DNA from: a virus
Virus record (IMG/VR): IMGVR_UViG_3300032287_001813
Span: 1 to 43,258 of that record
Direction: 5' to 3' (one strand)
Length of the DNA: 43,258 nucleotides
Part shown: one piece after another, positions 1 through 43,258 of the stretch
How the letters are laid out: each line of letters begins with the position of its first letter
Numbering within the stretch: the first letter of the stretch is position 1
Translations under genes and position numbers: made by a program
The notes under the pieces: model-generated
The model's input: only the letters and a program-made list of their open reading frames with translations
Database searches by the model: none
What the model was told of the DNA's origin: nothing

Positions 1-122
1 AAGCGTAATCTAATACATCTACAATAATTCCATAACCGTTTGTAGTTGAAGGATTACTAGAACCCGATGATATTTGGCAATATGTTCTTCCTGTATTGCC
101 AAACGCAGTAACAGTAGATCCA
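1..122. repeat. Left copy of 122-bp terminal direct repeat
   Basis: The first 122 bases recur exactly as the last 122 bases of the window. Both copies lie inside the same minus-strand fibre gene, whose reading frame stays open when the ends are joined. This is the signature of a circular assembly overlap or of terminal redundancy. It is not an internal repeat: joined once, the unique length is 43,136 bp. Confidence 0.95.
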
Positions 123-373
123 TTACTGATTATAGCGTGGCGAGTATAATTAGCACCAGTATCGCTATTAAATTGCAATCCAAAGTAATTAGCGGTTGAT
201 GCAAAACCCAAAATCCTTAATTGGAGGGATTTGTAAGTACCTGCAATAGATGAGAAGGTTACAGATGAGCCAGTTACAGGGTTGTAAGTAGCAATAGATT
301 CAAATGAGTTAGGTGTCCAAGGCGGTGTTAGATGTCCTGATATACCAGATGCAATCACTCCAAGAATAGGCAT
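1..373 (-). CDS. Fibre-like virion protein, N-terminal part (gene crosses the contig junction)
   Basis: The frame starts MPILGVIASGISG and runs off the left edge. Joined to the piece at the right end it gives one 183-residue protein ending LYGIKG. The core (SSVTFSSIAGTYKSLQLR, then FNSDTGANYTRH) is the same beta-rich module as the four genes on the other side of the junction; the first ~25 residues are an extra N-terminal segment. The start codon overlaps the stop of the upstream tail gene (TAATG), suggesting translational coupling. A tail-fibre or receptor-contact role is inferred from position and repetition; no enzymatic motif is visible. Confidence 0.8.
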   Translation of the reverse strand, partial: MPILGVIASGISGHLTPPWTPNSFESIATYNPVTGSSVTFSSIAGTYKSLQLRILGFASTANYFGLQFNSDTGANYTRHAIISNGSTVTAFGNTGRTYCQISSGSSNPSTTNGYGIIVDVLDYA

Positions 374-1383
374 TAGACTATATCCCCCACAATCAACCAA
401 TTGTCGGTGCTTGTTTGGATAAGTGTAGCAGTAGAATACTGAGCGCGTGTTGCTGGCTGATTAGCTGTTGCGCCAGTTGAAACAATAGTTACAGGGCTAG
501 GTGAAGATGCACCAACTACTGTTACGGTTCCTGCACCATATTGAGAAATAGTAATTTGAGTTCCAACAGGTAAAGCTTGTGTAGCGTTAGAGGCAATTGT
601 AGCTGTTACGGCAGAAGCATTAGACAGCGTAACAAGTTTTTGAGCATCACCAGCTACAAATGTATATGTGGTACCTGTTTGGGTATTAATAACTAAATTA
701 GGGTCGTAAGTTGCAGCTGTAGTTTGGGTTGAACCATCTTGAAAAGTAAGGGTTCCATCGACGGCTACAGCAAATTTTTGCGCTCCAGCACTATCATTGA
801 TGCGTAGAGCTTTACCTGTTTGAGATGCAATACCATTAATAGTTAAAGTATTTGCCGCTGTTGCCTGTGCTGTAAAAGCATTTTCGCTTAATTGAGCAAT
901 AGGGCGGGTATCTGTAATATCTCCATCTACAACGGTTGTTTGGTTAGCAGCAACGGCAATAATAGCCAAGCTGATAGAATTATCAGGTACAGCTGGTGCA
1001 ACAGGAGATGCGTTAGGGGTTCCTGTTAAAGCTTGAAAAATTACTTGATTATTAGCTGTTCCGCCGTAATAAGAATCTTGAACCGTTACAACGATTCTGT
1101 CTAAGCGTGGAAGAGTAGTTGAAGCTGTAGCAATAGCTACCGTTGTAGCTGCGTCATTATAGGCAATATAAAAACCTTGATTAGAAGTTTGTGTACCAGC
1201 AATTAAAGCGTGACCTGCGGCAACGGATACTGTCATGGCAGGAGTGGCTGATTGAGATACTTTTAATGAACCGTAATCAGATATGCCTTGCGATTTCCAC
1301 AAAATACCTGTAGTAGTTAAACGATCATTCTCAGCTGGGTGAGAACCGTTTTGCAACCATGATGGGGGGGTTCTTAATGCCAT
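373..1383 (-). CDS. Minor tail / fibre-like structural protein
   Basis: 336 residues. The opening MALRTPPSWLQNGSHPAEND and the following repetitive Ala/Thr/Val-rich stretch resemble minor tail proteins of actinophages. The middle holds a collar-type segment (ALRINDSAGAQKFAVAVDG) like those of phage fibres. The last ~100 residues (TGTTYTFVAGDAQKLVTLSN to WLIVGDIV) match the C-terminal domain of the small collagen-like protein at 16970-17467. The ATG follows GGAG. It sits after the distal tail gene and couples to the fibre array by TAATG. Likely a baseplate-associated appendage; exact role unknown. Confidence 0.75.
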   Translation of the reverse strand: MALRTPPSWLQNGSHPAENDRLTTTGILWKSQGISDYGSLKVSQSATPAMTVSVAAGHALIAGTQTSNQGFYIAYNDAATTVAIATASTTLPRLDRIVVTVQDSYYGGTANNQVIFQALTGTPNASPVAPAVPDNSISLAIIAVAANQTTVVDGDITDTRPIAQLSENAFTAQATAANTLTINGIASQTGKALRINDSAGAQKFAVAVDGTLTFQDGSTQTTAATYDPNLVINTQTGTTYTFVAGDAQKLVTLSNASAVTATIASNATQALPVGTQITISQYGAGTVTVVGASSPSPVTIVSTGATANQPATRAQYSTATLIQTSTDNWLIVGDIV

Positions 1384-1391
1384 TTATTCTC

Positions 1392-2288
1392 CTAAATGTA
1401 AGCATTCCGCCAAGAAACTACGCACGAAGTATCGCCGTCTGTTCCAGTAGCTAGGAAAGTATAGTATGAAGTTCCTGGGGGAGCCGCAAACCATGTTGAT
1501 GAGTTATTTAATAACGCTCTTCTATTAACACCGTTTAATGTAACTGTTCGATAATCGGTGTTAAATACAAGTACATCATTAGTTCCAATTGTTCCGTCAA
1601 TTAACAAAAAATAACCGTTAGTTACATTAGTAACTTTAGGGTTAATTGCAGGGCCAGTAATGGTTATAGTTGGATATGTAGTAGTCCAACCGTCATTTGT
1701 AATTAAGTTAGCTGAGCTAGAACCCGCACCGTAAGACATACCTGTTTCATCAGGGTTAGCTGGATTGGTTGCTGTACTTGTATAAACGCGGTTATATGTA
1801 CGACCAGCAACGGCAATAGCATTGGTTAAATCAGTAGTTTTTAATTGGTCATCGTAATAGCGTGGGTCAGGGCAAAAGAATTCATACATTACGGTTGCTC
1901 GACCTGAGGAATAGTCTGTATTGATTTGTATAGCCCTGCGGCGAACACGAGCGTCTATTCTTTGTAAGTCATCTCCTGGAAGCTGAAATTGCAACAATCC
2001 AGTTCCCTGTTGTTGTGGCACAAGAGCTGCTTGTAATAAGTTTAGATTTTCTTGCATAGAATGGTTGGCATCACCAAACACCATTATTGTAAATATTAAT
2101 GAACGACCTGATAGAAAATCCCTACCTGTCCACATACCATCTTGATAACCTCGGTTATCGTCTTGGTTGCGGATTACAGGTAAATCTTCCAAACCATCAA
2201 GGGTCATAATTTGGTAAGGTGAATCTCCACCGCCAAATTCAAAATCATTAAAAGCAAAGCGATAATTAAGTAATGATGCTACTGGCAT
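1392..2288 (-). CDS. Distal tail protein (Dit-like)
   Basis: 298 residues. The N-terminal half (FAFNDFEFGGGDSPYQIMTL, SGRSLIFTIMVFGD, a Met-Tyr-Glu-Phe segment before PDPRYYD) is the classic siphovirus distal tail pattern, with the PDPR-Y motif closing the N-terminal domain. A beta-rich C-terminal half follows (YPTITITGPAINPKVTN, DYRTVTLNG). It lies immediately after the tape measure gene, where Dit is found in most siphophages. Dit forms the hexameric ring joining tail tube to baseplate. Family assignment is from motif and position. Confidence 0.85.
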   Translation of the reverse strand: MPVASLLNYRFAFNDFEFGGGDSPYQIMTLDGLEDLPVIRNQDDNRGYQDGMWTGRDFLSGRSLIFTIMVFGDANHSMQENLNLLQAALVPQQQGTGLLQFQLPGDDLQRIDARVRRRAIQINTDYSSGRATVMYEFFCPDPRYYDDQLKTTDLTNAIAVAGRTYNRVYTSTATNPANPDETGMSYGAGSSSANLITNDGWTTTYPTITITGPAINPKVTNVTNGYFLLIDGTIGTNDVLVFNTDYRTVTLNGVNRRALLNNSSTWFAAPPGTSYYTFLATGTDGDTSCVVSWRNAYI

Positions 2289-2291
2289 AAA

Positions 2292-4886
2292 TTACCTTTC
2301 ACCTGCTCTATAGCTGCGATATTCTACTTGTTTAGCAAAAGCTGTTGGCTTGATAGCTGTATTTCTTTCCATGGCGCGAGTTTCAGAAAAATTTAAATCT
2401 CCCGAACTTCTAATAGCCCAAGCAGTAGCGGAAGCAATAGTGCCAGCATCGGCATTTGTATTATTGGTTTGATTAATAATTACTGTCTTGTCGCCAGTTC
2501 TTTGACCATAAGGATCGCCAGCATAATCAGAAGTGTATGTTGTTTGACCTGACGGAATACTTAAACTAGGAGCAGGTGCATAAACGCCAGGGGCAGACAG
2601 CGTTGCCAATTGAGCAAGCGCAATTCTTAATTGTTCAATTTTCTTTGTCAATTCAACAATTTGGTCATCAATTATTTTAATTTGTTCTGCGGTCTTGGCT
2701 TGAATCTTGGCTAATGAAGCAGAATATTCATCATAAGCACTAGCAAGAGCCATAGTTAAATCGGTTTGAACGCTAGCTAATTGTGCAGTCAATTCTTCAG
2801 TAGCAAGAGTTATGCCTGAGTTAAGTTTTGTAGCTATTGAATCTACGCCATGTGAGGATACTTTTTCTAAAGCTATCCAATAAGATTGTAATGTAGCAAC
2901 TGATTCAGGTGTGCCATTGATAATGGTATCTGCTAATGCGCCACCAACATCAGGGCCTTGTGCAATAACTTCTTCGATAAAGGTTTGAGTAAATCCTAGC
3001 CCTTGAAGCTTGCCGGCTTTATCTGCAAGTGATGTTGCCTTTTGCGCTTGGGTTGCCAATGCGTTAGTAATAGCCTCAATTGATCCACCCTTAAGATACT
3101 TACCCTCAAAAGTCAATCCTGAAAATATGTCGCCGATACCGCGATAAGTTGCGCCCTTAAATATGCCTCGCATTTGATCTACAGATGCTTTAACAATTTC
3201 TGCGCTGCGCTTAGCTGCGTCTTGTTGCAAGGTTAAGACCTTGGCATTGTATTCTTTTTGTAGAGCTAATTCTTCGGCAAGACCATCAGCCAATACTGTT
3301 TTACGCTCTAATTGTAAATCATTAATTTTGTTTTGCGCTTCTACAACAGCGTCAATCATGTCTTGTTGTAATTGGGTAATGCTACTTAAAGCATCGCCCA
3401 TGCCCTTTTGTAAGCCGCCAACTAAATCTTCAGCTTTCTTTAAAGCACTTTCAGTCGAAGCTATAAGGGTTTTATTGCCACTAGCTACAGCTTTTGTGTA
3501 AGCGTCTTGGGCAGATTTAAGTTTAGCTAATGCGCCTTGATATTGATTAGAAGCATTTTGATAAGCGTTTACCGCAACTTGAGCTTTTACTACAAGCTTA
3601 TCAACAGGGTTTAATAGTCCTTCTTGAATTGCGGCATTAAAATCTTTACCAACTACGCCAGCCCATGCACCTTTAAGGTCTGCAAATGTGCTTTTAACTT
3701 TGTCATTGAAATCTTTTACTTTTTGTTTAGCATTAATCAAAGCATCTGATAATGCGTTTACTTGCTCGCCAGCCCAACTAGCACCGCTACCTATGGCATC
3801 AAAACCTTCACCATATTGATCTTTTATATTACCAGCTGTATCAGTTTTCTTTTTAGCAAAAAACTTATTATGTAGCCAATTAACGCCTTCATGCACGCTT
3901 AACAACAAACCAACAATTCCCGCACCCTTTAGGGACATTGAGGCTACACGCAAACCAATAATGGAATCTCTTACAATATTAACTGCTTTGGCTAAATTCT
4001 TAAAGAAAGTAATAGCAACAGATATACCAGCAACAATTTTGCCACCTAGCCATAAACCTGCTAATGCTGCGCCTACTTGCTTAATAGTTTTTTCGTTATC
4101 TTTTAATGTTTTAAAAAAATGTTCTAATGCAGGTATGCCTTTTTTATTTAACCAATCTACCAACTTGTTTAATGCTGGCAACAATGCCATTCCAAGATTT
4201 TCTTTTAATTGATCTACTTGGGCATTAAATATTTCTAATTTACCTGCTGATGTTTCAGCAAATGCTTTTGCAGCGCCTCTAGTTCTATCTTGAACTGCTT
4301 TTAATATGTCGGCTAAACTTGCATTCTTTTCAATGTTTTTGCCTAAAGCAATACCTAAATCGCGCAATCCTCTTGCTTGACCTGTTGCTGATCTAGCTAT
4401 TAAATCACTAGCTTCGGCTAAAGATATTTGTTTAAATCTTGCCAAATCTGCAATAACATTCATAGAACTCATAGCGGTCTTTACATCGCCAGTTGCAGCT
4501 GTTAATTTAGCTAATGAGCCAATGGTTTCTTCGTCATGAAAACCTAATTGAACTAAAGAATTGCTAACTTTGTTTATGTAAGGTGATGCGGCTTCAAAAC
4601 TTTGACCAGTATTTTTAACGGCTGTTTGCAATAAAGCCATGGCTTTTTCTTGATCCATAGCTGCTTTGATGCCGGCAACGGCAAACGCACCAAAAGCTGT
4701 AGCTATGCCAAGTAAAGCAACTTTGGCAAGTTTCAGCGTCTTTTCCATTTTGAGCATACCAAGTGCTGTTTTATCAGCGTTCTTTTCCATCTTGGTAAGT
4801 TCAGCATTAACTTTTTTAAATTCAGCAATAGCCTCTGTAGCTTTAGCTTTTACTTCAAAGATTACAGGTGGTAAAAAACCATTCAT
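2292..4886 (-). CDS. Tail tape measure protein
   Basis: 864 residues, the longest protein in the window. It is Ala/Lys-rich and mostly helical, with coiled-coil stretches (residues ~440-560 and ~710-770), hydrophobic helices near residue 60 (LLGIATAFGAFAVAGI) and residues ~270-300, and internal phage-tail segments such as ATGDVKTAMSSMNVIADLAR. Tape measure proteins span the tail lumen and set its length; at the usual ~0.15 nm per residue this predicts a tail of about 130 nm (inference). It starts four bases inside the preceding gp10-like gene and is followed by the distal tail gene. Confidence 0.95.
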   Translation of the reverse strand: MNGFLPPVIFEVKAKATEAIAEFKKVNAELTKMEKNADKTALGMLKMEKTLKLAKVALLGIATAFGAFAVAGIKAAMDQEKAMALLQTAVKNTGQSFEAASPYINKVSNSLVQLGFHDEETIGSLAKLTAATGDVKTAMSSMNVIADLARFKQISLAEASDLIARSATGQARGLRDLGIALGKNIEKNASLADILKAVQDRTRGAAKAFAETSAGKLEIFNAQVDQLKENLGMALLPALNKLVDWLNKKGIPALEHFFKTLKDNEKTIKQVGAALAGLWLGGKIVAGISVAITFFKNLAKAVNIVRDSIIGLRVASMSLKGAGIVGLLLSVHEGVNWLHNKFFAKKKTDTAGNIKDQYGEGFDAIGSGASWAGEQVNALSDALINAKQKVKDFNDKVKSTFADLKGAWAGVVGKDFNAAIQEGLLNPVDKLVVKAQVAVNAYQNASNQYQGALAKLKSAQDAYTKAVASGNKTLIASTESALKKAEDLVGGLQKGMGDALSSITQLQQDMIDAVVEAQNKINDLQLERKTVLADGLAEELALQKEYNAKVLTLQQDAAKRSAEIVKASVDQMRGIFKGATYRGIGDIFSGLTFEGKYLKGGSIEAITNALATQAQKATSLADKAGKLQGLGFTQTFIEEVIAQGPDVGGALADTIINGTPESVATLQSYWIALEKVSSHGVDSIATKLNSGITLATEELTAQLASVQTDLTMALASAYDEYSASLAKIQAKTAEQIKIIDDQIVELTKKIEQLRIALAQLATLSAPGVYAPAPSLSIPSGQTTYTSDYAGDPYGQRTGDKTVIINQTNNTNADAGTIASATAWAIRSSGDLNFSETRAMERNTAIKPTAFAKQVEYRSYRAGER

Positions 4887-5299
4887 CTGAACCTCCTAAA
4901 GTATTTGTTAATAATTTGTTGGTGAACTTGCGATCTATAAATATTGTAAGCAGGTTCCATATATGGGAATTTGACGCCTGGTTTCCAGTTATAGCCACCC
5001 AACTCAACTTTACGACCATAAATTATGGTTGGGCCGACTATGGCTTCATAAGAAGCAAAACCTGTTCTAAATTTTTCACCTCTAATAGAACGGCGTAAAT
5101 TTCCAGTTCTATTCATTGGGGGCGTTGGTTTGCCTGTCCAAGCAACTTGACCTTTTGGTCGTCTTCCTTGTATTTGTTCTTTTGATAACTGAATAAGAGC
5201 AGTCATCATTTCATCACGAGCTGTACGAGTAGCAACATCAATTTTATTGGTTGTGTTGTTCCAAACTTTACCAACTAATTTAAGGTTGCTTTTTATCAA
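4883..5299 (-). CDS. HK97 gp10-like tail completion protein
   Basis: 138 residues with the gp10-like pattern: a helical N-terminus, PPMNRTGNLRRSIRGEK, a central strand pair (YEAIVGPTIIYGRKVELGG) and PYMEPAYN before a C-terminal helix. In HK97-like phages this family completes the head-tail joint. An in-frame stop lies just upstream, so the only standard start giving the full domain is TTG, overlapping the end of the frameshifted chaperone frame by 20 bases. Position between chaperones and tape measure is unusual; this family normally precedes the tail tube gene. Confidence 0.75.
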   Translation of the reverse strand: MIKSNLKLVGKVWNNTTNKIDVATRTARDEMMTALIQLSKEQIQGRRPKGQVAWTGKPTPPMNRTGNLRRSIRGEKFRTGFASYEAIVGPTIIYGRKVELGGYNWKPGVKFPYMEPAYNIYRSQVHQQIINKYFRRFR

Positions 5300-5839
5300 A
5301 TTGTTTCGCTTTCACTTCATCTACTGCCGAACCAATGGCCAGCATCCAATCCATTAAATAAGCAGGTTGCTCATCTACTTGTTGCGGTGTCCACCCAAAT
5401 TTTTCTGCAGCTGAATAATAAAACCATTCATCGTCAGGGTAGGAGAATGCTTCGTGGCGTTCTCTGCCTTCAAGTAACCATTTTAAGCGTTGGAGTTTCC
5501 GAAAGGGCTTTCAACATCAGCCTCGGTTTCTTCTGTCTTGCCCAATGCTGGAAACAGCATCTTTTGAGCTTTGCCGGCTTCTTCAGCTAATACATCATAA
5601 TCAGCCATAGTTAATTCTTCTAAATTGCTAATTTTTAAAGCTGGAATTAAAAAATCAAATGACCATTCCTCAACAAGCACAGCTATTAATCCATCAACGA
5701 TAGATAATGCTTGCATTAAGCCTTCTTCGGCATTTGCATTACGCAATACCTTTTTGCGATCTTTAACCCTAAGGGTTGAGGCATCTTTAAATACTGCCCA
5801 ACCACCTGAAGGTAATGTTACCTTTTTCTTTTCTGACAT
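5280..5839 (-). CDS. Tail assembly chaperone GT fusion made by -1 ribosomal frameshift
   Basis: Downstream of the short chaperone frame an open frame in -1 (FRKLQRLKWLLEGRERHEAF through KQFDKKQP) has no plausible start of its own and holds typical T-domain residues (YPDDEWFYYSAAEKFGWTP). The two frames overlap at the heptamer C-CCT-TTC, which fits X-XXY-YYZ in the zero frame. A -1 slip gives a ~186-residue fusion: 113 residues from the first frame and 73 from the second. This G/GT arrangement between tail tube and tape measure is conserved across siphophages; the chaperones coat the tape measure during tail assembly. Confidence 0.85.
5483..5839 (-). CDS. Tail assembly chaperone G (unshifted product)
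   Basis: 118 residues, acidic in the C-terminal half (TEETEADVESPFG), starting MSEKKKVTLPSGGWAVFKDA after a strong GGAAGG. It directly follows the major tail protein gene, separated by a structured 115-base spacer. Its length, position and the slippery heptamer near its 3' end identify it as the lambda gpG-type chaperone, normally made in large excess over the shifted product. The N-terminal part (VTLPSGGWAVFKDASTLRVKDR) is typical of phage tail chaperones of Gram-positive hosts. Confidence 0.85.
   Translation of the reverse strand: MSEKKKVTLPSGGWAVFKDASTLRVKDRKKVLRNANAEEGLMQALSIVDGLIAVLVEEWSFDFLIPALKISNLEELTMADYDVLAEEAGKAQKMLFPALGKTEETEADVESPFGNSNA
5501..5507 (-). other. Slippery heptamer CCCTTTC for -1 frameshifting
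   Basis: On the minus strand the heptamer reads C-CCT-TTC in the chaperone zero frame. Re-pairing to CCC-TTT after a -1 slip opens a 74-codon frame. The zero-frame stop is only 16 bases further on. No strong downstream pseudoknot was identified by eye. Confidence 0.8.
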
Positions 5840-5875
5840 GGTTTTCCTTCCATAGTTTGCCTTCGCTGATTATAG

Positions 5876-5939
5876 GGTAAGTGGGGCTGGAGTGATAATA
5901 GGAAGGCGGTATTACCACTACAACAAATCCCCACTTACC
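5876..5939 (-). promoter_or_regulatory. Two-tier RNA hairpin between tail tube and chaperone genes
   Basis: Outer arms of 11 bases (ggtaagtgggg / ccccacttacc) pair perfectly. Inside lies a 10-pair stem in the minus-strand RNA (AGUGGUAAUA with UAUUAUCACU, one G-U pair) closed by the loop CCGCCUUCC. The loop bases CCUUCC are complementary to GGAAGG, the Shine-Dalgarno of the chaperone gene (5846-5851). No long U tract follows, so it looks like an RNA-processing, mRNA-stability or translational control element rather than a terminator. TATAAT (5869-5874 read on minus) follows the hairpin but lacks a good -35. Confidence 0.65.
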
Positions 5940-5954
5940 GTTCTGCGCCGTTAA

Positions 5955-6944
5955 TTACTGATATGTGTCAGCAACAACAGCATTCTCTAGTACCCAAGTA
6001 ATTGGGCTGTATCCGCCAGTTGCACCAGCGTCACCAGTTGTAGCGATTGCTGAGAAATCAACTGCAATAGCAACATGGTCGCCTGAGCGATCAATAGCTG
6101 CGGTTGTATAAGCACCTTTACCAACATGGAATACAATGCTTGTAGCGGTAGCACCTGCACCTTGAGAAAATTCAACAATTAATTCAGGTTGAGTATTGTC
6201 AAGGAAGTTTAAAAGCTGATCATCATTTTCCATTACGAAAGTGAAATTACCAGTTGCATCTAAAGCGCCTACGAAAATTTCGTATGGGCCTTGTGCGGTG
6301 TTGATTCCGAAAATTGCTTCGGCTGCGCGAGTACAAGTAACTGAACCATCGGTTGTATAACCAATAACATCGCCACCTACTGATACTGTTCCACGCCATA
6401 CTGGAGTAGGAACTACATCGCTAAATGTTGGTACTTCAGATTCAACAAGTTCTGAAGGCCAACCCATTAACTTAGCGGTGTATTCCAACATACCTTCTGA
6501 GTTAAATGTAAGAGTAAAGTTTGTTACTTTGCATCCTGGGTAAAAGCGGTTTTCAGCAACATACATATCTTCCAATGTGAAAGAAGTAGGTTGAGCATCT
6601 GCTCCAACGCCTGTTGCGTTTTTTAAAGTAATTGTGTGTGTATAAGGTGCGGAAACGCCAGTTGTAGCAACTGAACCCATAATTCCGCCTAGCCAATATC
6701 CAACTGTGTCAGCGAATACTGGGCCACCAAGGTCAATTTCTGTATGACGGCGACCTTGAATGTAATTGTAATTTTGCGCCATAGAACCGCGAAGTCCTGT
6801 GTCATATAGTGGCGCAATAATATCTACTGGCTTTAATGAATCTTTCATTAAAGGAATGAAATCTGTAGCTGCTACTGGGGTGCCTGGTGTTACTTCGAGA
6901 GCAATACCCACATAACTGCGTACCGATGGTTTAGCTGATGCCAT
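5955..6944 (-). CDS. Major tail (tail tube) protein
   Basis: 329 residues, beta-rich, starting MASAKPSVRSYVGIALEVTP. The early segment (EVTPGTPVAATDFIPLMKDS), the GRRHTEIDLGGPVFADTVGY region and the central NFTLTFNSEGMLEYTAKLMG are characteristic of tail tube proteins of actinophages. A later repeat-like portion (NFTFVMENDDQLLNFLDNTQ) fits the same fold. Tube proteins stack as hexamer rings around the tape measure. It precedes the chaperones, as expected. AGGAG lies upstream of the ATG. Confidence 0.9.
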   Translation of the reverse strand: MASAKPSVRSYVGIALEVTPGTPVAATDFIPLMKDSLKPVDIIAPLYDTGLRGSMAQNYNYIQGRRHTEIDLGGPVFADTVGYWLGGIMGSVATTGVSAPYTHTITLKNATGVGADAQPTSFTLEDMYVAENRFYPGCKVTNFTLTFNSEGMLEYTAKLMGWPSELVESEVPTFSDVVPTPVWRGTVSVGGDVIGYTTDGSVTCTRAAEAIFGINTAQGPYEIFVGALDATGNFTFVMENDDQLLNFLDNTQPELIVEFSQGAGATATSIVFHVGKGAYTTAAIDRSGDHVAIAVDFSAIATTGDAGATGGYSPITWVLENAVVADTYQ

Positions 6945-6948
6945 TTAT

Positions 6949-7197
6949 TCACGCTCCTGCTGTAATGTCAGTCGAGGCTGACGGTTTGTCTTCTTTTGTT
7001 ACTTCTTTTATTTTTTCTTTTACCGCTTCTTTTGGTGCTTCTGATACCGCAGGTGCGGCTTTAGGCGCAGATTGAGCAAGAGATAATCCTCTAGCCCTTA
7101 GTCCTTCTGGGCCATCAAATGATTCACCTTTTTTGACGGTAATACCTAGTGATGGAAATGTTCTACTTCCTTCACCATTGTATGTATAACGAGCCAT
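6949..7197 (-). CDS. Small head-tail region protein with Lys/Ala-rich tail
   Basis: 82 residues. The first ~33 (RYTYNGEGSRTFPSLGITVK, GESFDGPEGL) form a short beta-rich unit seen in small connector-region proteins of actinophages. The rest is a low-complexity Ala/Lys/Glu tail (APKEAVKEKIKEVTKEDK), probably disordered. AGGAG precedes the ATG. It lies between the tail terminator-like gene and the tail tube gene. The precise function is not known. Confidence 0.6.
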   Translation of the reverse strand: MARYTYNGEGSRTFPSLGITVKKGESFDGPEGLRARGLSLAQSAPKAAPAVSEAPKEAVKEKIKEVTKEDKPSASTDITAGA

Positions 7198-7206
7198 TAG
7201 ATTCTC

Positions 7207-7719
7207 CTATGATTCAATCATTTCTGTTACTGTGAAACGGATAGCAGCCCAAGTTTCGGTAGCTCCGCCTTCGTTAGAAAGTGGTTCACCGTATTGGACA
7301 TCTATTCCTGGTTCTGCTGCTTGCCAAATTATGTTTGGGTTTTCTACTCCAAGAGTATGCTGACCCGCCCTTAATCTTTCTTTTATTGCATCTATCAAGC
7401 AGTCAAAATCCGCCATAGCATCTTCAGCATTTCTCTGAAGTGAATGGTGGAATACTTGTAAAGCTATGCCGTAATCAACGCGTTTCCATCCTTTACCGGC
7501 ACCGCCTGTATTCATTGGGGCTACGCCACCAATTGCAATACGCATTTCTTGTTCATTTTCAATAAAAACTACAGCTGCAGCGCGAGAACTTTGACCAGGA
7601 AAAGCATTTTCTTGAAAATTTATGCGTTTTGGAAAAGAAGACAATGTTTGATTTAAAGTGTTTATTTGTGCGGTTGCAATCCAATTTCGCACAGCTTCTC
7701 GAACTGTGGCGCGTGACAT
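7207..7719 (-). CDS. Putative tail terminator / neck protein
   Basis: 170 residues, beginning with a helix (MSRATVREAVRNWIATAQI) and continuing as an alpha/beta protein (AAAVVFIENEQEMRIAIGG, VDYGIALQVFHHSLQRNAED, WAAIRFTVTEMIE). Size, position just before the tail tube genes and the final mixed-sheet strand suit the tail terminator family, which caps the tail tube and joins it to the head. Its ATG overlaps the stop of the upstream connector (TAATG). Assignment rests on position and fold-like pattern. Confidence 0.6.
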   Translation of the reverse strand: MSRATVREAVRNWIATAQINTLNQTLSSFPKRINFQENAFPGQSSRAAAVVFIENEQEMRIAIGGVAPMNTGGAGKGWKRVDYGIALQVFHHSLQRNAEDAMADFDCLIDAIKERLRAGQHTLGVENPNIIWQAAEPGIDVQYGEPLSNEGGATETWAAIRFTVTEMIES

Positions 7720-8627
7720 TATCTAATCCTGCGGTAAGGTTTCAACAAATCCATAGCCATAGCCATATCGTTTCCAATGTTTTGCTCAAGGTTTGGAGTA
7801 CCGCTTGAGTTAGGCAAAGTTCCTACAGACATGGTTAAGCTTGCATCGCCACGCACTTTAAGCATAGCTGTAGTAGCAAGGATTGTGGCTTCTTTAATAG
7901 CTGGCGGTAAAGCTGAGATAGACGCACCTGCGTTATGTGTAAAAAATAAAGGTCTTGTTAATGGAATAGTTGTTGAGCCAAATGTATATGTGTCTGCAAC
8001 GGTTACATTTTCGCTGTAAATACCATCATAAATTTTAAGTTGCAATCCTGCGGTAATGCCTGTGCCATCTGCTACAACTAAAGATGTTGCATCCTCAATG
8101 GCAGTTACTATTAAAGTATTTGCATAACCATTTACATAAGTGTATTTCAAATAGACTAAATTATCAGATGTCGTTGGGTAGCCAAATTGTAATGGGCCTT
8201 GTGAAGTATAAAGAGAACTTTGAAAAGCATAAGGATAAAGAACTTGTTGGTTTTCAAGCCACGCACTTGACACATCTTGAGCCTGAATAAGATTTGTTGA
8301 TGGGTTGCCAAACCATAAATCGGTTAAAGCAATAACAGGATTATAGCGTGGGTGAAATTTAATATAACCATCTGAGCTAATACGAGCGCGTTGAGTTTCT
8401 GTTTCTTGCGTTGCGCCTAATACCTGATTGCAATAGGTATCAACCCAGCTAGAAGCGCGAGCAATAACATTACTTAATTCATTATCTTGAGCTAATGGGT
8501 CTTGTGAATTAAAAACAAGGTTATCAATGTCAATTGCGGTAGGTGCGTCTTTGTATTCTTGAAGGGTCAAATAAGGCGTTGAGAACTGTTGAGTTGTTGG
8601 GTTAATCGCTTGTGACACTTGATCCAT
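7719..8627 (-). CDS. Head-tail connector (adaptor) protein
   Basis: 302 residues. The N-terminal part (LTLQEYKDAPTAIDIDNL, NELSNVIARASSWVDTYCNQ) is the helical opening of HK97 gp6-type adaptors, which form a ring under the portal. A beta-rich insertion follows (EDATSLVVADGTGITAGLQL), and a C-terminal helix (IKEATILATTAMLKVRGD) fits the same family. It starts inside the preceding zinc-ribbon gene (26-base overlap). The insertion makes it longer than minimal gp6 proteins. Confidence 0.75.
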   Translation of the reverse strand: MDQVSQAINPTTQQFSTPYLTLQEYKDAPTAIDIDNLVFNSQDPLAQDNELSNVIARASSWVDTYCNQVLGATQETETQRARISSDGYIKFHPRYNPVIALTDLWFGNPSTNLIQAQDVSSAWLENQQVLYPYAFQSSLYTSQGPLQFGYPTTSDNLVYLKYTYVNGYANTLIVTAIEDATSLVVADGTGITAGLQLKIYDGIYSENVTVADTYTFGSTTIPLTRPLFFTHNAGASISALPPAIKEATILATTAMLKVRGDASLTMSVGTLPNSSGTPNLEQNIGNDMAMAMDLLKPYRRIR

Positions 8628-8892
8628 CCATCTCTATTCGTTCGTTATCATGCCCGCACCGCGAACATTTTTTAAACCAGCTACCGAATCCACAGCTTGT
8701 ACAAGGAAATCCGCCGCTAGTGCTATAGCCGTTTAATCCTGCCTCGCCTAAGCCTTCTTCTTTTAATTTTTTAGCTAGCTTTGGGTTTTCAACATTAAAT
8801 AAACCGTCTTTACCAGCTCTTAAAACTCTTGTGCCTCTTTTTGTTTCTACTGATATTTCTCTAAGTCCTTGTGGTGGAATTATTCTTGCCAT
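8602..8892 (-). CDS. Small zinc-ribbon head protein
   Basis: 96 residues, first gene after the capsid. A basic N-terminal half (REISVETKRGTRVLRAGKDG, NPKLAKKLKEEGLGEAGL) is followed by a CxxC...CxxC ribbon (CTSCGFGSWFKKCSRCGHD). Small proteins of this layout are found next to capsid genes in actinophages; their role is unsettled. AGGAGGG gives a strong ribosome site. Zinc binding is inferred from the cysteine spacing. Confidence 0.65.
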   Translation of the reverse strand: MARIIPPQGLREISVETKRGTRVLRAGKDGLFNVENPKLAKKLKEEGLGEAGLNGYSTSGGFPCTSCGFGSWFKKCSRCGHDNERIEMDGSSVTSD

Positions 8893-8909
8893 ATTACCCT
8901 CCTATTAAA

Positions 8910-8940
8910 TAAGGGTGCGCCTTTTTTTGACACACCCTTA
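8910..8940 (-). terminator. Hairpin after the capsid gene
   Basis: An 8-base perfect inverted repeat (taagggtg / caccctta), extended by a G-U and a G-C pair in the minus-strand RNA, closes an A-rich loop just after the capsid stop. The sequence after the stem is UUUAAUAGGAGG, with no real U run, so partial termination or 3'-end protection of capsid mRNA is as likely as full termination. Confidence 0.5.
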
Positions 8941-8958
8941 CTTTTAATCATTTACGAA

Positions 8959-10635
8959 TTAGTAGTTACCAATTCCTGAAACTGCTCCATTCCATGCTGG
9001 CGCATAGCAGAAGAAAGTTCCACGATAGTAAGTTGAGAAATCGTAGGTGAACTGAACTACTGGCCATTGAATACCCATGTAGTCCTGAACATTGATCGCT
9101 GCCCAAACATCTGATACTTCTGTATCAGGGATTGGAAGTGTATAAGAAAGAACTGGAGATATACCCTGTTGTAGCCATGGGTGAACGGTTAGTGGAACCA
9201 TCTTTCCAGTAATTTCGTTGTTAAGCGCACCAATTGTTGCTCCACCAACATAATCGCCTGTTTCTGTTTGAGTTAGGTTCAAACGGTAGTTTGCTGTTGA
9301 ACCGTTCTTAATAGAATCAGACAATTGCTTACGGTCTGCACCATTGATAAGAATCTCATCAGGATCAGCCTTAACATTGTTGTATAGATTGTAAAATACT
9401 GTTTGGTACTCAACACCAGGATTTGATGTGCTAAATGCAGCACCGTTACGGTTGTTGTTGAAACCAGTATTAGGGCCTAGAACAGTTGGAATAATTCCAT
9501 CGTATCCAGTTGCGTAAGCAGATGTATCTGCGTTAGCGCGTGAAGCAGCAGCACCAGTAGTTGAGAATGCAAAGTTGTCGCCAACTAAGTTGATTGCTGC
9601 GGCACCTTGAATAACACAAGAATTACCTTCTGCGTTGCCAACATACTTACAGTTAGCTGTTCCAGTTGCAGTTCCAACATAAATGTTGTAACCAATTGCA
9701 CCTGTTACTGCTGTCCATGTTAGAGCAAGAACATCGCCTGACGCAACGGTTTCTGAAGCTACTGCGGAAACGATTGATTCACCGAATCCTGAACCTGAGA
9801 TACCAGCGTTTGCTGTGATGTAAATGTAGTAAGTACCTGCAGCTAGAGCAGTTTGTCCTGTTACTGCTGCTGGTGAAGAAGCTACGATTCCTGTTACTGC
9901 TGACAATGCACCAGAATAAGGTGATGCAGTTCCGCGAGCATAAAGGAACATTCTTTCTTCCATCAACATTGTTGCATAAAGTGTTGAAGTTGAAGAAAGT
10001 TGGCGTAGGTCTTGGTATCCCATACCTGAGAAGTTTGCATCGAATGAAACTTGGTCAGATAGTGAGTAAGAATTGTAAGGCAACACTAAATCATCGGCTT
10101 GGTATGAAATCTGTGGGCCGCGCTCTAATTGGAACGGTGTTGCTGCTCCTGGAGCAAAGTTGTTTTGTGTTGTTTCAGTAATACCTGGCCATAGGTTTCC
10201 TACTCCTGTACCTGTACCTGTGTAAGCAGTAATACGCTTAACGCGGCGTGAAGTACCGATACCTTTTTTACGAGGAATCTTGTTGCGAAGTGGGGTTGGG
10301 CGAGGTGTAAGCATCTTAGCTGGTGCTTCGAGATCGAAAGCAGCAAAAGATGTTGATAACGGACTTGTTAAGGTGATTTCTTTGTTGATTTCACCTGCAA
10401 CACCGCGTTGGGTAGTTAGCGCAGTTTGTAGAGAAGCAAGAGCATCAGCATTTAGTGACTTGTTTGATACAAGTGATTCTAATTGCTTAACTGGGTCTTG
10501 TCCTAGCTCGCCGTTTAAGAATGGGCGTGGTGAAGAAAGCGACTTGCTTAATTCTCCAAGATATTCTTCGTGGCGCTCTGCGGCAACTTTAGGGTTGGAT
10601 TCGTTGAACAAATCCTTAACTTTCAAGTTTTCCAT
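8959..10635 (-). CDS. Major capsid protein with Ig/FN3-like insertion
   Basis: 558 residues. The first ~110 are helical and delta-domain-like (KDLFNESNPKVAAERHEEY, QLESLVSNKSLNADALASLQ). HK97-fold segments follow (GPQISYQADDLVLPYNSYSL, GYQDLRQLSSTSTLYATMLM, NVKADPDEILINGADRKQLS, PVVQFTYDFSTYYRGTFF). Residues ~240-355 are a Gly/Ala/Thr-rich beta insert containing VLALTWTAVTGAIGYNIYVG, an Ig/FN3-like signature that would probably face outward. The gene follows the protease-scaffold gene. Identification is by position, length and fold-like pattern. Confidence 0.85.
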   Translation of the reverse strand: MENLKVKDLFNESNPKVAAERHEEYLGELSKSLSSPRPFLNGELGQDPVKQLESLVSNKSLNADALASLQTALTTQRGVAGEINKEITLTSPLSTSFAAFDLEAPAKMLTPRPTPLRNKIPRKKGIGTSRRVKRITAYTGTGTGVGNLWPGITETTQNNFAPGAATPFQLERGPQISYQADDLVLPYNSYSLSDQVSFDANFSGMGYQDLRQLSSTSTLYATMLMEERMFLYARGTASPYSGALSAVTGIVASSPAAVTGQTALAAGTYYIYITANAGISGSGFGESIVSAVASETVASGDVLALTWTAVTGAIGYNIYVGTATGTANCKYVGNAEGNSCVIQGAAAINLVGDNFAFSTTGAAASRANADTSAYATGYDGIIPTVLGPNTGFNNNRNGAAFSTSNPGVEYQTVFYNLYNNVKADPDEILINGADRKQLSDSIKNGSTANYRLNLTQTETGDYVGGATIGALNNEITGKMVPLTVHPWLQQGISPVLSYTLPIPDTEVSDVWAAINVQDYMGIQWPVVQFTYDFSTYYRGTFFCYAPAWNGAVSGIGNY

Positions 10636-10658
10636 TTATTTATTTCTCCTGTAAAGAG

Positions 10659-11993
10659 TTATTTAGATTCTGCTTCAGGTTCAGCTTTAGCTAAAAAGTC
10701 TTTAGCCATGTCGCGGTATCCCTTAGCAAGAATCTGATCGGTTGTTGAGGATGCCTTGGCAAAGTATAAATCTGCTTTGGCTTTCCATTCATTTGTTTTA
10801 TTAGCACCTGTCGCTATGGTTGTCCGTTTAGGGCCACCACCTATTGCGAGAGATTTTGCCGTTGCTAATTCAGTTTCAAGTGATGCGGCCTTGTTCTCTA
10901 CTGCCTCTTTTGCAGACTTTAACAATGCAACCTCAGCTTCTACCGAAGTCATAGCACTCTTTACGGCTTTCTCAACGATGTCGGTTAAATCGACATCAGC
11001 GAGCAGGGGTTTATCTGTTGATGTTTCTTCAACAGAATTCTCAGTTGGTTCAGCACTCTTTGGTGTTTGGTCTGGTGAAATCATGGTAGCTGTAGATACA
11101 TTTGCTACCTCATTGTTTGGTGTTCCGCCAGCTACTTCTACGCGAGATAAACCATGTGTTGCTTGTGGAATATTGCATCCGCATTGTAGGCACTTGTGCG
11201 CTTCGGCAGACATTTCAATATCGCCGTTTTGATCTACCATTTCCTTATTTGCTTTGGCTTCGCCAAGCTCGTGTTCGGCTCCGCTACCTGCTGGGCCTTC
11301 GATAGATTCTTCTTCGGCTGATTCGCCATATTGTTTATCAATGTCGTCATATCCGTATGACTTACATTCCATCATTATGTCATCTACAGCTTTACGAGCA
11401 GATGAATAACGGCTAATCATTTCATCGCGTGAAGGAATGGTCTTGGTTTCTCCACCCATAGCCATTGGCTCTCCCGCTATTTCTTTTTCTATGTTGGTTT
11501 CCAAGAGTTCCTCTACTTTCGTTAGTGTTTTCTCACCGTTAAGTGATTTTGCCAAGATCAATTGGCAACTTGGGTTTGCCGGTCTATCAACAAGACTGAC
11601 CTCTACGATCTGTCCGTCAATAATTCGACCGTTTACTGCTTTTGTATCTCTAACAACACGCGGTGATTTGATACCGATGCTGAAACCTCTAAGTACGCGA
11701 TTTTGAACTTTTTTAACTGAAACAGGATCAACTACTAAAGCACTAATGTAATGACCGTCTGCTTTTGCTTCGTATTCCTTAGCTACGCCAGCAGCTATAT
11801 TGCTGTGTTGCTCACGAATATTGCCACCTGTCATAAACCATTCAGGCATAGCTGTATCCAACCAAGCTGGATCACAAATTTGTTGGTCAATGTCTAACCC
11901 ACTATCGGTTGCCTTGCCGTAAACGGTTAAAGTTCCATCGCCGTTATCATCCATTTTGATAATGTCGGCATAGACATTTGTTGCTTCGGTCAT
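10659..11993 (-). CDS. Prohead protease fused to scaffold-like C-terminus
   Basis: 444 residues. The N-terminal ~170 carry the HK97-type prohead serine protease pattern: His63 in NIREQHSNIAAG, Ser105 in LRGFSIGIKSP, and EVSLVDRPANPSCQL. The remainder is acidic and Ala/Glu/Lys-rich with a coiled coil (residues ~345-390), as expected of an internal scaffold. A short zinc-like motif (CLQCGCNIPQATH) lies between. Such enzymes cleave capsid delta domains and scaffold during maturation. It sits directly before the capsid gene. Confidence 0.85.
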   Translation of the reverse strand: MTEATNVYADIIKMDDNGDGTLTVYGKATDSGLDIDQQICDPAWLDTAMPEWFMTGGNIREQHSNIAAGVAKEYEAKADGHYISALVVDPVSVKKVQNRVLRGFSIGIKSPRVVRDTKAVNGRIIDGQIVEVSLVDRPANPSCQLILAKSLNGEKTLTKVEELLETNIEKEIAGEPMAMGGETKTIPSRDEMISRYSSARKAVDDIMMECKSYGYDDIDKQYGESAEEESIEGPAGSGAEHELGEAKANKEMVDQNGDIEMSAEAHKCLQCGCNIPQATHGLSRVEVAGGTPNNEVANVSTATMISPDQTPKSAEPTENSVEETSTDKPLLADVDLTDIVEKAVKSAMTSVEAEVALLKSAKEAVENKAASLETELATAKSLAIGGGPKRTTIATGANKTNEWKAKADLYFAKASSTTDQILAKGYRDMAKDFLAKAEPEAESK

Positions 11994-12002
11994 GTTAGTC
12001 CT

Positions 12003-12848
12003 TTACTCTGTTTCGTTATCAAATAAACCTTGTGTATCTACAACATAAGGTGCAATATCACACATACAGTTCGGATGAACTGGTGGATCGCCATTAGGGA
12101 ATTGCTCACCAATATCTATTGGCGAAGCATCATAGTTTTCTTGACATTCATCGCAAGGGTCTGCGACCAAGTATTCAATTTTCTCTACACCGCTATCGGC
12201 ATAAAGTTGTTTGCTTGCTTCAACTACAGCTCGGCTCATTTCTGTACTAGCTATAGTCAATGCTCGTTCGTCATCGCCAAGGATATATGAAATATCGTCA
12301 GCAATAGCGTTTCTTGTTTCACCCTTATCTAAACCGTAAGCTAAAGCTGTTCCGATTCTATTTAAGGTTGTGTTAGTTAAACCTTGTATTACTATCCTTC
12401 GTTGGTTTAACAAAGCTTGTAATGCGCCAGGAGGTTTTACTAGAGCTGCAGCAGCTCGGTTGCCTGGCTTCCATGTATTCCAATCGGTTTTTAAAGCTCG
12501 CCTCAATTTATCTTTTGTCGGCGCGGCTTTTGTTAAACCTATGGCTTTGGCTATTTCATAATTGGTTAAATCTTCACCTAATATGTAAGCATCCGCATAA
12601 ACCCTGCCTAAAGCGTTATACAGCTTTTCTGAGCTTTTAGAGTTTATGTGAATCTTTGCCCAATCCCTTGCCAATACAGGAGCTAATTTGTATGGATCAT
12701 TAGTTTCTGTATTACCGACAGGGTGATTAGAAGCAAACCAAAAATCAACTATGTCATCAGGCGAGAACATAGCTTCTATGCCTAATTTAATAGAACGGAC
12801 ATGTTTAGCTGCCAACCGCATTTTTAAACGCGTTCTATTGGGTTTCAT
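12003..12848 (-). CDS. MuF-like minor head (head morphogenesis) protein
   Basis: 281 residues from an ATG that overlaps the portal stop (TAATG), preferred over the in-frame ATG ten codons upstream. The C-terminal third is the SPP1 gp7 / Mu F family signature: ASTEMSRAVVEASKQLY, then DPCDECQENYDASPIDIGEQ and PPVHPNCMCDIAPYV with paired cysteines. These proteins associate with the portal inside the capsid and are often ejected with DNA. The N-terminal helical half is less conserved. Confidence 0.85.
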   Translation of the reverse strand: MKPNRTRLKMRLAAKHVRSIKLGIEAMFSPDDIVDFWFASNHPVGNTETNDPYKLAPVLARDWAKIHINSKSSEKLYNALGRVYADAYILGEDLTNYEIAKAIGLTKAAPTKDKLRRALKTDWNTWKPGNRAAAALVKPPGALQALLNQRRIVIQGLTNTTLNRIGTALAYGLDKGETRNAIADDISYILGDDERALTIASTEMSRAVVEASKQLYADSGVEKIEYLVADPCDECQENYDASPIDIGEQFPNGDPPVHPNCMCDIAPYVVDTQGLFDNETE

Positions 12849-14722
12849 TACAACCCCAAATATCTCTCCGCATACCATCTAGCAGATTCAATATCGCCAA
12901 TTCCAACATATTTGTTTAAAACTTCAGCGTAGTCAGGCTCAACTATTTCAAAATTAAATGAACGCTTAAAGTTTCCTTTGCGTATCCATTTTAGGAAAGA
13001 CTTTATCTCTTTAACCGACTTATCTGTATTGTCCTCAGACATAACCTCAACCACATTAGGGGTTGGTTTGCCTGTTTCGGTGGTTGGCTCATCGCCAACA
13101 GTTATTTGATCCTCAACTGGAGTTGCATCATCGCCTGATAAAGCTGAAGCTGTTGCCGCAGTTGTCGCATCAATAATTCCGTCTGGCGACAAGAAGAACA
13201 ATCCTGATCCTGAGTAGAGCATAGGCATATCAGCCTGTGGGGTATCAAGTAATGGTAATCCCATATTGCTTCTAGCTTCATTTACAGTTCTGCCACCGTT
13301 CTTTAATTCAATATCAACTCGGCGGGCTTCTGATTCTGTATCAATCTTTGATTCAAAAAGTATCTTAAATTCTAATTCGCGAGGCATACCTAGATATACA
13401 TAAGACAAGTTAGTTAATTGTCTGCTAATCCACTCAGCTAACGGTTGAATACCAATAGTTTCACCTGACTGAGTTTCGCCTTGTTGTAAGCCTGAGGCAC
13501 CTAACGAACCTGAACCACTAAAGCCAATTTCGCTTGGCAATACGCCAAAATGACCGCAGATAGATGTAATTAAATAATTGTCTAATACATCCTTAAATTT
13601 TTCACCATAGCCATCAAATTGGACTGGGTTCATGCCAGCAGGAAGCAAGCGAGCGCGTTTACGCTGTGCTGTTTGTCCAGCTAAGTCATCGTTAAAAATG
13701 TTTTCATAGGCACGAAGCAACTCAGGGTTATTACCAAAAGTAGCATCGGTAGTAAATAGCAGCTCAGGCAATACGCCATCTGTGTATTCAGCTCTGATCC
13801 ATTGTTGCCGGCGCAAATAAATATCAGCTAGCGGCAAAGCTCGTTCTGTTGGGCTAAATCCGTAAATAGTCCATGTACGGCGGTTTTTAACCAAGTAAGC
13901 CAGCTCATCGGAGGTAAATTCGCCATCAGCATCTTCAACCTCATTAGGAGCCATAAATTCAGATCGTGGAAATCCGAATAAAATCTGTTGAAACGCAGGG
14001 TTTGGTGGCATTGGTCGCATACCGCGATCATCAATTAAAGGTTTGATAGTTGAGCCATCAAGAATTTGCAACCCAAACAAATTTCCATTAACAGCTTTTT
14101 GTGGCCATATAGCCCAAGCGTCAATAACTAAAATCTCTTCTAAAGCTAAGTTAATCCAGTCTGTCCATGTATAGCCATTAGCTTTATCAGGGTTTTCCCA
14201 AAATGAACGAAGTCTGTCAATGTCTTCTGTGTACTTTTGTCTTGCTTGTGCCATAGCTCGAACATGGTCTTTGCCTGATTCTGCAGCTATTTTCTCTGAA
14301 GCGTCATCACTTAGGACAATATCCCAATCCATACCTGTAATTTTGCTTTTAACAACTTCAAGGCATCGGCGAATAATATCTACTTGGTCTGCGGTAGAGC
14401 GCAGAGTCGCAAACGGAATAAGTTTTGTTGGCGTGATATTGATGTTTTGCGCAACTTGGTATTCATAACGGCGTGGGTCTGCGCGACCATCTTCACGAAC
14501 AGGGTTGATAGCTCCTGGAATTAAAGGATTGCCAGGGGTAAAAGGAACTGTTGGCCATACAGGGTTTCTAGGTAATGAAACTGATTGACCGTATTGTTGA
14601 TTCATAATACCTGATCGTTGCACCATTTCTTGTTCAGTCATGGTTACAGAACCAGCAGGGAGATTAGGTGCTTTGTTAATTTCCGCAGCAACGCGTTGTG
14701 CTAGCCTATCGAATAAGCCCAT
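12848..14722 (-). CDS. Portal protein
   Basis: 624 residues. Portal-like regions in order: TPTKLIPFATLRSTADQVDI and IIRRCLEVVKSKITGMDWDI (residues ~95-135), the wing-domain EEILVIDAWAIWPQK, the stem-region segment YLRRQQWIRAEYTDG, then KFKDVLDNYLITSICGHFGV and LPSEIGFSGSGSLGASG, typical of portals in phages of Gram-positive hosts. The C-terminus is a variable acidic tail with a basic end (SFLKWIRKGNFKRSFNFE). AAGGAG precedes the ATG. The dodecameric portal is the DNA channel and terminase docking site. Confidence 0.9.
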   Translation of the reverse strand: MGLFDRLAQRVAAEINKAPNLPAGSVTMTEQEMVQRSGIMNQQYGQSVSLPRNPVWPTVPFTPGNPLIPGAINPVREDGRADPRRYEYQVAQNINITPTKLIPFATLRSTADQVDIIRRCLEVVKSKITGMDWDIVLSDDASEKIAAESGKDHVRAMAQARQKYTEDIDRLRSFWENPDKANGYTWTDWINLALEEILVIDAWAIWPQKAVNGNLFGLQILDGSTIKPLIDDRGMRPMPPNPAFQQILFGFPRSEFMAPNEVEDADGEFTSDELAYLVKNRRTWTIYGFSPTERALPLADIYLRRQQWIRAEYTDGVLPELLFTTDATFGNNPELLRAYENIFNDDLAGQTAQRKRARLLPAGMNPVQFDGYGEKFKDVLDNYLITSICGHFGVLPSEIGFSGSGSLGASGLQQGETQSGETIGIQPLAEWISRQLTNLSYVYLGMPRELEFKILFESKIDTESEARRVDIELKNGGRTVNEARSNMGLPLLDTPQADMPMLYSGSGLFFLSPDGIIDATTAATASALSGDDATPVEDQITVGDEPTTETGKPTPNVVEVMSEDNTDKSVKEIKSFLKWIRKGNFKRSFNFEIVEPDYAEVLNKYVGIGDIESARWYAERYLGL

Positions 14723-14737
14723 TGTTCTCCTTAATTA

Positions 14738-15409
14738 TTAACGAACCCAAATCATTCCAACATCGGCTGTTGGTCGTAGGTTTGCTATTTTCCAACCGCC
14801 TTCAATCCATTCATCAGAAGTTTCTTGATGCCAAGCATATAGTTTGTTTGTGTTGTCCTCATCTAGCCCAAACCAAATTCCAGGTTGTTCTAAATGTTGT
14901 TCTATGTATTGTGGGCCAACTTCTCTATATCCTAGCGAATAAAGATAGTTTAATTGTTGCTCATGCTCTTTGATGGTTTCAAATGTCCATTCAAAGGTTA
15001 TGGTTCCATATTTCTTTGTCATGCCATTAAAGACAGACCATTCAGCGCCTTCTACATCTATTTTAATTAGATCAGGTTCACCATAAATATCCGCCAATGT
15101 ATCTATGGTTATTGAGTTTACTTCTATCTCACGAAACTCTTTGCCAACATAAGGCATTGTTTCATTGGTTAGCCACTCTTTGTTTGTAGTAGATAATCCA
15201 TCCTCAACGCATTCATAAAACTTAATGCGCTCGCCATTTTTATTAGATACGGCATATTTTAAAGGAACTACATCATTACTATAAACAAAGTTTTTGACTA
15301 ACTCTTTATATGTGCGCGGAGCTGGTTCCAAGGCAATCACTTTATAGCCCTGTTCTAGTCCTGCTCTTGTTGCATCGCCTCGGTTTGCACCTATATCAAA
15401 CAGTAGCAT
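14738..15409 (-). CDS. FkbM-family SAM-dependent methyltransferase
   Basis: 223 residues from an ATG preceded by AGGA; a TTG five codons earlier is also open. The SAM-binding loop is LLFDIGANRGDATRAGLEQG followed by YKVIALEPAP; the family motif LIKIDVEGAEWSVFNGM lies near residue 120, and the C-terminus ends with an acidic Trp-rich segment. FkbM enzymes methylate hydroxyls, often on sugars. Together with the preceding TPR and GH130-like genes and the collagen-like genes, it suggests modification of a virion glycan. The substrate is unknown. Confidence 0.8.
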   Translation of the reverse strand: MLLFDIGANRGDATRAGLEQGYKVIALEPAPRTYKELVKNFVYSNDVVPLKYAVSNKNGERIKFYECVEDGLSTTNKEWLTNETMPYVGKEFREIEVNSITIDTLADIYGEPDLIKIDVEGAEWSVFNGMTKKYGTITFEWTFETIKEHEQQLNYLYSLGYREVGPQYIEQHLEQPGIWFGLDEDNTNKLYAWHQETSDEWIEGGWKIANLRPTADVGMIWVR

Positions 15410-15959
15410 TTTTAATCCTGTCAAGGTTATGGAGAACTGATGCTTTATATTCGGCAGCTATGTCCATACTAGCTAACTTGTTTAATAAATCTATGCTTTC
15501 AGCTTTACGACCCACCCAATAAGCACTTACAGCTTTTTCAAACTCTAAGCAATAAGTTCCATAATAACCAACATCTGTAGGCAATTGTGGGTAGCTGCCT
15601 TGGTGTAGCCCTATCTCAGCGTATGTATAAGCTTCTTGCCATTGAGATAAACGCTCATGGAATTGAGCTAGTAAAAAGTAGCCTTCCGGTCTTTCAGGCC
15701 AATAAGCAATAGCCTGAAGCAGACAGTTGCTTACTGTATGCAACCTGTCATTTTGGTCATTGAAACAATGAGCCATTTTAAGTAAAGAAGCGTAAACCAT
15801 AGGGTCATTTACGGTTTGGCTATATTCGGCTGTTCGTAAATAAAAAGATACGGCTGAAGCTGTTTGATTTAACCGTTCATATTCAACAGCTACATTAAAA
15901 TTTAAAGTAGGGTCAAAAGGTTTTTTAGATAGCTCGACCACCAGCTCTTCAATTTTCAT
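15396..15959 (-). CDS. TPR protein resembling glycosyltransferase-associated repeats
   Basis: 187 residues of tetratricopeptide-like helices (NFNVAVEYERLNQTASAVSF, DPMVYASLLKMAHCFNDQND). The segment PERPEGYFLLAQFHERLSQW, then AYTYAEIGLHQGSYPQLPTD and EFEKAVSAYWVGRKAESIDL, closely follows the pattern in the TPR region of glycosyltransferase-2/TPR proteins. No glycosyltransferase domain of its own is visible, so it may be a scaffold for a host enzyme or a relic. It overlaps both neighbours, consistent with a three-gene translational unit. Confidence 0.65.
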   Translation of the reverse strand: MKIEELVVELSKKPFDPTLNFNVAVEYERLNQTASAVSFYLRTAEYSQTVNDPMVYASLLKMAHCFNDQNDRLHTVSNCLLQAIAYWPERPEGYFLLAQFHERLSQWQEAYTYAEIGLHQGSYPQLPTDVGYYGTYCLEFEKAVSAYWVGRKAESIDLLNKLASMDIAAEYKASVLHNLDRIKNATV

Positions 15960-16950
15960 AGCTGAGTGCCTCTAAAATCATGTCCTCTACCACTAGCTTA
16001 GGAACACGCAATACAAAGGCTGCATTATCCTGAAAACCAAAGCTCAACAGTAAGTCGCCTTTATGTGTAGCTGCTCCTACGCAAAACTCTACGCGGGCAT
16101 CTAAAAAGGAGAAGGCTTTAGATAATCCAACCAAGTTTAGCTGGTCATCCCATAGTAGTAAACGATGGCGATAAATTGCGTCTTTTTGTTTTAGGTAGTT
16201 CTTAAACAGATTAACTTCGTGGGTAATGTTGATATACATATTGCCCCAACGAATAACTTGTGAGCTACCTCGTTGGTCTGCCGGCGCAGGTATTGTTTGT
16301 TTTACGAACACCTGTTCGCATTTAGCTGTATTAGGGTCTGCATAAACCAGCTCAGTAGGCATTGACCATTTAATAAAATGATAGGGCTTATCCATTATTG
16401 GAACCCAATTCTTTTCGCAATAAGAAGTATTTGGGTCAGGCGCGGGTATCCGTATTCTGTTTACTTCTTTTACAACCCAATTAGCTTTATCTATCTCTAT
16501 TCGGCTGTATTCCATGCGACCGACACCATTTGTTGTGGTATCTCGCCTAACACCTACAAGATAGTAGTTGCCATCCCATTTCATTAGGCGACAATCTTCT
16601 TCGCCAACAAATTCCCATATAGGTTCTACATCTAAAGCTGAGGTATCAACTTTGGCGTAATTAGTCATAACTAAATCATCATTTAGCTGACAAATGTAAT
16701 TGACAGTAATTAACCTATGGTCTTTCTCAGGGTGTAAATATGATAATGGCCCAAAGCGACTAGGAAACTTTTGTTCATTCTCTGCGTGATACAGCGTGTA
16801 ATTAACATGGCGCAAATTAACTAATATGTCGCCATCGTCATCTATGAAGATAGATGGGTTCATTAGTCCTGTACCAGCTGTTAAACCTTTTGGTATAACT
16901 AATGGGGCTAACTTACCGCCTTGTGCTACCGCCTGTTGCACTAAGTTCAT
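15949..16950 (-). CDS. GH130-like five-bladed beta-propeller protein
   Basis: 333 residues. Propeller signatures include MNPSIFIDDDGDILVNLRHV, EEDCRLMKWDGNYYLVGVRR, YCEKNWVPIMDKPYHFIKWS, GSSQVIRWGNMYINITHEV and RVEFCVGAATHKGDLLLSFG. These resemble the blade ends of GH130 glycoside phosphorylases and of propeller domains fused to glycosyltransferases. The acidic residues in DDDGD, EEDCR and near ARVEFCVG are the candidate active-site positions. It starts the glycan-type cassette after the collagen-like genes. Enzyme activity versus a glycan-binding role cannot be settled here. Confidence 0.6.
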   Translation of the reverse strand: MNLVQQAVAQGGKLAPLVIPKGLTAGTGLMNPSIFIDDDGDILVNLRHVNYTLYHAENEQKFPSRFGPLSYLHPEKDHRLITVNYICQLNDDLVMTNYAKVDTSALDVEPIWEFVGEEDCRLMKWDGNYYLVGVRRDTTTNGVGRMEYSRIEIDKANWVVKEVNRIRIPAPDPNTSYCEKNWVPIMDKPYHFIKWSMPTELVYADPNTAKCEQVFVKQTIPAPADQRGSSQVIRWGNMYINITHEVNLFKNYLKQKDAIYRHRLLLWDDQLNLVGLSKAFSFLDARVEFCVGAATHKGDLLLSFGFQDNAAFVLRVPKLVVEDMILEALSYEN

Positions 16951-16969
16951 TGGGCAAACTTATAGGTAA

Positions 16970-17467
16970 TTAGCTAATATCGCCAACGATGGTGAAGGTG
17001 TTTGATGCGGTGCAAATAACGCTACAAGCTGAGTATTGCGCCCTCAATTTAGGGGCTGCTGAAGTTGCACCAGTTGATGTAATGGTGACACCTGCTCCAA
17101 TTGCAAAGGTTACTTGTCCTGCTCCAATTTGTTGAACATTTATTACATCATTAGCTGCAAATACAGATGGAGGCACAGTTATAGTAATTGCACTCGCGTT
17201 GCTTGCGGTTACAAGTCTATTTACATCACCAACAACAAGGGTATAAGTAGTTCCTGTTTGAGCATTAAAACCTGAGATACCGCCACCTGCGGCACCAGTT
17301 GTACCTGTTGTGCCTTGTGAACCTGTTAAACCTTGTGATCCAGTTAAGCCTTGGACACCTTGAGTTCCAGTTAAGCCTTGAACGCCTTGCGTACCTTGGC
17401 TACCAGTTGTGCCTTGTAAACCTTGTGGGCCTACTACATTGGGATTGGGGGTAATATCAACGGCCAT
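16970..17467 (-). CDS. Short collagen-like virion protein
   Basis: 165 residues. After a short lead (MAVDITPNPNVV) come about 16 Gly-X-Y triplets ([19 protein letters not shown]...) rich in Gln and Thr. A ~95-residue beta-rich C-terminal domain follows (TGTTYTLVVGDVNRLVTASN to ASNTFTIVGDIS), which recurs at the end of the tail protein at 373-1383. Such domains often trimerise phage collagen-like fibres. The ATG overlaps the stop of the preceding gene (TAATG). Head placement is inferred from the neighbourhood. Confidence 0.75.
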   Translation of the reverse strand: MAVDITPNPNVVGPQGLQGTTGSQGTQGVQGLTGTQGVQGLTGSQGLTGSQGTTGTTGAAGGGISGFNAQTGTTYTLVVGDVNRLVTASNASAITITVPPSVFAANDVINVQQIGAGQVTFAIGAGVTITSTGATSAAPKLRAQYSACSVICTASNTFTIVGDIS

Positions 17468-17799
17468 TATGAAATCTCGCTTCCAAATGCAGTAAATGAG
17501 CTTGTACCATTTGTAGAATAAACCGTAACAACATCTGTTGCACCGACAGTAATACCACCTGTATAGGTAAATGTTGCTCCAGCATTAAGGCTTAATCCAA
17601 ATACAATGTAATGCTGATTAGCCAATACTGCACCTGCTGGCCGAACCGCAATACGAATTACATCTGCGGTTGTTGTATTTGTATTAACTACATTGATGCT
17701 AGAAATAATAGTCTGAGTAGCTGAAGGTACGGTGTAAAGACTTGTGGGCGTTACTGCCGATGGTGCTGATTGACCCAAAACTTTATATGTTGTTGGCAT
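17467..17799 (-). CDS. Small beta-sandwich virion protein
   Basis: 110 residues with the pattern MPTTYKVLGQSAPSAVTPTS, LYTVPSATQTIISSINVVNT, RIAVRPAGAVLANQHYIVFG, GITVGATDVVTVYSTNGTSS and a terminal FTAFGSEIS. Proteins of this shape are common in environmental phage genomes beside head or fibre genes, usually annotated only as structural. GGAG precedes the ATG. Lying between two collagen-like genes, it is a candidate capsid decoration or fibre-attachment protein. Confidence 0.65.
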   Translation of the reverse strand: MPTTYKVLGQSAPSAVTPTSLYTVPSATQTIISSINVVNTNTTTADVIRIAVRPAGAVLANQHYIVFGLSLNAGATFTYTGGITVGATDVVTVYSTNGTSSFTAFGSEIS

Positions 17800-17814
17800 T
17801 ATTCTCCGTTTTCT

Positions 17815-20325
17815 TTACATTCCACCGAGCATAAGAATATCTGGTAAAGCTGTTGCAGCTGATCCGATAGTTCCTTGCGCACCTTGGATACCAGTTGTTC
17901 CTTGGGTGCTTTGAATTCCTTGAATTCCTTGCAGACCAAGTAATCCTTGAATACCCTGAATTCCTTGCGTACCAACCAAACCTTGTACGCCAGTTGTGCC
18001 TTGGGTACCTTGTAAACCAGTTTCGCCAGTTAAACCTTGCGTTCCAATTAGACCTTGAACACCCTGTGAACCAATTATGCCTTGCGATCCAGTTTGTCCT
18101 TGAGTGCCTGTTTCACCTTGCACACCAAGAAGTCCTTGAACTCCCTGTGTACCTTGTAAACCAATTAATCCCTGTGAACCTGTAGCTCCTTGAGTTCCTT
18201 GGATACCGTTTAAACCTTGGCTACCTGTTGTTCCTTGAGTACCGTTAATACCATCGGTACCTTGGCTACCAGTTAAACCTTGGATTCCTTGTGTGCCTTG
18301 CGTGCCTTGCGCACCATTTAATCCATCGGTTCCTTGTAATCCTTCTAAACCTTGAGTTCCTTGAGTGCCTTGTGCGCCAACAGTTCCTTGGCTACCAGTT
18401 TGACCTTGTGAGCCAACTAAACCTTGAACACCTTGTGTACCTTGGGTTCCATCAAATCCTTGCAGACCTTCATGTCCTTGCAATCCTTGAGTACCCTGAA
18501 TACCAGCTAAGCCCTGTAATCCAGTTTGACCTTGGCTTCCCTCATGGCCTTGTAAACCTTCTAAGCCTTGAGCGCCTGTATGACCTTGGATTCCCTCAGT
18601 ACCCTGTGAGCCGGTAATGCCTTGTGAGCCAGTTTCGCCCTGTACACCTTGGGTGCCTTGAACGCCTTGCAAGCCTTCTAGTCCTTGAACTCCTTGAGTT
18701 CCTTGCGTTCCTTGCGTTCCTTGGGTTCCAGTTTCACCCTGTATGCCAGTTGTACCTTGTACGCCTTGGGTGCCTTGTGAGCCAATAGCTCCTTGTGCGC
18801 CTGTAGCTCCTGGGGTACCAGCTACAAAAGTAATTAAGCTGACATCGTGGTTGTTAGCAAATCCTGTTGTTCCTGTTCCACCTGATCCAAGAAGTGTTAC
18901 AGGAAAATTCCACCAAGTTGTATTATCTGTTGAAGTTCCAGTTATTTCCCAGTTTTGATAATTAGCGGGAACATTTGCATCTTGAATAACTAATCTATCG
19001 CCAACTTTGAGAGTTTGAAGAATTGCATCAATGTTTAATTGAGCATTACCACCTTGAATAGAAGTGTCTGATACATGAAGTGCTGTTGCACTTGTTTGAC
19101 TAGCAAAGTTATCGTAACCAATTCTACCGTCTGCTGGAGTGCCAGTAATATTAGTTATTTTGTAGCTAAAAATAGATGTAGATGGCGCAGCTTGACCTTC
19201 AATACCTTGCACACCTTGGGTACCGTAAATTCCTTGAATACCCTGCAAACCTTGGATGCCTTGCAATCCATTGGTTCCTTGAGCGCCTTCTAATCCTTGG
19301 ATTCCGTTAGTTCCCTGAACGCCTTGCACGCCTTGAGTTCCTTGCGAACCTACAATACCTTGGGTGCCTTGTAATCCCTCAAGTCCTTGTAATCCTTGCT
19401 CGCCTTGGATACCGATTAAACCTTGTGAACCTGTTTCGCCTTGGATACCAGCTAAACCTTGGGTGCCATCATGCCCTTGGATGCCTTCTAGTCCTTGCGC
19501 ACCTATAGCTCCTTGAGAACCTGTGGTTCCTTGGGTACCGTCATGGCCTTGTATTCCTTGCGTACCCTGCAATCCAGTTGCCCCTTGGATGCCGGCAACA
19601 CCTTGGCTACCTGTTGCTCCTTGGATACCGATAAGACCCTGAATACCCTGAGCTGGTTCAATGCCTTGAATACCTTGTAAGCCCTGAACGCCTTGAGTTC
19701 CCTGTAAGCCCTCTAAACCTTGTGTGCCTTGTGTTCCAGCTACGCCTTGGGTGCCATTGGTGCCTTGTACACCTTGTAAACCTTCTAGCCCTTGTAAGCC
19801 TTGTGCGCCCTGTATGCCTGTGGTTCCTTGGCGACCCTGAATACCTTGTGTGCCTTGGCTACCTGTAGCTCCTTGGGTACCTGTAGTGCCTTGGCGACCT
19901 TGAACTCCCTGAACACCCTGAGTGCCTTGAATTCCTGTGGCACCTTGGATTCCTTGGCTGCCAATAGCTCCTTGAATACCAATTAAGCCCTGTGCGCCTG
20001 TAGCGCCTTGTGAGCCTACAATTCCTTGGCTGCCTGTGGTGCCTTGATTACCAATTAGACCTTGTGCGCCCTGAATGCCAGCTAAACCCTGAGAACCAAC
20101 AGCGCCTTGGATGCCCTGTGCGCCATCAATACCTTGGATACCCTGAATGCCAGTTAATCCTTGGACACCTTGCAAACCAGCTGTTCCTTGGACACCCTGA
20201 GTACCTTGAGAGCCGGTTGTTCCTTGTGGGCCGGCAGGGCCGCCACCTGTTATAGCTACGGTGGTTGTGGGTTCTCTAACTACGACAATGTTGTCGCAGC
20301 AATCTTGGCAATTGCAGCTACTCAC
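17815..20325 (-). CDS. Long collagen-like virion protein
   Basis: 836 residues. A Cys-rich N-terminus ([16 protein letters not shown]) leads to two Gly-X-Y tracts, roughly residues 30-377 and 500-820, separated by a ~120-residue globular insert ([20 protein letters not shown] to [13 protein letters not shown]). Y positions are mostly Gln with Thr; Pro is nearly absent. Two register breaks occur (near GIEPAQ and GIQSTQ). The start is GTG, overlapping the previous gene by 8 bases. Phage collagen-like proteins form trimeric head or tail fibres. The cassette that follows suggests the fibre may be glycosylated (inference). Confidence 0.85.
17860..20240 (-). repeat. Collagen-coding DNA repeat (two tracts)
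   Basis: The plus strand shows hundreds of near copies of the 9-base unit CCTTGNNNN, in two tracts split by the non-repetitive insert at about 18,820-19,195. The repetition encodes Gly-X-Gln triplets. Such arrays can expand or contract by recombination and are prone to assembly collapse, so true length may vary between virions. Confidence 0.8.
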
Positions 20326-20674
20326 GCGTTGTATTCGCAGACACTTCGATGGTTCCCTGAATTAAGCGGGTAATTACGGTTGGCTCAGCTGGTGAGTACA
20401 GCTCTAGGTCGTATGTGTATCTCTGAGGCGCTAAAGCAGCTGTTTGCTCATTTGTAGCGTGAATAGACACTAAGCCAGTAGGGCCAGTTATAGCTAGGCC
20501 GTTATTCTCGGTTGTAAGGTTTAAAGCTACGGTGCGAGCTAGGGGGGAAGTTCTGAGCTGTAGAGCTGCTGTAAAGCCGCTTATATCAATTGGGTCGCCA
20601 GCTACATCTTCCCAAGTTACATTTAAGAACCAGTCTGCCCCTTGGTCAATAACGGTGTTGTAGGTACTGGCCAT
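20318..20674 (-). CDS. Conserved structural-type protein before the collagen gene
   Basis: 118 residues from an ATG preceded by AGGAG (an earlier in-frame start inside the terminase gene is less likely). The pattern [60 protein letters not shown] and [13 protein letters not shown] is a recurrent beta-rich phage domain of unassigned function found near head and fibre genes. It lies between the large terminase and the collagen-like gene and overlaps the latter by 8 bases. Confidence 0.65.
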
Positions 20675-20681
20675 GATTCTC

Positions 20682-22028
20682 CTAAAGTAAAGTAGCGCAT
20701 TTATCACAATGTGTATTACGAGCTGGGTTGGGCATTCGACAGCTGGGGCAAAATTTAGCTAGCTGCCCTAAAGCTGTCATGGTTCCTGAGCTTTCGCTCA
20801 GCTCAGTCAAAGCCCATACCATCGCGTCTAATCTGTCCGGCGAATTGGGGTCTTCAGGTGTCCATTCGCACATTTGGTCTTCCAGCTCAGCGTAATAGCC
20901 AACCATGTGGCAGCGGTCTTGCTCCATTAAAGCAGCTATAGGTTCAGCTCGAACCCGCTTGCCTCGGCTAGCTGTAACCTTTTTGACCGGTATATTCACA
21001 TTTACTTGCTGCAAAAGGTGGATAACTAGGTCGCCGCCATTATTGACCTCAGCTACCATACGGTCAGCTTTATGCTTGTCATAAGCAGCTACAGCCTTTG
21101 TAGCCCACTCTTGGGGCGAGGCTTTGAGCGTGTCGTCAGCTAAAATATAATAATGGCCGTCTGCGGTCATGCCGGCTGTAACTATGCCGGTGAAATCTGA
21201 ATCTTCCCCGCTTGTAACAGCTGGATCAACCCCCACCACAATACGCATAAGCGGCGGTAAATCAGCTGGTTTGATGCGGTTTTTCTCGATTAGAGCGCGG
21301 CTCCATAGAGCGCCTGGGTTGTCATCTAGGATTTCTCCGTATAGCTCTTGACGGCCTAAGCGTGTTCCAGCGTACCTATTTTGCAGCTCAAGTAGAGCTG
21401 AAGCTGATAAGTTAGCTGCATTATCAAAGGTTGAGCCGCGTGTAATGATGGTGCTTTCACGCTCAATTAAGCTCTTAATTATCTTAGTAGGCTTAGGGGT
21501 AGTCGTAATTACCGTCTGTGGGCGCTCGCCCAAGCGTAAGCCGAATTGCAGCTGATTCCAGCTATCCTCGTATTGCCAAGCAGCTAATTCGTCTGCCCAA
21601 GCAAAATGGTTCTGATAGCCGCGAAACTTGTCCGGCTCTTCAGCGCCAAAAGACTGAATGATGGAGCCATTTTTAAGGATAATACGGCCTAAAACCTTGT
21701 TATAGTCTTCTATTGCGTCATAATCACGCAGAATGCTTAAAATCCCGCTTACGCCTTCTAAAGCTACATTTCGGCAGTCGGCTACGGTTCGAGCTACGAT
21801 AGCGCAGCGTACTTCGTCATTTCTGACCGCTTTAGCAGCTAGCCATTCAGCCCCTAGGCGTGTCTTGCCAAATCCTCGGCCAGCCATAACCAGCCAATTG
21901 TTCCATTCGCCCTCAGGCGGTAGCTGGTTTGTCCTCGCTAGACCCTTGCTCGGATGAAACCATTTGAGGTATCTCAACGCGGCTAGGTCTGGATTCAAGC
22001 TCTGAGGTAAGTCTAACGATTGCTTCAT
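20682..22028 (-). CDS. terL: Terminase large subunit
   Basis: 448 residues. The ATPase domain has Walker A GRGFGKT (residues 50-56), a Walker B-like FAWADELAAW near residue 145, and a coupling motif TTTPKPTK near 175. The nuclease domain begins VVGVDPAVTSGEDSDFTGIV near 258. A C-terminal zinc ribbon (FCPSCRMPNPARNTHCDKC) is an added feature. The N-terminal NQLPPEGEWNNWLVMAGRG pattern is typical of one large TerL clade. It overlaps the small subunit by 116 bases. It packages DNA through the portal and cuts concatemers. Confidence 0.95.
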   Translation of the reverse strand: MKQSLDLPQSLNPDLAALRYLKWFHPSKGLARTNQLPPEGEWNNWLVMAGRGFGKTRLGAEWLAAKAVRNDEVRCAIVARTVADCRNVALEGVSGILSILRDYDAIEDYNKVLGRIILKNGSIIQSFGAEEPDKFRGYQNHFAWADELAAWQYEDSWNQLQFGLRLGERPQTVITTTPKPTKIIKSLIERESTIITRGSTFDNAANLSASALLELQNRYAGTRLGRQELYGEILDDNPGALWSRALIEKNRIKPADLPPLMRIVVGVDPAVTSGEDSDFTGIVTAGMTADGHYYILADDTLKASPQEWATKAVAAYDKHKADRMVAEVNNGGDLVIHLLQQVNVNIPVKKVTASRGKRVRAEPIAALMEQDRCHMVGYYAELEDQMCEWTPEDPNSPDRLDAMVWALTELSESSGTMTALGQLAKFCPSCRMPNPARNTHCDKCATLL

Positions 22029-22407
22029 CTATTGTTTCGCCATTCCCAACAATTGCTGTACGCGAGGTTGCGTTGCCTTCTAGCAGTTCGGTCTTGTCTA
22101 TCAATATGCCTAGAGTAATAGCTGCCTCCCTAGCCTTCAGGTCATTAACAGTTTCGCCTAAGCGTTTTAAAACACGATTCCTAATGTGCTTTAGCTCAGC
22201 TATAAATTCCTCGCGGGTTTCAGGCATGATTTCAGCTGTAGCTATAGCTATATTGCTTTTATGGACTCCGTTTTCGGAGGATTCGTCTATCCACCTATGT
22301 AAAGTAGCTTCACCAATGTTTAGCTGGTTAGCAGTCTGAGCTATATTGCCGCCATTAGATTCAAGGGTCACTAAAGCCTCAGCTCGTTGTTGTGGGGTAT
22401 ATGCCAT
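21913..22407 (-). CDS. terS: Terminase small subunit
   Basis: 164 residues. The N-terminal helix-turn-helix (YTPQQRAEALVTLESNGGNI, then AQTANQLNIGEATLHRWIDE) is of the transposase-like/TerS type. A long central helix follows (REEFIAELKHIRNRVLKRLG), which normally mediates oligomerisation, and the C-terminus is polar. It directly precedes and overlaps the large subunit, as is usual. It recognises the packaging site on phage DNA. Confidence 0.85.
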   Translation of the reverse strand: MAYTPQQRAEALVTLESNGGNIAQTANQLNIGEATLHRWIDESSENGVHKSNIAIATAEIMPETREEFIAELKHIRNRVLKRLGETVNDLKAREAAITLGILIDKTELLEGNATSRTAIVGNGETIDEAIVRLTSELESRPSRVEIPQMVSSEQGSSEDKPATA

Positions 22408-22410
22408 AAA

Positions 22411-22587
22411 TTAATTTTTGTTTGTAAGGTTTAACCGAGCTTCTAATAGGTCATCAATGCTTGCCCAATAGAGCTGCTTTTGTTTATAGGTTAAACGGTT
22501 GCCGTATTTGTCTTGCACTTTTTCCCTCATGTGAGCTAGTGCTTCATCAATTTCGGCGACAGTTATTTCTTCGGTTACAAGTAACAT
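22411..22587 (-). CDS. Small protein upstream of terminase
   Basis: 58 residues: MLLVTEEITVAEIDEALAHM, EKVQDKYGNRLTYKQKQLYW, then a helical end. It reads as a charged helical protein with no recognised family. The stop lies four bases before the small terminase ATG, indicating co-translation. The start lacks a clear Shine-Dalgarno and is preceded closely by TATAAAAT. It may be a packaging accessory. Confidence 0.6.
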   Translation of the reverse strand: MLLVTEEITVAEIDEALAHMREKVQDKYGNRLTYKQKQLYWASIDDLLEARLNLTNKN

Positions 22588-22592
22588 AGGAT

Positions 22593-22598
22593 TTTATA
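22593..22598 (-). promoter_or_regulatory. Candidate -10 element before the packaging genes
   Basis: TATAAA on the minus strand lies five bases before the ATG of the 58-residue gene, in the only real gap (52 bases) between the early-side genes and the terminases. No convincing -35 is present and no ribosome site follows, so a nearly leaderless late transcript is possible but unproven. Confidence 0.25.
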
Positions 22599-22639
22599 GG
22601 CACACGCCAACCATTATGAAAGCAAGATTACCACATTTG

Positions 22640-22813
22640 TCAAATTTTGCAACGCAATCTTGGCTTTGATGCCTTGCGTTTGTCATAAGCTTTTTGTAAT
22701 CCATTGATAGAGTATAAGCCCTTTTTGGATTTTAACGAATCCTCTTTTGCCCAACGATAAATTGTGCTAACAGATACTTTAAATAGCTTTGCCGCTTGTC
22801 TTGCAGTTATCAA
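22640..22813 (-). CDS. Mini helix-turn-helix protein
   Basis: 57 residues starting at TTG that overlaps the methyltransferase stop. The opening LITARQAAKLFKVSVSTIYR followed by WAKEDSLKSKKGLYS is a MerR/excisionase-type winged HTH; the rest is basic (KAYDKRKASKPRLRCK). Such proteins act as DNA-binding regulators or directionality factors. No integrase is present, so a regulatory role, perhaps at the adjacent gap before the packaging genes, is more likely. Confidence 0.65.
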   Translation of the reverse strand: MITARQAAKLFKVSVSTIYRWAKEDSLKSKKGLYSINGLQKAYDKRKASKPRLRCKI

Positions 22814-24156
22814 AACAAAAACTCTTCTTTAGATTTAGAAGCGTAAGCTATTCTTGCTTCAGCTATTTTAATGTATTCAGCGTCTTGTTCTATGCCAATA
22901 AAATCAAATCCTTCTAATACAGCTGCTTTACCTGTACTGCCACTTCCCATAAATGGATCAAGGACTGTTCCGTTAGGTGGTGTTACAAGCCTACATAGAT
23001 AACGCATTAGATCGGTAGGTTTAACTGTTGGATGAAAGTTTTTAGCTGGTGCTTTTATTGAGCCATAAGCATCGCCAATGCTAGTAAGCCCACCACCGCC
23101 TGTGGTTTGTTTTGTTTCAAAATCATCAAGTCCTTCGTTTCTATCGCGTTTGCTTGTTTTAGCTGAATAAAAGAATCGGGCGGCAGATGTATTTAAGCCA
23201 TCGTCATAAACTGCGCCCGCAAAACCGCCACCAAACATCGCATTATCACTTGATTCTTGCGAAGCGTTAGTTCTTGATGTTGCACCCTTGACAGACGGAA
23301 ACAACTCAACAACTTCATCTGACCCATCGTGTATTACATTTGCTGGCCAACGGCCTGTGTGATTTTCGTAAGTTGATGTATCGCTACCACGATCAGGTTC
23401 TCCTCCTGCAAAAGTTCCTTTTGGTGCATGATGAGTTGAAACTATTTCATTACCAACCCTTGTCGCATCAATATTTAACCCACCTGTGCCATGCGTAAGC
23501 ACATTTTCTACAACCGTACCAATTAAAGGTTTGCGAGCAACAACAATTGGTTCGTGAGCTGGTTTTAAAGCTGTTCCCCAACCTTGCCATTTTTTAGCTT
23601 CTTCTGTAGCAGGTGCTGTAATTGGCACATCTTTTGACATTTTGTTTTCTGATTGCGAATAAATTGATGAAGCTGGATTTTCTATTTTACCAACAATTTC
23701 ACGCTCGGCACCTGCCGCTTTATCAATTGCTTTATCTATGTTTAATGATTTAGGAAACCCTGAGCCGTATAGCCACATAATCTGATCGCGTATTTCAAAT
23801 CCAGCATCTTCAATACCAGCTGTCATGCGGTGATAGGTTCTTGCGCTAGAAAAGCTGAGCAAGTGTCCTCCTGGCTTTAATATTCTAAAAGCTTCTTTTG
23901 CCCATTCATGGCTAAATTGTTGAAAGCTTAAGCCGGCGTTGTAGCTAGTATCGTATGTGCCGGCATGTTGGTTAGCTGAACGAGAATTGTCTTTTGTATG
24001 GTCTAAACCTTGAACGCCTCTAGCTAACATTCTTGCGTTATCCCAAGCTTTACCCATAAAGCTAATGCCGTATGGTGGGTCGGTAACAATAGAATCAATG
24101 CTGTTTTCAGGCAGCTCTTTCATAGCTTCTATGCAGTCAGCGTTAATTAACCTCAT
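22810..24156 (-). CDS. DNA amino-methyltransferase (N6-adenine or N4-cytosine)
   Basis: 448 residues. Motif IV DPPYGISFMGKAWD occurs near residue 26 and the SAM-binding motif I DPFMGSGSTGKAAV near residue 398, the order of beta-class N6/N4 methyltransferases. KPGGHLLSF and FHPTVKPTDLMRYLCRLV are further family motifs. Between them lies a long variable target-recognition region (~residues 140-370). No cognate nuclease is apparent, so it is probably a stand-alone protector against host restriction. It overlaps both neighbours by 4 bases. Confidence 0.9.
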   Translation of the reverse strand: MRLINADCIEAMKELPENSIDSIVTDPPYGISFMGKAWDNARMLARGVQGLDHTKDNSRSANQHAGTYDTSYNAGLSFQQFSHEWAKEAFRILKPGGHLLSFSSARTYHRMTAGIEDAGFEIRDQIMWLYGSGFPKSLNIDKAIDKAAGAEREIVGKIENPASSIYSQSENKMSKDVPITAPATEEAKKWQGWGTALKPAHEPIVVARKPLIGTVVENVLTHGTGGLNIDATRVGNEIVSTHHAPKGTFAGGEPDRGSDTSTYENHTGRWPANVIHDGSDEVVELFPSVKGATSRTNASQESSDNAMFGGGFAGAVYDDGLNTSAARFFYSAKTSKRDRNEGLDDFETKQTTGGGGLTSIGDAYGSIKAPAKNFHPTVKPTDLMRYLCRLVTPPNGTVLDPFMGSGSTGKAAVLEGFDFIGIEQDAEYIKIAEARIAYASKSKEEFLF

Positions 24157-24767
24157 TGTGTTTCAAGTATCCTTCCTAATAGCCTCCATTTGTCTGAAGT
24201 CCAAGTTGTATCACAAGCCCTGCATTTAATTTCTGAATATGTATTTAATATGTTTGGGTTGATGCGCAAAATAGCTCCGCATATTTCATCTTTTTCATCA
24301 ATAGCAGGGCAAGTACCAATAGTAATTTCCTCAGACTTATGACCTAAAACAAAGTTAATCTTGCCAGCTATCTCTTGCACATCTTTTGTTAATGTGTCTA
24401 TATCTACATAATTTTTGTATATCCACTCTTCGTGGGTAATCAAATATTCACAAGTTTTGGTAATGCGGTTAATTTCCTCACCGCGCCAAGTAATTTTAGT
24501 ATGGTGTTGCACTATGCGTATTTGTTGTTCATGTAACATAAGGTTATGACTTATCCCGCCTGTCCGTAGGTATAAAGTTTCTAGCCGTACAGGTAATGGT
24601 GGAGTTTTAGTTCCGCTTACGCGTTCGCCATGACCTTTTGAAGGTTGTAATTCGCTCTCTAACTCATTGTATTTATCAGGGAATTTTTTTAGCTGCGCCA
24701 ACGCAAATTGCCAACAATTCATACATACAATTTGGTCATTGACTTTTCGACAAAGTAAACACCTCAT
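24153..24767 (-). CDS. Two-ribbon zinc protein of actinophage type
   Basis: 204 residues. The N-terminus has MRCLLCRKVNDQIVCMNC (CxxC...CxxC), the centre is helical, and the C-terminus has a second ribbon (CPAIDEKDEICGA ... CRACDTTW) before DKWRLLGRILE. Proteins with this two-ribbon layout recur in actinophages without a known role; the final WR-L segment often accompanies DNA-binding folds. ATGA overlaps on both sides place it in one translational unit with the methyltransferase. Confidence 0.7.
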   Translation of the reverse strand: MRCLLCRKVNDQIVCMNCWQFALAQLKKFPDKYNELESELQPSKGHGERVSGTKTPPLPVRLETLYLRTGGISHNLMLHEQQIRIVQHHTKITWRGEEINRITKTCEYLITHEEWIYKNYVDIDTLTKDVQEIAGKINFVLGHKSEEITIGTCPAIDEKDEICGAILRINPNILNTYSEIKCRACDTTWTSDKWRLLGRILETQ

Positions 24768-24937
24768 TCGAAATGTTCTTTCTTATGCTCAACCCACATT
24801 TCCAATACTGTATCTGCCGTTTTAGACACATTAACAAGTGAATGAAACATTAAATGATAATCTTGTTTAATTTTGCGTATTTCCCAAGCGTGAATCAATT
24901 GTTGTGCGCCTATAAGACTTAACACGAACCACATCAT
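24764..24937 (-). CDS. Small single-pass membrane protein
   Basis: 57 residues from MMWFVLSLIGAQQLIHAWEI: one N-terminal transmembrane segment then a polar helix (TADTVLEMWVEHKKEHFE). I chose the ATG that overlaps the previous stop (ATGA), matching its neighbours; an ATG 16 codons upstream would add an Arg/Lys-rich head (GKPKRRIRRVDVY). Function unknown. Confidence 0.5.
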   Translation of the reverse strand: MMWFVLSLIGAQQLIHAWEIRKIKQDYHLMFHSLVNVSKTADTVLEMWVEHKKEHFE

Positions 24938-25092
24938 ATAGACATCCACCCTTCGTATTCTGCGTTTGGGTTTTCCTCGTGCCATTTTTCTTTTAACTTA
25001 GTTTGTTTGTACCAATTGATTTCATGCGTTGGTTGATTGCACAAATGACAAATTTCCTCATTCATTACATTTAACACATGAACACATGTCAT
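24934..25092 (-). CDS. Zinc-finger microprotein
   Basis: 52 residues (MTCVHVLNVMNEEICHLCNQ, PTHEINWYKQTKLKEKWHEE). Cys3, His5, Cys15, Cys18 and His23 could bind zinc. The start overlaps the HTH stop (ATGA) and the stop overlaps the next start, which argues for a real gene despite its size. The ending NPNAEYEGWMSI looks conserved rather than random. Function unknown. Confidence 0.55.
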   Translation of the reverse strand: MTCVHVLNVMNEEICHLCNQPTHEINWYKQTKLKEKWHEENPNAEYEGWMSI

Positions 25093-25259
25093 TTTTTGCC
25101 GCGTTTGTCACGCTTGGCTTTGTAAGCCTCTACATCAGATCGGTTGTAAAAAGCTCGCTTGCCTTCTTTTCTAACCCATTTGATGTGTCCACGATATTGG
25201 ATTTGGTACAGGTTATTGTAATTAATACCCAAATATTCGCAGACTTGTTCCGAACTCAT
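25089..25259 (-). CDS. Mini HTH DNA-binding protein (excisionase-like)
   Basis: 56 residues: MSSEQVCEYLGINYNNLYQI forms the helix-turn-helix, WVRKEGKRAFYNRSDVEAY the wing, as in HTH_17/MerR-like proteins, followed by a very basic tail (KAKRDKRGKK). Its ATG overlaps the SSB stop (TAATG). With no integrase in the genome it is more likely a transcriptional regulator or replication accessory than an excisionase. Confidence 0.65.
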   Translation of the reverse strand: MSSEQVCEYLGINYNNLYQIQYRGHIKWVRKEGKRAFYNRSDVEAYKAKRDKRGKK

Positions 25260-25645
25260 TAAGTCCATGAAGAAAAGCCTCCGTCATCTTCAACTTTTTG
25301 TGCTTTCTTGCGTTCCATGGCGCGTGGAACAATTGCAAAGCTGTCAGCTTTTATTTCAAGGCTAGTTTTGGTTGAGCCATCTTTGCCTTGATAAGTTGAT
25401 TGCTTAAAAGCTCCAACAACTAACACTTTGTCGCCCTTTTTAATTTCCGTTGCCAGCTCTGCCTGTTTACCTAAAACCGATATGCGAAACCAAACAGTTT
25501 CCCCATCGACATATTCTGTGCCTTTGCGTTCGCGTGGTGTATATGCCAATGAAAAGTTAGTAACAGCAAAATCACCGTTTTTGCCATTAAAAAACTTTAA
25601 CTCTGGTTCTGTTCCTACATTACCTGTTACCGTTATTTGCGCCAT
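25259..25645 (-). CDS. ssb: Single-stranded DNA-binding protein
   Basis: 128 residues with the OB-fold pattern: ITVTGNVGTEPELKFF, FAVTNFSLAYTPRER, ETVWFRISVLGKQAELATEI, KGDKVLVVGAFKQSTYQGKD and TSLEIKADSFAIVP. The C-terminus is acidic then aromatic (VEDDGGFSSWT), replacing the bacterial DDDIPF tip. It protects ssDNA during replication and recombination and may partner the annealing protein encoded at 34940-35527. Confidence 0.9.
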   Translation of the reverse strand: MAQITVTGNVGTEPELKFFNGKNGDFAVTNFSLAYTPRERKGTEYVDGETVWFRISVLGKQAELATEIKKGDKVLVVGAFKQSTYQGKDGSTKTSLEIKADSFAIVPRAMERKKAQKVEDDGGFSSWT

Positions 25646-25646
25646 C

Positions 25647-25967
25647 CTATGCCTCTATTCTTGTGTATGTGCCTTCGTTGTCTAGTTTAACTATTGTTCC
25701 ATCAACTTGATGAAACGGATATTCCAAGGGGTCGCCCCAACTAGGAACTATGTACCCTTTAACTTTTGATGTTTTAGGGTTGTCGTGTATTGAGTTTTTA
25801 TGTTGTATATGGCAACTAGCATGAATCGCAATTAAATTTGCAGGTTCATCTTTGCCACCTTGCGAGCGCAATTTTCTATGATGAAGTTGTAAGTCGCCTG
25901 GCAACCCACATTTTTCACAATAGCCTTTTGACCTCGCAATAACTTTGTTTGCCACTTCATTGTCCAC
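25647..25967 (-). CDS. HNH endonuclease
   Basis: 106 residues from a GTG ten bases after GGAG, preferred to an ATG 16 codons upstream that would encode an unlikely Leu/Arg-rich head inside the protease gene. The HNH core is visible: CEKCGLPGDLQLHHRKLRSQ, GGKDEPANLIAIHASCHIQH, with paired Cys ligands, the His-His pair and the Asn...His. The C-terminal ~40 residues are extra. Phage HNH enzymes nick or cut DNA in packaging, or act as homing enzymes; which applies here is unclear. Confidence 0.8.
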   Translation of the reverse strand: MDNEVANKVIARSKGYCEKCGLPGDLQLHHRKLRSQGGKDEPANLIAIHASCHIQHKNSIHDNPKTSKVKGYIVPSWGDPLEYPFHQVDGTIVKLDNEGTYTRIEA

Positions 25968-26502
25968 TTTTCTTTTGCTCCATCTTAATAAAAGGCGCAG
26001 AAGTAAACGGATCAATTTTGGCAGCTATCTTTAACGCTTTGTCTAAGCTTGCCCCTGCGTGTAATGCCCCAATAGCAATATCGCTTCCTGACCCCACGCC
26101 ATAGATACCTGAATCATCTAAGGTAACCGCTAAGTCATCTGCAATTTCAAATACTTCCCCACATACAGCTACTAAAAACATAAACTTAGTTTCATATTCA
26201 TCTTCAAGCGTTGGTTGCCATTTGTATTCTTGGTCTTTAAAACATTTTTTGAGTGCCGGCACAAATTTAGCTATCATGAAATGGTATAAATCTAATTTGT
26301 CGTCTGCGGTTGGTCTAGGTGGCACAAATATATGTTGAGCTATATCGCAAGCAGCTACTTCACCGCTACCTGCAATTAAATATGGGCCACGCTGAGTAAT
26401 TTTTGCCATTTTTGCATGACGATATTTTCGTGTAGATGTAACTTGATTATCAGCTGCAATAACTACACGATCAGTTTTTTGTAATGCAATTATTGTGGTC
26501 AT
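25957..26502 (-). CDS. HslV/proteasome-like Ntn-hydrolase (putative peptidase)
   Basis: 181 residues. After removal of Met1 the protein begins TTIIALQKTDRVVIAADNQV. Thr1, Asp17 and Lys33 fall exactly where HslV/proteasome beta-subunits place their catalytic residues, and IYGVGSGSDIAIGALHAG gives the GSG segment that completes the site. DKALKIAAKIDPFTSAPF matches the C-terminal helix-strand of HslV. Length equals bacterial HslV (~175). No HslU/ClpX-type ATPase is encoded here, so it would act alone or with host unfoldases. It is coupled to a tiny basic protein upstream (TAATG). Confidence 0.75.
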   Translation of the reverse strand: MTTIIALQKTDRVVIAADNQVTSTRKYRHAKMAKITQRGPYLIAGSGEVAACDIAQHIFVPPRPTADDKLDLYHFMIAKFVPALKKCFKDQEYKWQPTLEDEYETKFMFLVAVCGEVFEIADDLAVTLDDSGIYGVGSGSDIAIGALHAGASLDKALKIAAKIDPFTSAPFIKMEQKKSGQ

Positions 26503-26669
26503 TACTCCCCAACAGTTTGCTTACGCTTTTCTGCTCGCAACGCTAGTTTGGCAGGGGAATATCCACCTATTGTGCGACCAGTTTTCTTCTGTGTTTTTTT
26601 ATGTTTTTTCCACGCCTTACCATTTTGGCGTTCTGAGTTGCGTTCTCCACGACTTTTATTTTTTGCCAT
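26502..26669 (-). CDS. Small highly basic protein
   Basis: 55 residues with about one third Lys/Arg (MAKNKSRGERNSERQNGKAW, KKHKKTQKKTGRTIGG), ending in a helical EKRKQTVGE. Probably nucleic-acid binding, but no family is recognised. AAGG precedes the ATG; the stop overlaps the ATG of the HslV-like gene, so the two are co-translated. It is the first gene after a two-hairpin spacer. Confidence 0.6.
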   Translation of the reverse strand: MAKNKSRGERNSERQNGKAWKKHKKTQKKTGRTIGGYSPAKLALRAEKRKQTVGE

Positions 26670-26701
26670 TGGCGTACCTTACACCGTAAGTAATATAAGT
26701 G

Positions 26702-26766
26702 AAGCTCAACACTTGGGAGGCAATCTCAAGTGTCGAGCTTCGATTTCCTTGGTGAACGGCACCAAG
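26702..26766 (-). promoter_or_regulatory. Double hairpin in the intergenic spacer
   Basis: Reading on minus, the first hairpin is CUUGGUG-CCGUU-CACCAAG (7 pairs). The second is a 14-pair stem (aagctcaacacttg / caagtgtcgagctt on plus, one G-U pair in RNA) with an 11-base loop. Neither is followed by a U run. Position after the methyltransferase/zinc gene pair and before the basic-protein gene suggests an RNA-processing or attenuation site separating two operon segments. Confidence 0.55.
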
Positions 26767-26770
26767 AAAG

Positions 26771-26875
26771 CTATTTTTTGCTTTTGCAATTACACTCAAT
26801 TAACTCTAAACAATCCGTACAAATGGCATGTGGGCCATCGTCATTTCCGCAATTTACGCAGGGTTTATTGTCCAA
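26771..26875 (-). CDS. Zinc-ribbon microprotein after the C5 methyltransferase
   Basis: 34 residues from TTG overlapping the end of the methyltransferase frame: DNKPCVNCGNDDGPHAICTD and CLELIECNCKSKK. The spacing CxxC, CxxC, CxC is that of a small treble-clef or ribbon. It resembles the other zinc microproteins in this genome. Weak start context; it could be a chance frame, but the ordered cysteines make that less likely. Confidence 0.5.
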   Translation of the reverse strand: MDNKPCVNCGNDDGPHAICTDCLELIECNCKSKK

Positions 26876-28073
26876 TTTGTTCCACCATGTTCCTTATTAT
26901 CCACTCAACCACCGGTACAGCTACAGCGTTGCCCATTTGCTTATATCTATGCGTGTCGGCTTGCCCAGCTGTCCAACCCTCAGGAAATCCTTGTAAACGC
27001 TCGCATTCGGTAGGGGTCAAACGCCTAACTGATGATTTTTCAGCTATAAAAATTTGAGCGTGGTGAGATTGGGGAGAAGGTCTGAGTGCGCCTAAAGCTA
27101 AAGCTGTATCGGTAGGGGTTGCGCTAAAAGTATTAGCTTTAGCATCTTCCCTTACCGAATAAGCCACCATAGGGGTATTGTTTCCGCCTGTTCCCATCAT
27201 GCTAGTTAAAGTGTTGGATGTATTGCCTTGTATTCTAACGCCATCTGAGCGATGTGGGTCGAAAACAATTACATGACTTGATTTGCTTGCATTTGCCCTT
27301 AAAGCGTTTTTTATTTTTGCTTCTGCCCAATTTTCTTCAAATGCAGATTTTGGTTCAAAAATTATAGCTTTATTTTCAACCAAATCATCGGCAGATATGC
27401 CTTTGTAATCTCTCGCAGCTAAAGTTCCTGCGATTGACCTTTCATCACCGTTTGTAATGCCTCTAGCAAAGGTGGAGGTAGAACCTTTCCTCGGCGAATT
27501 GCTCTTCTGTGAATACCCTCTGCGGCCTTCGGCGATAGCGAGTATTTCCGCAGGTGTTCGCCCTGAATCTCCAAGACATCCGACAATGAAGATTCTACGG
27601 CGTCTTTGGGGTACTCCGAAGTACTGAGCGTCAAGAATCCTGTATGCGATCCCATACCCGCGCTCAACCAACGCCCCAATGACGGTTCCCAAATCTTGTC
27701 CTCCGTTTGATGACAATAAGCCAGGGACATTTTCGAGGATGAACCACTTGGCTTTTGTTTCATCGAGGAGGCGACATATTTCCCAAAATAATCCTGAGCG
27801 TTTTCCAGCAAGACCTGTACGCTTTCCTGCAACTGATAAGTCTTGGCAGGGGAATCCACCGACAATAACTCCATCTGAATTAAATCCGAGCTTGAAGAGT
27901 TGTTCACCTGTTACCTCACATATATCTGTTAAATGGGTTGTGTTAGGGAATTGTCTTTCCAATACGCCTCTTGCGTGTTTATCAATTTCAACTGAGGCAG
28001 TTACATCAATGCCATTTCGCGTAAGGGCAAGGTCAAAACCCCCTACCCCCGCGAACAAACTTACTGCCTTCAC
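26865..28073 (-). CDS. DNA cytosine-5 methyltransferase
   Basis: 402 residues from GTG behind GGAGG. Motif I SLFAGVGGFDLALTRNG, motif IV GGFPCQDLSVAG with catalytic Cys76, motif VI ENVPG (from residue 114), motif VIII QRRRRIFIVG, motif IX RRLTPTECERLQGFP and motif X YKQMGNAVAVPVVEWI are all intact. The region before motif IX is the target-recognition domain. No paired restriction gene is obvious, so an anti-restriction role is likely. A second long frame runs inside it (27419-27907). Confidence 0.95.
   Translation of the reverse strand: MKAVSLFAGVGGFDLALTRNGIDVTASVEIDKHARGVLERQFPNTTHLTDICEVTGEQLFKLGFNSDGVIVGGFPCQDLSVAGKRTGLAGKRSGLFWEICRLLDETKAKWFILENVPGLLSSNGGQDLGTVIGALVERGYGIAYRILDAQYFGVPQRRRRIFIVGCLGDSGRTPAEILAIAEGRRGYSQKSNSPRKGSTSTFARGITNGDERSIAGTLAARDYKGISADDLVENKAIIFEPKSAFEENWAEAKIKNALRANASKSSHVIVFDPHRSDGVRIQGNTSNTLTSMMGTGGNNTPMVAYSVREDAKANTFSATPTDTALALGALRPSPQSHHAQIFIAEKSSVRRLTPTECERLQGFPEGWTAGQADTHRYKQMGNAVAVPVVEWIIRNMVEQIGQ
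27419..27907 (-). CDS. Overlapping ORF nested in the methyltransferase gene
   Basis: 162 codons on the same strand but in another frame, starting GTG (or ATG at codon 12). Segments LTLSTSEYPKDAVESSLSDV and YSLSPKAAEGIHRRAIRRGK, then VLPPPLLEALQTV, look like a short phage protein I recall as a stand-alone family beside or instead of such methyltransferases, usually with YLSxxAxxGILRRAxxRGKxLP. This recollection is not checked. It could alternatively be an open shadow of the conserved VPQRRRRIF region. Confidence 0.4.
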   Translation of the reverse strand: MNNSSSSDLIQMELLSVDSPAKTYQLQESVQVLLENAQDYFGKYVASSMKQKPSGSSSKMSLAYCHQTEDKIWEPSLGRWLSAGMGSHTGFLTLSTSEYPKDAVESSLSDVLEIQGEHLRKYSLSPKAAEGIHRRAIRRGKVLPPPLLEALQTVMKGQSQEL

Positions 28074-28084
28074 TTTTGCCTCCG

Positions 28085-28417
28085 TTAGTAATAATTACGA
28101 ACTACATGAAATTTTAAAGCTGAGCAAGGATTTCCGTAGCGAGCTTGAATATATTTGAGTCCTCTTGCTACTTGATTTTCAACGCTCGTAGCTGGCGACA
28201 TACCAAGTATTTGTGGTATTCCCCCTGCATAAACTTTAATTTTCTTTCCATTTTTAGTTATCGTAACAGGTTGTTTGTTTTGCGCTTGAGGCCGCCAATT
28301 TGATTCTTTAGTCCAAAGCGTTTCCAAACATGCCCATTGTTTTGCATTCCAGCTGTAAAGTGCTAATTGCCTTTGAGCGTGTTGTTTTGCCGCATCAGGT
28401 GTGCGAGCAATTAACAA
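28085..28417 (-). CDS. Lysozyme-like (Rpf/transglycosylase-type) protein, start unresolved
   Basis: The 110 residues shown start at a TTG. The fold pattern is WACLETLWTKESNWRPQAQN with the catalytic Glu in TKES, AGGIPQILGMSP, NQVARGLKYIQARYGNPCSA and a terminal HVVRNYY, as in actinobacterial secreted transglycosylase-like domains. The same frame stays open upstream and encodes a clear signal peptide but no ATG, GTG or TTG (see 28418-28516). Likely cleaves peptidoglycan, during entry, release or superinfection exclusion. Confidence 0.7.
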   Translation of the reverse strand: MLIARTPDAAKQHAQRQLALYSWNAKQWACLETLWTKESNWRPQAQNKQPVTITKNGKKIKVYAGGIPQILGMSPATSVENQVARGLKYIQARYGNPCSALKFHVVRNYY

Positions 28418-28516
28418 CGGTTTTTGTTTTTTAGGCGATTGCGCTATCGCTGGATTTGCTATACCGATTCCTACCGCGAGGGCGGCTACTAAAAGAAATC
28501 GGATTGATAACCTCGT
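28418..28516 (-). other. Signal-peptide-coding extension without a standard start codon
   Basis: In frame with the lysozyme-like domain this stretch reads FLLVAALAVGIGIANPAIA then QSPKKQKP, an ideal secretion signal with an AIA cleavage site. The frame is open back to a TGA at about 28580, yet contains no ATG, GTG or TTG. GGGGAGAG lies just upstream. Options are a non-standard start (ACG or ATC), a frameshift from the preceding gene, or a sequence error. Confidence 0.55.
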
Positions 28517-28518
28517 AT

Positions 28519-28707
28519 TTAACCAATCTCTCCCCTGTTCGCAGTTCTCATCGGTTTGCCTTTCCGTTGTTGGTTGATGTCATTTCTGACACTCCCTTCA
28601 TTGGTTTTGGGTGTATCTATTTTACCGTATGCCCAACAAGGGCATGTCAAATCAACTATTTGCAACCATTTTCCACAACCTTTACAGCGTGTAATGTTTT
28701 CATTCAT
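28519..28707 (-). CDS. Small zinc-ribbon protein
   Basis: 62 residues from an ATG overlapping the kinase stop by 8 bases (ATGAATGA). The first half is a ribbon (RCKGCGKWLQIVDLTCPCW), the second a polar, basic tail (INQQRKGKPMRTANRGEIG). Function unknown. Its 3' end overlaps the open frame leading into the secreted lysozyme-like protein. Confidence 0.55.
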   Translation of the reverse strand: MNENITRCKGCGKWLQIVDLTCPCWAYGKIDTPKTNEGSVRNDINQQRKGKPMRTANRGEIG

Positions 28708-29233
28708 TAAAACCTTCAATCAATGCAACTACAGCTTGTTCTAATTGTTCTAATGAACCGTTATTAGTAATTACATTATCAAATGCGTATCCATCCATTT
28801 GTGTTTCAGATATATGTTCGTTTACCGCATTGATACCTTCTCGATTTACTCGCCATACTTTACCAGCTAAATTATGTATTTCGCGAGCTTCATTTGGAAA
28901 ACGGACATCTGTGATAACAACTTTATCCATAGGTTCAAGCTTGCTTATTAAAACATCAACCCAAATATCATCGCCAAACACATTCCTGCCTACTTCTGTA
29001 CCTAATACTTGTAGCAACCGGCGAATTTCTGTGTCTTGTTTAGCTATATCCCAACCATATTCATCAACTACGGTTTTTAAATGCAAGCCATTATGGGTAA
29101 TAGGGTCAAGCGTATAAAGAATGTCGCGAATAGCGTCAGCAAAAGCCATGCGTTTATAGCCAAAGTTTTCTACCAAAATCTGAGCCACAGAATCTTTACC
29201 TGCGCTTGCATAACCTGATAATCCAATAATCAT
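28700..29233 (-). CDS. Deoxynucleoside monophosphate kinase
   Basis: 177 residues from an ATG overlapping the preceding stop (ATGA). P-loop GYASAGKDSVA (residues 7-17), FADAIRDILYTLDP, LLQVLGTEVGRNVFGDDIWV and VVITDVRFPNEAREI are signatures of phage dNMP kinases (T4 gp1/T5-like superfamily). It phosphorylates dNMPs from degraded host DNA toward dNTPs. Together with nearby small zinc proteins it forms the nucleotide-metabolism part of the early region. Confidence 0.85.
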   Translation of the reverse strand: MIIGLSGYASAGKDSVAQILVENFGYKRMAFADAIRDILYTLDPITHNGLHLKTVVDEYGWDIAKQDTEIRRLLQVLGTEVGRNVFGDDIWVDVLISKLEPMDKVVITDVRFPNEAREIHNLAGKVWRVNREGINAVNEHISETQMDGYAFDNVITNNGSLEQLEQAVVALIEGFNE

Positions 29234-29400
29234 TTGCTTTTGCCCCACCCTGTTCCGTTGAATATAGCTGGCGTGGCATGAATAATTTTGTTCATTTCTT
29301 TACCGCATAAAGGGCAATTGGGAACAATGTTGTCATAAAATCCCTGTTGAATTTCAACAAAAGATTTATCTATGGCGCACCTAAACTCGTATGTTGGCAT
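29230..29400 (-). CDS. FmdB-family zinc-ribbon protein
   Basis: 56 residues. MPTYEFRCAIDKSFVEIQQG, then CPLCGKEMNKIIHATPAIFN and TGWGKSK match FmdB/CxxC_CxxC regulators common in Actinobacteria, although the first cysteine pair is reduced to a single Cys8. The ATG overlaps the upstream stop (TAATG). The family is thought to be regulatory; a phage copy may alter host expression or simply bind zinc. Confidence 0.75.
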   Translation of the reverse strand: MPTYEFRCAIDKSFVEIQQGFYDNIVPNCPLCGKEMNKIIHATPAIFNGTGWGKSK

Positions 29401-29717
29401 TAAAAAAGCTCTCCTTGCGTAGCTAATGGCACAGACCAAACGATGCAATCATTACCATTTTGATTTTTCCTGGTTAAACCTGTGTCAATTATGTATTTAT
29501 CTTTTTGTAAAGATATGCGAGTAGGTCTAACGGTATTTCCACTCATGGCTAAAGCTGATTCAATTTCTTGGTCAGTTGCCCCATATCCGCCACAAAAAAC
29601 AAAATAATCATAAATCTTGCGCCTTAATGAACCAGTTTTAGGAAACACTTTTTCAGCCACAGCCACAGAAGTTGGGCGAGCGTTATGTGCCACAATAACT
29701 ACATTACGGTCAATCAT
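29400..29717 (-). CDS. Winged-helix-like protein
   Basis: 105 residues. The core GSLRRKIYDYFVFCGGYGAT, DQEIESALAMSGNTVRPTRI, SLQKDKYIIDTGLTRKNQNG and NDCIVWSV form a winged helix: helix-turn-helix around ALAMSGNTVRPTR with a following wing. Similar small HTH proteins occur in replication regions of many phages. It starts inside the previous gene (8-base overlap). DNA binding is inferred; target unknown. Confidence 0.65.
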   Translation of the reverse strand: MIDRNVVIVAHNARPTSVAVAEKVFPKTGSLRRKIYDYFVFCGGYGATDQEIESALAMSGNTVRPTRISLQKDKYIIDTGLTRKNQNGNDCIVWSVPLATQGELF

Positions 29718-29976
29718 TAGCTGTTAATGCTTCTTTGAGTCGGACTAAAGCTTCATGAATTTGCAAATTCATAACTTGCATAAATTCCAAAGCTGGTACC
29801 TTGTAAATAACATCTTTATCATTTTCCACAAAAGTCAAAGTTGGCTCTAAGTCTTGACTGAAAATAACTACCGCCTGAACTGTCGAACCTGTTATCTCAT
29901 TTTTAAGATCAATTGTCCTTTGCACAGGAATTCCTGCTTTTACAGCTTTACGCTTTTGAGTTCGATTTAGTTTCAT
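29710..29976 (-). CDS. Hypothetical early protein
   Basis: 88 residues. A basic N-terminus (MKLNRTQKRKAVKAGIPVQ) precedes a beta-rich middle (STVQAVVIFSQDLEPTLTFV) and a C-terminal helix (IHEALVRLKEALTAND). GGGAGG precedes the ATG, which lies inside the upstream gene. No family recognised; the basic head suggests nucleic-acid contact. Confidence 0.6.
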   Translation of the reverse strand: MKLNRTQKRKAVKAGIPVQRTIDLKNEITGSTVQAVVIFSQDLEPTLTFVENDKDVIYKVPALEFMQVMNLQIHEALVRLKEALTAND

Positions 29977-30379
29977 TTACTGCCTCCCATTCGGTTTCTT
30001 TTTCGGTGTAGGTAGATATATCTTCGCACTCAGGACACATATAAAAGCCTTTTCCGTTCATATTAGCTAAAGTGTGTCGTTCTTTGAACTTCTGAAACTG
30101 CTCACATTGGTCATTTTCGCAAGCCGTTTCAACCCAAACCAAACGCGAATATTTTTCTCTTTCTTGGTCGTATGCAACTAAAAAGTCTTTTATTTGTGCA
30201 TGAACCGAATCGGTGCTTTGTAAATTTAGCTTAATATCGCTAGTTGTGTATGTTTCAGGTTCTTGGTCATTATCTACAGGTTCTTCAATTTGTAAAGATA
30301 AAAAACCAATTAAATTATTAATTTCCGCAGCTGAAAGAACGCGGTCGGTAGTAAATGACCCCACTATTTCATAATTCAT
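29948..30379 (-). CDS. Zinc-binding early protein of unknown function
   Basis: 143 residues from an ATG after AGGAGG (upstream in-frame starts fall inside a neighbouring small gene). N-terminus MNYEIVGSFTTDRVLSAAEI, then LIGFLSLQIEEPVDND and VHAQIKDFLVAYDQERE. The C-terminal half has CENDQCEQFQKFKERH and YMCPECEDIS, a likely four-Cys zinc site. No family recognised. Confidence 0.65.
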   Translation of the reverse strand: MNYEIVGSFTTDRVLSAAEINNLIGFLSLQIEEPVDNDQEPETYTTSDIKLNLQSTDSVHAQIKDFLVAYDQEREKYSRLVWVETACENDQCEQFQKFKERHTLANMNGKGFYMCPECEDISTYTEKETEWEAVNETKSNSKA

Positions 30380-30476
30380 TTTTTGCCTCCTTTTGACATT
30401 GGCATAACTCAATGTCGTATTCTTCTTTATCGCCATAATAAATATAACCTTTATCAAAACATATTGAGCAACTCAT
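30369..30476 (-). CDS. Zinc microprotein (35 residues)
   Basis: MSCSICFDKGYIYYGDKEEY, then DIELCQCQKEAKNEL. Cys3, Cys6, Cys25 and Cys27 form a plausible zinc knuckle. The start overlaps the preceding stop (ATGA) and its last codons contain the AGGAGG that serves the next gene, a coupled arrangement typical of real phage microgenes. Confidence 0.55.
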   Translation of the reverse strand: MSCSICFDKGYIYYGDKEEYDIELCQCQKEAKNEL

Positions 30477-30622
30477 ATTGGCATTTCCTTAGCTATTCTT
30501 ATGTCTAAATCTAATGCACACCAATCGCACTCAAAAATAGCGTCATTACCTACGCGGTGAATATTCAGGCGGTTGAGCCAACCGCCCTTATTCTCACAAA
30601 ACATACAGGCTATTTCAGACAT
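30473..30622 (-). CDS. Zinc microprotein (49 residues)
   Basis: MSEIACMFCENKGGWLNRLN, IHRVGNDAIFECDWCALDLD, then IRIAKEMPI. Two CxxC pairs (Cys6/Cys9 and Cys32/Cys35) frame a short sheet, a zinc ribbon. It starts at a TAATG overlap with the previous gene and ends at an ATGA overlap with the next. Function unknown. Confidence 0.6.
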   Translation of the reverse strand: MSEIACMFCENKGGWLNRLNIHRVGNDAIFECDWCALDLDIRIAKEMPI

Positions 30623-31206
30623 TATTTAACCTCTTGGACAACCGCATTACCCCAAAATTTATTAAGTACTTCAGGTTTTTTGTAAATAGCTATTTTGCCT
30701 TTAGAAGTCAAAACAACAGGTACATGTTCACCATTACGCTTAATATCAATTCCTGCAAGATAAACAGTTTCACCACTAATAATTGCTTTTTTGCCTAAAG
30801 TTTCGTCAGGCAATTTGTGGAAAAATTCCAAAGCACGAAAGTTTTTGGCATATTGAGAAGCTAAATTTACGCCATTATCGCCAATGACCATTTTGTCAGC
30901 CTTGAGGGTAATTTGAAAACCTGCACCATATTTAACAATATTTTTTTCTAATGTTAAATTGTTTTGGGCAAAAACCTGTTTGGCGAAATTACCAATAGAA
31001 TTTTGAAACACAGAACTTAATTCCTTGCTAATGTCGTCATTTGAAAACGCTTCCATTTTGAATTGAAAACCGTCGCCATACTTGGAACTGGTTTTACCTC
31101 GTACTAAATTATTCTTTTTAAATAATTCAATACAAAATGCCTCAAGCTCTTTGCTGACCTTGCGACATAACTCGATGCTTACTTGAGTATCTATTTCTTG
31201 TGTCAT
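30622..31206 (-). CDS. Early protein with internal duplication
   Basis: 194 residues from an ATG behind GGAGG. Two copies of a ~50-residue unit are visible: LFKKNNLVRGKTSSKYGDGF and VFAQNNLTLEKNIVKYGAGF, each followed by a short strand (FQFKMEA / FQITLKA). The C-terminus is beta-rich (KKAIISGETVYLAGIDIKRN, VPVVLTSKGKIAIYKK). No family recognised with confidence. It is the first gene after a promoter-hairpin leader, so probably strongly expressed early. Confidence 0.65.
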   Translation of the reverse strand: MTQEIDTQVSIELCRKVSKELEAFCIELFKKNNLVRGKTSSKYGDGFQFKMEAFSNDDISKELSSVFQNSIGNFAKQVFAQNNLTLEKNIVKYGAGFQITLKADKMVIGDNGVNLASQYAKNFRALEFFHKLPDETLGKKAIISGETVYLAGIDIKRNGEHVPVVLTSKGKIAIYKKPEVLNKFWGNAVVQEVK

Positions 31207-31225
31207 TATTGCCTCCATATTTAAA

Positions 31226-31281
31226 GAACCTCCCGTTAGGTTCAATGAGATAAATGTATAGAAAACCGTAAGGTGTTGCAA
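31226..31281 (-). promoter_or_regulatory. Early leader A: promoter-like boxes plus 5' hairpin
   Basis: On minus: TTGCAA (31276-31281), a 17-base spacer, TACATT (31253-31258), then TATCTC and a 6-pair hairpin GAACCT-AACGGG-AGGTTC (31226-31243), then GGAGG and ATG. The same order of elements occurs before three other early genes. With that -10, transcripts would begin close to the hairpin. Confidence 0.5.
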
Positions 31282-31287
31282 TACCCC

Positions 31288-31683
31288 CTACGGCGTGTCG
31301 TCAAATAACCCTATTGAGCGTATGCCTATGTCCACACCAGCTATTTCGCCGTAGCTTTTAGAGGTGGTTATTTTGATTACCTGAGCGTCATCTGTCCAAA
31401 TTACGCCTGTACCGGCATCCATGACCCCCCTAACAAGCTTATCTAGGTCAGGTGGCACAATAGGAAAAGTGCGTTTTACGGTTTTGCCCCTAATTAGCCT
31501 AAAATGGGCTTCTAAGGCTATTGGTTCTTCAAAGGGTATCTTTATATGTTTTTTTGCTTCTTGAGCTATTAAAGCCCTCCAAAGGGCTAATTCCGCAGCT
31601 CTTGAGTGGATCATTACGCCAGGGCGTATAAACTTCATAGAACCTTGTGGAATAGGCTTGCCATCCACAGAAAAATAAATCAC
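31288..31683 (-). CDS. rusA: RusA-type Holliday junction resolvase
   Basis: 131 residues. GKPIPQGSMKF opens the fold, and PPDLDKLVRGVMDAGTG with VIWTDDAQVI carries the catalytic acidic residues (Asp79, Asp81, Asp98, Asp99 region), followed by the basic strand KITTSKSYG. RusA dimers resolve branched DNA before packaging. It starts inside the preceding small gene (4-base overlap). Only the N-terminal ~120 residues are needed for the usual fold. Confidence 0.9.
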   Translation of the reverse strand: MIYFSVDGKPIPQGSMKFIRPGVMIHSRAAELALWRALIAQEAKKHIKIPFEEPIALEAHFRLIRGKTVKRTFPIVPPDLDKLVRGVMDAGTGVIWTDDAQVIKITTSKSYGEIAGVDIGIRSIGLFDDTP

Positions 31684-31874
31684 AACTCTATTGTTATGGT
31701 TTCATCAAAATTTGCAAAATGGGTTTTAAAATTACCGTTCAAGTCGCGCAATTTTAATTGATAGCCAAAAGAATCTTTGTCAATGTTAATGACATCATAA
31801 ATTCTACGACCAATTAAAACCGTATTACCCACTTCTAAATTATCTATTCGGATAACTTTAAGCGTTAGGCTCAT
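31680..31874 (-). CDS. Small beta-rich early protein
   Basis: 64 residues from an ATG after AAGGAG: MSLTLKVIRIDNLEVGNTVL, IGRRIYDVINIDKDSFGYQL and KTHFANFDETITIEL. It reads as a small beta barrel (SH3- or KOW-like spacing), but no family is certain. Couples to RusA by overlap. It is the first gene of leader C. Confidence 0.6.
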   Translation of the reverse strand: MSLTLKVIRIDNLEVGNTVLIGRRIYDVINIDKDSFGYQLKLRDLNGNFKTHFANFDETITIEL

Positions 31875-31880
31875 TGAACT

Positions 31881-31902
31881 CCTTTCGTAAGGGATAAGTA
31901 TG
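31881..31902 (-). promoter_or_regulatory. Early leader C: CATACTTATCCC motif
   Basis: Minus strand shows CATACTTATCCCTTACG just before AAAGGAG and the ATG. The TTATCCC core is shared with leaders B and D; the hairpin is short here (CCTT-ACGA-AAGG) and the -35 is weak. It could be an internal early promoter. Confidence 0.35.
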
Positions 31903-31917
31903 ACATACATTACTTAC

Positions 31918-32646
31918 TTACGGTATTCGGTTAAACAGGTCTTTTAGCCCTGAAGGTGGTGGTACAGCTTTTGCCTTACGCTTTTCTTCCTCGGCGTGGT
32001 CAAAGCGAGGTGGTATCCAAGTGGGCACAGCCTCGGCGGTTTTTGAAGGAATTGGCTCATCTTCCCAACGCCCTTGGTTAAGCCAAGTGGAAGGGTGGGC
32101 GGTGTAAACAGCTAAACGGTTTTTATCCTCGGCGTATCTTTTAGCCCCTGCCAAAATAACTTCAGGGTCAGCTAACCGTAAGGCTTTAATAAAAGCTCTA
32201 GCTGCCTCTTGCTTGCCAACTTTTCTTGGGTAAATATTCCAAAACTTATCAAATGTAGTTTCTTTATCTTTATCTATATCTTTATCTTTATGGTTGAACG
32301 AATGTTCAACGGTCGTTGAACGAACGCTGAACGAACGCTTGCCAGCTGTTGAGGCTTTAGTAGATTTTTCGCGTACTTTAGCTAAATCATCTTCAATGCG
32401 AGCGTGTGTCCATATATCGCCCTCAACTATAAAAAACTCAGCCAAAATAGCTTTATTGTCATTCCATTCCTCAGGGGTAAGGCGAGCTACATACTGTAAG
32501 CGTTCATTGGTGTTTTCTAAGGGTCTGCCTTTTTGCCAATAGTTCATTAGTAAAAGCATGTAAGCCCCATGTTGCTGAGCTGTAAGGTGAGCGGTATCGG
32601 CAAGATAATCCGATACATAAAGTTGCATATAAGGTAGCGATGCCAT
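31918..32646 (-). CDS. DUF1376/DnaD-like replication initiation protein
   Basis: 242 residues. LPYMQLYVSDYLADTAHLTA, QQHGAYMLLLMNYWQKGRPL and IEDDLAKVREKS are the DUF1376 (YdaU) signature of phage replication initiators. A Lys-rich linker (NHKDKDIDKDKE) leads to a second helical domain (FDKFWNIYPRKVGKQEAARA, then YTAHPSTWLNQGRWEDEP) typical of replisome organisers. Such proteins bind the origin and recruit host helicase. It starts at a TAATG overlap with whiB. Confidence 0.8.
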   Translation of the reverse strand: MASLPYMQLYVSDYLADTAHLTAQQHGAYMLLLMNYWQKGRPLENTNERLQYVARLTPEEWNDNKAILAEFFIVEGDIWTHARIEDDLAKVREKSTKASTAGKRSFSVRSTTVEHSFNHKDKDIDKDKETTFDKFWNIYPRKVGKQEAARAFIKALRLADPEVILAGAKRYAEDKNRLAVYTAHPSTWLNQGRWEDEPIPSKTAEAVPTWIPPRFDHAEEEKRKAKAVPPPSGLKDLFNRIP

Positions 32647-32990
32647 TACCAGAGTAACTCCCTTTTTACTTGACTTATTTTAAAAATCTCTTCGTAGCTT
32701 ATGCCTAATTCATTTAATTGATTTCTCATGCGTGTATATTTTTTGCTTCGTAGCCCAGCTACAATGTGGTTTCTTTCATCTGCAGCTAAACCGCCCCAAT
32801 GCCCATAGCGTTCATATTTAAACCCAATGGTCAAACACTCGCGCCATATAGGACAACTAAAACATAGTTTCCTTAATGTCATCAAACTTATGTATTCTTT
32901 TTCCATAAGCTCATCTTCATACATATAAAAAATCTCTGTATCAAGACCACGACAGGAAGCTTTTTCCCAATCTACACTATCCCTGTGCAT
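32646..32990 (-). CDS. WhiB-like iron-sulfur regulator
   Basis: 114 residues. Cys13, Cys43, Cys46 and Cys52 (LCFSCPIWREC) are the four [4Fe-4S] ligands, and YGHWGGLAADER (62-73) is the family beta-turn. The C-terminal basic region (LRSKKYTRMRNQ) would contact DNA. WhiB proteins are restricted to Actinobacteria and their phages; the TM4 phage member represses host whiB2 and blocks septation and superinfection. It lies between the nuclease and the initiator gene. This is the best host clue in the window. Confidence 0.93.
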   Translation of the reverse strand: MHRDSVDWEKASCRGLDTEIFYMYEDELMEKEYISLMTLRKLCFSCPIWRECLTIGFKYERYGHWGGLAADERNHIVAGLRSKKYTRMRNQLNELGISYEEIFKISQVKRELLW

Positions 32991-33634
32991 CCTATTCCTT
33001 CCAATTCAGCATTACGGTTGTAATATTCACAGAAATTTTGACAAAATCTGTAATTTTTTTCAGGTGCCGGTGGATAAGTTAAACCCTGTAAATCTCTAAT
33101 CCAAGCCAAACCCTCTTGAGCTAATTGTGGGTCATAAGGTGCTTGCCAAACTTTTACATCTGACATTACCCCATCGCGAGGAATGCAAACTAATGACACA
33201 TTTTTTACCTCATGCCCATTAGCTGTTAATAGATAACCATACAAATTAACCTGCATAACCTGTTGTGGCGTAGGAAATTGAGCCAACTTCTTTTTGGTTG
33301 ATGTTTTCCAATCCACAACGGTCTGCGTAGATTTTATGTATAGGTCAATATGACCCTTTAAATCAGGCGTAGAAAAACCTTCTTCTATAAAAAAATCCTC
33401 GCCAAATGGGTCTATGTTTTTCATAGATTCTGCAATTGTGGCATGTAAAGCTGTACCAATAATTGCAGCTAAAGATTCTGTTTGGAAATTGGTTTTAGGC
33501 TTTTTGTGAATGATTTGCCATGCTTGACGGCGACATCCACCAACGCTTGAGGCACCAAGTTCGGTTTGTTGCGACCTATCTCTAGCTTTATCGTTCTCAA
33601 CTAGAGCAGATTTAAGAAGGCTTTGTATGTCCAT
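32972..33634 (-). CDS. Cas4/RecB-like PD-(D/E)XK exonuclease
   Basis: 220 residues. GHIDLYIKSTQTVVDWKTST holds the active-site Asp97, Asp108 and Lys110, and PQQVMQVNLYGYLL is the QxxxY helix. Cys34 with Cys198, Cys202 and Cys216 match the iron-sulfur cluster ligands of Cas4/AddB-type nucleases. In phages this enzyme resects ends for the annealing protein, here encoded four genes upstream. Start at a TAATG overlap. Confidence 0.88.
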   Translation of the reverse strand: MDIQSLLKSALVENDKARDRSQQTELGASSVGGCRRQAWQIIHKKPKTNFQTESLAAIIGTALHATIAESMKNIDPFGEDFFIEEGFSTPDLKGHIDLYIKSTQTVVDWKTSTKKKLAQFPTPQQVMQVNLYGYLLTANGHEVKNVSLVCIPRDGVMSDVKVWQAPYDPQLAQEGLAWIRDLQGLTYPPAPEKNYRFCQNFCEYYNRNAELEGIGCTGIV

Positions 33635-34278
33635 TATTTCTTCTTTTTGGAACGGACTTTAACTGCTTTGCTTTTTTTGGTCGTAATATTGCCCTCTGAA
33701 TCTTTAGAAACCCAAAGAGTGTCAGTTGAGGCTGTTGTCATAAAAGCACTTGCAGTTTCAATTGGATTGCTAGCAACAATTATTTCATCAATTATTGGTG
33801 AGCTATATGTTTGTATTACTGCATCTTTCGCAGCTATAGCCATTTCCAATTGTCGAGCATAATTCATATATTGATCTACTAAGCGTTGCTGTATTTCTGT
33901 TGGGGTTAAAGGCAAAATCTCAGTTGTTTTTGTAGTGGCATTTACCACTACTTTTGTGCAACCACCTAAGGCGCAAGGATCAGGTTGTGGAGCTTTTGGT
34001 GCCGTAATCAATTCCTGAAGTGCTTGTTGAACTTGCTCATAAGAACCGCTAGTACCAAATGAACTGTTTGCGGTTTGAACAACCACCGTATGAGTTGGTG
34101 CAATTGGTTCTACCCTTACAGGTTCAACAACAGCAACTCTAGGCGGTGCATCTCTGTAGGTAACAACGCTAGTAGTGCAATTGATTTCAACCTCACAAAT
34201 ACCACTTGGGCAATTAGCTAATGCAGGGGTGGCAATAAGAGATAAAGCCAATCCTGATATTAATATAATTTTTTTCAT
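33634..34278 (-). CDS. Secreted protein with duplicated Cys motif
   Basis: 214 residues. The N-terminus MKKIILISGLALSLIATPAL with ALA cleavage is a typical signal peptide. Two related units follow: CPSGICEVEINCTTSVVTY and CALGGCTKVVVNATTKTTEI, each a CxxxxC pair followed by a strand. The middle contains a helix (RLVDQYMNYARQLEMAIAAK) and the C-terminus is very basic (KSKAVKVRSKKKK). No family recognised. An exported protein inside a recombination operon is odd; superinfection exclusion or host surface change are possibilities. Confidence 0.65.
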   Translation of the reverse strand: MKKIILISGLALSLIATPALANCPSGICEVEINCTTSVVTYRDAPPRVAVVEPVRVEPIAPTHTVVVQTANSSFGTSGSYEQVQQALQELITAPKAPQPDPCALGGCTKVVVNATTKTTEILPLTPTEIQQRLVDQYMNYARQLEMAIAAKDAVIQTYSSPIIDEIIVASNPIETASAFMTTASTDTLWVSKDSEGNITTKKSKAVKVRSKKKK

Positions 34279-34622
34279 TACAACTCCAAACTGGTACGAA
34301 CGCTTGTACCAATAGAACGAGCAATATCTACTTGAGTGCGGATTCTTGTCACATTACCTCTTGACGCTTTTACCATAGCTTCCGCTATAGCCAATTTCAT
34401 GTGAGCTTCAGAATTTTCAATTAAAGCTTGGTCTTCCCTTTGAACTGCCGTCATTTTCATATCAACATGACTATTTTTCATACGCGATTTAGCCATGGCA
34501 ATTTCTAATGCTGCTTTTGCAACATGATATTCATTTTCGGCATTGATTAATTCGGCATGTGAACTATCAATTTCTTTAGATAGCTCCACAAGCCTTTGTT
34601 CAATTTTGGCTGGTGTTATCAT
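34278..34622 (-). CDS. Coiled-coil early protein
   Basis: 114 residues, almost wholly helical: KIEQRLVELSKEIDSSHAEL, NAENEYHVAKAALEIAMAKS, then MKLAIAEAMVKASRGN and VDIARSIGTSVRTSLEL. This heptad-rich layout recurs next to recombination genes in actinophages without known role. AAGGGTGG precedes the ATG, which lies within the preceding gene (23-base overlap). Confidence 0.65.
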   Translation of the reverse strand: MITPAKIEQRLVELSKEIDSSHAELINAENEYHVAKAALEIAMAKSRMKNSHVDMKMTAVQREDQALIENSEAHMKLAIAEAMVKASRGNVTRIRTQVDIARSIGTSVRTSLEL

Positions 34623-34836
34623 TTTTTACCACCCTTAATGGTTTATTTTCCATAATTTTTTGCAATAAATTAGCTGCATCAACAGCTATTTCATTTTCAT
34701 CAGCAACAAGCCTTACACCGCTTTTGCTTAAACAAGCCAATAGATATACCGGCATCATGTCAAAATTCTTAGCCGATAATTCAGCTAAATGAATTTGCTC
34801 TTGTATAGCAATTAATCTGCCCTCAGGATGGTTCAT
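34600..34836 (-). CDS. Small helical early protein
   Basis: 78 residues from an ATG overlapping the stop of a small membrane protein (TAATG), preferred to a TTG 18 codons upstream. MNHPEGRLIAIQEQIHLAEL, NFDMMPVYLLACLSKSGVRL and DAANLLQKIMENKPLRVVKN give three helices. No family recognised. Confidence 0.6.
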   Translation of the reverse strand: MNHPEGRLIAIQEQIHLAELSAKNFDMMPVYLLACLSKSGVRLVADENEIAVDAANLLQKIMENKPLRVVKNDNTSQN

Positions 34837-34940
34837 TAGCCAGCCACCGTAGCCAATATTGCAAGGGTTAGCCACATAAATCCAAGCCAAAATGCCCCAC
34901 GCACAACAGTTCTTACTGTGTAATATGTTTCTGATTTCAT
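34836..34940 (-). CDS. 34-residue single-pass membrane protein
   Basis: MKSETYYTVRTVVRGAFWLG then FMWLTLAILATVAG: a short basic head and one transmembrane helix. Both ends are TAATG overlaps (annealing-protein stop before, next ATG after), which strongly supports a real gene. Function unknown; small phage membrane proteins often affect superinfection or lysis timing. Confidence 0.6.
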   Translation of the reverse strand: MKSETYYTVRTVVRGAFWLGFMWLTLAILATVAG

Positions 34941-35527
34941 TATTTTGCCTCCAACTCTTTCTTTTTGTTGTTAATAACTGAATTAAGGGTTTTGCCGTTT
35001 ACAGGTATATGTAAAAGTCCTGCCTCTTGCGCACCTGTATAAAGCAATTTAAGTTCAGATATATCGGTAATGGTTAATACTTGCTCTATAGCTTCTACCG
35101 CCATATCAATTTGGTCTTGGCTATAAATGACCTTGTTAATTACTTCTGCTTGGGCATTAGCCTCAGCACGAGCAACTTTTTCCATTTCTTCCCTGGAAGG
35201 TCGAACTGGTTTTTTGGTTACAGGGTCAGTTCCCATAAACCCAATTAGCCCTAAAGCTCTGCCACAAGAGCTGGTTGAACAATTCTCTAAAGCTGAGTAT
35301 TTATTTACATTAGATGACCCAACCATTTCTTCGGCTAAGTCTTGAGCTTTTAATACATCACCGAAGTAAATCTGTGTTCGGCAAATGTATTGAATCGGCT
35401 TACCTGTGTTATCTCTTTCAACATGCAATAAATCCGTAAGAATACGAATGTTATCTTTTTCATGTTTTTCAAGAGCTGCTTTTAATCTTTCGGCAACTGT
35501 TGTGTAGTTGTCTAAGTTAAATGCCAT
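34940..35527 (-). CDS. Single-strand annealing protein (ERF/Rad52-like)
   Basis: 195 residues. The diagnostic segment is VNKYSALENCSTSSCGRALG followed by LIGFMG (residues ~83-108), the ERF-type motif; the N-terminal KDNIRILTDLLHVERDNTG, IQYICRTQIYFGDVLKAQDL fits the same fold. The C-terminus is helical and variable. It anneals complementary ssDNA, normally with an exonuclease (32972-33634) and SSB (25259-25645), both present. First gene of the largest early operon, behind a strong AAGGAGGG. Confidence 0.8.
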   Translation of the reverse strand: MAFNLDNYTTVAERLKAALEKHEKDNIRILTDLLHVERDNTGKPIQYICRTQIYFGDVLKAQDLAEEMVGSSNVNKYSALENCSTSSCGRALGLIGFMGTDPVTKKPVRPSREEMEKVARAEANAQAEVINKVIYSQDQIDMAVEAIEQVLTITDISELKLLYTGAQEAGLLHIPVNGKTLNSVINNKKKELEAK

Positions 35528-35545
35528 ATTGCCCTCCTTACTAAA

Positions 35546-35598
35546 ACGGTCTTTTGACCGTAAGGGATAAGGTAAGGGTTTGGGCTGATAAAAAGCAA
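35546..35598 (-). promoter_or_regulatory. Early leader D: promoter-like boxes plus 5' hairpin
   Basis: On minus: TTGCTT (35593-35598), 17-base spacer, TTACCT (35570-35575), TATCCC, then a 6-pair hairpin ACGGTC-AAAA-GACCGT (35546-35561) followed by TTT, AAGGAGGG and the ATG of the annealing protein. The order matches leaders A and B. The hairpin plus U run could also cause some early termination. Confidence 0.55.
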
Positions 35599-35650
35599 GT
35601 ACCGCTTTGAGCGTGTTGTGGCATAATTGTCGGCTACAGAAAGAGTTAAT

Positions 35651-35842
35651 ATGATAAGTATAAAAATTAAAGCCTATGAATTAACAGTCGAAATGCAATC
35701 AACCGAAAGCTACCCAGACGCCGTATCTGACCTTTGCAACAGAGCAAGCGCAACTTTTGTTATGGCTGTAACTACTATGAAAAGCAACAAAATAGATTTA
35801 TTTAATATTTATCAACCTGAATCTGAAGACATTGATGAATAA
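35651..35842 (+). CDS. Lone plus-strand small protein
   Basis: 63 residues from ATG preceded by AAAGAG: MISIKIKAYELTVEMQSTES, YPDAVSDLCNRASATFVMAV and an acidic end (IYQPESEDIDE). It is the only convincing gene on this strand, divergent from the annealing-protein operon and convergent with the zinc microgene at 35946-36062, with a terminator between. No family recognised. Its placement suits a regulator or early host-takeover protein, but this is inference. Confidence 0.55.
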   Translation: MISIKIKAYELTVEMQSTESYPDAVSDLCNRASATFVMAVTTMKSNKIDLFNIYQPESEDIDE

Positions 35843-35892
35843 TTTTTTAATGCGTATTGCTGTATTTTTGTCGCAAACATTTAGAAAACACA

Positions 35893-35928
35893 AATAACCC
35901 CCACTTGCTAGGTCAAGTGAGGGTATTT
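35893..35928. terminator. Bidirectional terminator between convergent genes
   Basis: The plus-strand sequence aaataacccc-cacttg-ctaggt-caagtg-agggtattt forms a stem with six plus four pairs, one mismatch and AT-rich flanks that give short U runs on either strand. It lies between the plus-strand gene and the oppositely oriented zinc microgene, where a two-way terminator is expected. Confidence 0.65.
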
Positions 35929-35945
35929 GCTGACGGATTAAACTT

Positions 35946-36062
35946 TTAGCCTACTTGCAATAATTCATCACACAATCCGCACCAATAAGAATCACCAAGT
36001 CGAGAATCTTCCTCGTAAACATGAACAACTTTATCGGTTGGGTGTTTGCAATTGTTTTTCAT
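35946..36062 (-). CDS. Zinc microprotein (38 residues)
   Basis: MKNNCKHPTDKVVHVYEEDS, RLGDSYWCGLCDELLQVG. Cys5, His7, Cys28 and Cys31 fit a zinc ribbon. AAAGGAGG at good spacing precedes the ATG, and a promoter-hairpin leader (B) lies just upstream, so it appears separately expressed. Function unknown. Confidence 0.6.
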   Translation of the reverse strand: MKNNCKHPTDKVVHVYEEDSRLGDSYWCGLCDELLQVG

Positions 36063-36077
36063 TATTTTGCCTCCTTT

Positions 36078-36134
36078 GGTTCTGCCGTCAGAACCTTTTG
36101 GGATAAGTAAAGCAAAAGCTGTAAGGTATGTAAA
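36078..36134 (-). promoter_or_regulatory. Early leader B: promoter-like boxes plus 5' hairpin
   Basis: On minus: TTTACA (36129-36134), 17-base spacer, TTTACT (36106-36111), TATCCC, then a 7-pair hairpin GGTTCTG-ACGG-CAGAACC (36078-36095), AAAGGAGG and ATG. Upstream bases (CGACACGCCG-GGGGGT, then ACCTTAC) are nearly the same as those before leader A, showing the two are copies of one element. Confidence 0.55.
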
Positions 36135-36153
36135 GACCCCCCTCGGCGTGTCG

Positions 36154-37185
36154 CTAGTCCAACCAAACCTTGTAGGCAGCTGTTACGCGCCCCTTTACAG
36201 GGTCTATAAAATGAAGGCGTTGGGAAGGGGTAGCTGAGGCAGCCAAAAGGTCGCGAGCGTACCTATTGTCAGATTCCGTAGAACCTGTCTGATAGACGCT
36301 TCCTAGCCCATTAGCCATAGGCCATTCAGCGTGGGTATGGTAATGTCCAATATAAACATCCCTAAAATCCCAAGGGTAGCTTCCTGACCGCCACCGGTTT
36401 GCGTGTTGAACAATAGCTGCAGGGGAAGCAAAGCCATTACGACCTACCTCATCGCCATGGATAAGCAAGGCTTTATAGTTTCCTATCTGCACCCTTTGTA
36501 TATCCTCAGGGCAATCTTCCCAAGTCAAACGCTTTTCGTCTTTTAATAATTGACGAGCTAGCTCATAACACATACGGTCAAAATTGTCGCTTCGAGGAAC
36601 ATTATCCCTTTTGCTACCAATTCTTCCATGGTTGCCCCATTCGGCTACAACATTTACTTTTTCAAAATTAGCTAACAAGTATCTAATAAAATCTACACAT
36701 AGCCGAGATACATTTACATATTGCTCAAACAGCGTAGAATCAATTTCAAATACTTGTCCAGGGAAGTTGAACAACCCTTCAACCATATCGCCACCGAACA
36801 TAACCGTACATTCTTTTACTGGGTGGTCATTACGCTGAATCTCGGTAATGCGAACAGCTTTTTCGGCAAACTCCATTACTCGTTTACGCATAATATCTGA
36901 GTTGTAGCTGGTAGTGCGTTTAGCTCCTTGCCAATCTGTAGCGTGAATTAAAGCTACCTCAGCTTTCGCTTTGCGCCTATCTATTTCAAGGGGTGCAACT
37001 ACGGATATTGCACCCATTGAAAGTGTTGCTTCGTACGCGGCTCGGAAGGTAGCCTCTACAAGTTCATCAGTTTTTTGTTTTTGTTTTTGTAATTGTTTTT
37101 GCGTGTTAATTAACGCTTTCCGCAATTCCGCAATTTCAGGGTCAGCATCCCTATCTAATTTTTCTAGGTCTTTATCTAGTGACAC
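36154..37185 (-). CDS. Calcineurin-like metallophosphoesterase
   Basis: 343 residues from GTG (a TTG ten codons earlier is the alternative). A helical coiled N-terminus (IAELRKALINTQKQLQKQKQ) precedes the metal-binding motifs in order: HATDWQG (Asp84), FGGDMVEG (Asp133), EWGNHGR (Asn185-His186), LLIHGDEVG (His243) and IGHYHTH (His281/His283). These ligate the two metals of phosphodiesterases. Phage members are usually linked to DNA or nucleotide turnover; the substrate is not known. Confidence 0.8.
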   Translation of the reverse strand: MSLDKDLEKLDRDADPEIAELRKALINTQKQLQKQKQKTDELVEATFRAAYEATLSMGAISVVAPLEIDRRKAKAEVALIHATDWQGAKRTTSYNSDIMRKRVMEFAEKAVRITEIQRNDHPVKECTVMFGGDMVEGLFNFPGQVFEIDSTLFEQYVNVSRLCVDFIRYLLANFEKVNVVAEWGNHGRIGSKRDNVPRSDNFDRMCYELARQLLKDEKRLTWEDCPEDIQRVQIGNYKALLIHGDEVGRNGFASPAAIVQHANRWRSGSYPWDFRDVYIGHYHTHAEWPMANGLGSVYQTGSTESDNRYARDLLAASATPSQRLHFIDPVKGRVTAAYKVWLD

Positions 37186-37417
37186 CTGTACACCTGCCTC
37201 GCCTATGTCGCCCAATAGTGCTGTCGCTTATAGCGTGGTTGTTGTTTTTTAATACAACAGAAATAGCCATGTGGCTAATGTTTTTATTGTCTAACCGTAG
37301 CTGTAATGCTTGGCTTTCCTTGGGTGGCAGTTGTTTTAATAGCTCACAAACCGTACACCAAGCCCTGCGAACAGCTGGAAAATTGTTTTCATTGCCTAAA
37401 TCTTCTAATAATCCCAT
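37172..37417 (-). CDS. Putative HTH-type DNA-binding protein
   Basis: 81 residues: a helical start (ENNFPAVRRAWCTVCELLKQ), then LPPKESQALQLRLDNKNISH, MAISVVLKNNNHAISDSTIG and RHRRGRC. The last part reads as a helix-turn-helix with a basic recognition helix. It starts at a TAATG overlap with an 18-codon leader ORF and overlaps the phosphoesterase gene. Likely regulatory, but no family is certain. Confidence 0.55.
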   Translation of the reverse strand: MGLLEDLGNENNFPAVRRAWCTVCELLKQLPPKESQALQLRLDNKNISHMAISVVLKNNNHAISDSTIGRHRRGRCTGVTR

Positions 37418-37473
37418 TACAACACCTTACTATTTTCAGGCGTTAAAACAGAAAAAAACCCCTGTTTCATCAT
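37417..37473 (-). CDS. 18-residue leader ORF overlapping the terminator
   Basis: MMKQGFFSVLTPENSKVL begins behind AGGAGGG and ends at a TAATG overlap with the HTH-like gene. Codons 3-7 run through the 3' arm and U7 tract of the intrinsic terminator (37452-37517), so a translating ribosome would disrupt the hairpin. Leader-peptide attenuation is an attractive inference; the ORF is otherwise too short to judge. Confidence 0.45.
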   Translation of the reverse strand: MMKQGFFSVLTPENSKVL

Positions 37474-37517
37474 GTAACCCTCCTATGGTTAAGGATAGGC
37501 TACCTGATAAACAGGGG
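37452..37517 (-). terminator. Intrinsic terminator after the lysis genes, with internal leader
   Basis: Nine-base perfect arms (CCCCTGTTT and AAACAGGGG on minus) are followed by seven Ts, the best terminator in the window, ending the late transcript after the holin gene. The 41-base loop is unusually long and contains CCTATCC, a small inner stem (CCTAT/ATAGG) and AGGAGGG, i.e. a leader like A-D for the next gene. Confidence 0.8.
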
Positions 37518-37543
37518 CTTTGCGTGGATTTAAGAGCTGGTGT

Positions 37544-37771
37544 TTACTTCTTTTTCTTAGCTACCAATCCAAATTCTTTTTCAGCTTTATCAGCCCATTT
37601 GACCAATGGGGCTGCAATTGAGCCAATTAGAACCGCATATTGTGGTTCCATATCGGCGGTTAGGGCTATTGCCATAGTGATGGCTGATGCTAGTACAGCG
37701 CGTAGATAAGACTTTAAAATTGCCTTATTGTTCGCATCTTTTATTGCATTGAGCATTTTTTTCATTTTCAT
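37544..37771 (-). CDS. Putative holin
   Basis: 75 residues with a basic N-terminus (MKMKKMLNAIKDANNKAILK), two hydrophobic segments (YLRAVLASAITMAIALTAD and YAVLIGSIAAPLVKWA) and a charged C-terminus (KAEKEFGLVAKKKK). Size, topology and position directly after the endolysin gene are those of small phage holins, which open the membrane to release endolysin. AAAGGA precedes the ATG. Confidence 0.7.
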   Translation of the reverse strand: MKMKKMLNAIKDANNKAILKSYLRAVLASAITMAIALTADMEPQYAVLIGSIAAPLVKWADKAEKEFGLVAKKKK

Positions 37772-37774
37772 CCT

Positions 37775-38230
37775 TTAAGGGCGAGCAACGCCCATAACTA
37801 GGGAGTAGGAGCGTTTTTTGAGGTACACACCATCTCCGTTTGATTGGCTACCTTTGCTGCTATCGCTGGTATTACCCTCGATAACTTGAAGGTATTTTAG
37901 GGCAGTATTGTTCCATTTAACAATACCTACATGGTCAGGTTCAGCGTCTTTATCAAATTGAAAAAATACTATATCGCCAGCTTGAGCTTGACCAACAGGA
38001 ATCATTTTATTCTTTTTTACAAACCATTTATATCCGGCATCGCAAGACGCAAAACCTTTTTTACTCTGAGCTGCAATTTTAGTTATTAATCCTGCTTGGT
38101 CAAAACACCAAGATACAAATGTGGCACACCAAGGTTGATTATTAGCTCCGTACCATTTGCCAAAAACAGTATTATTGTTTGCGCCCTCTTTGTAATTGAG
38201 TTGCGCTTTTGCAATCTCAATTGCGCTCAT
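37775..38230 (-). CDS. CHAP-domain endolysin
   Basis: 151 residues, a single CHAP domain: NNQPWCATFVSWCFDQAG with nucleophile Cys35, and DHVGIVKW with His100, plus GDIVFFQF and a final VMGVARP strand. CHAP enzymes are amidases or endopeptidases that cut peptidoglycan. No separate wall-binding domain is present. It sits between two small membrane proteins, with an ATGA overlap to the first. Confidence 0.88.
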   Translation of the reverse strand: MSAIEIAKAQLNYKEGANNNTVFGKWYGANNQPWCATFVSWCFDQAGLITKIAAQSKKGFASCDAGYKWFVKKNKMIPVGQAQAGDIVFFQFDKDAEPDHVGIVKWNNTALKYLQVIEGNTSDSSKGSQSNGDGVYLKKRSYSLVMGVARP

Positions 38231-38466
38231 CTTTTGTTTTGATCCGAAATAATAAGAAAGTAAATTTGATCTACTCTAGTTTCTAATTTATCAACTTTAT
38301 TACTAATATCATTTACGCGATCTTTTACACTAGAGCCGCCATTAGGTTTAAGTTCGCTTAGGTAATCGCGAATCATGCTTTTAGTTGTAAATCTGTGAAC
38401 CGCCCAAACGGAAGCTAATACGGCTAACGCGCCTGAGGCGGTTGTAGCCCAATCGGGAACTGACAT
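38227..38466 (-). CDS. Membrane-anchored coiled-coil lysis protein (DUF2746-like)
   Basis: 79 residues. One N-terminal transmembrane segment (TTASGALAVLASVWAVHRF) then a linker (LSELKPNGGSSVKDR) and a coiled coil (VNDISNKVDKLETRVDQIYF). This layout is that of DUF2746-type holin-like proteins of actinophages, found beside endolysins. It could be a holin, antiholin or accessory membrane protein. Confidence 0.65.
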   Translation of the reverse strand: MSVPDWATTASGALAVLASVWAVHRFTTKSMIRDYLSELKPNGGSSVKDRVNDISNKVDKLETRVDQIYFLIISDQNKR

Positions 38467-38484
38467 TTCATTTATACCTTTCGG

Positions 38485-38712
38485 TTATAGTGGAGATTGC
38501 GTAATGGCTTGCCAAACCGTTCCATCCCAATAAACAAGTTGTTCTGAATCGGTGTCATAAAAAATATCACCAGCTCTAGGATTGGTTGGTTGGTTTGTAG
38601 CAAAATCTATGTTAGGTGCGTTAAATCTAAAAGCTGTTTCTAGTGCGCGAATGCGTCTATCTAAATCCCAAAACATTTCAGATACAACAGGTGGCAAATT
38701 AATAAACGGCAT
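38485..38712 (-). CDS. Small tail-region protein
   Basis: 75 residues: MPFINLPPVVSEMFWDLDRR, IRALETAFRFNAPNID, then NPRAGDIFYDTDSEQLVYWD and a Trp-rich end (TVWQAITQSP). The latter is a common phage tail motif of short beta hairpins. AGGAG precedes the ATG, within the end of the hub gene. Probably a minor structural component. Confidence 0.6.
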   Translation of the reverse strand: MPFINLPPVVSEMFWDLDRRIRALETAFRFNAPNIDFATNQPTNPRAGDIFYDTDSEQLVYWDGTVWQAITQSPL

Positions 38713-39849
38713 TTACACTCCTACTGTTGGGTCTGTTAAAGTTAATGTTACGCGTTCAGGGCCATCTTCGCCTGGTTGAACTGATATAGCAACAATTCGA
38801 TAAACTTGAGCTAAACCATAACCACTACCGTTGTTAGGAAAACGGTCGTCTGTGATTCTAAGCAAACATTCATCGCCAGTTTTGTATGACCCTAAAACTG
38901 GGGAAGCATAAGCTGGTACTACAATTTTAGGAGTTACAACTGGCACTTGTTTAGCCGTTACCTCGCCAAGGGTTTGTTGATACAAAAGCGTTGGGTCATA
39001 TTGATCGGTATAAGAAACGGTGTCTTCAAGTAACGGCCAACCCTCAGCTATTTGGTCAGTAGGAGAAACTGCTATAGAACGAATTTTGGCTTCATTAGAG
39101 TTTGGGCCAATTCCATACATTGTGTTGGCTACTACGGAGCCGTCATCAGGCCATTCATAAAGAACTATATTGCCTGGAAATTCAAATACTAATGCGCTTG
39201 GACTAGATGAAACATAAGGAACACCGCGTTGTGGATAAGCTGTTTGAGCATATTTGCGTGGCTCTAAGTTTGCGTCATAGGCAACATCTATATTGAAATC
39301 AAATCCATCTTGCTGATTTGATAAGTCTTTTATAGCGCCCCATACATCTTTAAATTCGTAGTCATAATAAACACGAGTTACATTAACCCCTGAAGTGTTG
39401 CTAGGTATAACTATGCCAATGTCGCCACCAGCTAATTGTTGAGCTAAAAACATCAAATCTTGAGCTATAAACAGCTGGTCTTCATTGTCATAAACCAAAG
39501 CTTGATTAAAGTCCATAAAGTCGCCGGTGATTCTTCGGCGTTCAAAATATGAACCAAACTCACGCGCTTGGAATGTGTAATGTTGGGTATCGCTGTCCCA
39601 AGTGCGAATCCAAATAATTCCACCCCAAATTAAAACGCCATCTCGATCTACATAGATGGCGGTTCTAGCTGGGATAGTACTTCCTGGTATGTCATACCCT
39701 GATTCAGCAACATCTGAACCAAGGATAGTTCCGCTAAAGCTACCAGGGGTATTTAAACTTTGAGTAAAGCTGACATTAGTAAGCGGTATTTCAGCTAAAA
39801 TGTCATTTGTTAGTAGGTCGGCAAATAGATACCTATATTGCGTAGCCAT
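38713..39849 (-). CDS. Minor tail / baseplate hub protein (Gp37-like)
   Basis: 378 residues. YRYLFADLLTNDILAEIPLT, SFTQSLNTPGSFSGTILGSD and ARTAIYVDRDGVLIWGGIIW are hallmarks of hub/Tal-type minor tail proteins of actinophages, continuing with FQAREFGSYFERRRITGDF and AYDANLEPRKYAQTAYPQRG. It forms the tail-tip platform. Unusually it is separated from the distal tail gene by the whole fibre array. GGAGAG precedes the ATG. Confidence 0.85.
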   Translation of the reverse strand: MATQYRYLFADLLTNDILAEIPLTNVSFTQSLNTPGSFSGTILGSDVAESGYDIPGSTIPARTAIYVDRDGVLIWGGIIWIRTWDSDTQHYTFQAREFGSYFERRRITGDFMDFNQALVYDNEDQLFIAQDLMFLAQQLAGGDIGIVIPSNTSGVNVTRVYYDYEFKDVWGAIKDLSNQQDGFDFNIDVAYDANLEPRKYAQTAYPQRGVPYVSSSPSALVFEFPGNIVLYEWPDDGSVVANTMYGIGPNSNEAKIRSIAVSPTDQIAEGWPLLEDTVSYTDQYDPTLLYQQTLGEVTAKQVPVVTPKIVVPAYASPVLGSYKTGDECLLRITDDRFPNNGSGYGLAQVYRIVAISVQPGEDGPERVTLTLTDPTVGV

Positions 39850-39868
39850 TTACTCTCCTTTAATTTGA

Positions 39869-40099
39869 TTAGCCAGCTATTGCTTTAGCTTCATCCTCTG
39901 ATAGTCCAAGTTTAGCAAGTTTAGCAAGAGCAGATGCCTTAGCCTCAGCTTTTGCATCTTCTTCTGCTTGGCGTGCAACACGATCTGCCTCAGCTTTTGC
40001 TCTTAATTGATCTAATTCAGCGATTTCAGCAGCAGTTAATTCAACTACTGTTTGCTCGCCTGTTGCGCAATTAATTTCTACGCGAGTTGGTTTTGTCAT
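39869..40099 (-). CDS. Small helical tail-region protein
   Basis: 76 residues from an ATG after AAGGAG. MTKPTRVEINCATGEQTVVE is followed by a long Ala/Glu/Lys helix (LTAAEIAELDQLRAKAEADR to EDEAKAIAG). Similar short proteins lie between fibre and hub genes in related phages and may act as assembly factors. Function unproven. Confidence 0.6.
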   Translation of the reverse strand: MTKPTRVEINCATGEQTVVELTAAEIAELDQLRAKAEADRVARQAEEDAKAEAKASALAKLAKLGLSEDEAKAIAG

Positions 40100-40119
40100 T
40101 GTTTTCTCCTTTGTTGTTT

Positions 40120-40629
40120 TTACCATATACCATATACGCTAATGCGAGTATCTGCAATAAAATCACCTGTACCGCCCGCTAAAAATAAACCTGCTACTGC
40201 ACCATTGTTGCTGTTACGACCTGCTGTTAATCCTGCTCTTTTACTAGATGAGCCGTAGTATTGAGATGGAAATATGCCAGTAGTTGTTTTGTTGGTTGTA
40301 GTTGATGCGTAATTATGTATGTAGAACCAAGAAGATGAGAATTGATTACTAGCACTACCCGCGGCGGCAGTATAGTTATTGTAATACCAGTAATCTGTTC
40401 TATTACCTAAAAATGCGCCACTAGAGGTAGTGGTTGCATAAGAACCTACTTCAAAATATCCAGTAGTTACACCTGTAAATCTATACCAAAGATTTTCCCA
40501 GTTTGCAGCATTAGTAAATTTGCCATTGAACAACACCGCTAAATCTTTGTAGGTACTTGGAATACCACTTATAGTAATAGTGCTTGCATTACTAGCAAGC
40601 GTAGTAGTAGAGATTAATGTATATGCCAT
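40120..40629 (-). CDS. Fibre-like module protein 1 (paralogue)
   Basis: 169 residues of the repeated module: YTLISTTTLASNASTITISG then IPSTYKDLAVLFNGKF, a Tyr/Ser/Thr-rich middle, and the final RISVYGIW. The opening S-T-T-L-..S-ITISGIPSTYKDL matches its neighbours, as does the closing I-YGI. Last member of the array before the hub-side genes. The module is probably a beta sandwich; receptor or glycan binding is inferred. Confidence 0.75.
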   Translation of the reverse strand: MAYTLISTTTLASNASTITISGIPSTYKDLAVLFNGKFTNAANWENLWYRFTGVTTGYFEVGSYATTTSSGAFLGNRTDYWYYNNYTAAAGSASNQFSSSWFYIHNYASTTTNKTTTGIFPSQYYGSSSKRAGLTAGRNSNNGAVAGLFLAGGTGDFIADTRISVYGIW

Positions 40630-40632
40630 AGT

Positions 40633-41136
40633 TTACGCCTTTAGTATTCCGTAGATGGTGAACCGAGATCCAACAGCAAATTGCGCTGTGTCTTGATAAA
40701 AGTTAATTGAAGATATGCTAGTTGTATATCTACATACTGCTCTACCAACATACCCAGAACTATTAGTTTGAGATTGTGCAACTTGATAATGGATTCTTGG
40801 TTGTGATGTAGTGTAATTTAACATATCTATTAACCAAGTAGTAGGATAAGCAGTATCTGAAGTAACACTATTTACACCTAAATTGATATGAGTTGTTGGT
40901 AAACTCCAATCAGATGTAGGTGCATTAGCATTTGTTTGCGCCCAACCGTACATAAAATAATTGCTTGCTGTGTCGCCATTGAAACGCATACGGAAAGCAT
41001 TTCCACTTACTGAATACGAAGGTACATAAACAGATATTCGTAAATGTGTATAACTTTGACTAATGCTAGTTAAGTTTACGCTACTTGTGGCAGAACCAAG
41101 TGTGGTATCTGAAATTAAACTATATGTTACTGGCAT
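40633..41136 (-). CDS. Fibre-like module protein 2 (paralogue)
   Basis: 167 residues: VTYSLISDTTLGSATSSVNL, SISQSYTHLRISVYVP, RMRFNGDTASNYFMYGWAQT and a final FTIYGILKA. The FNGDTASNY segment is shared with module 4. Its last codons (AAGGCG) supply purines ahead of the next start, as in the rest of the array. Confidence 0.75.
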   Translation of the reverse strand: MPVTYSLISDTTLGSATSSVNLTSISQSYTHLRISVYVPSYSVSGNAFRMRFNGDTASNYFMYGWAQTNANAPTSDWSLPTTHINLGVNSVTSDTAYPTTWLIDMLNYTTSQPRIHYQVAQSQTNSSGYVGRAVCRYTTSISSINFYQDTAQFAVGSRFTIYGILKA

Positions 41137-41138
41137 AA

Positions 41139-42452
41139 TTAACCCTCTATTCCATAAAGTTCAAATGTGCCCGTCATTGTGGAAGCATTTAATGGCACTA
41201 TTACTAATTGTGTTATTGCCGCCAAAGCACCTGAAGTTGCAGGATTAATAGTACCGCCACCCCAAGAAATTTCTGAGTTAGTTGCATCTGCACCTACTTT
41301 TCCAGAAACATGAATTACGCTTTTTGTTCTTGAAGCAAGAGTATAATCATTTATGTTTACTATGCCTGAGTAGGAGTTTGTTGAAGATGTTGCTGTTCCT
41401 GAAAAATCACTCATTATATTAATGGCTGTTTGACCAGTAGAACCACGACCGCTAGTTGTACCACTACCGCCAGTTGCGTAGCCATAATAAGATTCGTAAT
41501 TGGCAGAAGATATTGAGTTAAATCTCAAACTGATTACACCATTGGCAGCATTTGTAGTTAGGCTATACCAACGCAATTCAAGATGTTTGTATGTTTGTGG
41601 AATACTGCTAAATGTAACTGAAGCAACGGCGCTAACAGTTTGACTAGCAATTGAATAATAACTACCAGCGCTTAAAGCAGTAATACTATTTGAAGCAGAT
41701 GAATAATTGCTAGACCCACCCGAATTGTTTGCTCTTACTTGAAAAGTGTAAGAAGTTCCAGCAGTTAATCCTGTTACTGTTATTGGAGATGAAACGCCTG
41801 TTGCGGTAAAAGAACCGGGAGTTGATAAAGCTGTATAGCTGGTATCTACACCAGCTGAGCTTACTGGAGTAAATGTTATAGAGGCAGATTCAATACCAGC
41901 TGTTGCTGTTCCAATAGTAGGGGTAGAAGGTAAAGTTTCTGGCCCATTGAATACGCCATAAATATAAAAAGTAGAGCCAGCAACTATATTGTAAGCCCCG
42001 CCTGATATAACTAAGCTGGTTAATCCAGTAGTACTATTTATTAACCCAGCAGTTAAATTCATGTAAGCAGTTGTGCCATTATTTTCTGCTACCGAAAAAT
42101 TAAAATAAGGTTTGTATTGCGAATCTAAATAATTAGGAATGTATAATTCGCCGTTGCCAAAAGTATTTGCGGTTGCAAGGTTAGTAGATACATAACCTGC
42201 TTCTCCGCTTGCATTAAGTTCATAAATATCGGCACCAGGAGTTGTGGCATCGCTAAATATTTTTGCAGCACTATAAACAGAGCCAGTTGCATTAGTTGTA
42301 TAGTCTAAACTAGACACAACAATATTAGTTCTAGTTGTTCTTGCGCTCGCTTTAATAAGCAAGTCGCTGTAAGTTGCAGGAATATTGTTAAAAGTTACGG
42401 TATTAGCAGCAACAGACAAAGTGCTTGAAGTAATTAAAGTATAAGTTGCCAT
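41139..42452 (-). CDS. Double-module fibre-like protein with FN3 linker (paralogue 3)
   Basis: 437 residues: module one (YTLITSSTLSVAANTVTFNN, IPATYSDLLIKASART, ending FYIYGVFNG), then a fibronectin type III domain (SASITFTPVSSAGVDTSYTA, ITVTGLTAGTSYTFQVRANN), then a second module (SVTFSSIPQTYKHLELRWYS to FELYGIEG). This is a fusion of two array units through an FN3 spacer, likely exposing two binding heads. FN3 domains are common spacers in phage virion proteins. Confidence 0.8.
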   Translation of the reverse strand: MATYTLITSSTLSVAANTVTFNNIPATYSDLLIKASARTTRTNIVVSSLDYTTNATGSVYSAAKIFSDATTPGADIYELNASGEAGYVSTNLATANTFGNGELYIPNYLDSQYKPYFNFSVAENNGTTAYMNLTAGLINSTTGLTSLVISGGAYNIVAGSTFYIYGVFNGPETLPSTPTIGTATAGIESASITFTPVSSAGVDTSYTALSTPGSFTATGVSSPITVTGLTAGTSYTFQVRANNSGGSSNYSSASNSITALSAGSYYSIASQTVSAVASVTFSSIPQTYKHLELRWYSLTTNAANGVISLRFNSISSANYESYYGYATGGSGTTSGRGSTGQTAINIMSDFSGTATSSTNSYSGIVNINDYTLASRTKSVIHVSGKVGADATNSEISWGGGTINPATSGALAAITQLVIVPLNASTMTGTFELYGIEG

Positions 42453-42956
42453 TTATGCCGCCTTTATTCCGTATAATGTTGCTACTGTACCACTTTGATA
42501 ATTATTTCCAGCAGCATTGTTTAGTGTAACACTATTTATCGCAGATGTACTGCGCCAAAGCCCAACAACCGCACATACTATACCAGCGCTATTTTTATCT
42601 CCAGCATAAACACTTAATAAAGTCTTAAAAGTAGAACCTGCGTATGAAAATATATCTATTGTTGCAGCAGCAGGATATATTCCTGCGGTATCCGTATCAT
42701 TTAAATATAAATCTGCAATATTTGAATATCGAGTACTTGCTAAACTACCACTACTTGCTAAAATTTGCGTAAGGGAATAATTTGTTCCAGTATCTCCATT
42801 AAATCTAATTGAATTGTAAGTTCCAGTCGAGTTTAAGGGAATTGCTCGCAACACAATTCTTAGGTCAGTATAAGTTGCTGGTATGCTTGAAAATGTAATT
42901 GTTGCAGAAGCGCTACTTAAAATAGTGGATGCAATTCTATCGTATGTGGTTGGCAT
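42453..42956 (-). CDS. Fibre-like module protein 4 (paralogue)
   Basis: 167 residues: MPTTYDRIASTILSSASATI, FSSIPATYTDLRIVLRAIPL, IRFNGDTGTNYSLTQILASS and the closing VATLYGIKAA. It shows the clearest consensus of the module. AAAGGA precedes the ATG, inside the final Lys-Gly codons of the upstream gene. Part of the tail-tip array. Confidence 0.78.
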   Translation of the reverse strand: MPTTYDRIASTILSSASATITFSSIPATYTDLRIVLRAIPLNSTGTYNSIRFNGDTGTNYSLTQILASSGSLASTRYSNIADLYLNDTDTAGIYPAAATIDIFSYAGSTFKTLLSVYAGDKNSAGIVCAVVGLWRSTSAINSVTLNNAAGNNYQSGTVATLYGIKAA

Positions 42957-42957
42957 A

Positions 42958-43258
42958 TTATCCTTTGATTCCGTAAAGGGCTATTGAATTACCAGTTGAA
43001 TAAGTACCATCTGTTAAAACTGTAATGCTAGTAATTGCATTAGTATTTACCCATAAATGACTCCACAAAGACATTTCACCTGAGCCATTAGCATCTAAAC
43101 CGCTAGATGAGCGAACTGTTTTATTCTTTGTACTTGAAGCGTAATCTAATACATCTACAATAATTCCATAACCGTTTGTAGTTGAAGGATTACTAGAACC
43201 CGATGATATTTGGCAATATGTTCTTCCTGTATTGCCAAACGCAGTAACAGTAGATCCA
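42958..43258 (-). CDS. Fibre-like module protein 5, C-terminal part (continues at the left end)
   Basis: This frame enters from the right edge and ends LTDGTYSTGNSIALYGIKG. Joined across the 122-base repeat to the frame that starts at 373 it makes one uninterrupted 183-residue gene. The closing YGIKG is the family tail. The AAAGGA of these codons is the ribosome site for the next array gene. Confidence 0.8.
   Translation of the reverse strand, partial: GSTVTAFGNTGRTYCQISSGSSNPSTTNGYGIIVDVLDYASSTKNKTVRSSSGLDANGSGEMSLWSHLWVNTNAITSITVLTDGTYSTGNSIALYGIKG
43137..43258. repeat. Right copy of 122-bp terminal direct repeat
   Basis: Exact copy of bases 1-122 in the same orientation. See the left copy. 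Because the shared gene reads through when one copy is removed, the repeat is best taken as the overlap of a circular or terminally redundant genome. Confidence 0.95.

What the first reader, a model, noticed from the sequence alone, without database searches (positions are those of the whole stretch)
14738..20325. Collagen-like fibres next to a glycan-type gene cassette
Two Gly-X-Y proteins (836 and 165 residues) and a small beta-sandwich protein are followed by a GH130-like propeller, a TPR protein like those attached to glycosyltransferases, and an FkbM methyltransferase, all between terminase and portal. Known: bacterial spore collagen BclA carries O-glycans on Thr, and FkbM enzymes methylate sugars. 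Inferred: the phage collagen is decorated with a methylated glycan, a virion-surface system I do not know described for such phages.
Basis: partly seen in the sequence, partly recalled or inferred. Interest (0 to 1): 0.78.

Follow-up and report, generated by a model that had tools for sequence, protein, structure and literature searches.

The report
Phage collagen fibre with sugar-decorating cassette
A bacterial virus encodes collagen-like fibres next to three genes that look like a small workshop for attaching and methylating a sugar, probably mannose; the same gene group turns up beside collagen genes in several unrelated water-borne viruses, which suggests that these viruses sugar-coat their fibres.

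Summary
Between terminase and portal, on one strand, lie LtfC-like, an 836-aa collagen, a small all-beta protein, a 165-aa collagen, a five-bladed propeller, a TPR protein and an FkbM methyltransferase. The propeller is a highly divergent relative of GH130/GT108 mannosyl enzymes (AF2 pLDDT 91.5; top PDB folds are GH130 phosphorylases and GT108 MPTs) and keeps the catalytic Asp. It belongs to an abundant, apparently phage-specific family, nearly always followed by the TPR gene. In relatives the TPR or propeller protein is fused to GT17, GT2, GT25, methyltransferase or mannose-isomerase cupin domains, so this is glycan assembly. All 21 fully flanked siphophage loci have collagen within 4 kb. Of 35 complete terminase-portal intervals, 31 have both collagen and cassette, 4 have neither, none is discordant. 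Linked collagens are nearly Pro- and Lys-free, Thr- and Gln-rich, unlike other viral collagens. However, only 2 of 80 collagen-bearing viral contigs carry the propeller, and 13 of 48 sampled carrier contigs show no collagen. Best reading: a cytoplasmic cassette that builds a short methylated, probably mannose-type glycan on Thr-rich collagen fibres. The chemistry is untested.

The parts
20682..22028 (-). terminase large subunit (upstream border; C-terminal zinc-ribbon-like cysteines)
   Evidence: PF03237 2.7e-26, PF17289 2.5e-17
20318..20707 (-). LtfC-like beta-sandwich protein, possible fibre-assembly chaperone
   Evidence: PF23926 27.4 bits, cut-off 27; phrog_3304 L-shaped tail fiber protein assembly 5e-9; precedes the collagen in most siphophage relatives
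17815..20325 (-). 836-aa collagen-like fibre protein; 222 triplets, Thr-rich and Gln-rich, almost free of Pro and Lys
   Evidence: PF01391 1.5e-106; composition
17467..17799 (-). 110-aa all-beta protein, probably a virion component; closest folds are capsid cement and decoration proteins, weakly
   Evidence: AF2 pLDDT 88.9, 8 strands; best PDB matches include the trimeric cement protein of phage KHP40, E 1.7e-3, TM 0.64
16970..17467 (-). 165-aa protein: 17 Gly-X-Y triplets and a C-terminal domain shared with minor tail proteins
   Evidence: PF01391 5.3e-8; phrog_18179, phrog_8780; 244 phage records, mostly Gordonia phages annotated minor tail protein
15949..16950 (-). GH130/GT108-superfamily five-bladed propeller, predicted mannosyl (or related hexosyl) transferase or phosphorylase
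15396..15959 (-). TPR protein, predicted docking subunit; overlaps the propeller gene by 11 nt
   Evidence: PF07719 7.5e-5, phrog_13126 3.1e-6; short overlap conserved in relatives, 80 of 80 loci of set 1
14738..15424 (-). FkbM-family O-methyltransferase (a start at 15409 is also possible)
   Evidence: PF05050 4.3e-18; TIGR01444 84.3 bits; DIGANRG and KIDVEGAE motifs in the sequence
12848..14722 (-). portal protein (downstream border)
   Evidence: PF04860 1.6e-10; phrog_2662 1.8e-51

Best explanation
The three soluble enzymes are a late-expressed fibre-glycosylation cassette. The propeller, a GH130/GT108-type transferase or phosphorylase, puts a mannose or similar hexose on (or extends a first sugar on) Thr, less often Ser, side chains of the Gly-X-Y fibre before or during assembly in the cytoplasm. 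The TPR protein docks the enzyme to the repetitive substrate, as TPRs do in protein O-GlcNAc transferase. FkbM caps the sugar with an O-methyl group. The glycan would stabilise a triple helix that has almost no proline and few charged residues, and would change or shield the fibre surface. Shown: genes, folds, conserved catalytic Asp, phage-wide linkage, fusions to glycan enzymes, and joint presence and absence with collagen. Inferred: sugar identity, acceptor residue, order of steps and purpose.
For: Fold GH130/GT108, with N31, R47, E118-D119, H244, Y260 and D308 aligned to GH130 active-site positions (roles from PMC4599007). The propeller is followed by the TPR gene in 80/80 and 70/82 loci, usually overlapping. 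Fusions to GT17, MT24, GT2, GT25, FkbM and mannose-isomerase cupin. Collagen within 4 kb in 21/21 fully flanked siphophage loci; 31 both, 4 neither, 0 discordant intervals; relatives L175 and L198 have a 100-aa stub with almost no triplets and no cassette. Carriers with collagen 35/48 against 1/50 random viral contigs. Linked collagens: median Pro 0.3-0.6%, Thr 27-31%, Lys 0, against Pro 10.6%, Thr 16% in 78 control viral collagens. Threonine glycosylation is a recognised collagen stabiliser (cited in PMC3368898). No membrane-like segment in any cassette protein.
Against: No chemistry is known. Most phage collagens lack the cassette (78 of 80), so collagen as such does not need it. 13/48 carriers have no detected collagen, and marine T4-like loci L214-L217 have none within the stretch read. 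Known GH130/GT108 enzymes act on sugar acceptors, not on Thr; this genome shows no other Pfam glycosyltransferase among the large ORFs scanned. A few linked collagens of set 2 are Thr-poor (L133, L135, L137). Loci within a set are related, so the counts overstate independence.
Confidence: 0.6

Rival explanations
1. The cassette changes the host's surface glycans (O-antigen or capsule) during infection, for superinfection exclusion or receptor change, and merely sits near fibre genes in the host-recognition region.
For: This is how glycosyltransferases near tail-fibre genes of pelagimyophages were read (PMC7029224). Some marine carriers have GH130-TPR beside a nucleotidyltransferase/mannose-isomerase gene and no visible collagen. 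FkbM and GT25 domains also occur in LPS biosynthesis.
Against: Joint presence and absence with collagen in one locus; adjacency in three phage backgrounds and either orientation; a distinctive composition of the linked collagens; no flippase or membrane protein in the cassette; location inside the head and packaging operon.
Confidence: 0.2
2. The glycan goes on another virion protein (the 110-aa protein, the major capsid protein or a tail protein), and collagen is only a neighbour or a scaffold.
For: Capsid glycosylation is known in mycobacteriophages Che8 and Rita (as stated in PMC11256854; Freeman et al. 2023). The 110-aa protein is Thr/Ser-rich. Some carriers lack visible collagen.
Against: The 110-aa protein is missing near the cassette in many loci that keep collagen and cassette, such as L005, L007 and L011. 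L175 keeps terminase, LtfC and portal but lacks collagen and cassette.
Confidence: 0.13
3. The propeller is a degradative enzyme (hydrolase or phosphorylase) that releases mannose from host or storage polysaccharide as an auxiliary metabolic gene.
For: Most characterised GH130 enzymes degrade mannosides (own knowledge; PMC4599007).
Against: Fusion to GT17-methyltransferase in one chain (L152) and GT2-TPR (L476); the positions that carry Glu and Asn in the hydrolase-type GH130 sequences carry neither here, and H244 aligns with the phosphate-binding His; placed among late structural genes.
Confidence: 0.05

Closest known systems
GT108 (Leishmania MPT mannosyltransferase/phosphorylases) and GH130 mannoside phosphorylases
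   Same: Five-bladed propeller, catalytic Asp, -1 subsite Asn and Asp, phosphate-site His conserved
   Different: About 13% identity to the PDB matches; the window protein is below any family threshold; linked to TPR and FkbM genes, next to collagen, in phages
Mimivirus L230, collagen lysyl hydroxylase and glucosyltransferase (PMC9614988)
   Same: Virus-encoded enzyme that glycosylates a virus-encoded, proline-poor collagen
   Different: L230 acts on hydroxylysine with a GT domain related to collagen galactosyltransferase GLT25D1; the phage collagens are almost Lys-free and the cassette has no hydroxylase
Bacillus BclA exosporium collagen
   Same: Thr-rich collagen; the BclA glycan includes a 2-O-methylated sugar (anthrose; abstract of PMC6222408)
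   Different: Rhamnose-based glycan made by cellular enzymes; the linked phage collagens are GTQ/GIQ-type, not GPT-type
Mycobacteriophage virion glycosylation (Che8, Rita; as stated in PMC11256854)
   Same: Phage-encoded enzymes put glycans on virion proteins
   Different: Glycan on the major capsid protein; classical glycosyltransferases; no collagen or propeller mentioned
Giant-virus propeller proteins (Pithovirus LCPAC, Solivirus, Satyrvirus, Indivirus; BFVD predicted models)
   Same: Same fold with TM up to 0.77; some carriers annotated as fucosyltransferase, WcaK-like pyruvyl transferase or LicD proteins
   Different: 18-23% identity for the pithovirus proteins, 12-20% for the others; function unknown
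E. coli prophage collagens EPclA/EPclB (PMC3368898)
   Same: Phage collagen fibre proteins
   Different: Pro-rich (48% of X positions), unglycosylated when recombinant; presence of a cassette was not tested here

Membership tests
CAZy GH130 / GT108 | five-bladed beta-propeller fold | tested here: met
   AF2 pLDDT 91.5; GH130 and GT108 structures rank first, E 6.6e-8, TM 0.60-0.66 for the best
CAZy GH130 / GT108 | catalytic Asp (D104 UhgbMP, D131 BF0772, D142 BT3780) | tested here: met
   D119 invariant in 83 members, aligned with the catalytic Asp; N31 and D308 too
CAZy GH130 / GT108 | phosphate-binding basic residues (UhgbMP R150, R168, K212, H231; numbers recalled, positions checked) | tested here: inconclusive
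   H244 aligns with H231; R227 lies two columns from K212; K180 and K194 match only by eye
CAZy GH130 / GT108 | sequence score above family threshold (Pfam PF04041, NCBIfam) | tested here: not met
   no match for the window protein; only 42 of 83 relatives match at E<=1. Hence a divergent family of the superfamily, not filed as a GH130 member
CAZy GH130 / GT108 | activity on beta-mannosides | not testable with these tools
   needs enzymology
FkbM methyltransferase | curated model score and SAM-binding motif | tested here: met
   TIGR01444 84.3 bits, cut-off 37.7; PF05050 66.5 bits, cut-off 22.7
FkbM methyltransferase | methylates a sugar in this phage | not testable with these tools
   needs assay
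Collagen-like protein | long uninterrupted Gly-X-Y runs | tested here: met
   runs of 65, 51 and 101 triplets; PF01391 348.6 bits
Collagen-like protein | forms a triple helix and is in the virion | not testable with these tools
   needs circular dichroism and virion proteomics
Mimivirus L230-type collagen modification | lysines in the collagen and a lysyl hydroxylase | tested here: not met
   2 Lys in 836 residues; no hydroxylase in the block
Virion glycosylation system | sugar on a virion protein | not testable with these tools
   needs mass spectrometry

The most novel reading that the evidence does not exclude
A viral beta-propeller enzyme of the GH130/GT108 fold, working with a TPR subunit, directly O-mannosylates threonines of a nearly proline-free collagen. 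That would be a protein glycosyltransferase of a fold not known for this, which replaces proline hydroxylation as the way to stabilise collagen, and its fold is shared with giant viruses.
Probability: 0.2. Interest if true: 0.9.

Novelty: new variant of a known kind. Interest (0 to 1): 0.7.

Why it matters
If right, it shows how viruses make stable collagen without proline hydroxylation, adds a new route to virion glycosylation with consequences for adsorption and host range, and offers a small soluble three-gene tool for decorating recombinant collagen. It also makes the old question of how proline-poor viral collagens stay folded directly testable.

Tried and rejected
Single-sequence hhalign of the family against two cellular GH130 proteins gave nothing useful; a MAFFT alignment and the fold comparison were used instead. 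A genome-contig scan for cellular relatives found nine loci in metagenome bins; those with enough flank carry phage genes (terminase, sheath or fibre genes) or more cassette domains, so no cellular homologue was established. A search for relatives of the distant actinophage protein (L003) gave only two more loci. A first random 16-mer sample was too small. Lysine-based collagen glycosylation was rejected because lysine is nearly absent. A gtr-like membrane seroconversion cassette was rejected because no cassette protein has a membrane-like segment. No paper combining phage, collagen and FkbM, or a phage tail with a relevant GH130, was found. Several genome-search runs failed on list limits or handle type.

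Full report
Observation. They are packed head to tail: LtfC-like and collagen overlap by 8 nt, the 110-aa and 165-aa genes abut, propeller and TPR overlap by 11 nt, TPR and FkbM overlap, and FkbM ends 15 nt before the portal gene. The block therefore reads as part of one late structural operon. The window ends share an identical 122-bp repeat, so this looks like a complete genome of about 43.1 kb with a siphophage-type tail (tape measure, Dit-like). No other glycosyltransferase was found among the large ORFs scanned.

Identity of the propeller. The window protein alone matches no GH130 model. Of 83 diverse relatives, 42 match Pfam GH130 weakly (best 4.8e-6). The AF2 model (pLDDT 91.5, pTM 0.90) retrieves GH130 beta-mannoside phosphorylases and the Leishmania GT108 enzymes MPT-1, MPT-2 and MPT-4 first. 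N31, R47, E118-D119, H244, Y260 and D308 are invariant and align with GH130 positions; the roles of most are known: substrate Asn, +1 Arg, +1 Glu with the catalytic Asp, phosphate His, and the Asp that holds O4/O6 (PMC4599007; the His role from own knowledge). H244 is His as in phosphorylases, where the hydrolase-type cellular sequences aligned here have Asn; near the K212 position the phage proteins have Arg where those sequences have Glu. A synthetic or phosphorolytic enzyme is thus likelier than a hydrolase. The other phosphate-site residues could not be aligned with confidence.

Distribution. There were nine hits in metagenome bins; those with enough sequence carry phage genes, so no cellular member was established. 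The best matches in a library of viral predicted structures are another uncultured phage protein and giant-virus proteins (Pithovirus LCPAC, Solivirus, Satyrvirus, Indivirus), several in long proteins annotated as sugar-related enzymes.

What the cassette does. The TPR gene follows the propeller in 80 of 80 loci of set 1 (relatives of the window protein) and in 70 of 82 of set 2 (relatives of the cyanophage and actinophage proteins), mostly with a short overlap. In set 2 and elsewhere the partner proteins are fused: TPR with GT17, GT2, GT25, MT24, FkbM or radical-SAM domains; propeller-GT17-MT24 in one chain (L152) and propeller with radical SAM (L154); GT2-TPR-propeller in one chain (L476); TPR with a mannose-6-phosphate isomerase cupin (L216), and the same cupin with a cytidylyltransferase domain right after the TPR gene (L215). 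This is glycan assembly, and the cupin plus the fold point to mannose. GT25 is the family of collagen galactosyltransferase and of mimivirus L230, though also of LPS enzymes.

Link to collagen. In set 1, all 21 loci with at least 4 kb on both sides have a collagen gene within 4 kb, on the same strand in some phages and convergent in others. In set 2 the figure is 17 of 44. A collagen sits next to or near the propeller in Synechococcus phage DSL-LC02, in many T4-like contigs and in a GC-rich phage found only by a collagen pattern (L407). Among terminase relatives, 31 complete terminase-portal intervals hold both, 4 hold neither and none is discordant; collagen-only contigs all end before the portal; the 'neither' rows fall in separate parts of the tree, among them a pair nested with the window. 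Contigs of at least 30 kb in the terminase-picked set: 5 both, 6 neither. In L175, whose terminase is 77% identical, and in L198, the collagen is a 100-aa stub followed by another fibre-like gene, and the cassette is gone. Random viral contigs hold collagen above the cut-off in 1 of 50 cases, carriers in 35 of 48; restricted to contigs of 20 kb or more this is 0 of 18 against 33 of 46 (counted from the same tables).

The reverse does not hold. Of 80 viral contigs picked only for a long Gly-X-Y pattern, 2 carry the propeller. The linked collagens are a special class: median proline 0.3-0.6%, lysine 0, threonine 27-31% of X and Y, glutamine in 52-56% of Y positions, against 10.6%, 0.4%, 16% and 11% in 78 controls. 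All 53 set 1 collagens and 14 of 25 set 2 collagens meet a joint cut (Pro below 6%, Thr above 15%, Gln in Y above 40%), against 2 of 78 controls. The cut was chosen after seeing the data. A few set 2 collagens are Thr-poor (L133, L135, L137), which does not fit Thr as the only acceptor.

Mechanism. E. coli prophage collagens are Pro-rich and unglycosylated when recombinant, and Thr glycosylation is cited as a known stabiliser of collagen (PMC3368898). A collagen with almost no proline and little charge would need another source of stability; sugar on threonine is the natural candidate and the cassette supplies the enzymes. The steps from gene to sugar are inferred.

Weak points. Relatedness inflates the counts. 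Contigs are fragments. Thirteen carriers without collagen remain, although near-identical pairs such as L132/L136 and L142/L143 show that some are only truncated. Marine T4-like loci L214-L217 show no collagen in the stretch read, so other fibres or a host glycan may be served there. No step of the chemistry has been tested.

Noticed in passing
window 1-122 and 43137-43258: Identical 122-bp repeat at both ends: the genome is probably complete (circular assembly or terminal repeat).
   Followed up: yes
window 22810-24156 and 26865-28073: Two DNA methyltransferases, N6/N4 type and C5-cytosine type, in one small phage genome.
   Followed up: no
window 20682-22028: The terminase ends in a CPSC...CDKC zinc-ribbon-like tail (weak PF12773 match), which I have not seen as a standard terminase feature.
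   Followed up: no
window 373-1383: A probable distal tail or head protein shares the C-terminal domain of the 165-aa collagen protein (phrog_8780, phrog_21978).
   Followed up: no
L154:747-2642 and L125:8950-11805: Radical-SAM/SPASM domains fused to the propeller and to the TPR-FkbM protein: a possible radical step on the same substrate.
   Followed up: no
L214, L215, L216, L217: T4-like phage contigs in metagenome bins with clusters of several radical-SAM-like genes (CxxxCxxC motifs) beside the propeller-TPR pair.
   Followed up: no
BFVD models A0A481Z9G3, A0A3G5AFP7, A0A3G5AG18, A0A1V0SDN7: Giant-virus proteins share the propeller fold, several in long proteins annotated as sugar-related enzymes.
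   Followed up: partly
L396, L403, L419, L358, L384, L413: Viral Gly-X-Y proteins of other composition classes, lysine-aspartate-rich or serine-rich and proline-free, in viral contigs picked by a Gly-X-Y pattern.
   Followed up: no
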